From Bacteroidota bacterium (GTDB taxonomy: Bacteria > Bacteroidota > Ignavibacteria > Kryptoniales > JAKASW01), in NCBI GenBank assembly GCA_021845665.1, contig JAJZVO010000028.1, forward strand, positions 1 to 53,181: a DNA stretch of 53,181 bases, read 5' to 3'. This document shows, in pieces, positions 1-53,181 of the stretch. Both the position numbers and the translations under genes were made by a program. The first letter of the stretch is position 1. Every line of letters starts with the position of its first letter. The notes beneath the pieces were generated by a model. That model ran no database searches, was not told the DNA's origin, and saw nothing but the letters and a program-made list of their open reading frames with translations.

Positions 1-60
1 CTTCACAGGCGTCCATTTTTAATGGATGCCGATGGTGCGTTATATTTTTGTCGCACACCC
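1..60. repeat. Dispersed hairpin repeat, left copy
   Basis: These 60 bases recur identically at 36249-36308. They contain an imperfect hairpin at 8-30 (GGCGTCCATT, 3-nt loop, AATGGATGCC, one G.T pair) followed by a T-rich stretch. A relative at 34820-34870 has the same fold with changed bases. The copy may begin before the window. It is intergenic and non-coding; the function is unknown and REP-like is the nearest description. Confidence 0.8.
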
Positions 61-374
61 GACTCGAGAAGTCGAGTCGGGATGCTCCATCCAGTTGACA
101 GGAGTCATGGTGCGATCAGTTCAGGCTTCGACAGGGAAAGGAGAGGTCTGATGGGCGCAGTGGGATGTTTTCAACTGAAATGAAGTACGCCCAGTTGGAC
201 TCGAACCAACAACCTTCCCGACTCGAGAAGTCGAGTCGGGATGCTCCATCCAGTTGACAGGAGTCATGGTGCGATCAGTTCAGGCTTCGACAGGGAAAGG
301 AGAGGTCTGATGGGCGCAGTGGGATGTTTTCAACTGAAATGAAGTACGCCCAGTTGGACTCGAACCAACAACCT
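58..374. repeat. 159-bp tandem duplication carrying a tRNA-Arg 3' end
   Basis: Bases 58-215 are repeated at 217-374 with a period of 159 and no difference that I can find. Each unit starts with a perfect hairpin (10-bp arms CCCGACTCGA/TCGAGTCGGG, GAAG loop; 58-81 and 217-240). Each ends in the last ~30 nt of tRNA-Arg (186-215 and 345-374). Only the second unit continues into a whole tRNA gene. The hairpin could act as a terminator, although no T-run follows it. Unequal recombination or replication slippage is the simplest origin; an assembly artefact is possible. Confidence 0.85.
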
Positions 375-418
375 ACGGCTTAGAAGGCCGTTGCTCTATC
401 CAATTGAGCTATGGGCGC
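345..418 (-). tRNA. tRNA-Arg (anticodon UCU)
   Basis: Read on the minus strand this 74-nt sequence folds into a full cloverleaf. It has a 7-bp acceptor stem with a terminal G.U pair, D stem GCTC/GAGC, anticodon stem ACGGC/GCCGT with loop CTTCTAA (anticodon TCT), T stem GTTGG/CCAAC with loop TTCGAGT, and discriminator A. CCA is not encoded. It reads AGA and AGG codons. A 3' fragment of the same gene lies at 186-215 in the tandem duplication. Confidence 0.93.
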
Positions 419-590
419 GTCGGAGCATTAAGTTAATCAATAGGAGGCTGAAAATAAAAGGAGTCTGTTTCAATTTCTGAATTCTCGGCTCGACCGTCGT
501 ATAAATTCGGCAACCAGACGCTTTTAGAACGGGGCAACGACTTTTTACCTTTAACTTTTCACTTCCGATTGATATATTTTTTGCACAAAA

Positions 591-1970
591 ATGCAGAAAT
601 ACCACCGAACACGAAAGCGCACCTCTCAATCACTCCTCAAATCAAGTTATCCAAGTCTGAGTGAGCCTTTCAGAGAAAAACTCCCCAACGGCGTAACCGT
701 AATCGGGGAAAGCATCCCTTCGGTGGAAAGCATTGCCGTGGGCTTGTGGGTCAACTTCGGCTCGCGTGATGAGAAGAAAGAAGAAAACGGGCTCACTCAC
801 CTGATTGAACACATGGTATTCAAAGGGACCGAGCACTTCACGGCAGAAGAGCTGGTCGGCACGATCGAGGGTCGTGGCGGTTATATAAATGCTTTCACGA
901 CAAAAGAGTATTCGTGCTATTACGCTAAGGTCTTCAGGAATGAGCTTGAGCCGACTTTGAGTGTGCTGGCGGACCTTGTGATCCATCCGCTTTTCCGAAA
1001 GTCTGATCTTCAAAACGAACGGAAAGTGGTTTTGACCGAGATGCAGGAGGTCTACGACGATCCTGAAGACTGGGGAATGGATTTCATAGAGGAGAAAATT
1101 TTCCGTGACAGTCCGCTTTCAATGCCGATAATAGGGAAAGGTTCGACGTTACGCAGTTTTGAGGCGGATGACTTGAGGAGGTTTCATCGAAAGAACTTCA
1201 CAGCAGACAGAATAGCGATCAGCATCGCGGGTAATTTCGAGAAGCCGGCGCTGATGGATTTGGCGTATAAACACTTTTCACCGCTTGCGCAGAGCTCCCG
1301 TATTTTCATACGGAACAAACCTGCTGCAGGACGGCCTCACAATTGCACTATCCGGCGTGATGTCGGTAAGCAGGGGCATTTGATATTAGGGGCGGTTGCA
1401 CCAGGTTTAGACGACATCCGTAGATATGCCGCGTCAATGGTGGGCGTTATACTCGGGGAAGGGTCGAGTTCCCGGTTGTACAAGAGTGTTCGTGAGAAAG
1501 ACGGTCTCGCGTACTCGATATACTCATATGGTTCGACATATGCGGATACCGGAGTTATGGGAATTTATGCCTGCACTTCGACCGGAGATTTTTCGAGGGC
1601 AGAGAAAAGAATCTACGAGACCATCGATGAGTTTGTAAGAAATGGCCCCACAAATGAAGAAGTGCGGAGAGCAAAGGCACAGTTGAAAGCGGGAATAATC
1701 TTCTCGCTCGAGAATTTGTGGGACAGGGCATCGCTCTTTGCGAGAGACGAGCTTTATTACGGGGCGAAGACGAAGTTTTCGGAGTCGCTCGAATCAATAG
1801 AGAAAGTGACAGAGGCTGAAATCTCCGAAGCTGCAGACAGCCTTCAAAGGGGCAGCCTCACGTCAGTCAAAATACTACCCAATTCCGCTCGCGGCATTGC
1901 GGGTCGTTCGAAGGATTCCATGCCGGGGCGCCAGACGACTAAACCAGTGCGGAGATCCCGCCTTGTTTGA
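591..1970 (+). CDS. M16 family zinc metallopeptidase (processing-peptidase-like)
   Basis: The 459-residue product is an insulinase-family (M16B) protease resembling the bacterial YmxG/mitochondrial processing peptidase beta group. The inverted zinc motif HLIEH is at residues 70-74 (ligands H70 and H74, catalytic E73), and the third ligand is E150 in a VVLTEMQEV context. The second, inactive M16 domain fills the C-terminal half. No signal peptide is seen, so it is probably cytoplasmic. The ATG at 591 has no Shine-Dalgarno site and follows an AT-rich stretch, so a short leader or leaderless mRNA is possible; residues 1-25 are unlike the family. ald follows after 18 nt, which suggests cotranscription. 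Confidence 0.9.
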   Translation: MQKYHRTRKRTSQSLLKSSYPSLSEPFREKLPNGVTVIGESIPSVESIAVGLWVNFGSRDEKKEENGLTHLIEHMVFKGTEHFTAEELVGTIEGRGGYINAFTTKEYSCYYAKVFRNELEPTLSVLADLVIHPLFRKSDLQNERKVVLTEMQEVYDDPEDWGMDFIEEKIFRDSPLSMPIIGKGSTLRSFEADDLRRFHRKNFTADRIAISIAGNFEKPALMDLAYKHFSPLAQSSRIFIRNKPAAGRPHNCTIRRDVGKQGHLILGAVAPGLDDIRRYAASMVGVILGEGSSSRLYKSVREKDGLAYSIYSYGSTYADTGVMGIYACTSTGDFSRAEKRIYETIDEFVRNGPTNEEVRRAKAQLKAGIIFSLENLWDRASLFARDELYYGAKTKFSESLESIEKVTEAEISEAADSLQRGSLTSVKILPNSARGIAGRSKDSMPGRQTTKPVRRSRLV

Positions 1971-1988
1971 AAGGAGAATCTGATCCAC

Positions 1989-3104
1989 ATGATCGTAGGA
2001 TTACTGAAAGAGATCAAACCCAACGAGAACCGCGTAGCACTGCTCCCGGCGGGCGTAGAACTTATGGTGGCACATGGACACAAGGTTTTGGTTGAAAGAA
2101 ATGCGGGTGTGGGCAGCGGGTTTTTCGACGACCTTTACAAGAAAGCCGGGGCCAAAATAATCCCGACAGCCGCAGAGATCTACGAGTCCGCTGAAATGGT
2201 TATGAAAGTAAAGGAGCCAATCAAACCCGAATACAAACTAATAAGGGAAGACCAGATAGTTTTCACTTATTTCCACTTCGCCGCGAGCAAGGAATTGACC
2301 GAGGCGATGATGAAGTCAAAGGCAATATGCATCGCCTATGAGACAGTGCAGAAGGCGGACCGGTCTCTTCCACTCCTGATACCGATGAGTGAGGTGGCCG
2401 GCCGGATGGCCCCGCAGGAAGGTGCGAAGTATATTGAAAAGACGATGGGAGGACGCGGAGTATTGCTCGGCGGAGTCCCCGGAGTCGAACCCTCCGATGT
2501 TGTCATTATCGGAGGCGGAATTGTTGGACAGAACGCCGCGCGCATCGCTGCAGGATTCGGCGCGAGGGTGACGATACTCGACAACGACCTTTACAAACTC
2601 CGTTACCTCGACGATGTGATGCCGAAGAACGTCCAGACGCTCGCCTCGAACCCATACAATATCCGCAAGGCCGCTTCAAGGGCCGATGTGCTGATTGGCG
2701 CGGTCCTGATACCGGGCGCGAAAGCTCCCAAGCTTGTGACCAAGGCTATGCTCAAGGACATGAAGGAGGGCTCCGTAATCGTCGACGTGTCGGTGGATCA
2801 GGGCGGATGCATAGAGACCTGTCACCCCACAACGCACGAGGACCCGACTTACGTCGTAGACGGCGTGGTACATTATTGTGTGGCTAATATGCCCGGCGCG
2901 GTTCCGTTCACGTCTACGGTCGCTCTCACGAACGCCACGCTTCCGTACGCTTTGCAGATTGCGGGCAGCGGATGGCAAAAGGCCGTAAAGGCGAACAACG
3001 AGGTCAGGCTCGGACTCAACATGGCATTTGGCAAAATTACATACAAACACGTCGCTGAAGCTTTCGATTTCGAATATACCACTGTAGAGGACGTCCTGAA
3101 TTGA
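1989..3104 (+). CDS. ald: Alanine dehydrogenase
   Basis: This 371-residue enzyme would interconvert L-alanine + NAD+ and pyruvate + ammonia + NADH. Known active-site residues are in register: R15, K75 (in MKVKEP), H96 (FHF) and D270 (SVDQGG). The Rossmann motif GGGIVGQNAA starts at residue 175, and D198 is placed to select NAD+. Length and end-to-end similarity are normal for the family. The ATG at 1989 has AAAGGAGA 11-12 nt upstream. It lies 18 nt behind the M16 peptidase. The start and product are secure; whether it runs catabolically or assimilates ammonia cannot be told from sequence. Confidence 0.96.
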   Translation: MIVGLLKEIKPNENRVALLPAGVELMVAHGHKVLVERNAGVGSGFFDDLYKKAGAKIIPTAAEIYESAEMVMKVKEPIKPEYKLIREDQIVFTYFHFAASKELTEAMMKSKAICIAYETVQKADRSLPLLIPMSEVAGRMAPQEGAKYIEKTMGGRGVLLGGVPGVEPSDVVIIGGGIVGQNAARIAAGFGARVTILDNDLYKLRYLDDVMPKNVQTLASNPYNIRKAASRADVLIGAVLIPGAKAPKLVTKAMLKDMKEGSVIVDVSVDQGGCIETCHPTTHEDPTYVVDGVVHYCVANMPGAVPFTSTVALTNATLPYALQIAGSGWQKAVKANNEVRLGLNMAFGKITYKHVAEAFDFEYTTVEDVLN

Positions 3105-3175
3105 GAAGAGTGGAATGCGCTGCCGGGGCGATATGCTTCGCGTGAGTTGCCGAAGGAGAAATTATCTTTAAATTC

Positions 3176-3206
3176 TTGTTTGGAAACGTGTACATTTATT
3201 ACTTTG
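3176..3206 (+). promoter_or_regulatory. Candidate Bacteroidota-type promoter of nuoG
   Basis: TTG at 3176-3178 (-33) is followed after exactly 20 nt by TTACTTTG at 3199-3206 (one mismatch to TAnnTTTG, -7). The predicted transcript would start near 3212, giving a leader of about 20 nt before the nuoG ATG at 3232. Three other promoter candidates in the window have the same spacing. Confidence 0.4.
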
Positions 3207-3231
3207 TTTTTATTAGAAATGGTAGGACGAA

Positions 3232-4947
3232 ATGCCTAAGGTAACAATAGTTGAAGATCCCGTCAGCGGGAAAGGAAAAACAGTAGAGGTTGAAAACGGC
3301 ACTACTGTAATCCGCGCAGCGGCGAAGGTGGGTGTGGAGATTCCTCACTTTTGCTGGCACCCCGGCTTGTCCGTCGCCGGAAATTGCAGGATGTGCCTGG
3401 TTGAAATAGAGAAGATGCCGAAGCTGGCGATAGCCTGCGCGACGCAGGTTGCCGACGGTATGGTTGTACACGTCAATTCCGAAAAAGCTCTCAATGCCCG
3501 CAAGGCGGTACTCGAATTCATTCTGATCAATCATCCGCTCGATTGCCCGATATGCGATGAGGCCGGCGAGTGCAACCTGCAGGATTACACTTACAGCCAT
3601 GGTCCGGGGCACAGCGCGTTCCAGGAAGCGAAGAACAAAAAGCCGAAACGCGTTCCGCTCGGTCCAAATGTGGTTTACGATGCGGAGAGATGCATCCTCT
3701 GCTCGAGGTGCATTCGCTTCATGGACGAGATTGCGAAGGAGCCGACGCTCACTTTCGTCGAACGCGGCGACAGGGTCTTCATCGACACCTTCCCCGGGAA
3801 GGAGCTTACCAATCCCTATTCGATGAATGTGATAGACCTGTGTCCGGTCGGCGCACTTACGAACCGTGATTACAGATTCAAGGCAAGGGTCTGGGAGACT
3901 TCCTCGACAGAGGCGATCTGCACAGGGTGTGCGCGCGGCTGCAATACGAACGTCTGGGTTAGAAATAATGAGATCCTTCGCCTTACTCCGCGCAACAATC
4001 CTGAAGTGAACAACTACTGGATTTGCGACAACGGCAGGCTGAATTCTTTCAGACATGTAAATTCCGCAGATCGCATCAACTCTCCGATGATAAGGAAAGA
4101 CGGAAGTCTTCAGGAAGTCGGCTGGGACGAAGCGCTTGCCCATGCCGCCGCTGCACTGAAGCCATTTTCGAAAGATGAAGTCGCCGTACTCGGTTCTGCT
4201 TATTCGTCTGTTGAGGACAACTACATTCTCCAGAAGTTCGCGAAACAGATACTCGGAACGTCGAACATAGATTTTCTCAGACATGAGGTGCCTGGCGATG
4301 AGGATAACCTGCTCATTCGCGCAGACAAGGCCCCGAATGCTTTCGGTGCCCGCGCAGTGGGCGTCGTTTCGCCGAAGAACATGGATTCTGCCCGGATTTT
4401 TGAGCTGATCGGCGCCGGGAAGATCAAGGCGCTCTACGTCATGGACGACGAAGTCGCGGCCACAAAGGAGATCGAGGAGCTTCTCGCGAAATTGGATTTG
4501 CTCGTCGTCAACAGCTGGGTCAACAGCAAAACCACCCAGCTCGCTGACGTTATTTTCCCGAGCGCTACGTTTGCCGAGAAGTACGGCACATACGTGAACT
4601 TCCTCGGACGGGTTCAGCTCTCCCGGCCCGCCGTATCGACGCTCGATCAGGACAGAGTCCCGGGCCGTTTCAACATGAGCAGACTCGACAATTTCGGGAG
4701 CGCCTTTGACAGATGGAACAAAGGCCCGCGGCGAAATGTGAGATCGTCGTGGGAAATCATTTCGGCGATAAGCAATCTCCTCGGCGGCAAGATGCGCTAT
4801 CAATCGGCACAGAAGGTGTTCGATGAAGTAGCACAATCGGTCCCTGTCTTCAAAGGCCTGTCTTATTCGAAACTCGGCGAGCGCGGTGCGTTATTGTCCG
4901 AAGGAGCCCTCGGAAAGAAGCCCAAAGAAGAAGCGCTTGCCAGGTAA
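3232..4947 (+). CDS. nuoG: NADH-quinone oxidoreductase subunit G (short form)
   Basis: This is the iron-sulfur subunit of the complex I peripheral arm, passing electrons from the FMN subunit toward the quinone site. All cluster ligands are visible: [2Fe-2S] C41/C52/C55/C69; the His-Cys [4Fe-4S] H101/C105/C108/C114; a second [4Fe-4S] C154/C157/C160/C204; and the extra N7-type set C230/C233/C237/C265 that opens the molybdopterin-oxidoreductase-like domain. At 571 residues it is shorter than the usual 680-900; the C-terminal molybdopterin-like domain is reduced. nuoH and nuoI follow, but no nuoE/F or nuoJ-N is in the window. The ATG at 3232 lies just behind a promoter candidate. Confidence 0.93.
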   Translation: MPKVTIVEDPVSGKGKTVEVENGTTVIRAAAKVGVEIPHFCWHPGLSVAGNCRMCLVEIEKMPKLAIACATQVADGMVVHVNSEKALNARKAVLEFILINHPLDCPICDEAGECNLQDYTYSHGPGHSAFQEAKNKKPKRVPLGPNVVYDAERCILCSRCIRFMDEIAKEPTLTFVERGDRVFIDTFPGKELTNPYSMNVIDLCPVGALTNRDYRFKARVWETSSTEAICTGCARGCNTNVWVRNNEILRLTPRNNPEVNNYWICDNGRLNSFRHVNSADRINSPMIRKDGSLQEVGWDEALAHAAAALKPFSKDEVAVLGSAYSSVEDNYILQKFAKQILGTSNIDFLRHEVPGDEDNLLIRADKAPNAFGARAVGVVSPKNMDSARIFELIGAGKIKALYVMDDEVAATKEIEELLAKLDLLVVNSWVNSKTTQLADVIFPSATFAEKYGTYVNFLGRVQLSRPAVSTLDQDRVPGRFNMSRLDNFGSAFDRWNKGPRRNVRSSWEIISAISNLLGGKMRYQSAQKVFDEVAQSVPVFKGLSYSKLGERGALLSEGALGKKPKEEALAR

Positions 4948-4948
4948 T

Positions 4949-4984
4949 TCCGGCAGGTGATTCAGATATTCTGCCGGACTTTTC
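4949..4984 (+). terminator. Hairpin between nuoG and nuoH, terminator-like
   Basis: The arms TCCGGCAG (4949-4956) and CTGCCGGA (4971-4978) form an 8-bp stem with a 14-nt loop, followed by CTTTTCC. It begins directly after the nuoG stop codon. It could terminate or attenuate, or be a processing hairpin; the T-run is weak. Confidence 0.4.
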
Positions 4985-5071
4985 CCCGGCCTAAAAACTA
5001 AACACAAGTGAGCGGGTCCCGACTGCGGAGATGCGTTGGAGACCGGATCCTAAAAAAAGAGCTGAAGACGA

Positions 5072-6088
5072 ATGATAGTACTCGTACCCCTGATAAAGGT
5101 AATCGTAGTTGTCCTGATAGTCCTCGGGATTGTCTCTTATCTTGTCCTGGCTGAACGCAAAATCAGCGCATACATGCAGGACAGAATCGGCCCTAATCGC
5201 GTCGGACCTAAAGGACTCTTCCAGCCGTTTGCCGACATCATTAAGCTTGTCTTGAAAGAGATGATCGTTCCGGAGAATGCAAACGGCTTCATACACGCCC
5301 TGGCGCCAATAATATCGATAACGGTTGCGGTCGGTGCTTTGGCAGTTATCCCGTTCGGTAATTACATAGTGATCGGCGGCCAGAGAATCAGCCTTATGGT
5401 GGCGAACGTCAATATTGGCGTGCTTTATATTCTGGCGATGTCGTCTCTCGGAGTGTACGGAATTACGCTCAGCGGCTGGTCATCAAATAGCAAGTACTCG
5501 TTGCTCGGTGGTCTCCGTTCCTCGGCACAAATGATCAGTTACGAGCTTTCGCTGGGCTTGAGTCTGGTCGGAGTGCTCATGATCGACGGGACGCTCCAGC
5601 TTGACAAGATTACGATGGCTCAAAGCGCAGGGTTGTGGAATATAGTCTACCAGCCACTCGGCTTCCTGATCTTCGTGACCGCAGCCTTTGCTGAGACAAA
5701 CCGGCTTCCGTTCGACCTTCCCGAGGCGGAGCCTGAACTTGTCGGCGGTTACCACACCGAGTATAGCGGCATGCGATGGGGACTTTTCTTCCTTTCCGAG
5801 TATACGAATATGATTGTATCGAGCGCGCTGATGGTTGCACTTTATTTCGGCGGATGGTCTTTGCCTTTCATAAATTACGCCGCAATGGCGCCGAACCTCG
5901 CCGCGCTTGTACAGGTAGTGACTTTTTTTGCAAAGGTCGGTGTATTGATATTTATTTTCATGTGGGTCCGATGGACTCTGCCACGTTTCAGGTATGATCA
6001 GCTCATGAATGTGGGTTGGAAAATCATGCTTCCGCTCGCGATTCTGAATTTACTTGGAACCGGCGCAGTGCTCCTGGCAGTTAAGTAA
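5072..6088 (+). CDS. nuoH: NADH-quinone oxidoreductase subunit H
   Basis: This 338-residue integral membrane protein links the peripheral and membrane arms of complex I and lines the quinone chamber. About eight hydrophobic helices are visible. The conserved segment GPNRVGPKGLFQPFADIIKL follows helix 1, and the acidic quinone-site loop LPFDLPEAEPELVGGYHTEY sits in the second half. The length is typical. The gene starts 124 nt after nuoG with the hairpin at 4949-4984 between them, and nuoI follows after 13 nt. The ATG at 5072 has only a poor ribosome-binding site. Confidence 0.95.
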   Translation: MIVLVPLIKVIVVVLIVLGIVSYLVLAERKISAYMQDRIGPNRVGPKGLFQPFADIIKLVLKEMIVPENANGFIHALAPIISITVAVGALAVIPFGNYIVIGGQRISLMVANVNIGVLYILAMSSLGVYGITLSGWSSNSKYSLLGGLRSSAQMISYELSLGLSLVGVLMIDGTLQLDKITMAQSAGLWNIVYQPLGFLIFVTAAFAETNRLPFDLPEAEPELVGGYHTEYSGMRWGLFFLSEYTNMIVSSALMVALYFGGWSLPFINYAAMAPNLAALVQVVTFFAKVGVLIFIFMWVRWTLPRFRYDQLMNVGWKIMLPLAILNLLGTGAVLLAVK

Positions 6089-6101
6089 TATGAGGTCATA
6101 A

Positions 6102-6608
6102 ATGACGAACAATGGTAATGGAAGAAAGGGACCCCAATTGACTCTCTGGGAGAAACTCTATTTCCCCGAGATTATACATGGGATGTCCATAACATTTAAA
6201 GCACTCTTCAGACCGAAATTTACCCGTCAATATCCTGAAGAACGATGGGTCCCGCCACCGGTGTTTCGAGGAAGGCCGGTGCTTGTGGTGGAAGACGAGA
6301 CAAATGTCGAACGCTGTGTCGCCTGCGGTCTCTGTGCGAGAGTCTGCCCGTCGCTTGCCATCCAGGTGCAGGCCGCCGAAACAGAACTCGATAAAGAGAG
6401 ATACCCCGAGCTATTTGAGATAAATATGTTGAGATGCATCTTCTGCGGATTCTGCGAAGAGGTCTGCCCGGAAGAGGCGATCATAATGAGCAAGGATTAC
6501 GAGATGACCTTCAGCAACTCGAAGGACGCAGTCTTCGGCAAGGATAAACTCCTGACCCCCGCATCTCAGCTTAAAGACAGGCTGGAATTCCTTAAGCAAT
6601 ATCGCTGA
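6102..6608 (+). CDS. nuoI: NADH-quinone oxidoreductase subunit I
   Basis: This 168-residue ferredoxin-like subunit holds clusters N6a and N6b, which pass electrons to the terminal cluster N2. The two CxxCxxCxxxCP motifs are C72/C75/C78/C82 and C112/C115/C118/C122. The N-terminal helix [20 protein letters not shown] is typical for membrane-arm contact. It is cotranscribed with nuoH (13-nt gap), and GAGGT precedes the ATG at 6102. The remaining complex I genes must be elsewhere. Confidence 0.95.
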
Positions 6609-6754
6609 TTTCCTTTTCCATTGGTGGTCAAAGTCGGGAGAAGGAAAATCTTTACCGCCGAAGAGATGAACGTGTCGTCCCCTATCGGCAGCAGGTCACA
6701 TCATATATTGCCCGCCTCCGGATCGCGCGGTCAAAGTATTTGAAGGAGAGCTTG

Positions 6755-7168
6755 ATGAAATCTCACACTGAATATCTTTGGTTCAATACGAAGAACAGGA
6801 AAGAGCTTGTCAACATCACCGGTGATGTCGAGAAGAATGTCAAAGCAAGCGGAGTCCAGGAGGGATTCTGTCTTGTCAGTGCGATGCATATCACAAGCGG
6901 CATCTGGGTCAACGACGAGGAGCAGGGACTGAAGGAAGACGTTATGGAACTCCTCGAGTCTCTGGCGCCGTTCAAGCCGGAATACAGGCATCATCGGACG
7001 GGGGAAGACAACGCCGACGCTCATTTGAAGAGGACTCTAATACACCATCAGGTGGTCCTGCCGATAACCAAAGGCAGGCTTGACCTCGGACCGTGGGAGC
7101 AGGTCTTTTACGCGGAGTTTGACGGACAAAGAAGGAAAAGGGTCGTGGTAAAAATAATCGGTGAGTAA
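6755..7168 (+). CDS. YjbQ/UPF0047 family protein
   Basis: This 137-residue protein belongs to the YjbQ family, reported to have secondary thiamine-phosphate synthase activity. Family signatures are H45 in [22 protein letters not shown] at 83-91, and the end motif [18 protein letters not shown] at 112-129. The start is placed at the ATG at 6755 because AAGGAG lies 6 nt upstream; the longer in-frame TTG at 6740 lacks such a site. It lies 146 nt behind nuoI and is probably a separate unit. The family call is firm but the physiological role is not. Confidence 0.9.
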
Positions 7169-7474
7169 GAACTCGCCTTTCCTTATATTGATATAGTAGT
7201 ACGCGTAGCAAGAATAACACAAAAGAATACAATTTTGACAGTGCTTTCGAAGTCCCATTTCAAATCTTCGCCGGTCGCGATTTACGGAAAACCCGGATCC
7301 TGCATCCTTAGGACTAAATTTGACCCATTCTGCCAAAACGTTTCTAATCCAATCCTTCACAATCGCCACGATAATTTCTCATTGATTTCATCCGATAATA
7401 GAATAGGCTGTAGTTTCGAGTCAGCCGCCGGAGCGGGTTACAGAGTCTTATGAACTGGAGACCCGAAAAAGAAA
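7169..7474. other. Intergenic, no feature recognised
   Basis: 306 bp between YjbQ and the DUF192 gene. The stretch is AT-richer than its neighbours. I see no coding pattern, tRNA or clear hairpin; a promoter for the DUF192 gene presumably lies here. Confidence 0.5.
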
Positions 7475-8008
7475 ATGCATTTCCGGACGAATAAATCAGA
7501 GAGACGCACGGTCTCTGTGCTGCCGGCCCTCCTTGGGCTGCCGCTGTTTCTTGTGTTCACCTGCGTTTCAATCGGGTATTCGCAGGGGGTGGGAAGCGCT
7601 TCTGCTGCGTCGGGTGGTCCGGCATTCAAAGCACAGGGTCAACTTGTGTTTCTCAAGCACGGCTCCGGCGCAATGCTCAAGATGATCACAATCCAGATCG
7701 CGGACAATGACGCCGAGCGTGCGGAAGGATTAATGTGGAGAAGGTACATGCCGGAAAACGAAGGCATGCTTTTTATTTTCGGAGATCAGGAGCTACTTAC
7801 GTTCTGGATGAAGAATACATATATCCCGCTCGATATGGTTTTCGCAAACAAGGAAGGTAAGATTGTGCGAATTTACCCGGATGCCACGCCCCTCAGCGAG
7901 GCCTCGATCTCTTCGAACAGCCCCGCGCAGTATGTCGTAGAAGTGAACGCGGGCTTCTGTGCGAAATACGGAATTAACGTCGGCGACAAGATTGAATTCG
8001 AGAGATAG
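7475..8008 (+). CDS. Secreted DUF192 family protein
   Basis: The 177-residue product starts with a basic N-terminus and a hydrophobic stretch (about residues 15-35) ending near a cleavable SQG/SAS region, so it is exported. The DUF192 domain fills residues 50-177 and shows GLMWRRYMPENEGMLFIF and FWMKNTYIPLDMVF, the two hallmark blocks, and the ending VGDKIEF. The biochemical role of DUF192 is not established. It is followed after 168 nt by an M23 peptidase gene. Confidence 0.88.
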   Translation: MHFRTNKSERRTVSVLPALLGLPLFLVFTCVSIGYSQGVGSASAASGGPAFKAQGQLVFLKHGSGAMLKMITIQIADNDAERAEGLMWRRYMPENEGMLFIFGDQELLTFWMKNTYIPLDMVFANKEGKIVRIYPDATPLSEASISSNSPAQYVVEVNAGFCAKYGINVGDKIEFER

Positions 8009-8176
8009 AATATCTTCGCGTCGAGTCATATTTGCTGTACTTATAGTTGGCGATGACACCGCACTAGTCCCGCCGCCCGGCATGGCGCTACCGTGGACAA
8101 CGGTGTCCGACCACGCCTGCGAATCTCGTGACAACTGTCATGAAGTTCAGCCTGAATACCGAAAGAGGAAGGTCTA

Positions 8177-9115
8177 ATGCCGAAGATTTATTATTATTCC
8201 AAATCCGATCTATCGTATAAGAAGGTCACTCGCGGAAAGATGTGGGGGACCGTTGTTTCGGTGGTGGTGCTTTCCTCAGTAGTCACGATGTTGTCAGGAT
8301 ATCTTGGGATAGATCCCTTCGGACTTAAAGCCCTTCGTCTTGACACCGTATCAAGCGAAAACGCATCGCTGAAAGCGCGACTTATCTCGCTCAATTCGAA
8401 ATTGGAAGGCTTTCAAAAAGATATGTCGGTTCTCGGCAGAAGCGACAATCTGATACGGACCTCCGTCGATCTCCCGGTTCTTTCGAGGGGGGTCAGGGGT
8501 GTATCGATCGGAGGCGTTGCTATGAACACCGACTACGGTATACCGCAGAACGCGGGCAACCTGATAGCCACAGCAACCCAACGGTTGGCGATGCTAAACA
8601 GGGAAGCGAGGTTGCAGAAAGACAGCTACGCAGATGTCCTTAAGAAATACAAGAGCAACCAGAAGCTCTTCAGACATATACCCGCCATCGAACCGATAAG
8701 GGGTGGAATAATCTCCAGCCCGTTCGGCATGAGGTTCCATCCGATATTGCGCATGATGCTGATGCATGAAGGCATAGACATCGAAGCTCCCGTCGGGACT
8801 CCGGTCCATGTCTCGGGGAACGGGGTTGTAACTTACGTCGGACTTCGGGGAGGATATGGAAACGTAATCGAGGTTGATAACGGATTCGGATATGAGACTC
8901 TCTACGCGCACCTCTCCAAGTTTCTTGTGAAAGTAGGACAGAAAGTAAAAAGAGGTCAGGTAATCGGCTTGAGCGGAGACACCGGACTTTCTACAGGACC
9001 GCACCTCCACTATGGCGTAATGAAGGACGGAGTTTTTGTTAACCCACAGGACTACTATTTTCAGGGGCAGCAATACGAGTCGAGGAGACTCTACAGCATT
9101 CTCGCAAAGAAGTAA
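8177..9115 (+). CDS. Membrane-anchored M23 (LytM-type) peptidase
   Basis: This 312-residue cell-envelope protein has one transmembrane helix (about residues 23-45), a coiled-coil stretch (about 55-85) and a C-terminal M23 domain (about 175-290). LytM catalytic residues are all present: H197 and D201 (HEGID), H245 (YAHL), and H276 and H278 (HLH). It is therefore likely an active peptidoglycan endopeptidase acting in the periplasm. The layout matches proteins used in division or envelope remodelling in Bacteroidota. AGGAAGG sits just ahead of the ATG at 8177. Confidence 0.92.
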   Translation: MPKIYYYSKSDLSYKKVTRGKMWGTVVSVVVLSSVVTMLSGYLGIDPFGLKALRLDTVSSENASLKARLISLNSKLEGFQKDMSVLGRSDNLIRTSVDLPVLSRGVRGVSIGGVAMNTDYGIPQNAGNLIATATQRLAMLNREARLQKDSYADVLKKYKSNQKLFRHIPAIEPIRGGIISSPFGMRFHPILRMMLMHEGIDIEAPVGTPVHVSGNGVVTYVGLRGGYGNVIEVDNGFGYETLYAHLSKFLVKVGQKVKRGQVIGLSGDTGLSTGPHLHYGVMKDGVFVNPQDYYFQGQQYESRRLYSILAKK

Positions 9116-9433
9116 GCCGCAGAAAGTCAGGGCTCTTTTTGATGCGGCCTGAAATGCGGGTCTAAACTTTTGTTCCGCAGCAACTAATCCCGGGAAGATT
9201 CTCGTAGAGACCGGTGCGAAGTGATTTGGCCATTGGAGTTTCAATGCAAAGATCGCACGCGGCCACTACGGATTGCGACAGTTATCCACGGACATATTTA
9301 TTCTGCCGGATCTATCCGTAAGGACCGGCACCTTCTTTTTTACGCGATGGATTTTTCCCCCCGCGAGAGTAAATTTGAGCGAGAGGTTCGAAAAGATAGA
9401 GGAGGTCAGGATTAGAGCAGACCAGGCAGGCGA
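9116..9433. other. mntH upstream region
   Basis: 318 bp between the M23 peptidase and the NRAMP gene. The only structure I see is the GCCGG/CCGGC hairpin with a T-rich tail at 9305-9341. I recognise no yybP-ykoY motif and no MntR-type palindrome. Confidence 0.5.
9305..9341 (+). terminator. Hairpin plus T-tract in the mntH leader
   Basis: GCCGG (9305-9309) pairs with CCGGC (9325-9329), and an inner TCC/GGA pairing is possible. ACCTTCTTTTTTT follows directly. The site lies about 95 nt before the mntH ATG with no gene ending nearby, so it could be an attenuator rather than an operon end. Confidence 0.4.
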
Positions 9434-10735
9434 ATGAAAAATCCCCTTATGACATCCATCGCTCAAACCGACGTGAAGACGAGGGATTCGGCGGATGCTG
9501 CCCTGTCGGGCACATCGCACAAGGGGGTTATCGCCCGTCTGATTCCATTTCTCGGTCCGGCTTTTATCGCCAGCGTGGCCTATGTGGATCCCGGCAATTT
9601 CGCCACCAACATACAGAGCGGATCGGCTTTCGGCTACACGCTTCTCTGGGTGATCCTGGCAAGTAATCTCATGGCGATGCTTCTCCAGACACTTTCGGCG
9701 AAACTTGGGATCGCAACGGGAAACAATCTTGCAGAACATTGCCGCAACGAGTTCAGCAAACCGGTAGTCTACACGATGTGGATGCTGATGGAGGTCGTCG
9801 CGATGGCAACGGACCTTGCGGAATTTCTGGGTGCGGCGATCGGGTTCCAGTTACTTTTCGGAGTTCCGCTTATCGTCGGAGGCGTGCTGACCGCCATTTG
9901 TACCTTCCTCATTCTCGGTCTCGAACGCTACGGGTTCCGCCCTCTCGAGGTGGTCATAACCGTCCTCGTCAGCGTCATCGCAATCGCCTATCTAATCGAG
10001 ACCGTGCTCGACAAGCCTGACTTCGGCGTACTTGCATATCACAGTGTGGTCCCGCAATTCTCCGGACCGGAAAGCATACTCCTCGCTGCCGGCATACTTG
10101 GAGCTACCGTGATGCCGCATGCCATATTCCTACACTCCGCTCTGACTCAGCAGCGCATTGTGGTCAGGGAGCCGGGAAAGCTGCGCAAGCTGTTCAGGTA
10201 CGAAGTGCTGGATGTCACTATAGCCATGGGAATCGCAAGCTTGGTGAACATGGCGATGTTGGTGATGGCGGCTGCCACCTTTTTCAAGCAGGGACTGACG
10301 AACATCGGCACGATCCAGGATGCCTATATGACTCTTCAACCTCTTCTCGGGAAGGCCGCAGGATGGATATTCGCAATTTCGCTTCTCGCTTCGGGTCTCT
10401 CTTCCTCCACCGTCGGCACGAGCGCAGGCCAGGTGATGATGCAGGGCTTTCTTAATCGGCATATCCCTGTCTGGATCAGAAGGGCGGTCACGATGATTCC
10501 TTCGATGATTGTAATTGCCATCGGTCTCGATCCGACCAGAACACTCGTAATCAGCCAGGTGATACTCAGTTTCGGGCTTCCCTTCAGCATTATCCCTCTC
10601 ATCATATTCACGAGTAAGAAGAGACTGATGGGCATATTGGTCAACAGGAGGTTGACGACAGCCGTCGCTGCCGTGGTAGCAGGCGTGATTGTTGTTCTGA
10701 ATGTTTACTTAATCTATCAGGTGTTCCTTGGATAA
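9434..10735 (+). CDS. mntH: NRAMP family divalent-metal transporter
   Basis: This 433-residue membrane protein takes up Mn2+/Fe2+ with protons. The helix-1 metal motif DPGNFAT begins at D52, and the helix-6 motif MPHAIFLHS begins at M227; both carry the canonical ligands. About 11 hydrophobic helices follow in the LeuT-like order. The N-terminus has ~30 extra polar residues. The ATG at 9434 is the first good start. The 3' end overlaps the universal stress gene by 8 bp, so the two are coupled. Manganese rather than iron is the usual substrate, but specificity is inferred from the family only. Confidence 0.93.
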   Translation: MKNPLMTSIAQTDVKTRDSADAALSGTSHKGVIARLIPFLGPAFIASVAYVDPGNFATNIQSGSAFGYTLLWVILASNLMAMLLQTLSAKLGIATGNNLAEHCRNEFSKPVVYTMWMLMEVVAMATDLAEFLGAAIGFQLLFGVPLIVGGVLTAICTFLILGLERYGFRPLEVVITVLVSVIAIAYLIETVLDKPDFGVLAYHSVVPQFSGPESILLAAGILGATVMPHAIFLHSALTQQRIVVREPGKLRKLFRYEVLDVTIAMGIASLVNMAMLVMAAATFFKQGLTNIGTIQDAYMTLQPLLGKAAGWIFAISLLASGLSSSTVGTSAGQVMMQGFLNRHIPVWIRRAVTMIPSMIVIAIGLDPTRTLVISQVILSFGLPFSIIPLIIFTSKKRLMGILVNRRLTTAVAAVVAGVIVVLNVYLIYQVFLG

Positions 10736-11642
10736 CTCATTAATACATTCGATACTCGTGCCGCTGGACGGCTCGTCACTTGCCGAGGCGGTCCTTCCTG
10801 CAGCGGCGAGACTAGCGCGGAAGAGCGGCGGCACGGTCAAACTGTTCCACGTGATCGAGCGGGACGCGCCGGAGCGGGTTCATGGCCAGACGCATCTTAC
10901 GAGGTCTGATGAAGCAGAGAAGTACCTTGCTTCCGTTTCGTCGAGTGAGAAATTTCAAGGTGTTCCCGTCACGACGCATGTCCACGAGACCGGAGTCAGG
11001 GATGTATCGCAAAGTATTTCGGATCATTCCGAAGAGTTGAGTGCCGATCTCATCGTAATGTGTACGCATGGAAGCAGCGGGCTGAGGAACCTTTTCGTCG
11101 GGTCGATAGCCCAGCAAGTGATATCGTTGAGCAGCACTCCGGTCATGCTGGTAAATCCGTCGATGAGGAAGTCGGGGCGTATATTCAACTTCGAGAATTT
11201 TCTCATACCGCTTGACGGCGATCCGGATCATGAACACGCGTTAAGATTTGCATCGGGCCTGGCCTCGGTCTGCAAGGCGAAGATCCGGCTTCTTGTCGCG
11301 GTCCCTCGCTTCGGGACGATGTCCGGCGAGCTAACCGTAGTGAACCGCTATCTGCCGGGAACGACTTCACGTCTGATGGACATGCTTGTGCCCGAGGCAA
11401 AAGAATATTTGACAGGCGTACGGTCGAAACTGGGAAACTCGGGTCTCAACGTTTCAGCGGGCATTTCAAGAAGTAATCCGTCGACAGCCATCATGAAGAC
11501 GGCGAAGAGCGCAAAATCAGATTTGATTGTCCTGGCGACGCACGGCAAGAGCGGAGCGAAGCCGTTCTGGGAAGGAAGCGTCACGCCGCAGGTGATCAGG
11601 GCGGCAAAGGTGCCGGTCCTGATGGTGCCTGTAAGGGAGTAG
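10728..11642 (+). CDS. Tandem universal stress protein
   Basis: The 304-residue protein consists of two UspA domains (about 5-145 and 155-304). Each carries the ATP-binding pattern G-2x-G-9x-G(S/T): the first starts at G115 (THGSSGLRNLFVGS), the second at G273 (THGKSGAKPFWEGS). It is a cytoplasmic nucleotide-binding stress protein. Translation starts at TTG 10728, inside the mntH end (8-bp overlap, other frame), which implies translational coupling. No ATG lies close enough to the first beta strand to be an alternative. Confidence 0.9.
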   Translation: MDNSLIHSILVPLDGSSLAEAVLPAAARLARKSGGTVKLFHVIERDAPERVHGQTHLTRSDEAEKYLASVSSSEKFQGVPVTTHVHETGVRDVSQSISDHSEELSADLIVMCTHGSSGLRNLFVGSIAQQVISLSSTPVMLVNPSMRKSGRIFNFENFLIPLDGDPDHEHALRFASGLASVCKAKIRLLVAVPRFGTMSGELTVVNRYLPGTTSRLMDMLVPEAKEYLTGVRSKLGNSGLNVSAGISRSNPSTAIMKTAKSAKSDLIVLATHGKSGAKPFWEGSVTPQVIRAAKVPVLMVPVRE

Positions 11643-12204
11643 TCTGGGGTTACTGGTACAGCCGCGAAGGAATCATTACGAATTCTACGGGAGTAGTGGA
11701 CCGCTTTTGCGCCGGTGAAGTTCGGCGACAGGAAAGTGTTGCCGGTCTCGGGATTGACGGGATGGCCTTCTTGACGAAATTTCAAGCTCATTTAGGCGTG
11801 GACCGAAATCGGCGCAGGAAACCCAGCCAACGAAGCAAGCGAAAAATCCTTTTGGTGCCTAAGAATGTGGGAGGACAACCAAATCATTCGGGACGGAGAT
11901 CCATCGGGTCCGGAATGAGAACGATGGGGTTGTAATGGAGAACGGTATTGTCTGCTGCGCGATGTGCCGGTAAAAGTTTGGGAACGATCGGGACAGTGAT
12001 TAGGTCGATCGGGTTGCGTACGAAATTGACCGGCCCGCGAAGAGAATGGTTCGCATGTCATTGAAGGCCTTTCATGTCGGGGAGCAGTGTGTTCGCAACG
12101 GAAGGAGAGTCGCCGGGATAAGGACGCGAGTGTTGAGACGGGTAGCTACTTGGTTTGCTGAACGGACAGGGAATCGAATGCATCGATTCTCGAGGGGCGC
12201 AAAG
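11643..12204. other. Intergenic, no feature recognised
   Basis: 562 bp between the stress protein and the 3' end of the type IX secreted protein on the other strand. Short open frames occur but none resembles a protein. Convergent terminators would be expected, but I see no convincing hairpin with a T-run. Confidence 0.5.
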
Positions 12205-13173
12205 CTACTTCAAAAGAACCATCTTCCTGGTCTCAACGTAACTTCCCGCGTTCAGCCGGTAGAAGTAAATTCCGCTTGCAAGCCCTCGCGCGTTGAGGTT
12301 GGCGAAATGATTCCCCGCCGTCTCGAAGCCATCCGCCAGGATTGCGACAATCTCTCCCAGTACATTGTAAACTTTTAGAGTCACGACACCGCTTGCCGGG
12401 AGGGCATACTCGATTGTGGTAGATGGGTTAAAGGGATTCGGATAGTTCTGCGACAGACGATAGTCCGTCGGGTTCTCGCGCCGCGCGTCAATCCCGACCA
12501 GTTTGCCGTATTCCACCCCATTGATGCGCGCATACAAGAGGGTATCATTCCAGGAGAGCTCCGCCATATCATTGGCAGAGTATGAACCTTCCAAGTATCC
12601 AATGCCCGATGCATAGGACAAATTATAATCGCCTCCGGCTTCCACTGTCAAAGTCCAAATCGAGAAGTCCTTTACACTACGCAAGGCCCCTCCAGGGATA
12701 GATGAAGTATCCTCCTGGAGACAATCGAACTCTACGTAACGGTATCCGCTAGGTCCTGGCGTCCCATAAAATTGGTCTCCGGGAGAAGCGGACAAGCTGT
12801 CGTACAACACATCGATACTGTCCCCATATCCAAGAACACACGCGTTGGAAGTGTCTATTCGGAGATATTCGTCCCAATCATTGCCCGCGTAGTTGTTGAA
12901 TATCATCGGTAAATACATCTGGGCCATGTTGTGGTTTTGGACTACTGCGTATGTCATACCGTTCTTCATGACCGTGTCTTTGACCACGCTGATTGAGCCG
13001 TAGAGAGTCGTATCGAAGTAAGTGGACGAAAATCGGAATAGCTCAACTTTATACTGCCAGAAATCCCCGACCTGCAGTGGGAAATACTCCAACTGCGATT
13101 GTTCCTGAGCGTATGCCGCATCTCTCCCCAAAAGTCCCACAGCCACAAAGCAAAGTACCAAGTACCTGATCAT
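12205..13173 (-). CDS. Secreted protein with type IX sorting domain
   Basis: The 322-residue product starts at ATG 13173, chosen because GGAGGTT lies 5 nt upstream and a clean signal peptide follows (MIRYLVLCFVAVGLLGRDAAYA). The middle part (about 25-235) is beta-rich with repeated DFWQYKVELF-like strands and is not assigned. The last ~80 residues are a Por-secretion-system tail: QNYPNPFNPSTTIEYALP, then a VYNVLGE block and LASGIYFYRL, ending KMVLLK. Such tails direct export through the type IX system and surface attachment, a trait of Bacteroidota and relatives. It stands alone on the minus strand. Confidence 0.88.
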   Translation of the reverse strand: MIRYLVLCFVAVGLLGRDAAYAQEQSQLEYFPLQVGDFWQYKVELFRFSSTYFDTTLYGSISVVKDTVMKNGMTYAVVQNHNMAQMYLPMIFNNYAGNDWDEYLRIDTSNACVLGYGDSIDVLYDSLSASPGDQFYGTPGPSGYRYVEFDCLQEDTSSIPGGALRSVKDFSIWTLTVEAGGDYNLSYASGIGYLEGSYSANDMAELSWNDTLLYARINGVEYGKLVGIDARRENPTDYRLSQNYPNPFNPSTTIEYALPASGVVTLKVYNVLGEIVAILADGFETAGNHFANLNARGLASGIYFYRLNAGSYVETRKMVLLK

Positions 13174-13505
13174 GACAACCTCCATCGTTCTTCCCAACTT
13201 GAGTCTTTGAGGGCCGTTTTCCCGCCGGGGCCGTCCGCCGCCGCCCTTCCAACTCCTGAAATGAATTTAGAATTTTCTTTTAGAAATTCAATGAGAAAGA
13301 TGTGCCGAATATTTTACACACGTACATTCAATCCTAATTCTGCACTTAGCAATCATACATGAAGTTTGTTGGCGATGTGTCCCACTTTGGAAAGGGACTT
13401 TCGGCCCAGATTTGCTTGCTTCTCTACCAAAATACTTGCCGAGCTTTGTTGCCTGTTCCTTCAAAACCTTGCTTATTTTCGCTCCTGGGGCTATTTTTTT
13501 AATAT
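13174..13505. other. Divergent intergenic region
   Basis: 332 bp between the divergently read type IX protein and fni. It should hold promoters for both. The fni-side candidate is listed separately; on the other strand a TTG-N19-TAAATTCA pattern is possible but weak. Nothing coding is visible. Confidence 0.5.
13469..13499 (+). promoter_or_regulatory. Candidate Bacteroidota-type promoter of fni
   Basis: TTG at 13469-13471 and TATTTTTT at 13492-13499 are separated by exactly 20 nt. Transcription would begin near 13505, immediately before an in-frame ATG at 13506. That supports the next ATG at 13542 as the fni start. Confidence 0.42.
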
Positions 13506-13541
13506 ATGCCGAGCAGGAAGCAAGAAACGTCATTGGCGGGA

Positions 13542-14570
13542 ATGGATCAAACTGCGAAACGAAAATCCAGCCATGTGGACCTCGTTTTGAATCAGAAGAT
13601 CGATTATTTGAAATCCACCGGGCTTGAGAAGTACGAGTTTGTACATAACGCTCTCCCTGAGATCGACTTTTCTGAAATCGACACAAGCGTCCGATTCTTT
13701 TCGCACAAGTTCTCCTCGCCGATAATCGTCTCTTCGATGACGGGCGGATACGACCGCGCCGCGAGGATCAATTCGTCCATCGCGGAACTCTGCGTCGAAA
13801 GGAATATCGGCATGGGAGTGGGCAGCCAGCGGCAGGCGCTCCAGAATGACGACTACGTCGAGTCGTTCAGGATCGTCAGGAAGATTTCTAAAGACATTTT
13901 CGTGATGGGCAACATCGGGGCTGCGCAGGTTGCCGACGGTTTCGCATTGAGAGAAGTACGGAAGATAATCGATATGGTGGCTGCCGACGCGCTGGCCGTA
14001 CATCTCAATGCGCTCCAGGAACTCATTCAGCCGGAAGGAGACAAAAATTTCCGCGGAGTCTTAAACGGCATCGGTAGACTTGTCGGCGCCGCAAAGATAC
14101 CTGTCATCGTGAAGGAGACCGGAGCAGGAATCGGTGCCGACGCAGCCAGACGGCTCATCGAAGTCGGCGTCTCCGCTATCGATGTGTCCGGAGCCGGTGG
14201 AACCAGTTGGGCCGCGATCGAAACACTGAGGCGGAGCGACAGACGGATCGGCAGGAAATTCTGGGACTGGGGAATACCCACCGCGGATGCGCTGGTCCAG
14301 GTGAACGCGCTTCGTTCAAGGAATAAGATAATGCTTATATCCTCCGGCGGCATACGGGACGGCATGGATGTCGCGAAGTCGATCGCGCTGGGCGCAGACT
14401 TGTGTGCGGGTGCCCAGCCGTTTCTAAAAGCGCTCGACAGGGGAGGGACGAAAGGGCTGGTAAGGGAATTCGATGCATGGGTCGAGGAACTTAAAGGAGC
14501 CATGCTTTTGACAGGTAGCACCAATATCAATCAGCTGAAGAAAGCTAAGATCGTGAAGGTTGACCCTTGA
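13542..14570 (+). CDS. fni: Type 2 isopentenyl-diphosphate delta-isomerase
   Basis: This FMN- and NADPH-dependent enzyme (342 residues) interconverts isopentenyl and dimethylallyl diphosphate. Family blocks are in order: RKSSHVDLVL near the N-terminus, SSMTGGYD, GVGSQRQAL, GNIGAAQ, HLNALQELIQPEGD, VKETGAGIG, DVSGAGGTSW, and the FMN-binding SSGGIRDGMDVAKSIALGA. ATG 13542 is preferred because the promoter candidate would place the RNA start at about 13505; the ATG at 13506 would add 12 residues. It overlaps the following prenyl synthase by 4 bp. Confidence 0.93.
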   Translation: MDQTAKRKSSHVDLVLNQKIDYLKSTGLEKYEFVHNALPEIDFSEIDTSVRFFSHKFSSPIIVSSMTGGYDRAARINSSIAELCVERNIGMGVGSQRQALQNDDYVESFRIVRKISKDIFVMGNIGAAQVADGFALREVRKIIDMVAADALAVHLNALQELIQPEGDKNFRGVLNGIGRLVGAAKIPVIVKETGAGIGADAARRLIEVGVSAIDVSGAGGTSWAAIETLRRSDRRIGRKFWDWGIPTADALVQVNALRSRNKIMLISSGGIRDGMDVAKSIALGADLCAGAQPFLKALDRGGTKGLVREFDAWVEELKGAMLLTGSTNINQLKKAKIVKVDP

Positions 14571-15547
14571 GAAATTTTACGGAGTTGTCAGAAAAATACA
14601 GAATAAATATTGAGGAAAGACTCACTGAGTCTCTTCAGCTTCTGGGCGGTTCTCCGTTGCGGGAGAGCATTGGTTATGTATTCTCGATGGGTGGGAAAAG
14701 AGTGCGTCCTCTTTTGACAATTTTCGCGGCGGAAGCTGTCGGCGAATCAAACAAGGACGTGATTAACGGCGCGGTTGCGATAGAGATACTCCATAATTTC
14801 ACGCTCGTCCACGACGACATCATGGACAACGCCGATACCCGTCGGGGAAAAACCACCGTGCACATAAAGAGCGGCGTCAATACGGCGATACTGGTCGGCG
14901 ACCAGATGATGGCGCTGGCTTACGATTGTCTCGAGAAATGCAGCGGAGACCACCTTCGAGAGGCGCTCCGCATTTTCAACGAGGGCGTCAAGGAAGTCTG
15001 CGATGGACAGGCGCTCGATGAGAGTCTGAGCAAATCTGCCGCTTCCAGCATGCCTGGTTACGTTGATATGATCTCGAAGAAGACAGGTGCGCTTCTGATG
15101 GCCGCGGGAAAGCTCGGTGCCGTACTGGGCGGAGGTCCGGAGGATGAAGTCGAACTCCTCGGAAGTTTCGGCATGAATATCGGCATAGCGTTTCAAATTC
15201 TCGACGACATGCTTGACCTGGAGGGAGATGCCGAACGATTCGGCAAACCGCGTGGTCTGGACATTATGGAGAAAAAGAAGAATTATCTTTATCTGAAGGC
15301 GTTGGAGTCTCTCGATGAAACGAAGGTCGGCGTCGTGAAAGCTGCATACCAGAAGATGACGGTAACTGAAACCGAAGTAGCGGCCGTCAGAGACGTTTAC
15401 AGAAACGGCGGGATAGTAGATTCCGCTCAAAGAGAAGTGTCTGAATACACGGCAAGGGCTCTGGCGAATTTGGAGACCTTTAAGGAATCTGATGGGAAAG
15501 ACGCGCTTATCGGGCTTGCAAAATCACTCGTACAAAGAAAATTCTGA
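14567..15547 (+). CDS. Trans-type polyprenyl diphosphate synthase
   Basis: The 326-residue enzyme condenses isopentenyl diphosphate onto an allylic primer. Both aspartate-rich motifs are intact: DDIMD at 83-87 and DDMLD at 213-217; KRVRPLL at 44-50 is the usual diphosphate-binding segment. Bulky versus small residues before the first motif (FTLVHDD) suggest a medium or long chain product such as the quinone side chain, but this is a guess. Translation starts at TTG 14567 within the fni stop (TTGA overlap). The fni-synthase pair supplies isoprenoids. Confidence 0.92.
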   Translation: MRNFTELSEKYRINIEERLTESLQLLGGSPLRESIGYVFSMGGKRVRPLLTIFAAEAVGESNKDVINGAVAIEILHNFTLVHDDIMDNADTRRGKTTVHIKSGVNTAILVGDQMMALAYDCLEKCSGDHLREALRIFNEGVKEVCDGQALDESLSKSAASSMPGYVDMISKKTGALLMAAGKLGAVLGGGPEDEVELLGSFGMNIGIAFQILDDMLDLEGDAERFGKPRGLDIMEKKKNYLYLKALESLDETKVGVVKAAYQKMTVTETEVAAVRDVYRNGGIVDSAQREVSEYTARALANLETFKESDGKDALIGLAKSLVQRKF

Positions 15548-15606
15548 TGGTGAGCGGCGAAATCCGAACTGTGCAGCATCAGGTGCATTTAAAATAATAA
15601 GGACAA

Positions 15607-15873
15607 ATGGTCCAACAGGAAGTAGTAGTGAAAAATCGTCTCGGGCTCCACACCCGTCCCGCTGCTTCGCTCGTGAAGCTAGCGGCAAAATTCAAGTCGG
15701 AGTTCTATCTTGAGAGGGACGGTTATAGAGTGAACGGGAAAAGTATAATAGGCGTAATGACGCTAGCCGCAGAAGAGGGAGCGAGAATCCTCCTTGAGTT
15801 TGAGGGGGAGGACGAACAGGCCGCGCTTGCTGCGTTGGTGGATTTTTTTGACAGAGGATTTGATGAGCTCTGA
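15607..15873 (+). CDS. ptsH: Phosphocarrier protein HPr
   Basis: This 88-residue protein carries phosphate between enzyme I and PTS partners. The phosphorylated histidine is H15 in GLHTRPAA, and the regulatory serine S46 lies in NGKSIIGVM, which would allow HPr kinase control. AAGGA lies 4 nt before the ATG at 15607. It overlaps ptsI by 11 bp. No sugar-specific enzyme II is in the window, so a regulatory or nitrogen-type PTS role is possible. Confidence 0.95.
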   Translation: MVQQEVVVKNRLGLHTRPAASLVKLAAKFKSEFYLERDGYRVNGKSIIGVMTLAAEEGARILLEFEGEDEQAALAALVDFFDRGFDEL

Positions 15874-17653
15874 AGAGAAGGATCGGCTCTCTCCCCGCGA
15901 AGAGCTTGTGCTTCACGGGATAGGAGCGTCGCCCGGGATTGCGATAGGGAAAGCGCTCCTCTTGAAGAAGGACGGGATCGTTGTCGAGGAAAAATCTGTC
16001 GATGACACTGCGGCAGAATTGGCAAGACTTCAGAAAGCGGTAGAGAGATCTGCGTATGAGGTCGAGAAGATTTATCGTACGGCTGTAGAGAAGATCGGGA
16101 ATGATCAGGCTAAAATTTTCGAGGCGCAGCTTCTCATGCTCTCCGATCCTGTCTTCTTTGACGCGGTGAAGCGTAAGATCACCAAGACTAAGAAGAATGC
16201 AGAATACGTCGTTTCTACGGAGTTTTCGAAGCAGGTCGACCAGCTAAGACACAGCAAAAACGAGATCTTCAGGCAGCGCGCGATGGAAATCGAGGATGCC
16301 AAGAACCGTATACTGCGTAATCTGGCCGAAGCAAAGTTGAAGTCGCGGTTCGAGGGAACTCCCATCGTCGTCACAAGCGAGCTGACACCCGCAGACGCCG
16401 TCCTCCTCAGCCGCAACTCGGTCCTCGGTTACGTCAGCGATTTCGGCGGGGCGCGCTCGCATGCATCCATTCTCTCCCGCTCCCTTGGAATTCCAGCCGT
16501 CGTCGGCCTGAAAGAAGCAACCAGGCATGTCACGGATGGCGTGGGGATTATTCTCGACGGATACCGGGGGATCATAGTGGTCAATCCTGAAGAAAGTACC
16601 GTCAAGAAGTTCAGTGAGAGAAAGGCATGGTGCGAGAAGCTTGACAGCGAGTTGATGTCGGAGGCCGCCGAGCCCGCCCTCACGACTGACGGCAGACGAG
16701 TCGCTGTCGAGGCAAATATCGAACTGCTTGAGGAGCTTCCCCTTTTGAAGACTCATGGTGCCGACGGCATCGGGCTATTCAGGACGGAGCCGATTATAAT
16801 AGATTTCGCTTCCATTCCTGATGAGGTGGAGCAGGCCGATATTTTCCGCAAGGCTGTGGAAGAGGCGAAACCGAACGCCGTCGTCTTCAGGACATTCGAC
16901 ATTGGTGGGGACAAGATCTTCATCGAAGGCCACGCGGAGCAAAACCCTTTTCTCGGCTGGCGCGGCATCAGGATGATGCTCGATCGGCCCGAGCTGCTCA
17001 GGGATCAGTTCAGAGCCATCCTGCGGGCGAGCGCGTTCGGAAAATGTAAGATCATGTACCCGATGGTCGCCACTGTAGAGGAGGTGGTCCGCGCGAACGC
17101 TATCCTCGAGGAAGCGAAGAAGTCTCTCGAGAAAGAAGGCGTGGAGTACGACAGGAAGATAGAAGTCGGCGTGATGATAGAGATTCCTTCCGCTGCTCTG
17201 ATGAGTAAGGAGATCGCGAAGCACGTCGCGTTCCTCAGCATAGGGACAAACGACCTGACACAATACCTTCTTGCCGTCGACAGGACAAACGAGCTGGTTG
17301 CAAACATGTTCGAAGAGTTCCATCCTTCGGTGCTGAGGACCCTGAAATTGATTATCGACGCGGGCCACGAAGCGGGCATCAAAGTCGCGATGTGCGGTGA
17401 AATGGCGGGTAATCCACTGGCGACGGTAATGCTGCTGGGAATGGGTCTCGACGAATTCAGCGCGGTGAGTTCGATGCTGCCGGTGTTGAAAAAGATAATC
17501 CGTTCAACCAACTATAAGAATGCCAGGAAGTTCACGAGGCAGCTTCTGAAGATGGATTCCGCAGAAGATATCAAGAGTACGCTGACGGAGTATCTCAGGA
17601 CGCGGTTCGAACGGATCTATTATACTACTATCAGCAAAGAAAATTCGGATTAG
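15863..17653 (+). CDS. ptsI: Phosphoenolpyruvate-protein phosphotransferase (enzyme I)
   Basis: This 596-residue enzyme takes phosphate from phosphoenolpyruvate and hands it to HPr. The phospho-histidine is H200 in GGARSHASILSRSLGIPAVV. The PEP-binding barrel shows GLFRTE, DIGGDK, and the catalytic cysteine in MCGEMAGNP. The start is the ATG at 15863, with AGAGGA 7 nt upstream, inside the ptsH end (11-bp overlap). An in-frame ATG at 15794 would add 23 residues that belong to the HPr reading region and look non-native. The length matches the family. Confidence 0.95.
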   Translation: MSSEEKDRLSPREELVLHGIGASPGIAIGKALLLKKDGIVVEEKSVDDTAAELARLQKAVERSAYEVEKIYRTAVEKIGNDQAKIFEAQLLMLSDPVFFDAVKRKITKTKKNAEYVVSTEFSKQVDQLRHSKNEIFRQRAMEIEDAKNRILRNLAEAKLKSRFEGTPIVVTSELTPADAVLLSRNSVLGYVSDFGGARSHASILSRSLGIPAVVGLKEATRHVTDGVGIILDGYRGIIVVNPEESTVKKFSERKAWCEKLDSELMSEAAEPALTTDGRRVAVEANIELLEELPLLKTHGADGIGLFRTEPIIIDFASIPDEVEQADIFRKAVEEAKPNAVVFRTFDIGGDKIFIEGHAEQNPFLGWRGIRMMLDRPELLRDQFRAILRASAFGKCKIMYPMVATVEEVVRANAILEEAKKSLEKEGVEYDRKIEVGVMIEIPSAALMSKEIAKHVAFLSIGTNDLTQYLLAVDRTNELVANMFEEFHPSVLRTLKLIIDAGHEAGIKVAMCGEMAGNPLATVMLLGMGLDEFSAVSSMLPVLKKIIRSTNYKNARKFTRQLLKMDSAEDIKSTLTEYLRTRFERIYYTTISKENSD

Positions 17654-17895
17654 GCTTGCGGGGCCTGGTGCGATTTGTTGTGGAGTACTGACAAGGAGGA
17701 ACACCAGGACTTTTCTGCACCGGTGAAACGTCTCGCGTTCTGCCCTCCTGCTTCGGTCAATAGACGACCCTGTTTGAATTGATACCTATCGCCAGTAAAT
17801 TCTGTTACAGCCCTTTGTAAGATTAGAGTGCCGGGCCGGCGAAGCTCGCAACCTTGTGATGCCAGGGTTTGAGATTACTTTCGACAGAAAAGGTG

Positions 17896-18579
17896 ATGGA
17901 ACAGAAACGTACACTCCACGATGTGCCGCTCTTCGCTAAACTCTCACCGACGGAGATGAAACTTATCACCGGGATCTCGAAGAACAAGCGATTCAGAAAG
18001 GACCAGATCGTTTTTCTCGAGGGGGAACCCTTCAAGGGGTTTTATGTCCTTCTTTCCGGACGCGTCAAGATGTACAGGCTGAAGGGGAACGGGGAGGAAA
18101 CTGTGTTGGGCAGCTTCGAGCCTTACAGGAGTTTCGGGGAATCACATCTGTTCACCGGTTCCAGGTTCTACTCGTCATGCGTTCAGGCTGTTGAGGAGTC
18201 TACTGTTCTATTTGTGCCGAGCGAGGAATTCGCATCACTCCTTACCAGAAACCCTGCGCTTGCAGTAAGGATCGCGGAAGCTTCGGCGCTGAAGCTGATG
18301 GAACTCAACCGGAAACTCCAGCTTCTCGATTCTGGTGTCGACATTCGTGTTGCGAAATATCTCCTCAATGAAATCCAGCTCAACAATTCCATAAGGATGC
18401 CCGAACCTTACTTCAATCTTCTCATACACAAAAAGGATCTGGCGGCACATCTCGGCATTGCCAGCGAAACGCTTTCGCGTACTCTCAGAAAATTCAAAGA
18501 GGAAAGGATTATTCGCGAAGTTGCAAGAAAGATATTTGTCACGAACGTTAGAAAACTCAAGGGGGTTGCTGGCGAGTGA
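17896..18579 (+). CDS. Crp/Fnr family transcription regulator
   Basis: This 227-residue regulator has an N-terminal cyclic-nucleotide-type beta barrel (about 10-125), a dimer helix, and a C-terminal winged helix with KKDLAAHLGIASETLSRTLR as the recognition helix-turn-helix. Only one cysteine is present, so it cannot hold the Fnr iron-sulfur cluster. The ligand is unknown. ATG 17896 is preferred; a TTG at 17869 would add nine residues. It lies directly upstream of the hydrogenase operon (515 nt gap), so control of hox is plausible, but I found no clear TTGAT-N4-ATCAA site. Confidence 0.88.
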   Translation: MEQKRTLHDVPLFAKLSPTEMKLITGISKNKRFRKDQIVFLEGEPFKGFYVLLSGRVKMYRLKGNGEETVLGSFEPYRSFGESHLFTGSRFYSSCVQAVEESTVLFVPSEEFASLLTRNPALAVRIAEASALKLMELNRKLQLLDSGVDIRVAKYLLNEIQLNNSIRMPEPYFNLLIHKKDLAAHLGIASETLSRTLRKFKEERIIREVARKIFVTNVRKLKGVAGE

Positions 18580-18916
18580 GTCATATTGTCTTGCCGACCC
18601 GAAATCGTTACGGGAAAATCGCGTTTCGACGAGGGGTAATTCCATCTCCCCATTATGTCGTCGCAAGATTGGTTTTAGTCCGATGTTATGTAGGTCCAAT
18701 TAGCGAAGAATAGTTGGCGACTCTTGTCGGTTGAGCGCGGATTATCCAAAGATCGAAGTCTGGAATTGAGACTTTGCGGCTGCTTTCGGGGTTAATTATT
18801 TCGTCCTAAAAAGTCCGATTTGTGGCGAAAGATGGACAGGGGGTAATAATGGGACAGCAATTCTGCCGGATCAAAGCCTCCGGCTCTTAAATCGTCGTCC
18901 AAATTAATCAGTGTCA

Positions 18917-18932
18917 TGGCACGGCCTTTGCA
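18917..18932 (+). promoter_or_regulatory. Sigma-54 promoter of the hox operon
   Basis: The sequence TGGCACGGCCTTTGCA matches the sigma-54 consensus TGGCACG-N4-TTGCA at every defined base. GG (18918-18919) and GC (18930-18931) are separated by the required 10 nt. Predicted transcription start is near 18943, giving a leader of about 150 nt before hoxE. Sigma-54 control of hydrogenase operons is known from other bacteria. An activator ATPase is needed but none is encoded in the window. Confidence 0.8.
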
Positions 18933-19070
18933 AAAAATAGTCGGCTAGCGAAGATCATGTTTTGCATGCGGTGTAACTGGAATCCAAGTTTACTCGCTTC
19001 ACATTCATCTCTTCCACACTTCAGCCCTTAGGCGATTACTATCTGGAATTCAATTCTTCCCGGAGGAACG

Positions 19071-19088
19071 ATGACTATATTTCAGTAG
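19071..19088 (+). CDS. Five-codon leader ORF before hoxE
   Basis: ATG ACT ATA TTT CAG TAG (19071-19088) is preceded by a strong GGAGGA at 19062-19067. Its stop lies 5 nt before the hoxE ATG, which itself has no ribosome-binding site. This arrangement suggests re-initiation or coupling. The alternative is that hoxE starts at a rare in-frame ATT at 19079 served by the same site. Confidence 0.45.
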   Translation: MTIFQ

Positions 19089-19093
19089 ATTTC

Positions 19094-19585
19094 ATGAAGG
19101 CGGAAAGGCCTTCCGATGATAAACGCTGGAGGCTTGTCGACGCGACAATGCGAAGACACGGCCACGAACCAAACTGTCTCATAGAAGCTCTTCATACGGT
19201 TCAGGAATCGTTCGGCTATCTCGAAAAAGACGCGCTGAGATATGTCGCTTTGTCATTGCGTGTTCCTTTGAGCAAGGTGTACGGCGTCGCTACTTTCTAT
19301 CACTTTTTTTCGATGAAGCCCCAGGGCAAACACACTTGCGTGGTTTGTATGGGTACCGCGTGTTACATCAAAGGGGCGCAGAACTTGCTCGACTCCGTCA
19401 GAAGCAGAATGGTTGTTGAACCGGGCGATACCACTTCAGACGGTCAGCTCTCTCTTCTTACTGCCAGATGTGTCGGATCGTGCGGGCTTGCGCCCGCTGT
19501 CGTGATCGACAATAAAGTTCTTGGGAACGTGACGGAGTCCAGGCTCTCCGAGACTCTGGGGAGGTCGGTGGAGCATGAGCTCTGA
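19094..19585 (+). CDS. hoxE: Bidirectional hydrogenase diaphorase subunit HoxE
   Basis: This 163-residue thioredoxin-fold subunit (NuoE-like) holds a [2Fe-2S] cluster with ligands C85, C90, C126 and C130 (CMGTACY and CVGSCG). In the Hox complex it joins HoxF and HoxU in the NAD(H)-reducing half. It is the first structural gene after the sigma-54 promoter. It overlaps hoxF by 11 bp. The start at ATG 19094 is uncertain because the only Shine-Dalgarno site belongs to the preceding five-codon ORF. Confidence 0.9.
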
Positions 19586-21227
19586 AGGAAGTGTTGAAGG
19601 CGCGGCAGATCCCGGGGGGGATGGCAAAACTCATTCTCTGAACGTGTGTGTCGCGGCGGGCTGCCTTTCATCAGGCAGCGAGAAGGTCAAGGTAGCGCTC
19701 GAAGACGCGGTGAAGTCGCACGGATTGGAGCATGAGTGCAAGGTCAAGGGAGTCGGATGTCTCGGGTTATGCTCGAAGGGGCCGCTTGTCTCTGTCGAGA
19801 AGGAGAACGTAGTATACCAGGATGTTGAGCCTGGCGACGCTGCTGAGATAGTGGAAAGTCTGGGTAAAGAAGCGGTGACGAGGTTGAAGTGCGACATGGA
19901 GTCGCCGTTCTTCACGCGCCAGACGAAAATTGTCCTCGAAAACTGTGGCATCATAGATCCTGAGCGAATAGAGGATTACCTGGCCGCCGACGGTTATGAA
20001 GCGCTGTCGAAGGCTCTTACGCAGTTAACCCCTCACGATGTTGTCGATCAAATTTCGAAGAGTGGACTGCGCGGAAGAGGCGGAGCCGGTTACCCGACCG
20101 GTCTGAAGTGGAGCACGATAGCGAAGTCCGTTCCGGATTCGACGGGAAGAAAGTTCGTCATTTGCAATGCCGACGAAGGCGACCCGGGCGCGTTCATGGA
20201 CAGGAGTGTCCTGGAAAGCGACCCGTTCAGGGTTCTCGAAGGAATGGCAATTGCGGGCTACGCTACCGGTGCCAGCCAGGGTTACATTTACGTGCGAGCG
20301 GAGTATCCTCTCGCGGTAAAGCGGCTCAGGACCGCAATCAGGCAGGCCGAGAAAAGCGGTTACCTGGGCGCAAACATTTTAGATACGACGTTCAGCTTTC
20401 GCATCGATATCCGGCTCGGTGCAGGCGCATTTGTTTGCGGCGAAGAGACTGCGCTGATCGCGTCGATCGAGGGAAAGCGAGGGACTCCGCGTCCTAGGCC
20501 TCCCTATCCCGCCGAACACGGCCTTTGGGGAGCTCCTACACTCATCAACAACGTGGAGACCTACGCTAACGTGCCCGCGATCATTAGGCACGGCGGCGAA
20601 TGGTTTGCATCGCGGGGGACGGAGAAGAGTAAGGGGACGAAGGTCTTCGCGCTCGCGGGAAGGGTGCGGAACACCGGGCTTATCGAAGTCCCGATCGGCA
20701 TTACTCTTCGCGAAGTGGTTTTCGACATTGGTGGCGGCGTGCCGGATGGAAAGAAGTTCAAGGCTGTCCAAACCGGCGGACCTTCCGGAGGCTGCATCCC
20801 GGCTGAGCATCTCGACATGCCGGTGGATTACGAAACCCTTTCGCGGGTCGGGTCCATGATGGGATCGGGAGGGATGATCGTTGCCGACGAGACCTCGTGC
20901 ATGGTCGACGTCGCCAAGTTTTTCATGGAATTTTGCATGAGTGAGTCCTGCGGGAAGTGCATCCCGTGCCGTGTAGGCACGGCCCAAATGTACGACCTGC
21001 TGTGCAAGATAACGAGCGGCCAGGCATCGATGCAGGACCTCGATCTTCTGATTGAATTGTGCGACATGGTGAAAAGCACCAGCCTGTGTGGGCTCGGTCA
21101 ATCCGCTCCTAATCCAGTATTGAGCACTCTCCGCTATTTCAGGAGCGAGTACGAAGAACACATACTGAACAAGCGCTGCCCGGCCGGTGTCTGTAAAATG
21201 TCAAACGAGGTGGTGCATAATGGCTAA
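19575..21227 (+). CDS. hoxF: Bidirectional hydrogenase diaphorase subunit HoxF
   Basis: This 550-residue subunit exchanges electrons with NAD(H). An N-terminal [2Fe-2S] thioredoxin-like domain has C25, C30, C62 and C66. The FMN/NAD-binding 51-kDa domain has [13 protein letters not shown] (168-179) and [13 protein letters not shown] (198-210). The [4Fe-4S] ligands are C459, C462, C465 and C505 ([13 protein letters not shown]). The C-terminus ends just after CPAGVCK, without the extra ferredoxin domain of some relatives. It overlaps hoxE by 11 bp and hoxU by 8 bp. Confidence 0.95.
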
Positions 21228-21939
21228 ACAGGTTCAAGTCAAGACTCTCAAGATAAACGGCGTCGATGTAGGCGGAAGGGGAGACCAGACGATACTGCAA
21301 GTTGCGAGGGAACACGATATCGAGATGCCGACACTGTGCCATATCGAAGGGCTGTCCGATGTCGGTGCATGTCGTCTATGCCTGGTGGAGGTGAAAGGGA
21401 TTAACAAACTCATTCCCTCATGTACGACGCTCGTCGAGGAAGGGATGGAAGTTACGACAAATTCCGAGCGTCTTGCGAAATACAGGAAGATGGTACTGGA
21501 GCTTCTCTTCGCGGAGCGCAACCATATCTGTTCCGTATGCGTGAGCAACGGGCATTGCGATCTCCAGGACCTTGCAAGGCTCTTAGGAGTCACCCATGTA
21601 AGGTATCCTTATCGTTACCCGAGGCTTTCGGTCGACGCATCCCACCAACGGTTCGTCCTTGACCAGAACCGATGCATTCTCTGTACCCGGTGCGTCAGGG
21701 TATGCGACGAAATTGAAGGCGCTCATACCTGGGATGTCATGGGCAGAGGAATAGAGGCAAAGGTAATCACCGACCTCAACCAGCCGTGGGGCTCTTCGGA
21801 GACTTGTACGAGCTGCGGGAAATGCGTCCAGGTATGTCCTACCGGAGCGCTATCTGAGAAAGGTAAGTCGGTAGCCGAAATGTCCAAGAGGCGTCAGTTC
21901 CTTCCATATCTGACCACGATGAGAGAGGAGCGGGAATGA
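21220..21939 (+). CDS. hoxU: Bidirectional hydrogenase diaphorase subunit HoxU
   Basis: This 239-residue NuoG-N-terminus-like subunit wires HoxF to the hydrogenase. [2Fe-2S] ligands are C40, C51, C54 and C68; the His-Cys cluster is H102/C104/C107/C113; two ferredoxin motifs are C152/C155/C158/C162 and C196/C199/C202/C206. The start is ATG 21220, inside the hoxF end (8-bp overlap) and behind GAGGTGG; an upstream in-frame ATG at 21187 lies deep within hoxF. Compared with NuoG from 3232, the molybdopterin-like domain is absent, as expected for HoxU. Confidence 0.94.
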
Positions 21940-21964
21940 AGAACGTGCGGGGAGTCAACGAATT

Positions 21965-22498
21965 ATGAAGAAGATAAAATTTGCCACTGTCTGGCTTGAC
22001 GGCTGTTCGGGTTGTCATATGTCGTTTCTCGATATCGACGAAAAGCTCCTTGACCTTGCAGGGAAAATAGACGTCGTATATAGTCCGCTCGTAGACAATA
22101 AGACTTTCCCTGGCGATGTCGATCTGACACTTGTCGAGGGAGCAGTTTCGAGCGATGAAGACCTGGAAAAGATCCGCAGTATTCGCACTAGGACTAAGCT
22201 CCTTGTCGCGCTCGGAGATTGCGCGGTTACAGGGAACATTCCGTCGATGCGAAATCAGTTCGGTATGAACGCGGTACTCCGAAGGGCGTATGTTGAGAAC
22301 AAGACTATAGGCGGAAAAATCCCGAACGTGAATCTCCCGACTCTTCTGCCGGAAGTAAGGCCTGTACACGAGCTTGTAAGAGTCGATCATTTTCTTCCCG
22401 GCTGTCCTCCTCCGGCTGAAGTCATCGAGTATTTGATAGATGAACTTCTCGCCGGCCGAACTCCCGATCCGGAGCGCCGGACTCGGTTCGGACTTTAA
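21965..22498 (+). CDS. hoxY: [NiFe] hydrogenase small subunit HoxY
   Basis: This 177-residue small subunit carries the proximal [4Fe-4S] cluster, with ligands C14 and C17 (DGCSGCH), C86 (GDCAVTG) and C147 (PGCPPP). No Tat signal is present, so the enzyme is cytoplasmic, fitting group 3d. It is 25 nt behind hoxU and 28 nt ahead of hoxH. The short length with a single cluster is typical of NAD-linked hydrogenases. Confidence 0.95.
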
Positions 22499-22526
22499 TG
22501 ATAATCGTTGTTCAGAGGAATATCGT

Positions 22527-23948
22527 ATGTCCAAACAGATAATCATAGATCCCGTTACCAGAATTGAGGGGCACGGGAAGATTACAATTCAGCTTGATGA
22601 AGACGGTTCAGTGAAGGACGCCTTCTTTCACGTCACTCAGATAAGAGGGTTCGAGAAATTCTGCGAGGGGAGGCCTTTCTATGAAATGCCTTCCTTGATG
22701 GCGAGGATCTGCGGGATATGCCCGGTGAGCCATCTCATCGCTTCGGCGAAGGCTTGCGACGCTATTCTGGGTGTCGTAATTCCTCCTGCTGCTGAAAAGC
22801 TGCGCCGCATCATGAACCTCGCGCAGATAATAGAGTCGCACGCGCTCAGTTTCTTCTACCTCGCTTCGCCGGATTTGCTTCTCGGAATGGATTCTGACCC
22901 CGCGTCAAGGAACATTTTCGGAGTATTAAAAAATAATCCAACCCTGGCAAGGGACGGTGTCCGGATGAGGCAGATGGGCCAGCAGGTTGTCGAGTGGCTC
23001 GGCGGCAAACGGATTCATCCGTCATGGATTGTCCCGGGCGGTGTCAACGAGCCGCTCACAGTCGAAAAGCGAGACCAGATTTTGTCGGCAGTTCCGGAGG
23101 GACTTTTCATTGTCGAGCGCACACTCGAGTGGTTCCGCGGGATACTCGGGAAGTTCGGCAGGGAAATCCAGGAGTTCGCCAACTTCCCCACACTGTATGT
23201 CGGACTCGTCGATTCTGACGGCGGGCTGGAGCATTACGACGGAAAGATCAGGGTAATGGACGCAAGCGGAAACATAATTTCCGACATGCTGGAACCCGGG
23301 AGTTATGATGATTATATCGGTGAAGCCGTTGAACCCTTCAGCTTCCTGAAATTCCCCTACTACAAGCCGATGGGTTACGAGGATGGGATATATCGCGTAG
23401 GTCCGCTCGCGCGCCTTAATATCGTGAACCGCTGCGGCACGAAGCGGGCCGACGAAATGCTTCAGGAGTATAAAGAACTCGGACGCGAGGTGGTACAGAG
23501 TTCGTTTCATTACCACTTCGCAAGGCTGATTGAAATAGTGTTCGCGTTCGAAAAAATCAAGGAACTCCTCGGGGAAGACGACATTCTCGATACGCGCGTC
23601 AGGGCTCATGCCGAACCTAACAACCTGGAAGGGATAGGTGTATCGGAAGCCCCCCGGGGAACGCTTATACATCATTACAAGGTCGATGGCAACGGACTGG
23701 TTACGTGGGCGAACCTGATAATCGCCACGGGTCACAATAATCTCGCGATGAACCGCGGAGTTCTCCAGGTCGCCAGAGCCTTCGTGCATGGAAAACAAAT
23801 GACTGACGGTATGCTCAATCGTGTCGAGGCGGTGATTCGCGCTTATGACCCATGTCTAAGCTGCTCAACGCACGCGGTCGGACAGATGCCGCTCAGGATT
23901 CAGCTCCGCTCGAGTGCGGGAGAAATTGTCGATGAGGTGGTAAGATAA
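22527..23948 (+). CDS. hoxH: [NiFe] hydrogenase large subunit HoxH
   Basis: The 473-residue catalytic subunit binds the NiFe(CN)2CO site through C62 and C65 ([10 protein letters not shown]) and C443 and C446 (DPCLSCSTH). The last 24 residues after H449 form the tail removed by the maturation protease, starting [10 protein letters not shown]. The start is ATG 22527 with AGAGGA upstream; a longer frame from 22440 overlaps hoxY and lacks family similarity. hoxW follows 1 nt after the stop. The protein should catalyse reversible H2 oxidation coupled to NAD+ reduction. Confidence 0.96.
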
Positions 23949-23949
23949 A

Positions 23950-24441
23950 ATGCATGACATCGTAGTTATCGGATGCGGCAACCCATTGCGAGGCGACGAC
24001 GGCGCCGGATGGTACGCCGTGGATGAGATCGAGAAAAATTCCGACATAGATAAAATCAGGTTTCTTAAATGCAGGGAGCTGGGGCCGGAACTGTCTGAAA
24101 GTCTCAGCCGTTCCAGGCACGCTCTGTTCATCGATGTGTCGGTCAAGGAGGAAGGTGGCGTGGTGAGAGAGGAAAAATTGCTGCCATCCCCACCAGTGAC
24201 CGCGGTCGACGCTCACAGCCTCGAACCGGAGTCGCTTCTTTCATTGTCGGAAGCGCTCTACGGCCACGTGCCCGGTTCGATACTTCTTTCAGTCCCAGGC
24301 AAATCATTCGGATACGAAGAGAGGATATCAGATGACCTTGCGGGTCCTCTGAAGAAACTCGTTGAAAGGGCTCGCTCCATACTCGATGAATGGATAATCG
24401 AGACTGACAGGGAACGGTTAATTTCTAACGTCGCTGACTGA
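23950..24441 (+). CDS. hoxW: Hydrogenase maturation protease
   Basis: This 163-residue HycI/HybD-type endopeptidase is expected to clip the HoxH tail after nickel insertion. It starts MHDIVVIGCGNPLRGDDGAG, and the likely metal-sensing acids D16/D17 and D62 plus H89 are at family positions. It begins 1 nt after hoxH, so it is dedicated to this enzyme. The hyp genes for NiFe-cofactor assembly are not in the window. Confidence 0.92.
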   Translation: MHDIVVIGCGNPLRGDDGAGWYAVDEIEKNSDIDKIRFLKCRELGPELSESLSRSRHALFIDVSVKEEGGVVREEKLLPSPPVTAVDAHSLEPESLLSLSEALYGHVPGSILLSVPGKSFGYEERISDDLAGPLKKLVERARSILDEWIIETDRERLISNVAD

Positions 24442-24565
24442 AGCAGAGGGAATCCGTATTCTTTCCATGTTCTCCATGTGCATTGACGTGCGTGGGTAAA
24501 GAGGCATCAGGAGGAAAAGGCAGATGGCAACATCTCTTCGGCTGCTTAATTTTCTTGTCCCGCTT

Positions 24566-26005
24566 TTAGAATGGCACTTCTTCGTCGGGCTCGGCGGCAG
24601 CGGCTGGCGGACCCATTTGGAATTTGGCGAAATCTTCGAACCTCGCATACTGCTTCACGAATGTAAGCTTAACGTCCCCCGTCGGGCCATTCCTCTGTTT
24701 GCTTATCATTACCTCGGCCACGCCCGCCGTCGATTCGCCATCCGGATAGCTCTCAATCCCGTACAACTCCGGCCTGTGTATGAAAATGACGACGTCCGCA
24801 TCCTGCTCCAGAGCGCCCGACTCGCGCAGATCGGAAAGGATAGGGCGCTTGTCGTTGCGTTCCTCGACCGAACGCCGCAACTGAGAAAGTGCAATCACCG
24901 GGATGTCGAGTTCTTTCGCAAGTATCTTCAGGCTTCTGGAGATCATCGAAATTTCACGCTCACGGCTCTCTGCTCTTGCAGGACCCTGCATGAGTTGCAG
25001 GTAGTCGACCATAATCAGTCCCAGGTCGTGCTCGCTCTTGAGCCTCCTTGCTCTGGCTCTCAGCTCGAGGACGGACAGCGCTGGGGTATCGTCGATGAAT
25101 ATGGGTGCCGGAGCCAGTTTGTGGATGCGAGTCGAAATCTGTGCCCACTTCTCTTCGGGGAGCGTGCCGGTGCGGAGAGCATGGGCATCGACGCGTGCCT
25201 CGGCGGCGAGCAGGCGAATAAGGAGCTGCTGCTGCGACATTTCGAGGCTGTAAACGGCTGTCGGAACTCCGTACTTCACGGCAGCATTTCTCGCCAGTGA
25301 AAGGGCGAAAGCGGTCTTTCCCACGCTTGGTCTGGCGGCGATAATAATGAGATCCGATTTCTGGAGTCCGCCCGTCATCCCATCGAGGTCGCTAAATCCC
25401 GTCGGAACGCCGGTGACGCCTCCTTTGGAGCCGTGGATCCTTTCGAGCACCTCCATCGTCTTTACGAGAGCCTGCTGCAGGGGAACCACGGACTTCTTAA
25501 GGCGCGCTTCGGAAACTTTGAAAATATCGCGTTCGATCTCGTCTATCAGCCCGAACGCGTCTTCCCGGTTATCGAAACACTTCTGGACGTTCTGGGACAT
25601 CGTTGTTATCAGTGTCCGGAGCATGTGTTTCTCCGCGACAATCTGAGCGTGTGCCTCGACGTTTGCGGAGGACACCACCGAAGAGACAAGTTCGTTGAGG
25701 TAAGCAGAACCTCCGATGTTATCGAGGTGGCCGGTTCTCCTGAGCTCTTCGCGAATAGTAATAACGTCTATCTCGACGTTGCGTGTATAGAGTTCGAGCA
25801 TCGCGGCGAATATCTTCTCGTTCGCCATAGAATAAAAATAGTCCGGCTGGAGGAGTTCTATAGCGGGCGACACCGCGTGCTTATCCAAAAGCATCGCGCC
25901 AAGGACGGCTTTTTCCGCCTCGACATCCTGGGGAGGAATCCGCCCGCCGGACGCACTCTCCGGTACGAAGTCCCTCAAATTCTTTTGTTCAAAATCGGTG
26001 GCCAT
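24566..26005 (-). CDS. dnaB: Replicative DNA helicase DnaB
   Basis: This 479-residue hexameric helicase unwinds DNA ahead of the replisome. The N-terminal domain (about 24-130) starts IPPQDVEAEKAVLGAML; the RecA-like ATPase has Walker A ARPSVGKT at 224-231 and Walker B ending at D334 (LIMVDYLQLM), with later RESGALEQDADVV. No intein is present. An acidic C-terminal tail ends PDEEVPF. It follows the uracil-DNA glycosylase on the minus strand by 85 bp; TAGATTTG in that gap resembles a -7 element. It converges with the hox operon. Confidence 0.97.
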   Translation of the reverse strand: MATDFEQKNLRDFVPESASGGRIPPQDVEAEKAVLGAMLLDKHAVSPAIELLQPDYFYSMANEKIFAAMLELYTRNVEIDVITIREELRRTGHLDNIGGSAYLNELVSSVVSSANVEAHAQIVAEKHMLRTLITTMSQNVQKCFDNREDAFGLIDEIERDIFKVSEARLKKSVVPLQQALVKTMEVLERIHGSKGGVTGVPTGFSDLDGMTGGLQKSDLIIIAARPSVGKTAFALSLARNAAVKYGVPTAVYSLEMSQQQLLIRLLAAEARVDAHALRTGTLPEEKWAQISTRIHKLAPAPIFIDDTPALSVLELRARARRLKSEHDLGLIMVDYLQLMQGPARAESREREISMISRSLKILAKELDIPVIALSQLRRSVEERNDKRPILSDLRESGALEQDADVVIFIHRPELYGIESYPDGESTAGVAEVMISKQRNGPTGDVKLTFVKQYARFEDFAKFQMGPPAAAAEPDEEVPF

Positions 26006-26090
26006 CTAGCATTCTTCAATTCTCAATGTTCAATTTTCAATTAAGCTTGCCCCGGCTTCCGCAAATCTAAAATTCAAAATTTAAAGTCCG

Positions 26091-26930
26091 TCAGAGCTCG
26101 TCGTACATCTTTCTCATCTTCTGCACATCCTCCCATGCCGGCCTTTTCCAGTTGGGATTGCGAAGGAGTGCGGCGGGATGGAAAGTCACCAGGACCTTGA
26201 TACCTTGGTATTCGTAAGTGTTCTTGCGCAGCTCGGTGAGAGTTGCGTTGGTCTTCAGCAATGTCTGCCCGGCGATCCGCCCAAGACATAATATTATCTT
26301 CGGCTTAATGATCTCCAGCTGTTTCTTCAGGTACGGCTCGCACGCCTCTGCTTCTTCCGGCAGCGGGTCGCGATTGTTAGGCGGCCTGCATTTGAGGATA
26401 TTGCAAATGTAGACGTCTTCCCGTTTCAGTTGAACTGCCGCGAGTATTTTGTTCAAGAGTTGCCCGGCGCGGCCGACGAACGGCTCGCCTTGCTCGTCTT
26501 CGTCGGCGCCGGGCGCTTCTCCTATCAGAACCAGTTTTGAGTTCAGGTTGCCAACGCCGAAAACAAACTTCCTGCGCGTCGCCCCGAGATTGCATTTCAT
26601 ACAACTGGATATTGCCGAATCGAGCTTCTGAAGCGAGTCGCTCTCGCTCCAGTTGGGATCGATTTTCCATTCCTCTTTTGTAACCGCTTTCTCGAAAAGA
26701 TACTTCTCTTCAGATATTCTGATCGTCTTTGACTTCAATCTTTCACCGCTGATTGAGATATTACTCGCAACTTCATCGTTTGTACCGGCAAGGGAAGCGG
26801 AAATCGGAGGAATCGACTGGGGCTCGACATTTTCCGGAAGGAAAAATTCATCGCCGAAAATCTCTGCCTGCTGTTTAAGGAATTGTTCGACATCTTTGAG
26901 AGTGTTCTCAATCGGGTTTTCGTTCTCCAT
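26091..26930 (-). CDS. Family 4 uracil-DNA glycosylase
   Basis: This 279-residue repair enzyme removes uracil from DNA. The iron-sulfur ligands of family 4 are C110, C113, C181 and C197. Motif A is [20 protein letters not shown] (137-156), and the second active-site block is HPAALLRNP (251-259). The first ~90 residues form a polar, acidic extension that is not part of the catalytic fold. It lies upstream of dnaB on the same strand, which gives a replication/repair pair. Confidence 0.92.
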
Positions 26931-26939
26931 GCGTGTAGA

Positions 26940-27261
26940 AATTTATCCGCAGGCGCCTTCAAAATCAAACGGATCATCCTCGAGTGCGGAACGGTCGGCG
27001 GGATGGATGATGTCAAGGGGGGATATCCTGCCGGATGTGAATTCCTCCGCGCTACAACCGGTTAACCTTTCAGCGTTCCCGATGGCATAATAGACCTTCG
27101 CATCCGTGTCGAACTGAAATATGAAATATAAGGCCGTCGCTTGCCGACACAATCGGAGTTTGCCTTTCGATCTTCCGAGTGATGCCCAGGATTATGCGAT
27201 CGAAGTTGCCGACCGCTGCACACGCGCTTGTCTTGGAAAGCAAATTTAAAATGCCTCCCAA
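26940..27261 (-). pseudogene. PAS-domain gene remnant, frameshifted
   Basis: Two minus-strand frames together spell one PAS-like domain. Frame one, from ATG 27261, runs into SASDGLIF; frame two continues QFDTDAKVYYAIGNAERLTG and then IIHPADRS. The frames are split by a 7-bp tandem duplication (GAAATAT at 27116-27122 and 27123-27129). Removing one copy restores a continuous reading. The domain is cut short by a stop 10 nt before the glycosylase gene. No histidine-kinase or cyclase domain remains, so the original sensor type is unknown. Confidence 0.6.
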
Positions 27262-27325
27262 GACCGTCTTCTTGATCGGTGATGAAGCTGCTCTCTGTCT
27301 TGTGGAAGAAAAAAATTGGGGAAGA

Positions 27326-28714
27326 TCAGACGGTCCGGGAGAAGATCGGCTTCTCTTTCATCATCTTCTCGATGTACGCATCGAAGGCCATCGCTATGTT
27401 TCTGATGACAAGTCTCCCCATTCCTTTCACAATGATCTTATCGCGGCTCAGCTCCAGGAGGTCGTCCTGAACGAACTCCTCGAATTTCGGAAAGGCCGAG
27501 GCAAAGTATTCATCGAAGTTTATGCCGAATTTCTTTTCGACTTCACGCTTGTCCAGTTCCATATCGCACATGAGCCGCATTATGACGTGCTGTCTAACTA
27601 TGTCGTCTTCGGTCATCTTATATCCGAGCACCGTAGGGAACCGTTTCTCGTCGATCGCGTTATAGTAGTCTTTCAGCGACTTGTAATTCTGTGCGTAGAC
27701 GTGGTGGAACTGGCTGATCCCGGAGTTGCCGAATGCGTAAAGGTCCGCACCGGAATGAGTCGAATAACCCTGAAAGTTTCTGTAGAGTGTTTTCCGCTGC
27801 TGCGCTATCGCGAGCTCGTCGTCCGGTTTAGCGAAGTGGTCCATCCCTATGTAGACATATCCAGAAGAAGCGAGTAGCTCGATCGTCATTTTCAGTATTT
27901 CGAGTTTTATCTCAGGTGACGGCAAAGCTTCCTTGTCGATGAGCTTCTGGTGCGACTTGAGCCAGGGAACGTGCGCGAAATTGAATACCGCTATGCGTTC
28001 GGGAGAAATGTCGATTATCTTCTTGAGACTCTCCTCGAACGATTTCAGAGTCTGGTACGGAAGACCGTAAATCATGTCGAGGTTGATGCTCCCGAATTCG
28101 AGCTTGCGGCTCCACTCGACCGCGTCCCGCGTGATCTTTTCGGGCTGGACTCTGTTCACTGCCTCCTGAACTTTCGGCTCGAAATCCTGGACGCCCATGC
28201 TGATCCTGTTAAACCCCGATTCGCGGAAAGCCCGCATGTGCTCGAACGTCAGCCCGCGCGGGTCGATCTCCACGCTCGCTTCGATGTCCGGCGAGAATGT
28301 GAAGTGCTTTTTGATAGCATCGGCGAGCATCTTGATTTCCTCGGGCGTCAGGTAAGACGGGGTGCCGCCTCCCCAATGAAGCTGTCCGATTTTCCGGTTC
28401 TTGTTAAAGTAAGGAGCAGACAGCTCCATCTCCTTTTTTAGATACGTGAGATATTCCGCGATTCGTTCACGGCTATGAGTGATAAGCATGTTGCAGCCGC
28501 AGAAATAGCAGAGCGTGTCGCAAAACGGGATGTGATAATAAAGTGAGATCTCCGCCAGGGAATCGGGCCTGTTGTTGTCTCTCAGGGCCTGGAGGAAATC
28601 GTCGGCAGTGAAGCTGGAGCTGAAGGCGGGGGCGGGCGGGTAACTGGTGTATCGAGGTCCGGGTCTGTCGTACTTCTTGATAAGCTTTATGTCTATGTTA
28701 TCAATCGTGCTCAT
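27326..28714 (-). CDS. hemN: Oxygen-independent coproporphyrinogen III oxidase
   Basis: This 462-residue radical-SAM enzyme decarboxylates coproporphyrinogen III to protoporphyrinogen IX without O2. The cluster motif is C65-x3-C69-x2-C72 (HIPFCDTLCYFCGCN), and the N-terminus KKYDRPGPRYTSYPPAP is diagnostic of true HemN rather than HemW. The SAM-binding GGGTPSYL follows. The start is ATG 28714 because GGAAGGA lies 6 nt upstream; an in-frame ATG at 28750 would add 12 residues. An anaerobic heme route fits an organism with a hydrogenase. Confidence 0.94.
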   Translation of the reverse strand: MSTIDNIDIKLIKKYDRPGPRYTSYPPAPAFSSSFTADDFLQALRDNNRPDSLAEISLYYHIPFCDTLCYFCGCNMLITHSRERIAEYLTYLKKEMELSAPYFNKNRKIGQLHWGGGTPSYLTPEEIKMLADAIKKHFTFSPDIEASVEIDPRGLTFEHMRAFRESGFNRISMGVQDFEPKVQEAVNRVQPEKITRDAVEWSRKLEFGSINLDMIYGLPYQTLKSFEESLKKIIDISPERIAVFNFAHVPWLKSHQKLIDKEALPSPEIKLEILKMTIELLASSGYVYIGMDHFAKPDDELAIAQQRKTLYRNFQGYSTHSGADLYAFGNSGISQFHHVYAQNYKSLKDYYNAIDEKRFPTVLGYKMTEDDIVRQHVIMRLMCDMELDKREVEKKFGINFDEYFASAFPKFEEFVQDDLLELSRDKIIVKGMGRLVIRNIAMAFDAYIEKMMKEKPIFSRTV

Positions 28715-28942
28715 TTTCGTCCTTCCGTGTAAATTCCCGGGTATAATCATTGTTTCGTGCCGCCGGAAATACTTCAGCCTGTTATCAATAGCCCCGGCGA
28801 ATTTAGGTCTCGAAAAATTTAACCCTTGCGTCCGGCAAGTTCAAGTTCAAGGTGAATGCGGGGTAGGCGTCTTGCTCGTTATGAACGGAGAAGAAAGATT
28901 GGTACGCCGATGACAGGAAAATGAACCTGGAAGGAGACTGAC

Positions 28943-28999
28943 ATGCTTGTGATCGATTCTTATCTGCGAGAATCCGTTCTCCTTTCGTGTCTCCTGTAA
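28943..28999 (+). CDS. Possible 18-residue peptide
   Basis: ATG 28943 is preceded by GGAAGGAG with a 6-nt gap, and the frame ends TAA at 28999. The peptide MLVIDSYLRESVLLSCLL is half hydrophobic. A terminator follows after 5 nt, which makes a self-contained unit. I know of no homologue, and chance is a real possibility. Confidence 0.25.
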   Translation: MLVIDSYLRESVLLSCLL

Positions 29000-29004
29000 G
29001 AAAC

Positions 29005-29033
29005 AAAATCGGAACAGGCCGCAACCGATTTTT
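29005..29033 (+). terminator. Bidirectional intrinsic terminator
   Basis: AAAATCGG (29005-29012) pairs with CCGATTTT (29025-29032) across a 12-nt loop, and a T-run follows at 29029-29033. The A-run on the other side allows use from either strand. It closes the small-peptide unit on the + strand. Confidence 0.6.
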
Positions 29034-29120
29034 CATTTAGTATGATTTTCAATATCTTAATGATGTATTCGAAGTTCTTCAGGCGTTCGGGCGTAATACC
29101 CGCAGAGAGCGGAGAGAATT

Positions 29121-29378
29121 ATGTATTTCCATCACGCGAAGATATTGATAACGGGCAGCATCATGATGATGATGGCGATGTATCTGATCATCGGCTCGAT
29201 GTGGATAATCTTCGGTATCGCGTTTGAATCGGCGGCTTCGGTAACCGTACCGTCGTATGGAGTTGTCATCACATCGGCATCTATCGTGTGGTCGGCCATT
29301 AGCCTGACGATATCTGTTTATTTTATCCATCAAGTACGTTCGATAATAAGAAAAGCCAGGCATGAGGCAAAAGCTTGA
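29121..29378 (+). CDS. Small membrane protein upstream of prfA
   Basis: The 85-residue product has two hydrophobic helices (about 8-36 and 44-70) and a basic C-terminal tail (RSIIRKARHEAKA). I do not recognise the family. It overlaps prfA by 17 bp in a different frame, so the two are translated together, which argues that it is real. The methionine-rich first helix (SIMMMMAMYLIIGSMW) is unusual. Confidence 0.6.
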   Translation: MYFHHAKILITGSIMMMMAMYLIIGSMWIIFGIAFESAASVTVPSYGVVITSASIVWSAISLTISVYFIHQVRSIIRKARHEAKA

Positions 29379-30432
29379 GAAAATAAGAGCAAGGTACGAG
29401 GAACTGACGAACCTTCTCTCCGATCCGTCAATCATTTCCAACCAGGAAAAGTACAGGGAACTCAGCAAGGAACACAGCGAATTGAGCGTCATCGTTAGGA
29501 ATTATGACGAGCTTCTGGCGCTCGAGAGAAATCTTGCCGAAACGCGGGAGATCGCCGATGCGACGGATGACCAGGAGCTTCGACTGCTCGCGAAACAGGA
29601 AGCGGTTGAACTTCAGGGAAAAATTGACAGGAAGGAAGAAGAAGTAAAGACGCTTCTTATTCCCAAGGATCCCGCGGACGGCAAGGACGTCATTCTTGAA
29701 ATCAGGTCGGGCACCGGCGGCGAAGAGGCGGCCCTATTCGCAGCTGACCTCTACCGCATGTACATGAGATTCGCGGACAGGCGCGGGTGGCAAGTCGAGA
29801 TGCTCGATTTCAACGAGACTGGAATCGGGGGATTCAAGGAAATTGTGCTCGGCATAGCGGGCAAGAACGTATACAGCAATCTCAAGTATGAGAGCGGTGT
29901 TCACCGGGTTCAGAGAGTGCCGGTTACCGAGTCGGGCGGAAGGATCCATACTTCGGCGGCGAGCGTCGTGGTACTCCCGGAGGTCGAAGACGTAGAAGTC
30001 CAGATCAATCCCGACGACCTGAGGATCGACGTCTACCGGGCGGGCGGGCACGGCGGTCAGAACGTAAATAAAGTAGAGACTGCGATAAGGATTACTCATA
30101 ACCCGACCGGTATCGTGGTACAATGTCAAGATGAGCGAAGCCAGTTCAAGAACAAACAGAAGGCGATGAAGATCCTCCGCGCCCGGCTTTACGACGTCAT
30201 GATGCAAGAGAGGGACTCTGAGATCGCGGCAAAGAGGAAAACGATGGTCGGGAGCGGCGACCGGAGCGATAAGATCCGCACGTACAATTTCCCGCAGAAC
30301 AGGGTCACCGACCACAGGATCAACTTTACGATATACGATCTCCATGCTGTCCTTGACGGAGGGCTCGATGAGTTGCTCGAACAGCTGAAACTGGCGGAGC
30401 GTGGAGCGCAACTGGAGGCGCCACAGAAGTGA
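29362..30432 (+). CDS. prfA: Peptide chain release factor 1
   Basis: This 356-residue factor ends translation at UAA and UAG. The catalytic GGQ lies in YRAGGHGGQNVNKVETA, and the decoding tripeptide is PVT in QRVPVTESGGRIHTSA, the RF1 type. The length is typical. The ATG at 29362 lies inside the end of the small membrane protein. The stop codon overlaps the GTG start of the DUF423 remnant (GTGA). Confidence 0.96.
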   Translation: MRQKLEKIRARYEELTNLLSDPSIISNQEKYRELSKEHSELSVIVRNYDELLALERNLAETREIADATDDQELRLLAKQEAVELQGKIDRKEEEVKTLLIPKDPADGKDVILEIRSGTGGEEAALFAADLYRMYMRFADRRGWQVEMLDFNETGIGGFKEIVLGIAGKNVYSNLKYESGVHRVQRVPVTESGGRIHTSAASVVVLPEVEDVEVQINPDDLRIDVYRAGGHGGQNVNKVETAIRITHNPTGIVVQCQDERSQFKNKQKAMKILRARLYDVMMQERDSEIAAKRKTMVGSGDRSDKIRTYNFPQNRVTDHRINFTIYDLHAVLDGGLDELLEQLKLAERGAQLEAPQK

Positions 30433-30617
30433 CCCAATCTTCGGGCAGGGTGAAGCTTTTCGGGGCTGCAGGGGCGGTGGGGTTATTCCTCGGCGTGGCG
30501 TTCGGGGCGTTTGCTGCTCACGGCCTTCGCGGGCGTGTGTCTCAGGATATGCTCGACGTGTTCGAGACGGGTGTGAGGTATCAAATGTATCACTCCCTGG
30601 CTATTGAAAGGCGATAG
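30429..30617 (+). pseudogene. Truncated DUF423 (YgdD-like) membrane protein
   Basis: From GTG 30429 the frame reads 62 residues, of which about 57 match the start of DUF423 proteins: FGAFAAHGLRGRVSQDMLDV, then ETGVRYQMYHSLAI. The family is about 120 residues with four helices; here homology stops at about 30603 and the frame ends at 30617. It overlaps prfA by 4 bp as an intact operon gene would. The 3' half has been lost at the junction with the DUF3078 gene. Confidence 0.75.
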
Positions 30618-31446
30618 CCTGAAAATAAACTATCCGAAATCATCGGCCAAGAACGCCAAACTGAAGAATGATTCTTCCCGGGTGTGGATACCGACAATGG
30701 TAACCGGTCTCAACATAAGCCAGATCGCGTTCAGCAACTGGACTCAGCGGGGATCTAATGCATTTACGTGGACGGTCACCGGCAAGGTCGGGCTCGATTA
30801 TAAATCTGATGGCTGGTTGCTCCGTAACCGCGCGAAGGCCGCATACGGGAGGACCAAGCTCGGAGGGCAAGGATATATAACGAACGATAACGAACTCTTT
30901 TTAGAAAACGTGCTGTCGTACAGCGCCGGATGGGCGACCGATCCATTTTTCAGCAATACAGTGATCACGACATTGACAAAAGGATACAACTATAATTCCG
31001 GCACTCCTATTCTGATTGCCGACTTCTTCGATCCAGGTTATGTCATACAGAGCTTGGGGTTTAGCTACGGAAAGTTGAAATTCGTCGCGACTCGTCTCTG
31101 GCTTGCGCCGCAGGAGGTCTTCGCGAATAAGCACCGGGAGTATACGGACAATCCGAAAACCCCTGACAAGGTCGAGGCGTTCAAGCTTGAGACGGGGTTC
31201 GAATCGGTAAGTCAGACGAAAGTCCATGTTGCCGACAATATCCTGTTGACATCGGGTGTGAGACTTTTCACAAGATTTGAAAACCTTACGGTCTGGGATG
31301 TCAGATGGGACAATGTCATCGCGGCGAAGGTCAATTCTTTCATAAATGTGAATTTCAATTATCAGCTGGTGTATCAAAAAGACCAGTCGAGGACAACCCA
31401 AATGAAAGAGGGGCTGCAGCTTGGAGTAGTTTACACGGTATTGTAA
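30604..31446 (+). CDS. DUF3078 family protein, 5'-truncated
   Basis: The 280-residue reading frame matches DUF3078 outer-membrane-type proteins of Bacteroidota: GLNISQIAFSNWTQRGSNAF, then repeated beta strands and the closing KEGLQLGVVYTVL-like strand. Intact members begin with a signal peptide; here the frame begins directly with GDSLKINYP behind the broken DUF423 gene, and only a TTG is available. It therefore appears to have lost its start and secretion signal. The product may not be made. Confidence 0.7.
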   Translation: MKGDSLKINYPKSSAKNAKLKNDSSRVWIPTMVTGLNISQIAFSNWTQRGSNAFTWTVTGKVGLDYKSDGWLLRNRAKAAYGRTKLGGQGYITNDNELFLENVLSYSAGWATDPFFSNTVITTLTKGYNYNSGTPILIADFFDPGYVIQSLGFSYGKLKFVATRLWLAPQEVFANKHREYTDNPKTPDKVEAFKLETGFESVSQTKVHVADNILLTSGVRLFTRFENLTVWDVRWDNVIAAKVNSFINVNFNYQLVYQKDQSRTTQMKEGLQLGVVYTVL

Positions 31447-31480
31447 TGAGGAAGATGGACCGCGGCGTAGAAAAAAGTTT

Positions 31481-31511
31481 TTGATTTTTTGCCGTACGGC
31501 GGATATATTTC
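31481..31511 (+). promoter_or_regulatory. Candidate promoter of tRNA-Asn
   Basis: TTTG (31480-31483) and TATATTTC (31504-31511) are separated by 20 nt, matching the Bacteroidota -33/-7 pattern with one mismatch. The RNA start would be about 15 nt before the mature tRNA. Confidence 0.5.
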
Positions 31512-31531
31512 AAGGCAATTCGAGTTTAGAT

Positions 31532-31604
31532 TCCTCGGTAGCTCAATTGGCAGAGCAATCGGCTGTTAACCGATGGGTTGCAGGTTCGAGTCCTGCCCGA
31601 GGAG
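31532..31604 (+). tRNA. tRNA-Asn (anticodon GUU)
   Basis: The 73-nt sequence folds into a cloverleaf: acceptor TCCTCGG/CCGAGGA, D stem GCTC/GAGC, anticodon stem ATCGG/CCGAT with loop CTGTTAA, T stem GCAGG/CCTGC with loop TTCGAGT, discriminator G. CCA is not encoded. It lies between the DUF3078 frame and the exopolysaccharide locus. Confidence 0.95.
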
Positions 31605-31818
31605 CACGTCGGCCAGAGGTGGAATCAGGCCTCTTGTGATGACCGTCTTGTAAACACTTCCTACTTCTCCTAACATTGCAACTTCTTCATCCTACTGTAC
31701 CCATCACCTCTTGTGCCGCTATATTACCACTTTTCGGCCGCGTCTCTAGAATGTATGGTGCAAACTTTGAAAATTATTGATATTATCTTTACCATGGAAT
31801 CAAGGAGAGAAAAAGAGA

Positions 31819-32412
31819 TTGAGTAGTTCGATTATAGGAAATAAATCCGGCCTGACGGTGAAAAGACGATCCTGGCATGTGATCTACGTGAAGGCGAGGC
31901 ATGAGAAGGCGGTACAGGTCGACCTGACTGTCAGAAAGATTGAATCATATCTTCCCCTCACAAAAGAGGTGCACCAGTGGAGCGACAGGAAGAAATGGGT
32001 TGAAGTCCCGCTGTTCTCTTCCTATGTCTTCGTCAACGTATACCCGGAAGAGTTCAACAGGGTCTACCTGACCCCCGGGTTTGTCAAGTTCGTATCGACA
32101 AACGGTAAGCCGAGCGTAATCCCGGACCGGCAGATCGAGGACATACGCAGAGTAGTCGATTATTTCGCGACCGACATCGAGGTGCTGGAAGGTTCCTATG
32201 CCGGCGCCGAAGCCGAAGTGATCGCGGGGCCCCTCACAGGGTTGCGCGGCGAGGTGGTCGACCTGGTCAACGGGAAGAGCTGCGTGAGAGGGGTCGACGG
32301 TCTCGACAAGCTGTTGAACGTCAAGGTGCCGGTGAGCGCCGTCAGATTGACCGGCGAACATGCAGGAGTTCTTACGATACATACCCACACAGGCGACACA
32401 GGGACCAAATGA
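31819..32412 (+). CDS. UpxY/NusG-like antitermination factor
   Basis: This 197-residue specialised NusG paralogue has an N-terminal NGN domain (about 18-110, starting RSWHVIYVKARHEKAV) and a KOW domain (about 140-185, LTGLRGEVVDLVNGK). Proteins of this type (UpxY) precede and switch on capsule or exopolysaccharide operons in Bacteroidota by keeping RNA polymerase elongating. The start is placed at TTG 31819 because AAGGAG lies 11 nt upstream; the frame is open back to a TTG at 31777. It heads the polysaccharide locus here, in agreement with that role. Confidence 0.85.
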   Translation: MSSSIIGNKSGLTVKRRSWHVIYVKARHEKAVQVDLTVRKIESYLPLTKEVHQWSDRKKWVEVPLFSSYVFVNVYPEEFNRVYLTPGFVKFVSTNGKPSVIPDRQIEDIRRVVDYFATDIEVLEGSYAGAEAEVIAGPLTGLRGEVVDLVNGKSCVRGVDGLDKLLNVKVPVSAVRLTGEHAGVLTIHTHTGDTGTK

Positions 32413-32486
32413 CGCAGGCAAATGCGACCCGTGTCAGGGCTGACGCACGCAGTGGCTGAAGGAACTTTGACAAGGTTTGCCGGGCC

Positions 32487-33806
32487 GTGTTAGCACACGG
32501 CTGGGGGCGGTATCCTTCGATCGACGCGAAGAGCTTCACGTTCAATAGTGAAGTAGAACTTCGGGCCAGGCTTGAAACCATCTCTTCCGGCAGCGCAATT
32601 GCTCGCGGGCTCGGGAGGTCGTATGGCGACAGTTCGCTCTCGGAAAATCTTCTTTCCACCGGCAGGTTCAACCGATTCATTTCATTCGACGGCGCGACCG
32701 GAGAGCTCGTTTGCGAATCCGGCGTCAGCTTATCGGAGATTCTCGACGTCTTCGTACCGCGCGGATGGTTCCTGCCCGTCACACCGGGGACGCGGTTCGT
32801 CACTGTCGGCGGAGCGATCGCAAGCGACGTGCACGGAAAGAACCACCACAACGCCGGAAGTCTCAGCAACCATGTATCGTGGATGGACATCCTTCTTGCA
32901 GACGGGGATGTCGCCAGGTGCTCGAAGTCTGAAAGGGGAGAACTCTTTCTCGCGACGTGCGCGGGATACGGACTCACCGGCGTCATCCTCCGGGCGTCGG
33001 TGCGGCTGCAGAGGGTCGAGACGGCATACATAAGAGAGAGGACCATCAGGACGAAGAACCTCGATGAAGTGCTCGACGCTTTCGACGAACAGGCAGGTTG
33101 GACTTACTCGGTCGGTTGGATAGACTGTCTCGCGCGCGGTAAGAATCTCGGAAGAAGCGTTCTGATGCTCGGTGAGCACGCAACGAGAGCCGACATAAAA
33201 GAATCGATGGAGGCGCTCAGGCCGGGGCCGGTAAGAGAGCTCGCGGTCCCCTTCGAGTTCCCCGGCTTCTTCCTCAACACGTTCACAGTCCGCGCATTCA
33301 ACGTCGCATACTACGGCAAAGCGTCTTCAAGGGAGAGGATCATAAGATACGAGCCGTTCTTCTACCCTCTCGACGGCGTGCATAACTGGAGCCGCATCTA
33401 CGGGAAGCGCGGGTTCGTGCAGTACCAGCTTGTGCTGCCGAAAGAGTCGGGAAAGGAAGGATTGAAAAAGATACTCCGGGTAACGGCATCGAAGGGGCTC
33501 GGCTCTTTCCTCGCCGTGCTGAAGCTTTTTGGGAAGGAGGACGGGCCTTATCTTTCTTTTGCCAAAGAGGGATACACGCTGGCGCTCGATTTTCCAATCA
33601 CGTCGTCGATATTCGTGGAACTCGATGAGCTCGACTCCATCGTAAAAGGCTACGGCGGCCGGTTATATCCCACGAAGGATTCGAGGATGAAAAAGGAGAT
33701 GTTCCTCGCGGGATATCCGAGGAGAGATAAGTTCATGGAAATTCGTTCGACCGTCGATCCGCATCGCCGGTTTGAATCACTGCAGAGCAGGAGGCTTGGT
33801 ATTTGA
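32487..33806 (+). CDS. DprE1-like FAD-dependent oxidase
   Basis: The 439-residue protein has an FAD-binding PCMH domain (about 20-180) and a C-terminal ALO-type domain. The flavin block PGTRFVTVGGAIASDVHGKNHH (shortened here to its ends PGTR and GKNHH, about residues 98-119) is characteristic of DprE1, which oxidises the 2'-OH of decaprenylphosphoryl ribose. The DprE2-like reductase follows with a 4-bp overlap, so the pair probably epimerises a lipid-linked sugar for polysaccharide synthesis. The true substrate in this organism is unknown. Start GTG 32487; family members begin a few residues before GWGRYP. Confidence 0.82.
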   Translation: MLAHGWGRYPSIDAKSFTFNSEVELRARLETISSGSAIARGLGRSYGDSSLSENLLSTGRFNRFISFDGATGELVCESGVSLSEILDVFVPRGWFLPVTPGTRFVTVGGAIASDVHGKNHHNAGSLSNHVSWMDILLADGDVARCSKSERGELFLATCAGYGLTGVILRASVRLQRVETAYIRERTIRTKNLDEVLDAFDEQAGWTYSVGWIDCLARGKNLGRSVLMLGEHATRADIKESMEALRPGPVRELAVPFEFPGFFLNTFTVRAFNVAYYGKASSRERIIRYEPFFYPLDGVHNWSRIYGKRGFVQYQLVLPKESGKEGLKKILRVTASKGLGSFLAVLKLFGKEDGPYLSFAKEGYTLALDFPITSSIFVELDELDSIVKGYGGRLYPTKDSRMKKEMFLAGYPRRDKFMEIRSTVDPHRRFESLQSRRLGI

Positions 33807-34537
33807 GTAAATCGGTACTGATACTAGGTGCTTCGAGCGACATAGCGCGGGCGATAGCGCAGAAATTCGGCTCGGAGGGTTGGAGTCTTCTTCTTGCGGG
33901 GCGCGATGTGGAAATTCTCTCGCGCGACGCAGCGGATCTCAGGCTCCGTCACAATGTGGATGTTGCGGCGTTTGTGTTCGACGCAATCGATTTCGAGTCA
34001 CATAAAAAGCTTTGGGACTCATTGCCGGGGAGGCCTGAGGGTGTTGTATGTGTCTTCGGGTACCTGGGCAACCAGGAAGTAAGCGAGCGGAATTGGTATG
34101 AGGCGAGGAAGACGATCGACACGAACTTCACGGGTGCGGTGTCGATACTGAACATCGCGGCCAACAGTTTTGAGGAGAGGAAGGGCGGTTTCATCATCGG
34201 GATAAGCTCGGTTGCAGGCGACCGCGGCCGTACGAGTAATTACATTTACGGCTCGGCGAAGGCCGGGTTCACTGCGTATTTGTCGGGCCTGCGGGCGAGG
34301 CTGTGGAAGAGCGGGGTGAAGGTGACGACGGTCAAGCCGGGCTTCGTGGCGACTCGAATGACCGAAGGGATGAACACGCCCGCATTGCTAACGGCGACGC
34401 CGCAGCAGGTGGCGGACGACGTCATGCGCGCATATAAGCGCGGCCGGCCGGTCGTCTACACAGGATGGTTTTGGAAATACATCATGCTCGTGATCATTCA
34501 CATCCCGGAGAGGGTGTTCCGGAAGTTGAAGCTTTAG
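33803..34537 (+). CDS. DprE2-like short-chain dehydrogenase
   Basis: This 244-residue SDR has the nucleotide motif GASSDIA (9-15) and catalytic S136, Y149 and K153 (YGSAK). The C-terminus is a hydrophobic amphipathic tail (WFWKYIMLVIIHIPERVF) that would touch the membrane, fitting a lipid-linked substrate. It starts at TTG 33803 within the oxidase stop. It likely reduces the keto-sugar made by the DprE1-like partner. A degraded copy of its 3' end occurs at 44057-44137. Confidence 0.85.
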   Translation: MSKSVLILGASSDIARAIAQKFGSEGWSLLLAGRDVEILSRDAADLRLRHNVDVAAFVFDAIDFESHKKLWDSLPGRPEGVVCVFGYLGNQEVSERNWYEARKTIDTNFTGAVSILNIAANSFEERKGGFIIGISSVAGDRGRTSNYIYGSAKAGFTAYLSGLRARLWKSGVKVTTVKPGFVATRMTEGMNTPALLTATPQQVADDVMRAYKRGRPVVYTGWFWKYIMLVIIHIPERVFRKLKL

Positions 34538-35150
34538 GTACCCAGCGGGGTTGGCCGGGCGCAATTTCGTACTCCATCGTCGATGGCACCTTTAAATGAC
34601 CGCAAGCCTCAATACGTGAGTCGCAATTTTGCTGGCCGGGATCACTGGGGCCTGGTGGGCGAGGCGGTTGCGGATTCAAAGCCATCCGTCACTCTCAGAG
34701 CGATCACGATTTAAACGCGTTCGAATGGGAAGAGGTGAAGAGTGGCGACAGAGCAGAGGAGCCGGGCAAGCCCGGCAGGAGTTAGCCATTCGCTGAATCG
34801 GACGGCTAACAACCGCGGAAAACCCATTCGGGTTTCGTGCATTTGGTGGGCGTCGATTTCAATCGATGCGACATCCGGGAGAGCCTGTAGTTCAGGATGA
34901 CAACGATCGGGGGTGCGATGTAGCTATGCAAAAAGAACAAGCGTTGCCCTGAGCGGGCCCGGTCATCATATTTCACAGAGAGACACAGAGATGGATACCA
35001 GTACCAGTGGCTATCTTTTCTCTGTGGCTCTCTCTTTTCTTTCTCTGGGAACTCTGTGTAACAATCCTGAGCCTATTGGACCAGTTTTGTTCATCCTTCA
35101 GCTCGGGATCGCAGGTTGACTGCGCCTGGTGGGGCGAGGCGGCGGATGAG
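34538..35150. other. Intergenic with hairpin repeats
   Basis: 613 bp between convergent genes. It contains a GCCGGGC/GCCCGGC hairpin (34761-34776), the double-hairpin repeat (34820-34870), and a low-complexity CTCTGTG/CACAGAG stretch at about 34974-35070 that is similar to 36450-36500. No coding pattern is visible. Confidence 0.6.
34820..34870. repeat. Double-hairpin repeat, variant copy
   Basis: Hairpin A is AAACCC-ATTC-GGGTTT (34820-34835); hairpin B is GCGTCGATT/AATCGATGC (34850-34869, one G.T pair). The same two hairpins in the same order occur at 36224-36278 with different but still paired bases, which suggests selection for the fold. Confidence 0.7.
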
Positions 35151-36017
35151 CTACTTGTGGTTGCTTCTGACTTCGCAGATGAGGTCGAAGAACTCAGCTG
35201 CGCCGCCCTCGTCGTTGGTGGCTTCAGTGACAAGGTCTGCCTGCTGCTTCAACTCCCATACGGCGTTCTTCATCGCGACGCCGATCCCGGCGCGCTTAAA
35301 CGCCTCTATATCGTTCCTGAAATCGCCAAGCACCGCCACCTGTGACCTGCTGACACGGAAATATTTCTCGAGATGAGCGAGGCCGGTAGCTTTGGAATAG
35401 CTCTTGTTCCTGATTTCAAGATACCACCTGTCGCCGTTGCGGGAATTGGCGTAAACTTTCGAGTCGGCGGCGGAAAAGAGCCCAACCGACCTGCGTGCGA
35501 TGGCTTTCACGGCCTCTTTGGTGGCCGCGCTGACGATAACCTGTATCGTCCTGTCCGCGAACGGAAGCAGGTCTTCGACGGTGACGGCGTCGAGCTCGAG
35601 GCTGTCGATGTAGCCGGGGAGGGTGTTGTAGGACTCGAGCCGTACCATCTTGTCGTCGGTGAAGAGTGCCACGCTGCCGAACCTCTTTTCGGATTCCGCG
35701 ATCACTGACCTGACGACATTCGGCTTGATATAGCTTGCGAAGATGTTTTGGCCGCCGTGCGGAAGTCTGACGAGACCGCCGTCGAGCGAAATAATAGGCG
35801 CGCTCAGCCCCAGTTCGTCGGCGATTCTCTCGGCGGATGAATGCGCACGTGCGGTCATTATGGCAAACTGAACGCCGAGCGCTTTAAGTTTCTTCACGCT
35901 CTTGCGGGTTCGTTCGGGTATCTCACCATTGTTATCGAGGAGTGTGCCGTCGAGGTCGGTTGCAACGAGCTGAGCTTGTTTTATCTTTTTCAATAAATGG
36001 TTGGAATGATTTTGCAT
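35151..36017 (-). CDS. Cof-type HAD hydrolase
   Basis: This 288-residue phosphatase of the HAD superfamily (Cof/YidA type) has motif I DLDGTLL with nucleophile D21 and acid D23, and motif IV GDFRNDIEAF with D232 and D236 for Mg2+. The cap domain lies between. The start is ATG 36017; the longer frame to 36113 adds a basic stretch without family similarity. It is on the opposite strand to the polysaccharide genes. The substrate, probably a sugar phosphate or a flavin-type phosphate, cannot be told. Confidence 0.9.
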   Translation of the reverse strand: MQNHSNHLLKKIKQAQLVATDLDGTLLDNNGEIPERTRKSVKKLKALGVQFAIMTARAHSSAERIADELGLSAPIISLDGGLVRLPHGGQNIFASYIKPNVVRSVIAESEKRFGSVALFTDDKMVRLESYNTLPGYIDSLELDAVTVEDLLPFADRTIQVIVSAATKEAVKAIARRSVGLFSAADSKVYANSRNGDRWYLEIRNKSYSKATGLAHLEKYFRVSRSQVAVLGDFRNDIEAFKRAGIGVAMKNAVWELKQQADLVTEATNDEGGAAEFFDLICEVRSNHK

Positions 36018-36725
36018 TTTGGTCTGGTTGCGCTCTCTAGTTGGTACGTATGTTACACGGGACTTTGGCCGCCGGGGAAATTTGCAGAATGTCCGGCAGA
36101 AGGTTCTGCCCATCTCTGGGATGAAATATTAATCAACGCACGTCATGTTTTCCAGCCCGAGGGTCTGCGACAAATTTGTGAAACTATCGCCATTCATTAG
36201 AATGAACGGCTCAAAAAGTCTCAAAACCCCATTCGGGGTTTCGGGCACCTTCACAGGCGTCCATTTTTAATGGATGCCGATGGTGCGTTATATTTTTGTC
36301 GCACACCCAGCCCGATGTTAGCGGGCTCACACAGCGACGCGAGTACAGTTCAAGAGTTCCCGGCGTGTCCCGGCTGATCTTCATATCGGAAGAAATTTCT
36401 CCGACTTCAACGGCGGCAGGCGATAATCGTCCGGTTGTCGTCTACAGCTTTTCTCTTTGTCACTCTCTTTTTTTCCTCAGTGCCCCTCCGTGTAATTGTT
36501 AAGCTCTTGCGAGTCAGGCAGCCGCTGCCTACGAAATTCACTGCGAACCACCGAGGAACTCTTAATTCAAAATTGAGAATTCCTTACTTCGTGCGTGCGC
36601 TTCGTCAGGCGGGCAAAATTCATAATTTCTCCCTCGTCTTTTCTTTTTTACGTACAGGACATATATTCTTCTGCACAGGATCTCCTGGTGATTTCAATTC
36701 ATGGAATGAAAGCGAGAGGAAACAA
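36018..36725. other. Intergenic with repeats before the export gene
   Basis: 708 bp. It contains the double-hairpin repeat (36224-36308), an AGCCCG/CGGGCT hairpin (about 36308-36326), a CTCTGTG-like stretch (about 36450-36500) and an AATTCAAAATTGAGAATT word (about 36565-36582). A promoter for the SLBB gene probably lies near its end. Confidence 0.6.
36224..36308. repeat. Double-hairpin repeat, second full copy
   Basis: Hairpin A is AAACCCC-ATTC-GGGGTTT (36224-36241) and hairpin B GGCGTCCATT/AATGGATGCC (36256-36278). Bases 36249-36308 are identical to 1-60 at the left edge of the window. Confidence 0.8.
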
Positions 36726-37238
36726 GTGTTGACAAAGCGTACCCCTGTCTTAGTCGGGATTGCACTCACGTTAATGGTTTCGGCGGCGCCGGCTCAGAGT
36801 TTGTTCGGCCAGCAGAACAACGCCATAGGTTCCAATGCCCCGTCGTATTATTACCTCGGCGGTAAGGAGGGGCTCATGATCGGAGTGAACCTTTGGGGAT
36901 TTGTGGACAAGCCGGGGAGGTACGAAGTGCCCAGTTCCACCGACCTTGTGCAACTGATTTCCTACGGCGGCGGGCCGCTCGTCGGCGCGAACCTGTCCAA
37001 GGTCAAAATCGTGCGTGAGATCCTGCAGCCGGATTCGAGTTACAAGACAGAAGTTATTCACGTGGACCTGGAACACTTCGAGAAGAAGGGGGCACAGCCT
37101 GTGCTCCTCCTTCCGGGCGACACAATCATCGTTCCTGGATCGACCTTCAGTACTCTCCAGGAAGTACTCCCTGTTCTTGGCTACCTGGGTGCGATTCTGT
37201 CCGGCCTGGGAACGATACTCCTGGTACTTCACTATTAA
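36726..37238 (+). CDS. Polysaccharide export protein with SLBB domain
   Basis: About 170 residues: a signal peptide ending near MVSAAPAQS, a single SLBB fold (about 45-140, VNLWGFVDKPGRYEVPSST then GDTIIVPGS), and a C-terminal hydrophobic helix (YLGAILSGLGTILLVLHY). Wza-type exporters have an extra export domain and two SLBB domains, so this is a reduced form. The start is GTG 36726 or TTG 36729, both after AGAGGA (36715-36720). It precedes the Wzc-like kinase as in export loci. Confidence 0.78.
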   Translation: MLTKRTPVLVGIALTLMVSAAPAQSLFGQQNNAIGSNAPSYYYLGGKEGLMIGVNLWGFVDKPGRYEVPSSTDLVQLISYGGGPLVGANLSKVKIVREILQPDSSYKTEVIHVDLEHFEKKGAQPVLLLPGDTIIVPGSTFSTLQEVLPVLGYLGAILSGLGTILLVLHY

Positions 37239-37650
37239 TTGAAAAAAATTGGAATGGTGCTGCGGCTTCCTTTAGATGAAGCCGGGCTGGCAGAGAGTTT
37301 TCTGAAACACCACTCAAGAGGGAATGAGGCTGTCTTAAAATAGGCATCGATTTAAATCAAAGCCTATCAAAATACCAAATCTCGAGGGATTAGTGCTGTT
37401 CGCGGCCGCCGGATTCATCGGATGGCTGCCGTTGGGCCAACCTTCCAGTATAGGATGTATTTTATTTCTACATTATGCCCCGCATCGCACGGGGATTTGG
37501 GCGGAGTGACGTTGCCGCGGTCTTAACTCTGAAGTTAGGAGATGCGTCCAAGTCGCTCAAAAGTCGGTGCGTTACTTTCGGATAGGACCGCCCCGCTCTT
37601 GACTGAAATCGGCCCGCGAGTTATCTTTTGTCGCAATTGAGAGGAGTCTA
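37239..37650. other. wzc upstream region
   Basis: 412 bp containing an inverted repeat ATAGGC/GCCTAT (37340-37367) around an AT-rich palindrome, a CCCCG/CGGGG hairpin (37478-37494) and the promoter candidate at 37599-37629. The inverted repeat could be an operator. Confidence 0.5.
37599..37629 (+). promoter_or_regulatory. Candidate promoter of the Wzc-like gene
   Basis: TTG (37599-37601), 20-nt spacer, TATCTTTT (37622-37629, followed by G). The spacing equals that of the other promoter candidates in this window. The predicted leader before TTG 37651 is about 15 nt and contains GAGAGGAG. Confidence 0.42.
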
Positions 37651-40074
37651 TTGAGTTCCGATAACGGTAACAACGGTTTTGGTGGCACTGTTGGAGAGAA
37701 TGGCAACGGATCGCCGCAAACTGGCCCCATGTTTGACCTGGCGGCGGATGAGGAAGTCTCGCTCCAGGATATACTGGAAAGGATTTATCGCCGGAAGAAT
37801 GTTGTTATCCTGACATTCGCTATCGTTTTGCTCCTTACAATCCTATACACATTTCTAAAACGCCCGATCTACCAGGCTACTGCCCAGGTACTCATCCAGA
37901 GCAACAAGAATTCGACCGGATCACTCCTGGGGAGCATGAGCGACCTGCTGCAGCCATTCGAGTCCAACGAGAGGAGAATAACGGACGAGCTTGATATCCT
38001 GCAGACAAACCTCTTAAGAACGAGGGTCGCGCAGGATCTCATACAAAACCCGGTAATAATTGTAGACGGCAAAGCGGATTCGATGGAGATCATAACGGGT
38101 TCGCTGAAGGCCTTTCAAAAGGCCGAGGAGAAGAACGGCCCGAAGAACCAGCTGACCGTTCTTGATTTCGTGAAAGCCGGTCTCAAGGAGGACGCCGCGT
38201 TTTCCAACGACCGTAACTCGGACATTATCGACATTAAGGTCAAGAGTCACTCGCCGGAGGAGTCGTCACACATTGCAAACGTATACTCGCGACAATATTA
38301 CGATCTGAATCTTGCATCGAGCCGGGATATGGCTACGAACGTCAGGGAGTTTCTCGGAAAGCAGCTTGCGGATACGAGGACTCAATTAGATCAGGCCGAG
38401 ACGAAGCTCCAGAACTACATGCAATCCCAGAACATCGTCTCGTTGAATGATGAGGCCAAGAACCTGATAGATGTCATGAGCACGTTCCAGGCCCAGAGAG
38501 ACGATGTCGTAATTCAGAAGAAGGCCGAGGAGCAAGTCCTGGCCTCGTACCAGACCCAGCTTGCAAAGATAGAGCCGCTCATTTCGGCTAACGTTTCTGA
38601 GGCGGTGGACCCTTACATAACTCTCCTTCAGGAGCAGATAGCGAAACTGGAAGTGAACCGTGACGTGGCGATTGCCCAGAATCCCATCGTCGCGAACAGA
38701 CAAGTATACAACCAGATCATAGCGCAGGCGGATTCACAGATATCAGACTTGAGAAAGAAGCTGAAAGAGAAGACCGCACAGCTTCTCACTTCACAGATAA
38801 TGGCGACTGGCTCGCCCCAGTCGAATGCGACCGGTGGCGGCAATTACGATCCAACCGGGTACTATAAAGAGCTGAAAATAAAGGTGCTGGAGCAGGAGAT
38901 ATCGCTAGGTGCCACCGATGCCCAGGTGAAAGCGCTTGACGCCGTAGTGAATCAGTACCAGACGCAATTTGCGAGAATACCGAGACAGTATATCGAGCTG
39001 GCCAAACTGGACAGGACGGAAAAGAGCCGGGAGAAGCTCTTCCTCCTGGTACAGGACAGTTACCAACAGGCGCAGATTGCCGAGCAGTCCCAGTTCGGTT
39101 ATGTACAGATAGTCGACCCTGCAGTGCCGGCACTCAAACCGGTAAGTCCAAAGGTGCCGCTCAATCTGACAATCGGAGTCCTCGTTGGCCTGGCACTTGG
39201 GGTTGGGTTGATTTTTGTATTGGATTACATGGACAGGAGCATCAAATCGCCCGAGGACCTCGAGAAGAAGGGATTGAACGTTCTCGCGTCTATCCCGGTG
39301 ATTGGTGGAGCGAATGTGAAGGAAAAGGAAAGGGTCGGGGAAGAGCGCGTCGTGAGGGACGGCATTTCGGTACCGATCCGGCTGATCACTTATCATAAGC
39401 CTACGGATCCGATAGCGGAGGCCTACAGATCGCTCAGGACTGCCATCCAGTACTCGAGGATCGACAAACCTATCAAGTCGCTCCTGGTCGTGAGTGCGCT
39501 CCCGAAGGAAGGGAAGTCGACCACGACTGCCAATGTCGCGGTCACGTTCGCGAAGGCGGGATTGAAGACGCTGCTTGTCGATGCCGACCTGAGAAGGCCG
39601 ACGCAGCACAAGCTGTTCAATTATGACCGGAAGCCGGGACTGATGGATTATCTCAAAGGCGAGATAGATTTGAACACTGCCGTCCGCAAGACGTTTGTGG
39701 AAAACCTATTTCTTCTCCCCACTGGTTCGCTCCCTCCCAATCCTGCAGAAGTGCTCGGATCCGATTCGATGAAGAATGCGATCGATCTCTTCAAGTCGAC
39801 TTTCGACTTCGTGATTTTCGATTCACCCCCTGTCGTAGCGGTCACAGACGGCGTGATACTTTCCAGGTTCACGGACGGAGTGCTTTTCGTTACCCTGGCA
39901 AACAAGACCGAAGCGGACGTTCTCGAAAAGGCTTACGCGACGCTTAAACAGGTAAAAGCGGGAATAATCGGAGTGGTCCTGAACGAATTCGATGTGAGTA
40001 AAGCTTACGGTGCATATTACAGGTATTACAGATACTATCACTACTACGGGCACAAAGAGGAGACTGGAGCCTGA
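37651..40074 (+). CDS. Wzc-like chain-length regulator and tyrosine kinase
   Basis: The 807-residue inner-membrane protein has a Wzz domain with helix 1 (about 50-68) and helix 2 (about 507-527), a long coiled-coil periplasmic part with a GNVR block, and a cytoplasmic BY-kinase. The kinase shows Walker A LPKEGKST (about 614-622), Walker A' LLVDADLRRP and Walker B FVIFDSPP. The tail ends in a tyrosine cluster of nine Tyr (KAYGAYYRYYRYYHYYGH), the autophosphorylation site. It controls polysaccharide chain length and export. Start TTG 37651 with GAGAGGAG upstream. No polysaccharide gene downstream is intact. Confidence 0.93.
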   Translation: MSSDNGNNGFGGTVGENGNGSPQTGPMFDLAADEEVSLQDILERIYRRKNVVILTFAIVLLLTILYTFLKRPIYQATAQVLIQSNKNSTGSLLGSMSDLLQPFESNERRITDELDILQTNLLRTRVAQDLIQNPVIIVDGKADSMEIITGSLKAFQKAEEKNGPKNQLTVLDFVKAGLKEDAAFSNDRNSDIIDIKVKSHSPEESSHIANVYSRQYYDLNLASSRDMATNVREFLGKQLADTRTQLDQAETKLQNYMQSQNIVSLNDEAKNLIDVMSTFQAQRDDVVIQKKAEEQVLASYQTQLAKIEPLISANVSEAVDPYITLLQEQIAKLEVNRDVAIAQNPIVANRQVYNQIIAQADSQISDLRKKLKEKTAQLLTSQIMATGSPQSNATGGGNYDPTGYYKELKIKVLEQEISLGATDAQVKALDAVVNQYQTQFARIPRQYIELAKLDRTEKSREKLFLLVQDSYQQAQIAEQSQFGYVQIVDPAVPALKPVSPKVPLNLTIGVLVGLALGVGLIFVLDYMDRSIKSPEDLEKKGLNVLASIPVIGGANVKEKERVGEERVVRDGISVPIRLITYHKPTDPIAEAYRSLRTAIQYSRIDKPIKSLLVVSALPKEGKSTTTANVAVTFAKAGLKTLLVDADLRRPTQHKLFNYDRKPGLMDYLKGEIDLNTAVRKTFVENLFLLPTGSLPPNPAEVLGSDSMKNAIDLFKSTFDFVIFDSPPVVAVTDGVILSRFTDGVLFVTLANKTEADVLEKAYATLKQVKAGIIGVVLNEFDVSKAYGAYYRYYRYYHYYGHKEETGA

Positions 40075-41349
40075 CTGTTTTCGCTTCACATTGTTGTTGT
40101 GCCGTGAGTGTCCTCTTTCCATAAGATTACAGGAAAGAGAATCAAACGGGGGACTGGCGAATTGACCTGCTCCCGGATTTGAAATTTTTCTTGACTTTGT
40201 CGGTTCAGGCGGCGAGTCTCAGCTTAAGCGAGTAAGGAAGGCGGGTAATTCAGGACTGTTGATTTACCAGGCGCCCATTCCTGCAGAGTCGGTGTTACCC
40301 AGGATGAAGTTTCGAAGCTGGTATAGTTCTCCTCCAGAGCGATGGAGAGTTGCATCGAAGCCGCCTGTATGAGCTCGGCCAGGAAGTCAGATGGGATCGA
40401 CAAACGGTTAAGCGTGAGAGTATCCCTCCCTGTCCGGATCCGAATGCGATTCGGGCCAGGGAGAGTGACGTTGAAGTGTTGGTAATTACTAAGCCCGGGA
40501 AGTCAGAGACATGGAACATGTCCCGTTGCGAGAACTCTCTGCGCGAGGCGTGGGTGCGTGTGACCTGGATGGCGTAGCTGTGAGTAGGTGAGTTTTCAGC
40601 GAGTAGATTTAGTTGCGAGGACAAGAGAGTACTGACGGCCCGTCCCCTGGCTGCATTTGATTGGCCGCCTCGAACGATTTACGAAGGCAGATGTCAATGA
40701 TGAAGCAATCTGCGATGCAGAGAAGGTTGAGATGGGAGTGAGATGGCAAAGCTACGCCAGGTCAAAAGTGGCCGATGGATGGCGGACTCTGGAGTTGGGC
40801 GTTCGACGTTGAAAAAAGAGCGCTGAGAGCTTGTTTCTCGCCGCTTTTCTCTTGCTTGAGAGTTTTTGAAATACTATTTTTGAAACACAAAATGATCGAG
40901 GCTCTTCCGGTGTTGCATGCCATTGGAGGGCGGGTTGCTGGTCGATAGGGAAAACATATAGTGCATTGCTTGCAGGTAATTCCTCCGACGCGATGTTTGA
41001 AGCACGAAGCTGAGTAGTCTCGGCTTTCCAGGTCAAGATGCGCGAGGTAATTGCCAAGGGAAACGTGCCGTTGTGTCTCGCGCATGCCCTGTGCGTTGCC
41101 GTGGGCAATCATGCGGAATGGCACTCACTACATACTCTTTACTTTTCGCGCCTGTGACTTACATGGCGAAGCTGTGTAAAGAAGAAGTGACAGACTCACA
41201 AGGTGACATGGTGAAGGGGAGAAGGCGGGAATCGGAAGAGGAGAAGTTGGGAAGTTCAGAAGGTATGTGTGTGGTCCTGAGTTCTGTGTTCGTGGTTCTG
41301 AGTTCTGGGTTTGGAGTTCTGGGAAGCCTGGTGTAGAGGGAGGGCGGGT
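40075..41349. other. Long non-coding stretch after wzc
   Basis: 1275 bp without a recognisable gene. Open frames exist on both strands (up to ~120 codons) but read as low-information sequence. The stretch includes one copy of the ~120-bp element (40845-40961) and several GTGAC-ATGGC words related to the 21-bp arrays (about 40558 and 41152-41212). It starts where the next polysaccharide gene would be expected. Confidence 0.6.
40845..40961. repeat. Dispersed ~120-bp element, copy 1
   Basis: This is similar to 51025-51146. The 85-bp core (40877-40961 versus 51062-51146) shares GTTGCATGCC, GCGGGTTGCTGGT and GATAGGGA blocks in the same order and at the same spacing. The two copies bracket the TA mosaic region. 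No protein is evident. Confidence 0.7.
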
Positions 41350-41718
41350 ATGAAGATTACTAAGTTTGAAGACATCGAATCGTGGAAAGAGGCGAGGACT
41401 TTGACGAGCAGCATATATAACTTGACCCGGCGGGCGGGGTTCTCCAAAGATTACGGCCTCAAGGACCAAATACAGCGCGCCTGCGTATCGATTATGGCCA
41501 ACATAGCTGAAGGATTTGATGCAGGATCGAACAAGGGCTTTGTGAACTTCTTGAATTTCGCCTATAGGTCGGCAAGCGAAGTCCAATCACTTTTGTATGT
41601 TGGATTAGATCAGAGCTATCTGGAAGCGGCTGATTTCAAGACGAACTATGATGAAGCCGCAACTGTAAAGAAGCTGATCGGTGGTTTGATCAAATATCTC
41701 AAAACTTCCAGTCACTAA
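41350..41718 (+). CDS. Four-helix bundle protein (23S rRNA IVP family)
   Basis: The 122-residue product is a typical member of the S23/IVP four-helix family: KITKFEDIESWKEARTLT, IQRACVSIMANIAEGF, and FLNFAYRSASEVQSLL. These proteins are widespread accessory genes of unknown function, named from ORFs inside 23S rRNA introns; here no rRNA is near. The start is ATG 41350 with GAGGGAGGG upstream rather than the ATG at 41311. A GAAC array follows immediately. Confidence 0.9.
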   Translation: MKITKFEDIESWKEARTLTSSIYNLTRRAGFSKDYGLKDQIQRACVSIMANIAEGFDAGSNKGFVNFLNFAYRSASEVQSLLYVGLDQSYLEAADFKTNYDEAATVKKLIGGLIKYLKTSSH

Positions 41719-41719
41719 G

Positions 41720-41790
41720 CAGCAAACCCCGAACCAAGAACCAAGAACTCCGAACTAAGAACTCTGAACCCTGAACTAAGAACCGGAGAA
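41720..41790. repeat. GAAC-type degenerate array 1
   Basis: Units of 7-11 bp built on GAACC/GAACT with A-rich joints. GAACTAAGAAC occurs at 41752-41762 and 41773-41783. The minus strand is an open frame of FVVRGS-like repeats that I regard as non-coding. The array separates the four-helix gene from mntA. Confidence 0.75.
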
Positions 41791-41911
41791 AGGGAGACTG
41801 TGGGACTTGGAGACTGGGAGAAGCGGGGATAAAGGAATTGGAAGGAAATTTCAAATTCTCAATTTTGAATTTTGCAATGAAGTTCCGACCTTCGGGCCTG
41901 TAAGTTGAGTT

Positions 41912-42340
41912 ATGAAATCAGATACCTTCGTAGACAGGGATGATATTATAGCGGCAGTTGTCCGCGTACTCGAGGCCGAGCATTCGGTCGCCGCGGCGTA
42001 TCTGTTCGGCTCTTATGGGACTGGCCGGTTCAACTCAGAAAGCGATATAGATATAGGCATACTTCTCGGCCAGCATCCTCACTCTGATATGCCGGATTTC
42101 CTGTTTGATTTGAGATACAGGCTTGAAGAGGCGGCGAAGCGAGAGGTGGATCTCGTTTGTCTCGGTTCGGTTTCTCCGATTCTTGGGATGCAAGTACTCA
42201 GGCACGGAAGGAAAATACAGGAGAAGGACCGCCGTGTCGCGGAGGAATTCTTCGTCCGCACGGTCGAGAGTTATGCCGACCTCAAGCTGGTGCGGCGGGA
42301 GATCGAGGCGCGCGTGCTCGATGGTAGCATATATGGCTGA
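41912..42340 (+). CDS. mntA: MntA-type nucleotidyltransferase antitoxin
   Basis: The 142-residue protein has the minimal nucleotidyltransferase pattern G33-S34-x10-D45-x-D47 with the third acid D80. It belongs to the MntA antitoxins, which adenylylate and silence the partner HepT. hepT overlaps its 3' end by 8 bp, the standard arrangement. It is apparently intact. Confidence 0.88.
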   Translation: MKSDTFVDRDDIIAAVVRVLEAEHSVAAAYLFGSYGTGRFNSESDIDIGILLGQHPHSDMPDFLFDLRYRLEEAAKREVDLVCLGSVSPILGMQVLRHGRKIQEKDRRVAEEFFVRTVESYADLKLVRREIEARVLDGSIYG

Positions 42341-42755
42341 CAGCGACGTGATCCTGGCAAAGATCGGGATTATCAAACGTTGTCTGGTCAGGATAAAGGA
42401 GACGACCGGTCTCCTTCCGGAAAACCTGGAGGACATTACCAAGCAGGATGTATTCGTTCTCAACTTACAGCGTTCGGTACAGGCAGCGATAGATTTGGCT
42501 GCACATGTCGTAGCTTCCGAAGGCTACGGAATTCCTCAGGACTTGAAGGATAACTTCAGCCTGCTTAGCAATGCAGGTGTGCTGTCGCAGGATCTTTCCA
42601 CCAGAATGCAAAAGATGGTTGGGTTCAGGAACGTGGCGGTCCATGAGTATCAAAGCCTGAACCAGGATATATTGAAGAACATACTTACAACTCGTCTGGG
42701 CGATCTGGAGGAGTTCTATTCCGAGGTAATCAGGCATTTCAACATTGCGCGGTAG
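42333..42755 (+). CDS. hepT: HepT-type HEPN toxin (DUF86)
   Basis: This 140-residue helical HEPN protein has the RNase motif R99-x4-H104-x-Y106 (RNVAVHEY). Y106 is the residue that MntA modifies in studied systems. The start is ATG 42333 overlapping mntA (ATGGCTGA); ATG 42321 is an alternative. With mntA it forms a complete toxin-antitoxin module. Confidence 0.88.
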   Translation: MADSDVILAKIGIIKRCLVRIKETTGLLPENLEDITKQDVFVLNLQRSVQAAIDLAAHVVASEGYGIPQDLKDNFSLLSNAGVLSQDLSTRMQKMVGFRNVAVHEYQSLNQDILKNILTTRLGDLEEFYSEVIRHFNIAR

Positions 42756-42867
42756 CAGCGTGCTCACTCTCGAACCCCGAACAGCAAATCGTTGCGCTGT
42801 GAACACGGTACCTCGGACCATGGCTGTCGCGCATTGCGGGGTGAACGCAAATCGTGAGATCGCGGCA

Positions 42868-43035
42868 GTGACTCAACGCCAGGCGGGAGTCATTCAAAGT
42901 CTGATGGACGCCGCGCATTCCCTGCTGGCCATTGAGCAAAGCCTGGCGGACGAAGCGCGGAGCCTGACGGAAGTCCTGCAAACCCTTGCGGGGATCACGC
43001 AAAGCCCGGCGAGTGTGACAGACTGGCGAATTGCA
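42868..43035. repeat. 21-bp tandem array, eight units
   Basis: Eight consecutive 21-bp units (unit starts at 42868, 42889, 42910 and so on) share CAAAGCCTGGCGGA-like cores. In one + frame this reads as perfect heptads (IEQSLAD, EARSLTE) and no stops occur, but the minus strand is also open, so I treat it as a DNA repeat. The unit resembles that of the array at 51387-51577. Confidence 0.7.
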
Positions 43036-43091
43036 TGACAAATTGACACACGGGAGTCGCATGTCGTGAGACGAAGTCGTGTTAGCAAAGG

Positions 43092-43343
43092 AAACTCTAA
43101 ATTCAAAATTTTTAATCTAAAGGCGTGGGTAACAGATTCCGGAAATCGGTAATCGAGCAGATAGACAAAATCAAGAAGAACCCAAAGTGGTATTTGACGG
43201 AAGAGACGAATGTTCACAAAGCCTATGTCCCGAAGTTTCCTTACAAGATACTTTTCACAATTGAAGATGAGCACAGTATTTTCGTTTGGGCAATTGCTCA
43301 TATTCACAGAAAACCCTCCTATTGGCAGTCCAGAGCGAGATAA
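43092..43343 (+). pseudogene. ParE/RelE-type toxin, 5' end missing
   Basis: The frame matches the last three quarters of ParE-family toxins: NRFRKSVIEQIDKIKKNP, KFPYKILFTIEDEHSIFVWA, ending HRKPSYWQSRAR. The first ~25 residues of the family are absent; homology starts around GVGNRF (43123), just after AT-rich low-complexity sequence and a stop. A GTG at 43125 could start a fragment. No antitoxin gene accompanies it. Probably inactive. Confidence 0.7.
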
Positions 43344-43376
43344 CCTATTTCCGGTATCCCGTTTTTTTCTTCGCAA

Positions 43377-43461
43377 CCCTGAACCCGGAACTAAGAACTC
43401 GCAAACATGAACCACGAACCTTGAACCTCTCACGCTTTGCACCATGCCCTCTGTCTCTGAC
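43377..43461. repeat. GAAC/CACGCTTTGC array 2
   Basis: GAACTAAGAAC at 43388-43398, then GAACCACGAACC units, then the word CCTTGAACCTCTCACGCTTT(GC) at 43419-43440 and a CATGC-CTCTGTC tail. The 22-bp word is identical at 44248-44269. Confidence 0.8.
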
Positions 43462-43504
43462 TTTAACCCAGGATCCGCGACATCTTATCGTCTACTGATG
43501 GATC

Positions 43505-43765
43505 ATGAATCGTAAGTTTCTCGAAGCTGTCTTGTCCGGGCTCTCGGACAAAAATATGAGGTTTGAGGACCTGAGGAGATTGCTTCGCGATCTCGGATTT
43601 CAAGAGAGAATCAAAGGGGATCACCACATTTTCCACAGGCAGGGGGTCATGGAGATAATAAACCTGCAGCCGCTTGGAGATGGCAAAGCGAAGCCGTATC
43701 AAGTGAAACAAGTGAGGAGTATATTCCTCAAGTACAAGCTTCACAAGGAGGAACCAGATGCATAA
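43505..43765 (+). CDS. hicA: HicA-type mRNA interferase toxin
   Basis: The 86-residue protein has the double-stranded-RNA-binding-like HicA fold; the catalytic histidine is H40 or H41 in KGDHHIF. The C-terminal block GKAKPYQVKQVRSIF is typical. It is followed with an 8-bp overlap by its antitoxin gene. Together they make an intact HicAB module. Confidence 0.87.
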   Translation: MNRKFLEAVLSGLSDKNMRFEDLRRLLRDLGFQERIKGDHHIFHRQGVMEIINLQPLGDGKAKPYQVKQVRSIFLKYKLHKEEPDA

Positions 43766-43967
43766 GTATGAGTTGCTAATTTACTGGAGCCAGGAAGACT
43801 CGGCGTTCGTTGTTGAGGTACCTGAACTTCCAGGGTGCATGTCAGATGGTGCTACCTATGCCGAAGCCGTGAAGAATGCGCAGGTGGCGATAAGCGAATG
43901 GATTGAGACCGCTAAGGATCTGGGAAGAGATATCCCGCAAGCTAAAGGAAAACTAGCATACGCGTAG
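43758..43967 (+). CDS. hicB: HicB-type antitoxin
   Basis: The 69-residue product is the partial RNase-H fold of HicB: YWSQEDSAFVVEVPELPGCM, SDGATYAEAVKNAQVAISEW. No DNA-binding domain is attached, as in many short HicB proteins. It overlaps hicA by 8 bp (ATGCATAA). Confidence 0.88.
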   Translation: MHKYELLIYWSQEDSAFVVEVPELPGCMSDGATYAEAVKNAQVAISEWIETAKDLGRDIPQAKGKLAYA

Positions 43968-44016
43968 GCATCGACTGGCCCTGAGCCATGGGCTACTCGC
44001 TATCAGCTATTTCAAC

Positions 44017-44050
44017 ATCGGACCAAGGACCACGAACCAAAAACCTATAT
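44017..44050. repeat. GGACC/GAACC array 3
   Basis: A short GGACCAAGGACCACGAACC stretch ends a few bases before the dprE2 remnant at 44057, so the broken end of that gene abuts the array. Confidence 0.6.
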
Positions 44051-44056
44051 TCGTTT

Positions 44057-44137
44057 TGTACGAAATGGTTCTGGAAGTGGATAATGCTTTTGATAATTCA
44101 CATGCCTGAGCGGATACTCCAGAAGATGAAATTGTGA
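44057..44137 (+). pseudogene. 3' end of a second dprE2-like gene
   Basis: In the frame ending at TGA 44135-44137 the sequence reads KWFWKWIMLLIIHMPERIL then QKMKL and stop. This matches the C-terminus of the intact enzyme at 33803 (GWFWKYIMLVIIHIPERVF then RKLKL), 16 of 24 residues identical. Everything upstream is missing and replaced by the array. It marks a former polysaccharide gene in this region. Confidence 0.75.
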
Positions 44138-44139
44138 TT

Positions 44140-44322
44140 AAACAGCCAGGGTCTCTGATCCTGGAATCCAGTAGCCTTTGCTCCCTGCACTATGCGCTTT
44201 ACTTGTTCACCACGAACCACGAACCAAGCACAACGAGGAACCACGAACCTTGAACCTCTCACGCTTTGCTCTATGCCCCATGCTCCACGCTCCATGCCGC
44301 ATGGGCCACGGACTACTTACAA
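44140..44322. repeat. GAAC/CACGCTTTGC/CATGCTCC array 4
   Basis: GAACCACGAACC units, the word CCTTGAACCTCTCACGCTTT(GC) at 44248-44269, then CATGCTCC-type units up to GCATGGGCC. The dehydrogenase fragment starts 21 nt later. Confidence 0.8.
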
Positions 44323-44342
44323 CTAACTGACTGCTCAAACCC

Positions 44343-45014
44343 ATGGATCTGAAAAACAAAATACTTTCCAGGGAAGCTAAAATCGGCGTTATAGGCCTGG
44401 GATACGTAGGCCTTCCGCTTATCATTGAATTTGTAAAGGCGGGATTTGAGGTTACCGGATTCGATGTGGATAAGTCAAAAGTGGACTTTCTCAGAGCCGG
44501 CAAGAGTTACATAAAACAAATAAGCGAAGACTCTATAAAAGAGATTCTCCCGAAGTTCGATCCGGCTACTGAGTTCTCGAAGCTCGCGGACATGGACGCG
44601 ATAGTGATATGCGTTCCCACTCCGCTGAACAAGAACCGCGAACCTGATATGAGCTATGTCTTTGGTACGACCCGTACTATCGCGAAGTATCTGAGGAAAG
44701 GACAGCTCATTTCGCTCGAGTCGACAACTTATCCAGGGACGACCGACGAAGATGTCCGTGCCATACTCGAAGAAGGCGGGCTCAAAGCGGGTACGGATTT
44801 CTACCTGGCGTTTTCTCCTGAGAGGGAAGACCCGAACAACAATGACTTCAGGACCAGAACGATCCCGAAAGTGGTCGGCGGATTTAATCCGGCCTCGCTC
44901 GAAGTCGCTAAAGCTCTCTACGACCAGATCGTTCAGAGGACCGACCAGGAGTTAATAATGCTGAATGAGAACCTTAATCTGTTGCAGACGCTGCTTGTTT
45001 CGGACGTGGATTAA
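44343..45014 (+). pseudogene. Nucleotide-sugar dehydrogenase, 3' half missing
   Basis: Residues 1-200 match UDP-N-acetylglucosamine/mannosamine 6-dehydrogenases of the WbpA group: GVIGLGYVGLPLIIEFVKAG, CVPTPLNKNREPDMSYV, SLESTTYPGTT, FSPEREDPNN. The match stops at YDQIVQRT; the next 23 residues are foreign and end at TAA 45014. The catalytic cysteine and UDP-binding half (about 220 residues) are gone, so it cannot be active. It supports the view that a polysaccharide operon once continued here. Confidence 0.85.
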
Positions 45015-45020
45015 CCCGGC

Positions 45021-45281
45021 ATGTTTGAAACGAAGATTCGGTTTCATCCTCACGCCTCGGAGAGAATGCTGGAACGGGGAGTTAGTAGAGAGGAGGTAGG
45101 TATGACTATTGAGCGAGGGGAACAATTCTCGGCCAAGTACGGCAGGACAGGTTTCCGCAGGAACTTCTCTTGCGATGGTACATGGCGCGGGAAGCGTTAC
45201 GGTGTTAAACAGATTGAGATCTATGCGGAAAAAGAGGATTCGGAATGGCTTGTTGTCACGGTGATTTCACGATATTTTTAG
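45021..45281 (+). CDS. DUF4258 protein, putative toxin
   Basis: The 86-residue protein begins KIRFHPHASERMLERGVSRE, the DUF4258 signature, and ends WLVVTVISRYF. DUF4258 proteins are small RelE-like folds often next to DUF2283. The next gene is DUF2283 after about 25 nt. A toxin-antitoxin role is inferred from size and pairing, not shown. Confidence 0.8.
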   Translation: MFETKIRFHPHASERMLERGVSREEVGMTIERGEQFSAKYGRTGFRRNFSCDGTWRGKRYGVKQIEIYAEKEDSEWLVVTVISRYF

Positions 45282-45306
45282 GATGGAACAAGGAAGGAGA
45301 ATAGCA

Positions 45307-45549
45307 ATGGAAATAAGTTATGACCCACGGCATAATGTCGGATACATAGCCTTCCAACAGAAGAGAGTTGAAGTAGAGACGCTTCGTATTAGTGACGAAC
45401 TGAATATTGACGTAACTCCTGATGGGACAATCTTTGGGATTGAGCTTCTCAACGCAAACGAGCAGTTGCGTGGTGGGAACCTGGAAAAGCTGTTGGTTGT
45501 AGTTAATGAAGCCACGGGGAAGCGCTTGGAATTGCCGCTTGGCGATTGA
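45307..45549 (+). CDS. DUF2283 protein, putative antitoxin
   Basis: The 80-residue product starts MEISYDPRHNVGYIAF and contains ISDELNIDVTPDGTIFGIEL, the DUF2283 pattern. The start is ATG 45307 behind AAGGAG; the ATG at 45283 adds eight residues. It is paired with the DUF4258 gene upstream. A second pair in the same order is at 48742-49232. Confidence 0.8.
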   Translation: MEISYDPRHNVGYIAFQQKRVEVETLRISDELNIDVTPDGTIFGIELLNANEQLRGGNLEKLLVVVNEATGKRLELPLGD

Positions 45550-45877
45550 GGGTGTCGTCGTCCTGGAAACAATCGAAAGAATTTGAATCCTGAACCCCGA
45601 ACCCGGAACTAAGAACCTTTCACTGCTTATCACTATCACCTATGAGCCCAATTGCAATCAGTTGATTCAACTACGGACCGAGGATCGGAGAAGGGGAGAC
45701 TTTGAGACAGGGAGAGGTCACGGGCATAAAAATTTTGAATGTTCTCCAGGAACTCGTGCGGGATACTCATTCGCGCCTGTCGCCCTCGCACTCTGGAACG
45801 AAACCTTTCAACTCCGAATCCGGAGGAATTGACTACGAATCGAGGACAGCGGACCTAGAACCACGGACCGATAAGAC
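45550..45877. repeat. Array region 5
   Basis: 328 bp made largely of array units: GAACCCCGAACCCGG and GAACTAAGAAC (45606-45616), an ACCTTTCACTGC relative of the shared word, then GGACCGAGGATCGGAG (about 45670) and GACTACGAATCGAGGAC up to 45872. No gene is visible. Confidence 0.7.
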
Positions 45878-46066
45878 ATGTCTAAAAAAGCTCTAATCAC
45901 CGGCATCAATGGCCAGGACGGCTCCTACCTTGCCGAGCTACTCCTCGAAAAGGGCTACGAGGTCCACGGCATAATCCGCCTGAGCAGTTCCTTCAATACC
46001 GGGCGTATTGATCACCTTTACAATAACCCTGAGATAATGAAAAGGTTCCTGGTTCTGGGTTTGTAG
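45878..46066 (+). pseudogene. GDP-mannose 4,6-dehydratase, first ~55 codons only
   Basis: The frame starts [20 protein letters not shown] and reads [20 protein letters not shown], then [15 protein letters not shown], the N-terminus of GMD. After RF, where intact GMD continues FLHYGDL, the sequence turns into the array GGTTCCTGGTTCTGGG. A stop follows at 46066. About 85 percent of the gene is missing. Confidence 0.88.
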
Positions 46067-46112
46067 TTCAGGGTTTCTGGTTCGAAGAAATCAGTTCGAA
46101 GTTCAATGTTGA
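46045..46112. repeat. GAAC array 6, inverted orientation
   Basis: Here the + strand reads GGTTC units (GGTTCCTGGTTCTGGG, then GTAGTTCAGGG, then TTTCTGGTTCG), the complement of the other arrays. It begins exactly at the break in gmd. Confidence 0.75.
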
Positions 46113-46159
46113 ACGTTTATAATGGGTTTTTGACATTATGCTAATGAAGGAAAGAAACT

Positions 46160-46447
46160 ATGCCAATTCCAATAGAAGTCAGACCACTTGATAGATATCG
46201 CTTGTGGGTGAAGTACTCAGACGGGGTTGAGGGCGTTGCTGATTTGTCGGACCTTGTTGGCAAGGGAGTCTTTGCACTCTGGAATGATTACGAAGAATTT
46301 AAGAAAGTTCATATAGGCGCGAGCGGCGAAATTGCCTGGAGCGAGCAGATTGACGTGTGTCCGGACGCAATCTATCTCAAGATTACCGGCAAGAAACCGG
46401 AAGACTTGTTCCCGCGCTTAAGAGATTTGACCGTCCAACGTGCCTGA
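46160..46447 (+). CDS. DUF2442 protein
   Basis: The 95-residue protein matches DUF2442: VRPLDRYRLWVKYSDGVEGV, DLSDLVGKGVFALW, and ITGKKPEDLFPRL. DUF2442 and DUF4160 commonly form two-gene modules suspected to be toxin-antitoxin systems. The DUF4160 gene overlaps its end by 8 bp. Confidence 0.82.
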   Translation: MPIPIEVRPLDRYRLWVKYSDGVEGVADLSDLVGKGVFALWNDYEEFKKVHIGASGEIAWSEQIDVCPDAIYLKITGKKPEDLFPRLRDLTVQRA

Positions 46448-46700
46448 AATCAGCCGCTTCTTTGGCATAGTCATCAGGATGTTCTTTGATGATCATTTGC
46501 CGCCACACTTCCACGCAGAGTACGGTGAATATAAGGCAGTTGTGGAAATTCAGAGCCTGACAGTTATTGGCGGCTACTTTCCACCGCGCGCGTTGGGACT
46601 GGTTGTTGAATGGGCAACGCTACATCGTGACGAGCTGATTGAGGCCTGAGGCAGCGCCGTAAAGCTGCGGCCCTTACCGAAGATTCCGCCACTTACGTAA
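46440..46700 (+). pseudogene. DUF4160 gene with in-frame TGA at a conserved Trp
   Basis: GTG 46440 opens a frame matching DUF4160: MFFDDHLPPHFHAEYGEYKA, then LGLVVEWATLHRDELIEA. A TGA at 46647-46649 stops it at 69 residues. Reading on, the same frame gives GSAVKLRPLPKIPPLT and TAA at 46698-46700, which fits the normal family ending (ELxxNWxLAxxxKPLKKIxPL) with the TGA where Trp stands. This looks like a TGG to TGA nonsense change. Other genes here use TGA as a stop, so recoding is unlikely. Confidence 0.7.
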
Positions 46701-47076
46701 CAATAGGACGCCGGCGGATGTCAAGCTGCGGCACAGGGACTGCTTGAGAATCGACCCTCGGGTACTTAACCTTGAGAAACCTGCTGGGAGCAATCAACCA
46801 CTTCGACCCAGAACCCCGAACTAAGAACCAAGGACCTTGAACTTCTCACGCTTTGCTCCATGCTCTATGCTGCATTAACTCTTAACCTGAAATCCAGTAG
46901 GCTTTGCCCCATGCTCTCTGCGCTCTGCTTATTGACGACGGACCACGAATCCGCCTCTCACTCTGAACGCGGGAAATTGAATGGTGACCAGGTCCGCGTT
47001 ATTTTCTCAATGAATAGCCTTTTAGAACCGGCGGGGGCGAGTCGGAACATTTGAAAGCCTCAGGAAGGAGAAGAAA
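46701..47076. repeat. Array region 7
   Basis: 376 bp. Units include GAACCCCGAACTAAGAACC (GAACTAAGAAC at 46818-46828), the shared word with one change at 46835-46856 (CCTTGAACTTCTCACGCTTT), CATGCTCTATGC units and GGACCACGAATCC to 46954. No gene is visible before hicB. Confidence 0.75.
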
Positions 47077-47295
47077 ATGACCTACAAGGTAGTGATAACA
47101 TATGATGCTGAATATGAAGGCTATGTGGTTGATGTGCCGGAACTGACTGGTTGCATGAGTGAGGGAAAAACTATCGATGAGGCACTTAGCAACGTGAAGG
47201 ACGCAATCAAGGGATGGCTGGAGGTTGAAAGAAAGCATGGCCGTTCGGAAGTTGCTCACATCGAAGACATTCTTGTCGGAGAGGTAACAGTCTGA
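47077..47295 (+). CDS. hicB: HicB-type antitoxin
   Basis: The 72-residue protein reads YKVVITYDAEYEGYVVDVPE then LTGCMSEGKTIDEALSNVKD, the short HicB form. Here the order is hicB then hicA, the reverse of the module at 43505. AGGAAGGAG precedes the ATG at 47077. Confidence 0.88.
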   Translation: MTYKVVITYDAEYEGYVVDVPELTGCMSEGKTIDEALSNVKDAIKGWLEVERKHGRSEVAHIEDILVGEVTV

Positions 47296-47514
47296 TTGGG
47301 CGTTTTATCGAATATTTCCGGGAAGGAAGCGGTAAAGATTTTCTGTAAGTTCGGGTATGTGGTGGATCACCAAACAGGGAGTCACATAATTCTGTACCAT
47401 GAATCCAGGCCGACGCTATCGATACCGAACCATAAAGAGGTTGCTCCGGGTTTGCTGAGGTCGCAGATAAGGAAGAGCGGGCTGACTGTAGAAGAATTTT
47501 TGAAGTCCCATTGA
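47296..47514 (+). CDS. hicA: HicA-type mRNA interferase toxin
   Basis: The 72-residue protein carries the catalytic histidine H30 in QTGSHIILYH and the C-terminal LSIPNHKEVAPGLLRSQIRK of the YcfA group. It starts at TTG 47296 immediately after the hicB stop. With hicB it appears to be a complete module. Confidence 0.87.
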   Translation: MGVLSNISGKEAVKIFCKFGYVVDHQTGSHIILYHESRPTLSIPNHKEVAPGLLRSQIRKSGLTVEEFLKSH

Positions 47515-47654
47515 GGCGCAGCATAGTGGATGACTGATAATCGCGAGCGTGAGGAGATGGGAAGAATCAAATTTCCAATTTAAAATTTGGTTTGGCTGGC
47601 ACTAAAGCGTGTGTTCGCGCCTGCTATCATCAGCGTCGGGACCTGGGTATTCCA

Positions 47655-47766
47655 ATCCCAAGCCCGGAACTAAGAACTACGGACAACGGACCAAGGACCC
47701 TTTCACGCTTTGCCCCCTGCTCTCTGCCTTTAATGACGGACCACGGACTACGGACCACAAACCGAT
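47655..47766. repeat. GAAC/CACGCTTTGC array 8
   Basis: GAACTAAGAAC at 47667-47677, GGACAACGGACCAAGGACC, the shared word in the form CCCTTTCACGCTTTGC (47697-47712), CTGCTCTCTGCC, then GGACCACGGACTACGGACC up to the next gene. Confidence 0.8.
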
Positions 47767-47955
47767 ATGAAACGCATAATAAATAAAGCCAGCAACCACA
47801 AGCAAGCGGGCGAGTGGGATGTTAAACAGCTATTGGAAATGAGCAGTGATCAGCGCCTGGAAGTCGCAAAGGCACTCAGAGACCGGTTTTTCGGGAAAGA
47901 CAATATGGATGTCCGGAAGAGCAGGGCGTTCAGCAAGCGACCCCGCCGGAGCTAA
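47767..47955 (+). CDS. Small protein paired with a nucleotidyltransferase
   Basis: The 62-residue basic protein starts MKRIINKASNHKQAGEWDVK and contains QRLEVAKALRDRFFGK. I recall similar small proteins ahead of nucleotidyltransferase-like genes in Bacteroidota but know no name. Its stop shares one base with the next ATG (TAATG), so the two are coupled. A toxin-antitoxin-like pair is likely but unproven. Confidence 0.65.
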   Translation: MKRIINKASNHKQAGEWDVKQLLEMSSDQRLEVAKALRDRFFGKDNMDVRKSRAFSKRPRRS

Positions 47956-48452
47956 TGAAGAACGTTTTTTCGGAAGATGTGTGCGAGTTTCTCTCCCTTC
48001 TGGCAAGACAAGAGGTTCGATACCTGATTGTCGGAGGTGAGGCTGTTATCTACTATGGGCACGCAAGATTGACAGGAGACATCGATATTTTTTACGAAAG
48101 GACTGCGGAGAATGTCCGACGGCTGCACGCTGCTCTCAACGAGTTTTGGCTAAACGATATACCAGGGATGACAAACGAGAACGAACTGTTGCAGGAGAGT
48201 ATGATTTTCCAATTTGGCGTCCCTCCCAACAGGATAGATTTAATCAATGAAATTGAAGCCGTCGGGTTTAAAGAAGCATGGGAAGATAAGGTCCGGGAAA
48301 GCTTCTCGTATCATGGAAGGGAAGTGACGATCTACTACATCGGGCTTAAGGAATTGATGAAGAACAAGAAAGCTGTTGGCAGGCACAAGGACATGGAGGA
48401 TCTCGGGTTCCTTGAGAAGGTGCGGACTAAAAGCAGGAAGAAACGAAGCTGA
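47955..48452 (+). CDS. AbiEii-like nucleotidyltransferase
   Basis: The 165-residue protein has the nucleotidyltransferase core VRYLIVGGEAVIYYGHARLT with G27-G28, the acids D42 and D44 (GDIDIF), and a third acid D95 (NRIDLIN). It resembles the DUF6036/AbiEii group, some of which are toxins that modify tRNA. The C-terminus is strongly basic. It is coupled to the 62-residue gene upstream. Confidence 0.78.
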   Translation: MKNVFSEDVCEFLSLLARQEVRYLIVGGEAVIYYGHARLTGDIDIFYERTAENVRRLHAALNEFWLNDIPGMTNENELLQESMIFQFGVPPNRIDLINEIEAVGFKEAWEDKVRESFSYHGREVTIYYIGLKELMKNKKAVGRHKDMEDLGFLEKVRTKSRKKRS

Positions 48453-48467
48453 TGTGTGCCCAACCAG

Positions 48468-48549
48468 GACATTGAGCTCCGAGCCACGGACCACCAACCA
48501 CGGACGAAGAACGACGGACCACTGACAAAGGAGCACGAACCAACCACCT
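48468..48549. repeat. GGACC/GAACC array 9
   Basis: Units such as GCCACGGACCACCAACC and GAAGAACGACGGACC run from 48468 to 48549. It separates the nucleotidyltransferase module from the second DUF4258 module. Confidence 0.75.
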
Positions 48550-48741
48550 AGAGCTCGATGGTACATACCGCTCACAGTTTACGGCATCCTGGCATCGGTT
48601 CCTTAAAGCGGCCTGTCCCATTCCAGCTCATCTTAGCAAACAAAGTGCAGCAAGATTTATTGTTGGAGTGAGCACCTTGCCAAATTTCCTCTTGTCGGAA
48701 TTAGTGAATGATAGTTGGACAGACACTAGATTGGAGTCGAA

Positions 48742-49017
48742 TTGATTGTTGTCTGGACAAAACATGCGGAATATCGACTTGCTGAATGGCAGAAAGAGAA
48801 AGGAATTACCAGGGAAGATGTTGAGTCTGTAGCGGGATCTCCTGAACAGATAGTACCCGGGGATATGCAAGCGATGGTGGCGCAATCGAAGTTTGGCGGC
48901 GGATTGATCAGGGTGCCCTTCCTCGAAATGGATGGGAATAGAAAGATTCTGACTTTATATTGGACTAGTAAGGTCGAGCGATACTGGTCTCAAGGACTCG
49001 ATTCTGAGAAAAAGTGA
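48742..49017 (+). CDS. DUF4258 protein, second module
   Basis: The 91-residue product starts VVWTKHAEYRLAEWQKEKGI and ends ILTLYWTSKVERYW, a diverged DUF4258 member. It starts at TTG 48742. The DUF2283 gene begins right at its end, again in the order DUF4258-DUF2283 as at 45021. Putative toxin by pairing only. Confidence 0.72.
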   Translation: MIVVWTKHAEYRLAEWQKEKGITREDVESVAGSPEQIVPGDMQAMVAQSKFGGGLIRVPFLEMDGNRKILTLYWTSKVERYWSQGLDSEKK

Positions 49018-49025
49018 GGATGACA

Positions 49026-49232
49026 ATGAAGCTTAGGTATGAATCTGAAGCAGACGTGCTGACCCTGATAGTTCGAGAAGATGCTCCTGTAGATGCGGTG
49101 GAAGAGCCGGGAGGTGTTATCGTCAGTTACGGTGGGGATGGACAGCCGGTGTCCGTTGAGTTTCTTAATGCTTCTGCAAGACATTTAATTGTCCCTGACG
49201 AGATGAGCGTTACCGTACAATCGAAAAGATGA
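49026..49232 (+). CDS. DUF2283 protein, second module
   Basis: The 68-residue protein starts MKLRYESEADVLTLIVREDA and contains EEPGGVIVSYGGDGQPVSVE, typical of DUF2283. The start is ATG 49026 with GAGG six bases upstream; GTG 49014 and ATG 49020 are alternatives. Putative antitoxin for the DUF4258 protein. Confidence 0.78.
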   Translation: MKLRYESEADVLTLIVREDAPVDAVEEPGGVIVSYGGDGQPVSVEFLNASARHLIVPDEMSVTVQSKR

Positions 49233-49318
49233 AGTTGCCTTCAAAGGGTCGATTCTTTGGCGGCTCTGTCAAGCCGGTTCATTTAGAGTGACCCAGGGCC
49301 AACTATCTTTGGGTGGAG

Positions 49319-49383
49319 TCAACTACGAACCACGGACGAAGAACAAAGGACTACGGACCACGAACCGAGAACCAAGAACGAGC
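49319..49383. repeat. GAACC/GGACC array 10
   Basis: Units ACGAACCACGGACGAAGAAC, then GGACTACGGACCACGAACC and GAGAACCAAGAACGAG end within five bases of the hicA remnant. Confidence 0.75.
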
Positions 49384-49387
49384 AGAC

Positions 49388-49471
49388 GTCAAGGGAAAAG
49401 CGAAGCCTTACCAGGTTCGACAATTGTTGGCGCTCGTTGAGAAATATGGGTTAAGATTGGAGGATGAATGA
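49388..49471 (+). pseudogene. 3' end of a hicA gene
   Basis: The frame VKGKAKPYQVRQLLALVEKY then GLRLEDE and TGA matches the end of HicA proteins (GKAKPYQVKQVRSIF in the copy at 43505). The first ~60 codons including the catalytic histidine are missing, replaced by the array. It overlaps the hicB gene by 4 bp (ATGA), as an intact pair would. Confidence 0.8.
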
Positions 49472-49728
49472 GGTCAAGACGACTCGCTTTGAGAAAAGAC
49501 TACCACATCAATATATTTTATAGCGAGGAAGATGGCGGTTACATAGCGGACGTTCCCGATCTGGCTCACTGTTCTGCGTTTGGGAACACGCCTGACGAAG
49601 CCTTAAAAGAAGTACTTGTGGCGAAAGATGCCTGGTTAAGTGCGGCTCGGAAAAATATGAAGCCTATCCCGGTACCGAGATACAAACCGGCTATATATCA
49701 ATTGAAACGCGAAGTTAGTAACCGATAG
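49468..49728 (+). CDS. hicB: HicB-type antitoxin, orphan
   Basis: The 86-residue protein reads YHINIFYSEEDGGYIADVPD then ALKEVLVAKDAWLSAARK, a standard HicB. Its hicA partner is only a 3' remnant, so it is an antitoxin left without a toxin. The C-terminus PIPVPRYKPAIYQLK is typical. It may still neutralise other HicA proteins. Confidence 0.85.
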   Translation: MRSRRLALRKDYHINIFYSEEDGGYIADVPDLAHCSAFGNTPDEALKEVLVAKDAWLSAARKNMKPIPVPRYKPAIYQLKREVSNR

Positions 49729-49864
49729 CGATTGGCCCTTACTTAAACCTTGACCTTCTCCGACCTTGAGCCTTGGATTGCCATCTCGTCTCGAACTTCA
49801 TGCTTCCTACTATTTCCTATGAGCTATCAGCTATTATCTCTTTATGCCTTGAACGCAACCCCCC
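49729..49864. repeat. Array region 11
   Basis: Degenerate CCTTGACCTTCTCCGACC units, then TCGAACTTCATGCTTCC and ATGAGCTATCAGC units, more decayed than the others. It ends where homology to the gene at 52164 begins (49865). Confidence 0.55.
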
Positions 49865-50095
49865 AGTCAAAACCTCGGAATGGGCGAGCAGACGTCAGCT
49901 ACGAAGACCATCCCGGATCTCTTCGGAGATGCCGACGAGATGATCTACGAAGATATAAACGGGCTGATGGAACACGTCGAAGATGATTACCCGGGATTGT
50001 TCGCCGAGTTCAACGAGGTGAAGAAAGTGAATGACGTCGGTATCCGGCGCGGGCCGGAGGAGCCGCCGAAGCAGCTGCCGGCAGCGACGGGCTAG
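49865..50095 (+). pseudogene. 3' end of a second copy of the 52164 gene
   Basis: From 49865 the DNA matches 52657-52868 closely. The protein frame (ATG 49880 available) reads EQTSATKTIPDLFGDADEMI, then YEDINGLMEHVEDDYPGLFA, parallel to the C-terminus of the 234-residue protein at 52164. The first ~165 codons are missing. It is a truncated paralogue next to an array. Confidence 0.82.
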
Positions 50096-50164
50096 GCGAT
50101 AGTCACGAAGCAGCAGATAGTACGCCGGCGGCGGCAGGTTGAACAGTAAAGAAGTCTAGAGTAT

Positions 50165-50614
50165 ATGAGATTGTATCTTGACCTATGTGTGTACAACCGG
50201 CCGTTTGACGACTAAGGTCAACCGAGAATAGGTTTAGAAGCAAATGCATTCATCTATGTGTTGGAGATGGTGGAACAGCACGAGTGTGCGTTGGTTGCCT
50301 CCGAAGCAATTGTTTATGAGAACAGTAGAAATCCTGACGAGGACAGAAGGGAGAGGATTCGTTCATATCTCAGGCTGGCCAATGAATGCATCGAAATGGA
50401 GGACTCGGATATGGGAAGGGCGAATTTCCTGAAAGGCATCGGATTCTCATTGATGGACGCTCTGCATATAGCCATTGCTGAAAGAGGGAAGGTTGATTAT
50501 TTTGTTACATGCGACGATGACATTGTGAGTAACAGCGAAAGACACCGTGACATTATGAAGGTAAGAATAGTTAGTCTGATGGAGTTTGTAGCGAAGGGAG
50601 GAAAAGAGGAATGA
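50165..50614 (+). pseudogene. PIN-domain gene with a stop at codon 17
   Basis: ATG 50165 reads MRLYLDLCVYNRPFDD, then TAA (50213-50215), then GQPRIGLEANAFIYVLEMVE and on to TGA at 50614 in the same frame. This is a 149-residue PIN-type ribonuclease with D6, the SLMDALHIAIAE helix and CDDD. Family members have Gln at the stop position, so CAA to TAA is likely. A GTG at 50258 could still start a shortened 118-residue product lacking D6. The partner gene overlaps by 4 bp. Confidence 0.78.
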
Positions 50615-50811
50615 GTTTGGCGGAAGTGAAAGTCAAAGGGTGGGCTGCACTTGTAAAGGATCTCGGTTATGCCGGTGCAACCAAGTTTATGTTACTTTAT
50701 GAGACTGGGAGTGGAGATTACACGAAGGAGAGGAGAGAGTTTCTGAAGGATGTTCATATGGAAGAAATAGTTAGCAAGAAAAGGGAAAGAGGTCAGACCA
50801 AAAAGGGCTAG
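50611..50811 (+). CDS. Partner protein of the PIN gene, putative antitoxin
   Basis: The 66-residue protein starts MSLAEVKVKGWAALVKDLGY and contains GATKFMLLYETGSGDY and EFLKDVHMEEIV. Similar small proteins accompany PIN genes. It overlaps the PIN stop (ATGA). Antitoxin function is inferred from the pairing. Confidence 0.72.
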   Translation: MSLAEVKVKGWAALVKDLGYAGATKFMLLYETGSGDYTKERREFLKDVHMEEIVSKKRERGQTKKG

Positions 50812-51024
50812 GGATGTAGACGGAAATATGATTTGCCTGCCGAGCTTGATTCTGTATTCCGATGCCAACCACCCCATTAGGTGAATAGAAACTGTGACTT
50901 CCTTTTCCGTGTGTTGTCCTGAAACATCGTGCCCCGAGCCATCTAATTTCTGACCTCCGATATCCGACCTCCGCATTCCGCTCTACGCCCAATGCTTTAT
51001 GCGCTATGCCCATGTCCTTTGCTC

Positions 51025-51146
51025 CATGCTTTTCTCTTGTCTCTAACTGCTTGTAGTGTTATTTTTGTGTCGCAAAATCTACACGGCTCCTCCAGGGTTG
51101 CATGCCCCCGGAGAGCGGGTTGCTGGTTGATAGGGAGAACTAATAG
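51025..51146. repeat. Dispersed ~120-bp element, copy 2
   Basis: Similar to 40845-40961, with the same 85-bp core length and block order. It follows CATGCTCC-type array units as copy 1 follows similar low-complexity sequence. Confidence 0.7.
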
Positions 51147-51386
51147 CTCTAAATCCGGTGGGACTGAGTCACCGCGAGGCCCCGTCGTAATTCATTTGAA
51201 TGTCGGGTTGGGGCAAGGCGCTCACGGGATCACGCAGAGCGCGAATGGCGAAGTCGAGCCTTGCGGGATGGCGAGCTTCGTCGGAGATCCCGCCATTAAG
51301 CGGGACGCCACCAGTCCGGTGTGACTGACATGGCGAAGCCATCTCAGCCCCTCTCATTTAGGCACTTTGCACCCCCTTCAGAGGAG

Positions 51387-51577
51387 GTGACATGGCCTTA
51401 CCGGCAAGTGTCAGAGCCTGGCCGATGAAGTGACATGGGCTGGCCAGCAGGTGTCAGGGCCTGGCCGGTGAAGTGACATGGCTTGGCCGGCGAGTGACAT
51501 AGCCTTACCGGCAAGTGTCAGAGCCTAGTCGGCGGGTGACATGGCCTGGCCGGGGAGTGACAGGGCCTGATGCCGCA
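51387..51577. repeat. 21-22-bp tandem array, nine units
   Basis: Nine consecutive units of the form GTG(A/T)CANRGCCTGGCCGG begin at 51387, 51408, 51430, 51451, 51473, 51494, 51515, 51536 and 51557. Two units are 22 bp, which breaks any reading frame, so it is not coding. GTGACA and GTGTCA units partly alternate. It is related to the array at 42868-43035. Confidence 0.82.
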
Positions 51578-52163
51578 GGCGCGAAGCGCGGCGGGAGGCT
51601 GGCATTGGCGAGGCCGCCGGGCGCAAAGGGAGGCGCCGGCCTGTCAGAGCGATCCGGCAGATGAGCAAAATGCGCTGCCGGTCGCGCGGGAGAACCGGAT
51701 TGAAAGAGTCGGGCTCCCGGTTACAGAGATTTCGCCGAAGGAGTGAAAGATTACGGGACGATCGGCGTACGGAATTAACCAGACAGATAGAAATTCCGCA
51801 AGTTGAAATTGAATGCAATGAACATAGCACTGAAAATCGATTCCTTTCGCATAGAGGTTTTCAATACAATTCCCATATACATCTATTATCTAACCAGGAA
51901 GAAATACCAGAGCCGGGCTTGTGCGGCCGGAGATCGGATTGATACCGCACCTTCTATTTAATTAAGTCTGTTACCGCCGGCGGCATGGGCTGCCGGTCTC
52001 CTTTGAGGGACACTGTTCTCGAATTGTCTCACAGGAGCTCGGTTTTTCTATACGAGTCGTGCTTCTGAACCGGTCAGGTCAGGACCTGACGGCTATTCGT
52101 GGGATTTTCCGTCAACCTGGTGTTGCGGTCAAATCAAAGGGATAACAAAACTAGGAGGTTGTA

Positions 52164-52868
52164 ATGGTACTCTACCTGGAAAAGGAACAGCAAAACAAGT
52201 TCACAACTGACGAGAATGTCAGCAAGCTCATCGATTTAAACGAGGAGAAGTTCGCGAAGGTGCCGGAGCTGCTGAACGCGAACGGGAGGCTCAAGAATGT
52301 ACTTGGGCAGATTTCAGCGCTCGCTTCCCAGAAGGTGAATGCGACGAAAGGGACGCGGGACGCAAAGACCGCCGAGAGAACGAAGCTTGTAAAACTGACG
52401 CTGAAGGTTTCGGGGTCGCTTGTGAGTCTCGCGATACAGGAGAAGGACCCGGTGACGAAGGAAAAGGCGATGGTACGCAGACGCGCGCTTGAGAGGATGA
52501 GGCCCGAGGACCTGAAACGAAAGGCAACTACCGTCTACGAGCTGGCAAATGCGAGGCTGGCGGATCTCGCGACGCGCGGGACAACGGTCGAGACCCTGGC
52601 CGCGCTGAAGGCGGAGACTGAGGTTTTCAGTAAAGCGGTCGCGAATCAAAACCTCGGGATGGGTCAGCAGACATCGGCCACTAAAAGCATCCCGGATCTC
52701 TTCAGAGATGCCGACGAGATCATCTACGAAGATATAAACGGTCTCATGGAACATGTCGAGGGTGATTACCCGGGATTGTTCGCCGAGTTCAACGAGGTGA
52801 AGAGGATCAAGGACCTGGGGATCAGGCACAATCCGCCCCCGGCTCCACCTCAGCCACCGGCGAAGTAA
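52164..52868 (+). CDS. Conserved hypothetical helical protein
   Basis: The 234-residue protein is mostly helical and rich in Lys, Glu and Ala. I do not recognise a named family. Segments include FTTDENVSKLIDLNEEKFAK, a basic middle (KEKAMVRRRALERM) and the C-terminal DADEIIYEDINGLMEHVEGD, ending in a proline-rich tail (PPPAPPQPPAK). No signal peptide or membrane helix is present. AGGAGGT lies just ahead of the ATG at 52164. A truncated copy of its last third is at 49865-50095. Confidence 0.7.
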   Translation: MVLYLEKEQQNKFTTDENVSKLIDLNEEKFAKVPELLNANGRLKNVLGQISALASQKVNATKGTRDAKTAERTKLVKLTLKVSGSLVSLAIQEKDPVTKEKAMVRRRALERMRPEDLKRKATTVYELANARLADLATRGTTVETLAALKAETEVFSKAVANQNLGMGQQTSATKSIPDLFRDADEIIYEDINGLMEHVEGDYPGLFAEFNEVKRIKDLGIRHNPPPAPPQPPAK

Positions 52869-53023
52869 GTGGTGGATAGTAAGTAGGTAGAAGTATACCC
52901 TGCCGCCGGCGGAGCGAACCCGACGGCGGCAAGGGAAATTCAGTGAAGAGAGTTGTACCCCCTTTTTCCGGCCGGGCTCGATGCGCGTTTGAGAGCGGAG
53001 GGGCGGGGGTGATTGGACTATCA

Positions 53024-53181
53024 GGTTGTTGAAAAACTCTCTCTGAATTTTTTGATAGGGGTCGAAAGAAGCGAATGATATATTATATTTTTGTTGTTCA
53101 TTAGAGATCATTCATCAGAATTGGGGCGATAGACGGATGCGCGGCACACAAGATCATCAAGGCCCAATGTTCAGCTACGTT
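53024..53181 (+). mobile_element. Left end of an insertion sequence
   Basis: A likely terminal sequence TCAGGTTGTTGAAAAACTCT begins at about 53020-53026, and a transposase-like ORF follows. The element runs off the window. The family is probably IS1182- or IS5-like, judged only from the first transposase residues and the end sequence. Confidence 0.45.
53137..53181 (+). CDS. Transposase N-terminus (partial)
   Basis: From ATG 53137 the last 15 codons of the window read MRGTQDHQGPMFSYV. This resembles the start of IS1182-type transposases (M-x-G-x6-MFSY). The gene is cut by the window edge; the strand and frame are clear but the family is a guess from a short segment. Confidence 0.5.
   Translation, partial: MRGTQDHQGPMFSYV

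Follow-up and report, generated by a model that had tools for sequence, protein, structure and literature searches.

A probable sigma-54 promoter in front of the hox operon of a group 3d NAD-coupled NiFe hydrogenase in a Bacteroidota bacterium

In C. necator (Ralstonia eutropha) H16, the promoter PSH of hoxFUYHWI, a group 3d hydrogenase operon, is dependent on sigma-54 and HoxA, and its reported site is TTGGCGCACATCCTGC (PMC4974937, PMC4377017). Control of the cyanobacterial hox genes is reported to involve the LexA and cyAbrB proteins (PMC4759255, PMC11368403). A 2025 cross-phylum survey of sigma-54 identified NiFe hydrogenase subunits as targets in Proteobacteria; the enrichments that it names for Bacteroidota concern other genes, and it makes no mention of Ignavibacteria (PMC12316311). 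The kind of switch described below is already known from C. necator, and a literature search combining Ignavibacteria, hydrogenase and rpoN, with subscription journals outside its range, found nothing, that is, no earlier report in this lineage.

The stretch of DNA analysed here (the window, 53,181 nucleotides) contains hoxEFUYH followed by a maturation protease gene. The HoxE, HoxF and HoxU diaphorase is encoded together with HoxY and HoxH in one operon, which identifies a group 3d NAD-coupled NiFe hydrogenase (Table 1). In the intergenic region before hoxE, and oriented toward hoxEFUYHW, the forward strand matches TGGCACG-N4-TTGCA in full; its GG occupies 18918-18919 and its GC 18930-18931, hence the spacing GG-N10-GC. 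The original prediction had announced this full match and spacing, and both its sequence and its coordinates were exact. It is the sole match without mismatches in the window, and also the sole exact match in the 4.64-Mb genome; by chance, one would expect 0.007 exact matches per window, approximately 0.6 per genome with both strands counted and, on the coding strand of the 510-bp intergenic region, 2e-5. The relaxed motif TGGCAYR-N4-TTGCW has three matches in 4.64 Mb, compared with one for the reversed control; with two mismatches allowed, the genome holds 250 sites against 271 for the control, which is no enrichment. Because of this lack of enrichment and of the number of exact matches expected per genome, the consensus match taken alone is suggestive and does not amount to proof. 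The remaining two relaxed sites of the genome are also intergenic. One of them (C102:26178, equivalent to L048:8179), TGGCATGGCCATTGCA, ranks second among the sigma-54 sites of the genome and lies after a hybrid histidine kinase, 113 bp before the gene of a small secreted repeat-like protein; the other (C123:5186) precedes a transposase-like gene. From the predicted transcription start to the ATG of hoxE, the leader would be 151 nt long. No intrinsic terminator was found in 18500-19150.

Table 1. Coordinates of the predicted and annotated features of the hox region in the window
Feature	Position	Strand	Remarks
Crp/Fnr-family regulator (core gene, on the left side of the cassette)	17896-18579	+	cNMP_binding and HTH_Crp_2; orthologues in hox-less congeners
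Inserted cassette (promoter region and hoxEFUYHW) between crp and dnaB	18591-24560	+	~5.97 kb; synteny breaks
Candidate activator site, inverted repeat GCCGGA-N8-TCCGGC	18865-18884	+	33 bp before the -24 element; not conserved in G006, weak
Probable sigma-54 (-24/-12) promoter TGGCACGGCCTTTGCA	18917-18932	+	Exact consensus; kept in congener G006; sites of this kind recur before hoxE in the class
Predicted transcription start	G18943	+	12 nt past the C of the GC element; predicted from spacing
hoxE	19094-19585	+	NF005747 HoxE, 237 bits, over cut-off
hoxF	19575-21227	+	Complex1_51K and NADH_4Fe-4S
hoxU	21187-21939	+	NF005745 HoxU, 411 bits, over cut-off
hoxY (hydrogenase small subunit)	21965-22498	+	Oxidored_q6; VhuG-like
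hoxH (NiFe large subunit)	22440-23948	+	NiFeSe_Hases
Hydrogenase maturation protease (hoxW-like)	23950-24441	+	TIGR00072, over cut-off

Conservation is the strongest evidence for a sigma-54 promoter. Congener G006 carries crp, hoxEFUYH and the protease in the same order as the window, and it retains CGGCACG-N4-TTGCAAAA although the rest of its intergenic region has diverged and is largely unalignable with that of the window. The site itself reads CGGCACGCACTTTGCAAAA in G006; from the -24 element on, 16 of 20 bases are identical in the two genomes, and elsewhere mostly 1-5 of 10. Within the crp-hox intergenic region it is mainly the -24/-12 element that is conserved between the congeners, and the comparison of the window with G006 found no conserved upstream activator site.

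Recurrence in the class (probably Ignavibacteria) was assessed in 49 members in which 300 bp or more precede hoxE, using a matrix whose weights were set by hand after the known consensus and a score of at least 40 to define a strong site. Strong sites directed toward hoxE are present in 11 of the 49 upstream regions and in none on the other strand, and the Markov-shuffled null averages 0.18 and never exceeds 1. The matrix is strict, since it would give the PSH promoter of C. necator, a proven one, a score of 36, and 11/49 is therefore a lower bound and the absence calls are soft. Examples of strong sites include TGGCATGCCTGTTGCA (L043), TGGCATGCGAGTTGCA (L176), TGGCATGCTCATTGCA (L175) and TGGCACGCGCATTGCG (L162), and in family f17 weaker, position-conserved forms recur, such as TAGCACACTATTTGCT. 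Families f3, f4 and f14 include genomes without a strong site before hox, which must express hox in another way, so that sigma-54 is not obligatory. Among approximately 70 hox loci of other phyla in which hoxE was found, none reaches a score of 40 within 450 bp. As unrelated operon copies in related bacteria carry the same signal, the promoter is very probably real; its position, combined with conservation upstream of hoxE, puts it well beyond chance. The genome search for rpoN that the original prediction had proposed found one copy (PF04552 at C62:21355, E 4.6e-53), and together with the G006 conservation and the recurrence in the class this leaves the predicted sigma-54 promoter of the hox operon very probably a working one. 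We estimate at approximately 0.88 the probability that this site serves as main promoter for hoxEFUYHW.

The alternative that survives best, improbable as we consider it, is that the sigma-54 promoter is secondary and that the main one is a housekeeping promoter (Bacteroidota-type, -33/-7) under the adjacent Crp/Fnr regulator. The Crp/Fnr gene is indeed directly upstream in both hox-bearing congeners, and most hox operons of other lineages have no sigma-54 site, but the gene is core (12 of the 13 genomes of the genus) and has the same place in hox-less congeners, so that the insertion site accounts for its position next to hox. Furthermore, a consensus scan, of a kind that does not cover Bacteroidota-type promoters, found no sigma-70-like site in 18500-19150, and it is the -24/-12 element that was mainly kept in the intergenic region. 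A Crp/Fnr regulator dedicated to hox was rejected because the gene is core and occurs without hox. As for the earlier suggestion that Crp/Fnr offers a second input, the location of the gene directly upstream is correct, while a special role is weakened by its presence without hox.

It is less probable still that the promoter is real and the operon is decaying in this genome, a reading that draws on the start of hoxE. In 19062-19096 a ribosome-binding-like GGAGG is followed by ATG 19071, which opens MTIFQ and then a stop; the HoxE frame runs from ATG 19094. At the start equivalent to 19071, G006 reads without interruption into HoxE, and the two genomes differ here by a frame-shifting length change or by an assembly error. 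Against decay, all the hox reading frames are open, ATG 19094 corresponds to Met6 of the G006 HoxE, and an assembly error is possible or reinitiation may suffice. A chance match without function is the least credible reading, for although approximately 0.6 exact matches per genome and the lack of enrichment at two mismatches would allow it, the location and orientation of the site, its footprint in G006 and the class-wide count of 11 sites in forward and 0 in reverse orientation speak against it. On a separate matter, hypD was not found in the genome and is present in G006 (C17:13489); its absence is probably an assembly gap, the genome being 95.6% complete, and without such a gap the maturation of HoxH would be unexplained.

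If the site is the main promoter, sigma-54 RNA polymerase would bind the -24/-12 element in a closed complex, which a resident AAA+ activator, itself bound upstream, would open by ATP hydrolysis, and transcription would begin near 18943. The genome has approximately 20 full sigma-54 activators (PF00158, AAA+), none of them within the window, and no NtrC-family activator is linked to hydrogenase genes in the window or in the examined G006 DNA around hox. An activator specific to the hox-bearing congeners was sought and rejected: all those shared with G006, roughly ten, also occur in the hox-less G003. For this reason a resident activator is the likeliest one for the hox promoter, and one of the genome's own activators seems to run the operon; no activator shared by the two hox-bearing genomes passed a naming cut-off of NCBIfam. 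H2 sensors belong to the group 1/2 enzymes. The NiFe large subunits found in the genome are HoxH and one more (C108), the latter with low group-3-like scores; nothing scores like group 1/2, and no H2-sensing-type hydrogenase was found in this 95.6% complete genome. The proposed tie to an H2-sensing activator thus found no support, either in the genome's hydrogenases or in the activator content of the window.

The promoter region and the operon form one inserted cassette, as blastn synteny with the hox-less congeners stops at 18590 and resumes at 24560. These congeners have the empty site, in which crp is followed by a few dozen bases and then by the convergent dnaB. The cassette has a G+C content similar to its surroundings, and no mobile-element repeats were found at its ends. 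G006 has the same crp-hox junction as the window, but there hox and dnaB lie 24 kb apart. A DNA search of the genus for an ancestral copy of the promoter region detected none in the hox-less congeners, a weak negative given that the same search misses the diverged region of G006. In a HoxF tree built by a quick method, the window and G006 group together (100) amid Acidobacteriota, Sumerlaeota and unnamed relatives, separate from the main clade of the class (98), to which the other strong sigma-54 cases belong. The nearest HoxF relatives outside the genus have no strong sigma-54 site. The operon reached this genus as a cassette inserted between crp and dnaB. Since the HoxF phylogeny does not place it in the main clade of the class, at least two recruitments of sigma-54 promoters are probable.

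Other loci of the class also carry sigma-54-related features. In several families, a sigma-54 activator of the single-domain type, with AAA+ and HTH but lacking a sensor domain, repeatedly adjoins a hydrogenase small subunit, at L039:1077-2045 (-), L206 ~1993-2943 and 3490-4698 (+) and L238-L253, and the NiFe hydrogenase small subunit with a Tat signal beside this activator has its own sigma-54 site. The single-domain activator of the G058 hydrogenase cluster was considered as hox activator for the window and rejected, being absent from both its genome and G006. In family f3, sigma-54-like sites (L265:2585, L267:2593) are found near reading frames that by eye resemble electron-transfer flavoproteins, close to the same activator family. 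In family f17 they precede a large gene, pyruvate phosphate dikinase-like by eye (L039:12476 and 12632; L169:9053; L173:438; L188:7881), and a second sigma-54-like site of L039 faces a divergent MerR-like gene. A tentative reading, to which we give somewhat less than even odds, is that the class recruited sigma-54 control onto hydrogenases repeatedly and independently: on the incoming hox cassette of this genus, on the class's own hox lineage and on the Tat-exported respiratory-type hydrogenase, the one that adjoins the single-domain activator. If so, there would be a lineage-wide sigma-54 hydrogen regulon, in which resident or single-domain activators replace the HoxA/H2-sensor system.

With the site as main promoter, sigma-54 control of NAD-coupled hydrogenases, so far a matter of Proteobacteria, would extend to a lineage that is related to Bacteroidota and largely uncultured, and a transferred metabolic cassette would apparently have been plugged into resident sigma-54 regulation; the predicted start at 18943 is precise and easily tested. 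Among known systems, the Synechocystis hoxEFUYH operon has the same HoxEFUYH gene content as the window, but cyanobacterial hox is reported under LexA/cyAbrB and not under sigma-54 as proposed here. The closest known case is PSH of C. necator, where a sigma-54 promoter likewise stands immediately upstream of a group 3d, NAD-coupled NiFe hydrogenase. While C. necator has HoxA, HoxJ and a regulatory hydrogenase, the genome studied here has no H2-sensing-type hydrogenase that we could find and no activator linked to hox; the site of the window is nearer to the consensus than that of PSH.
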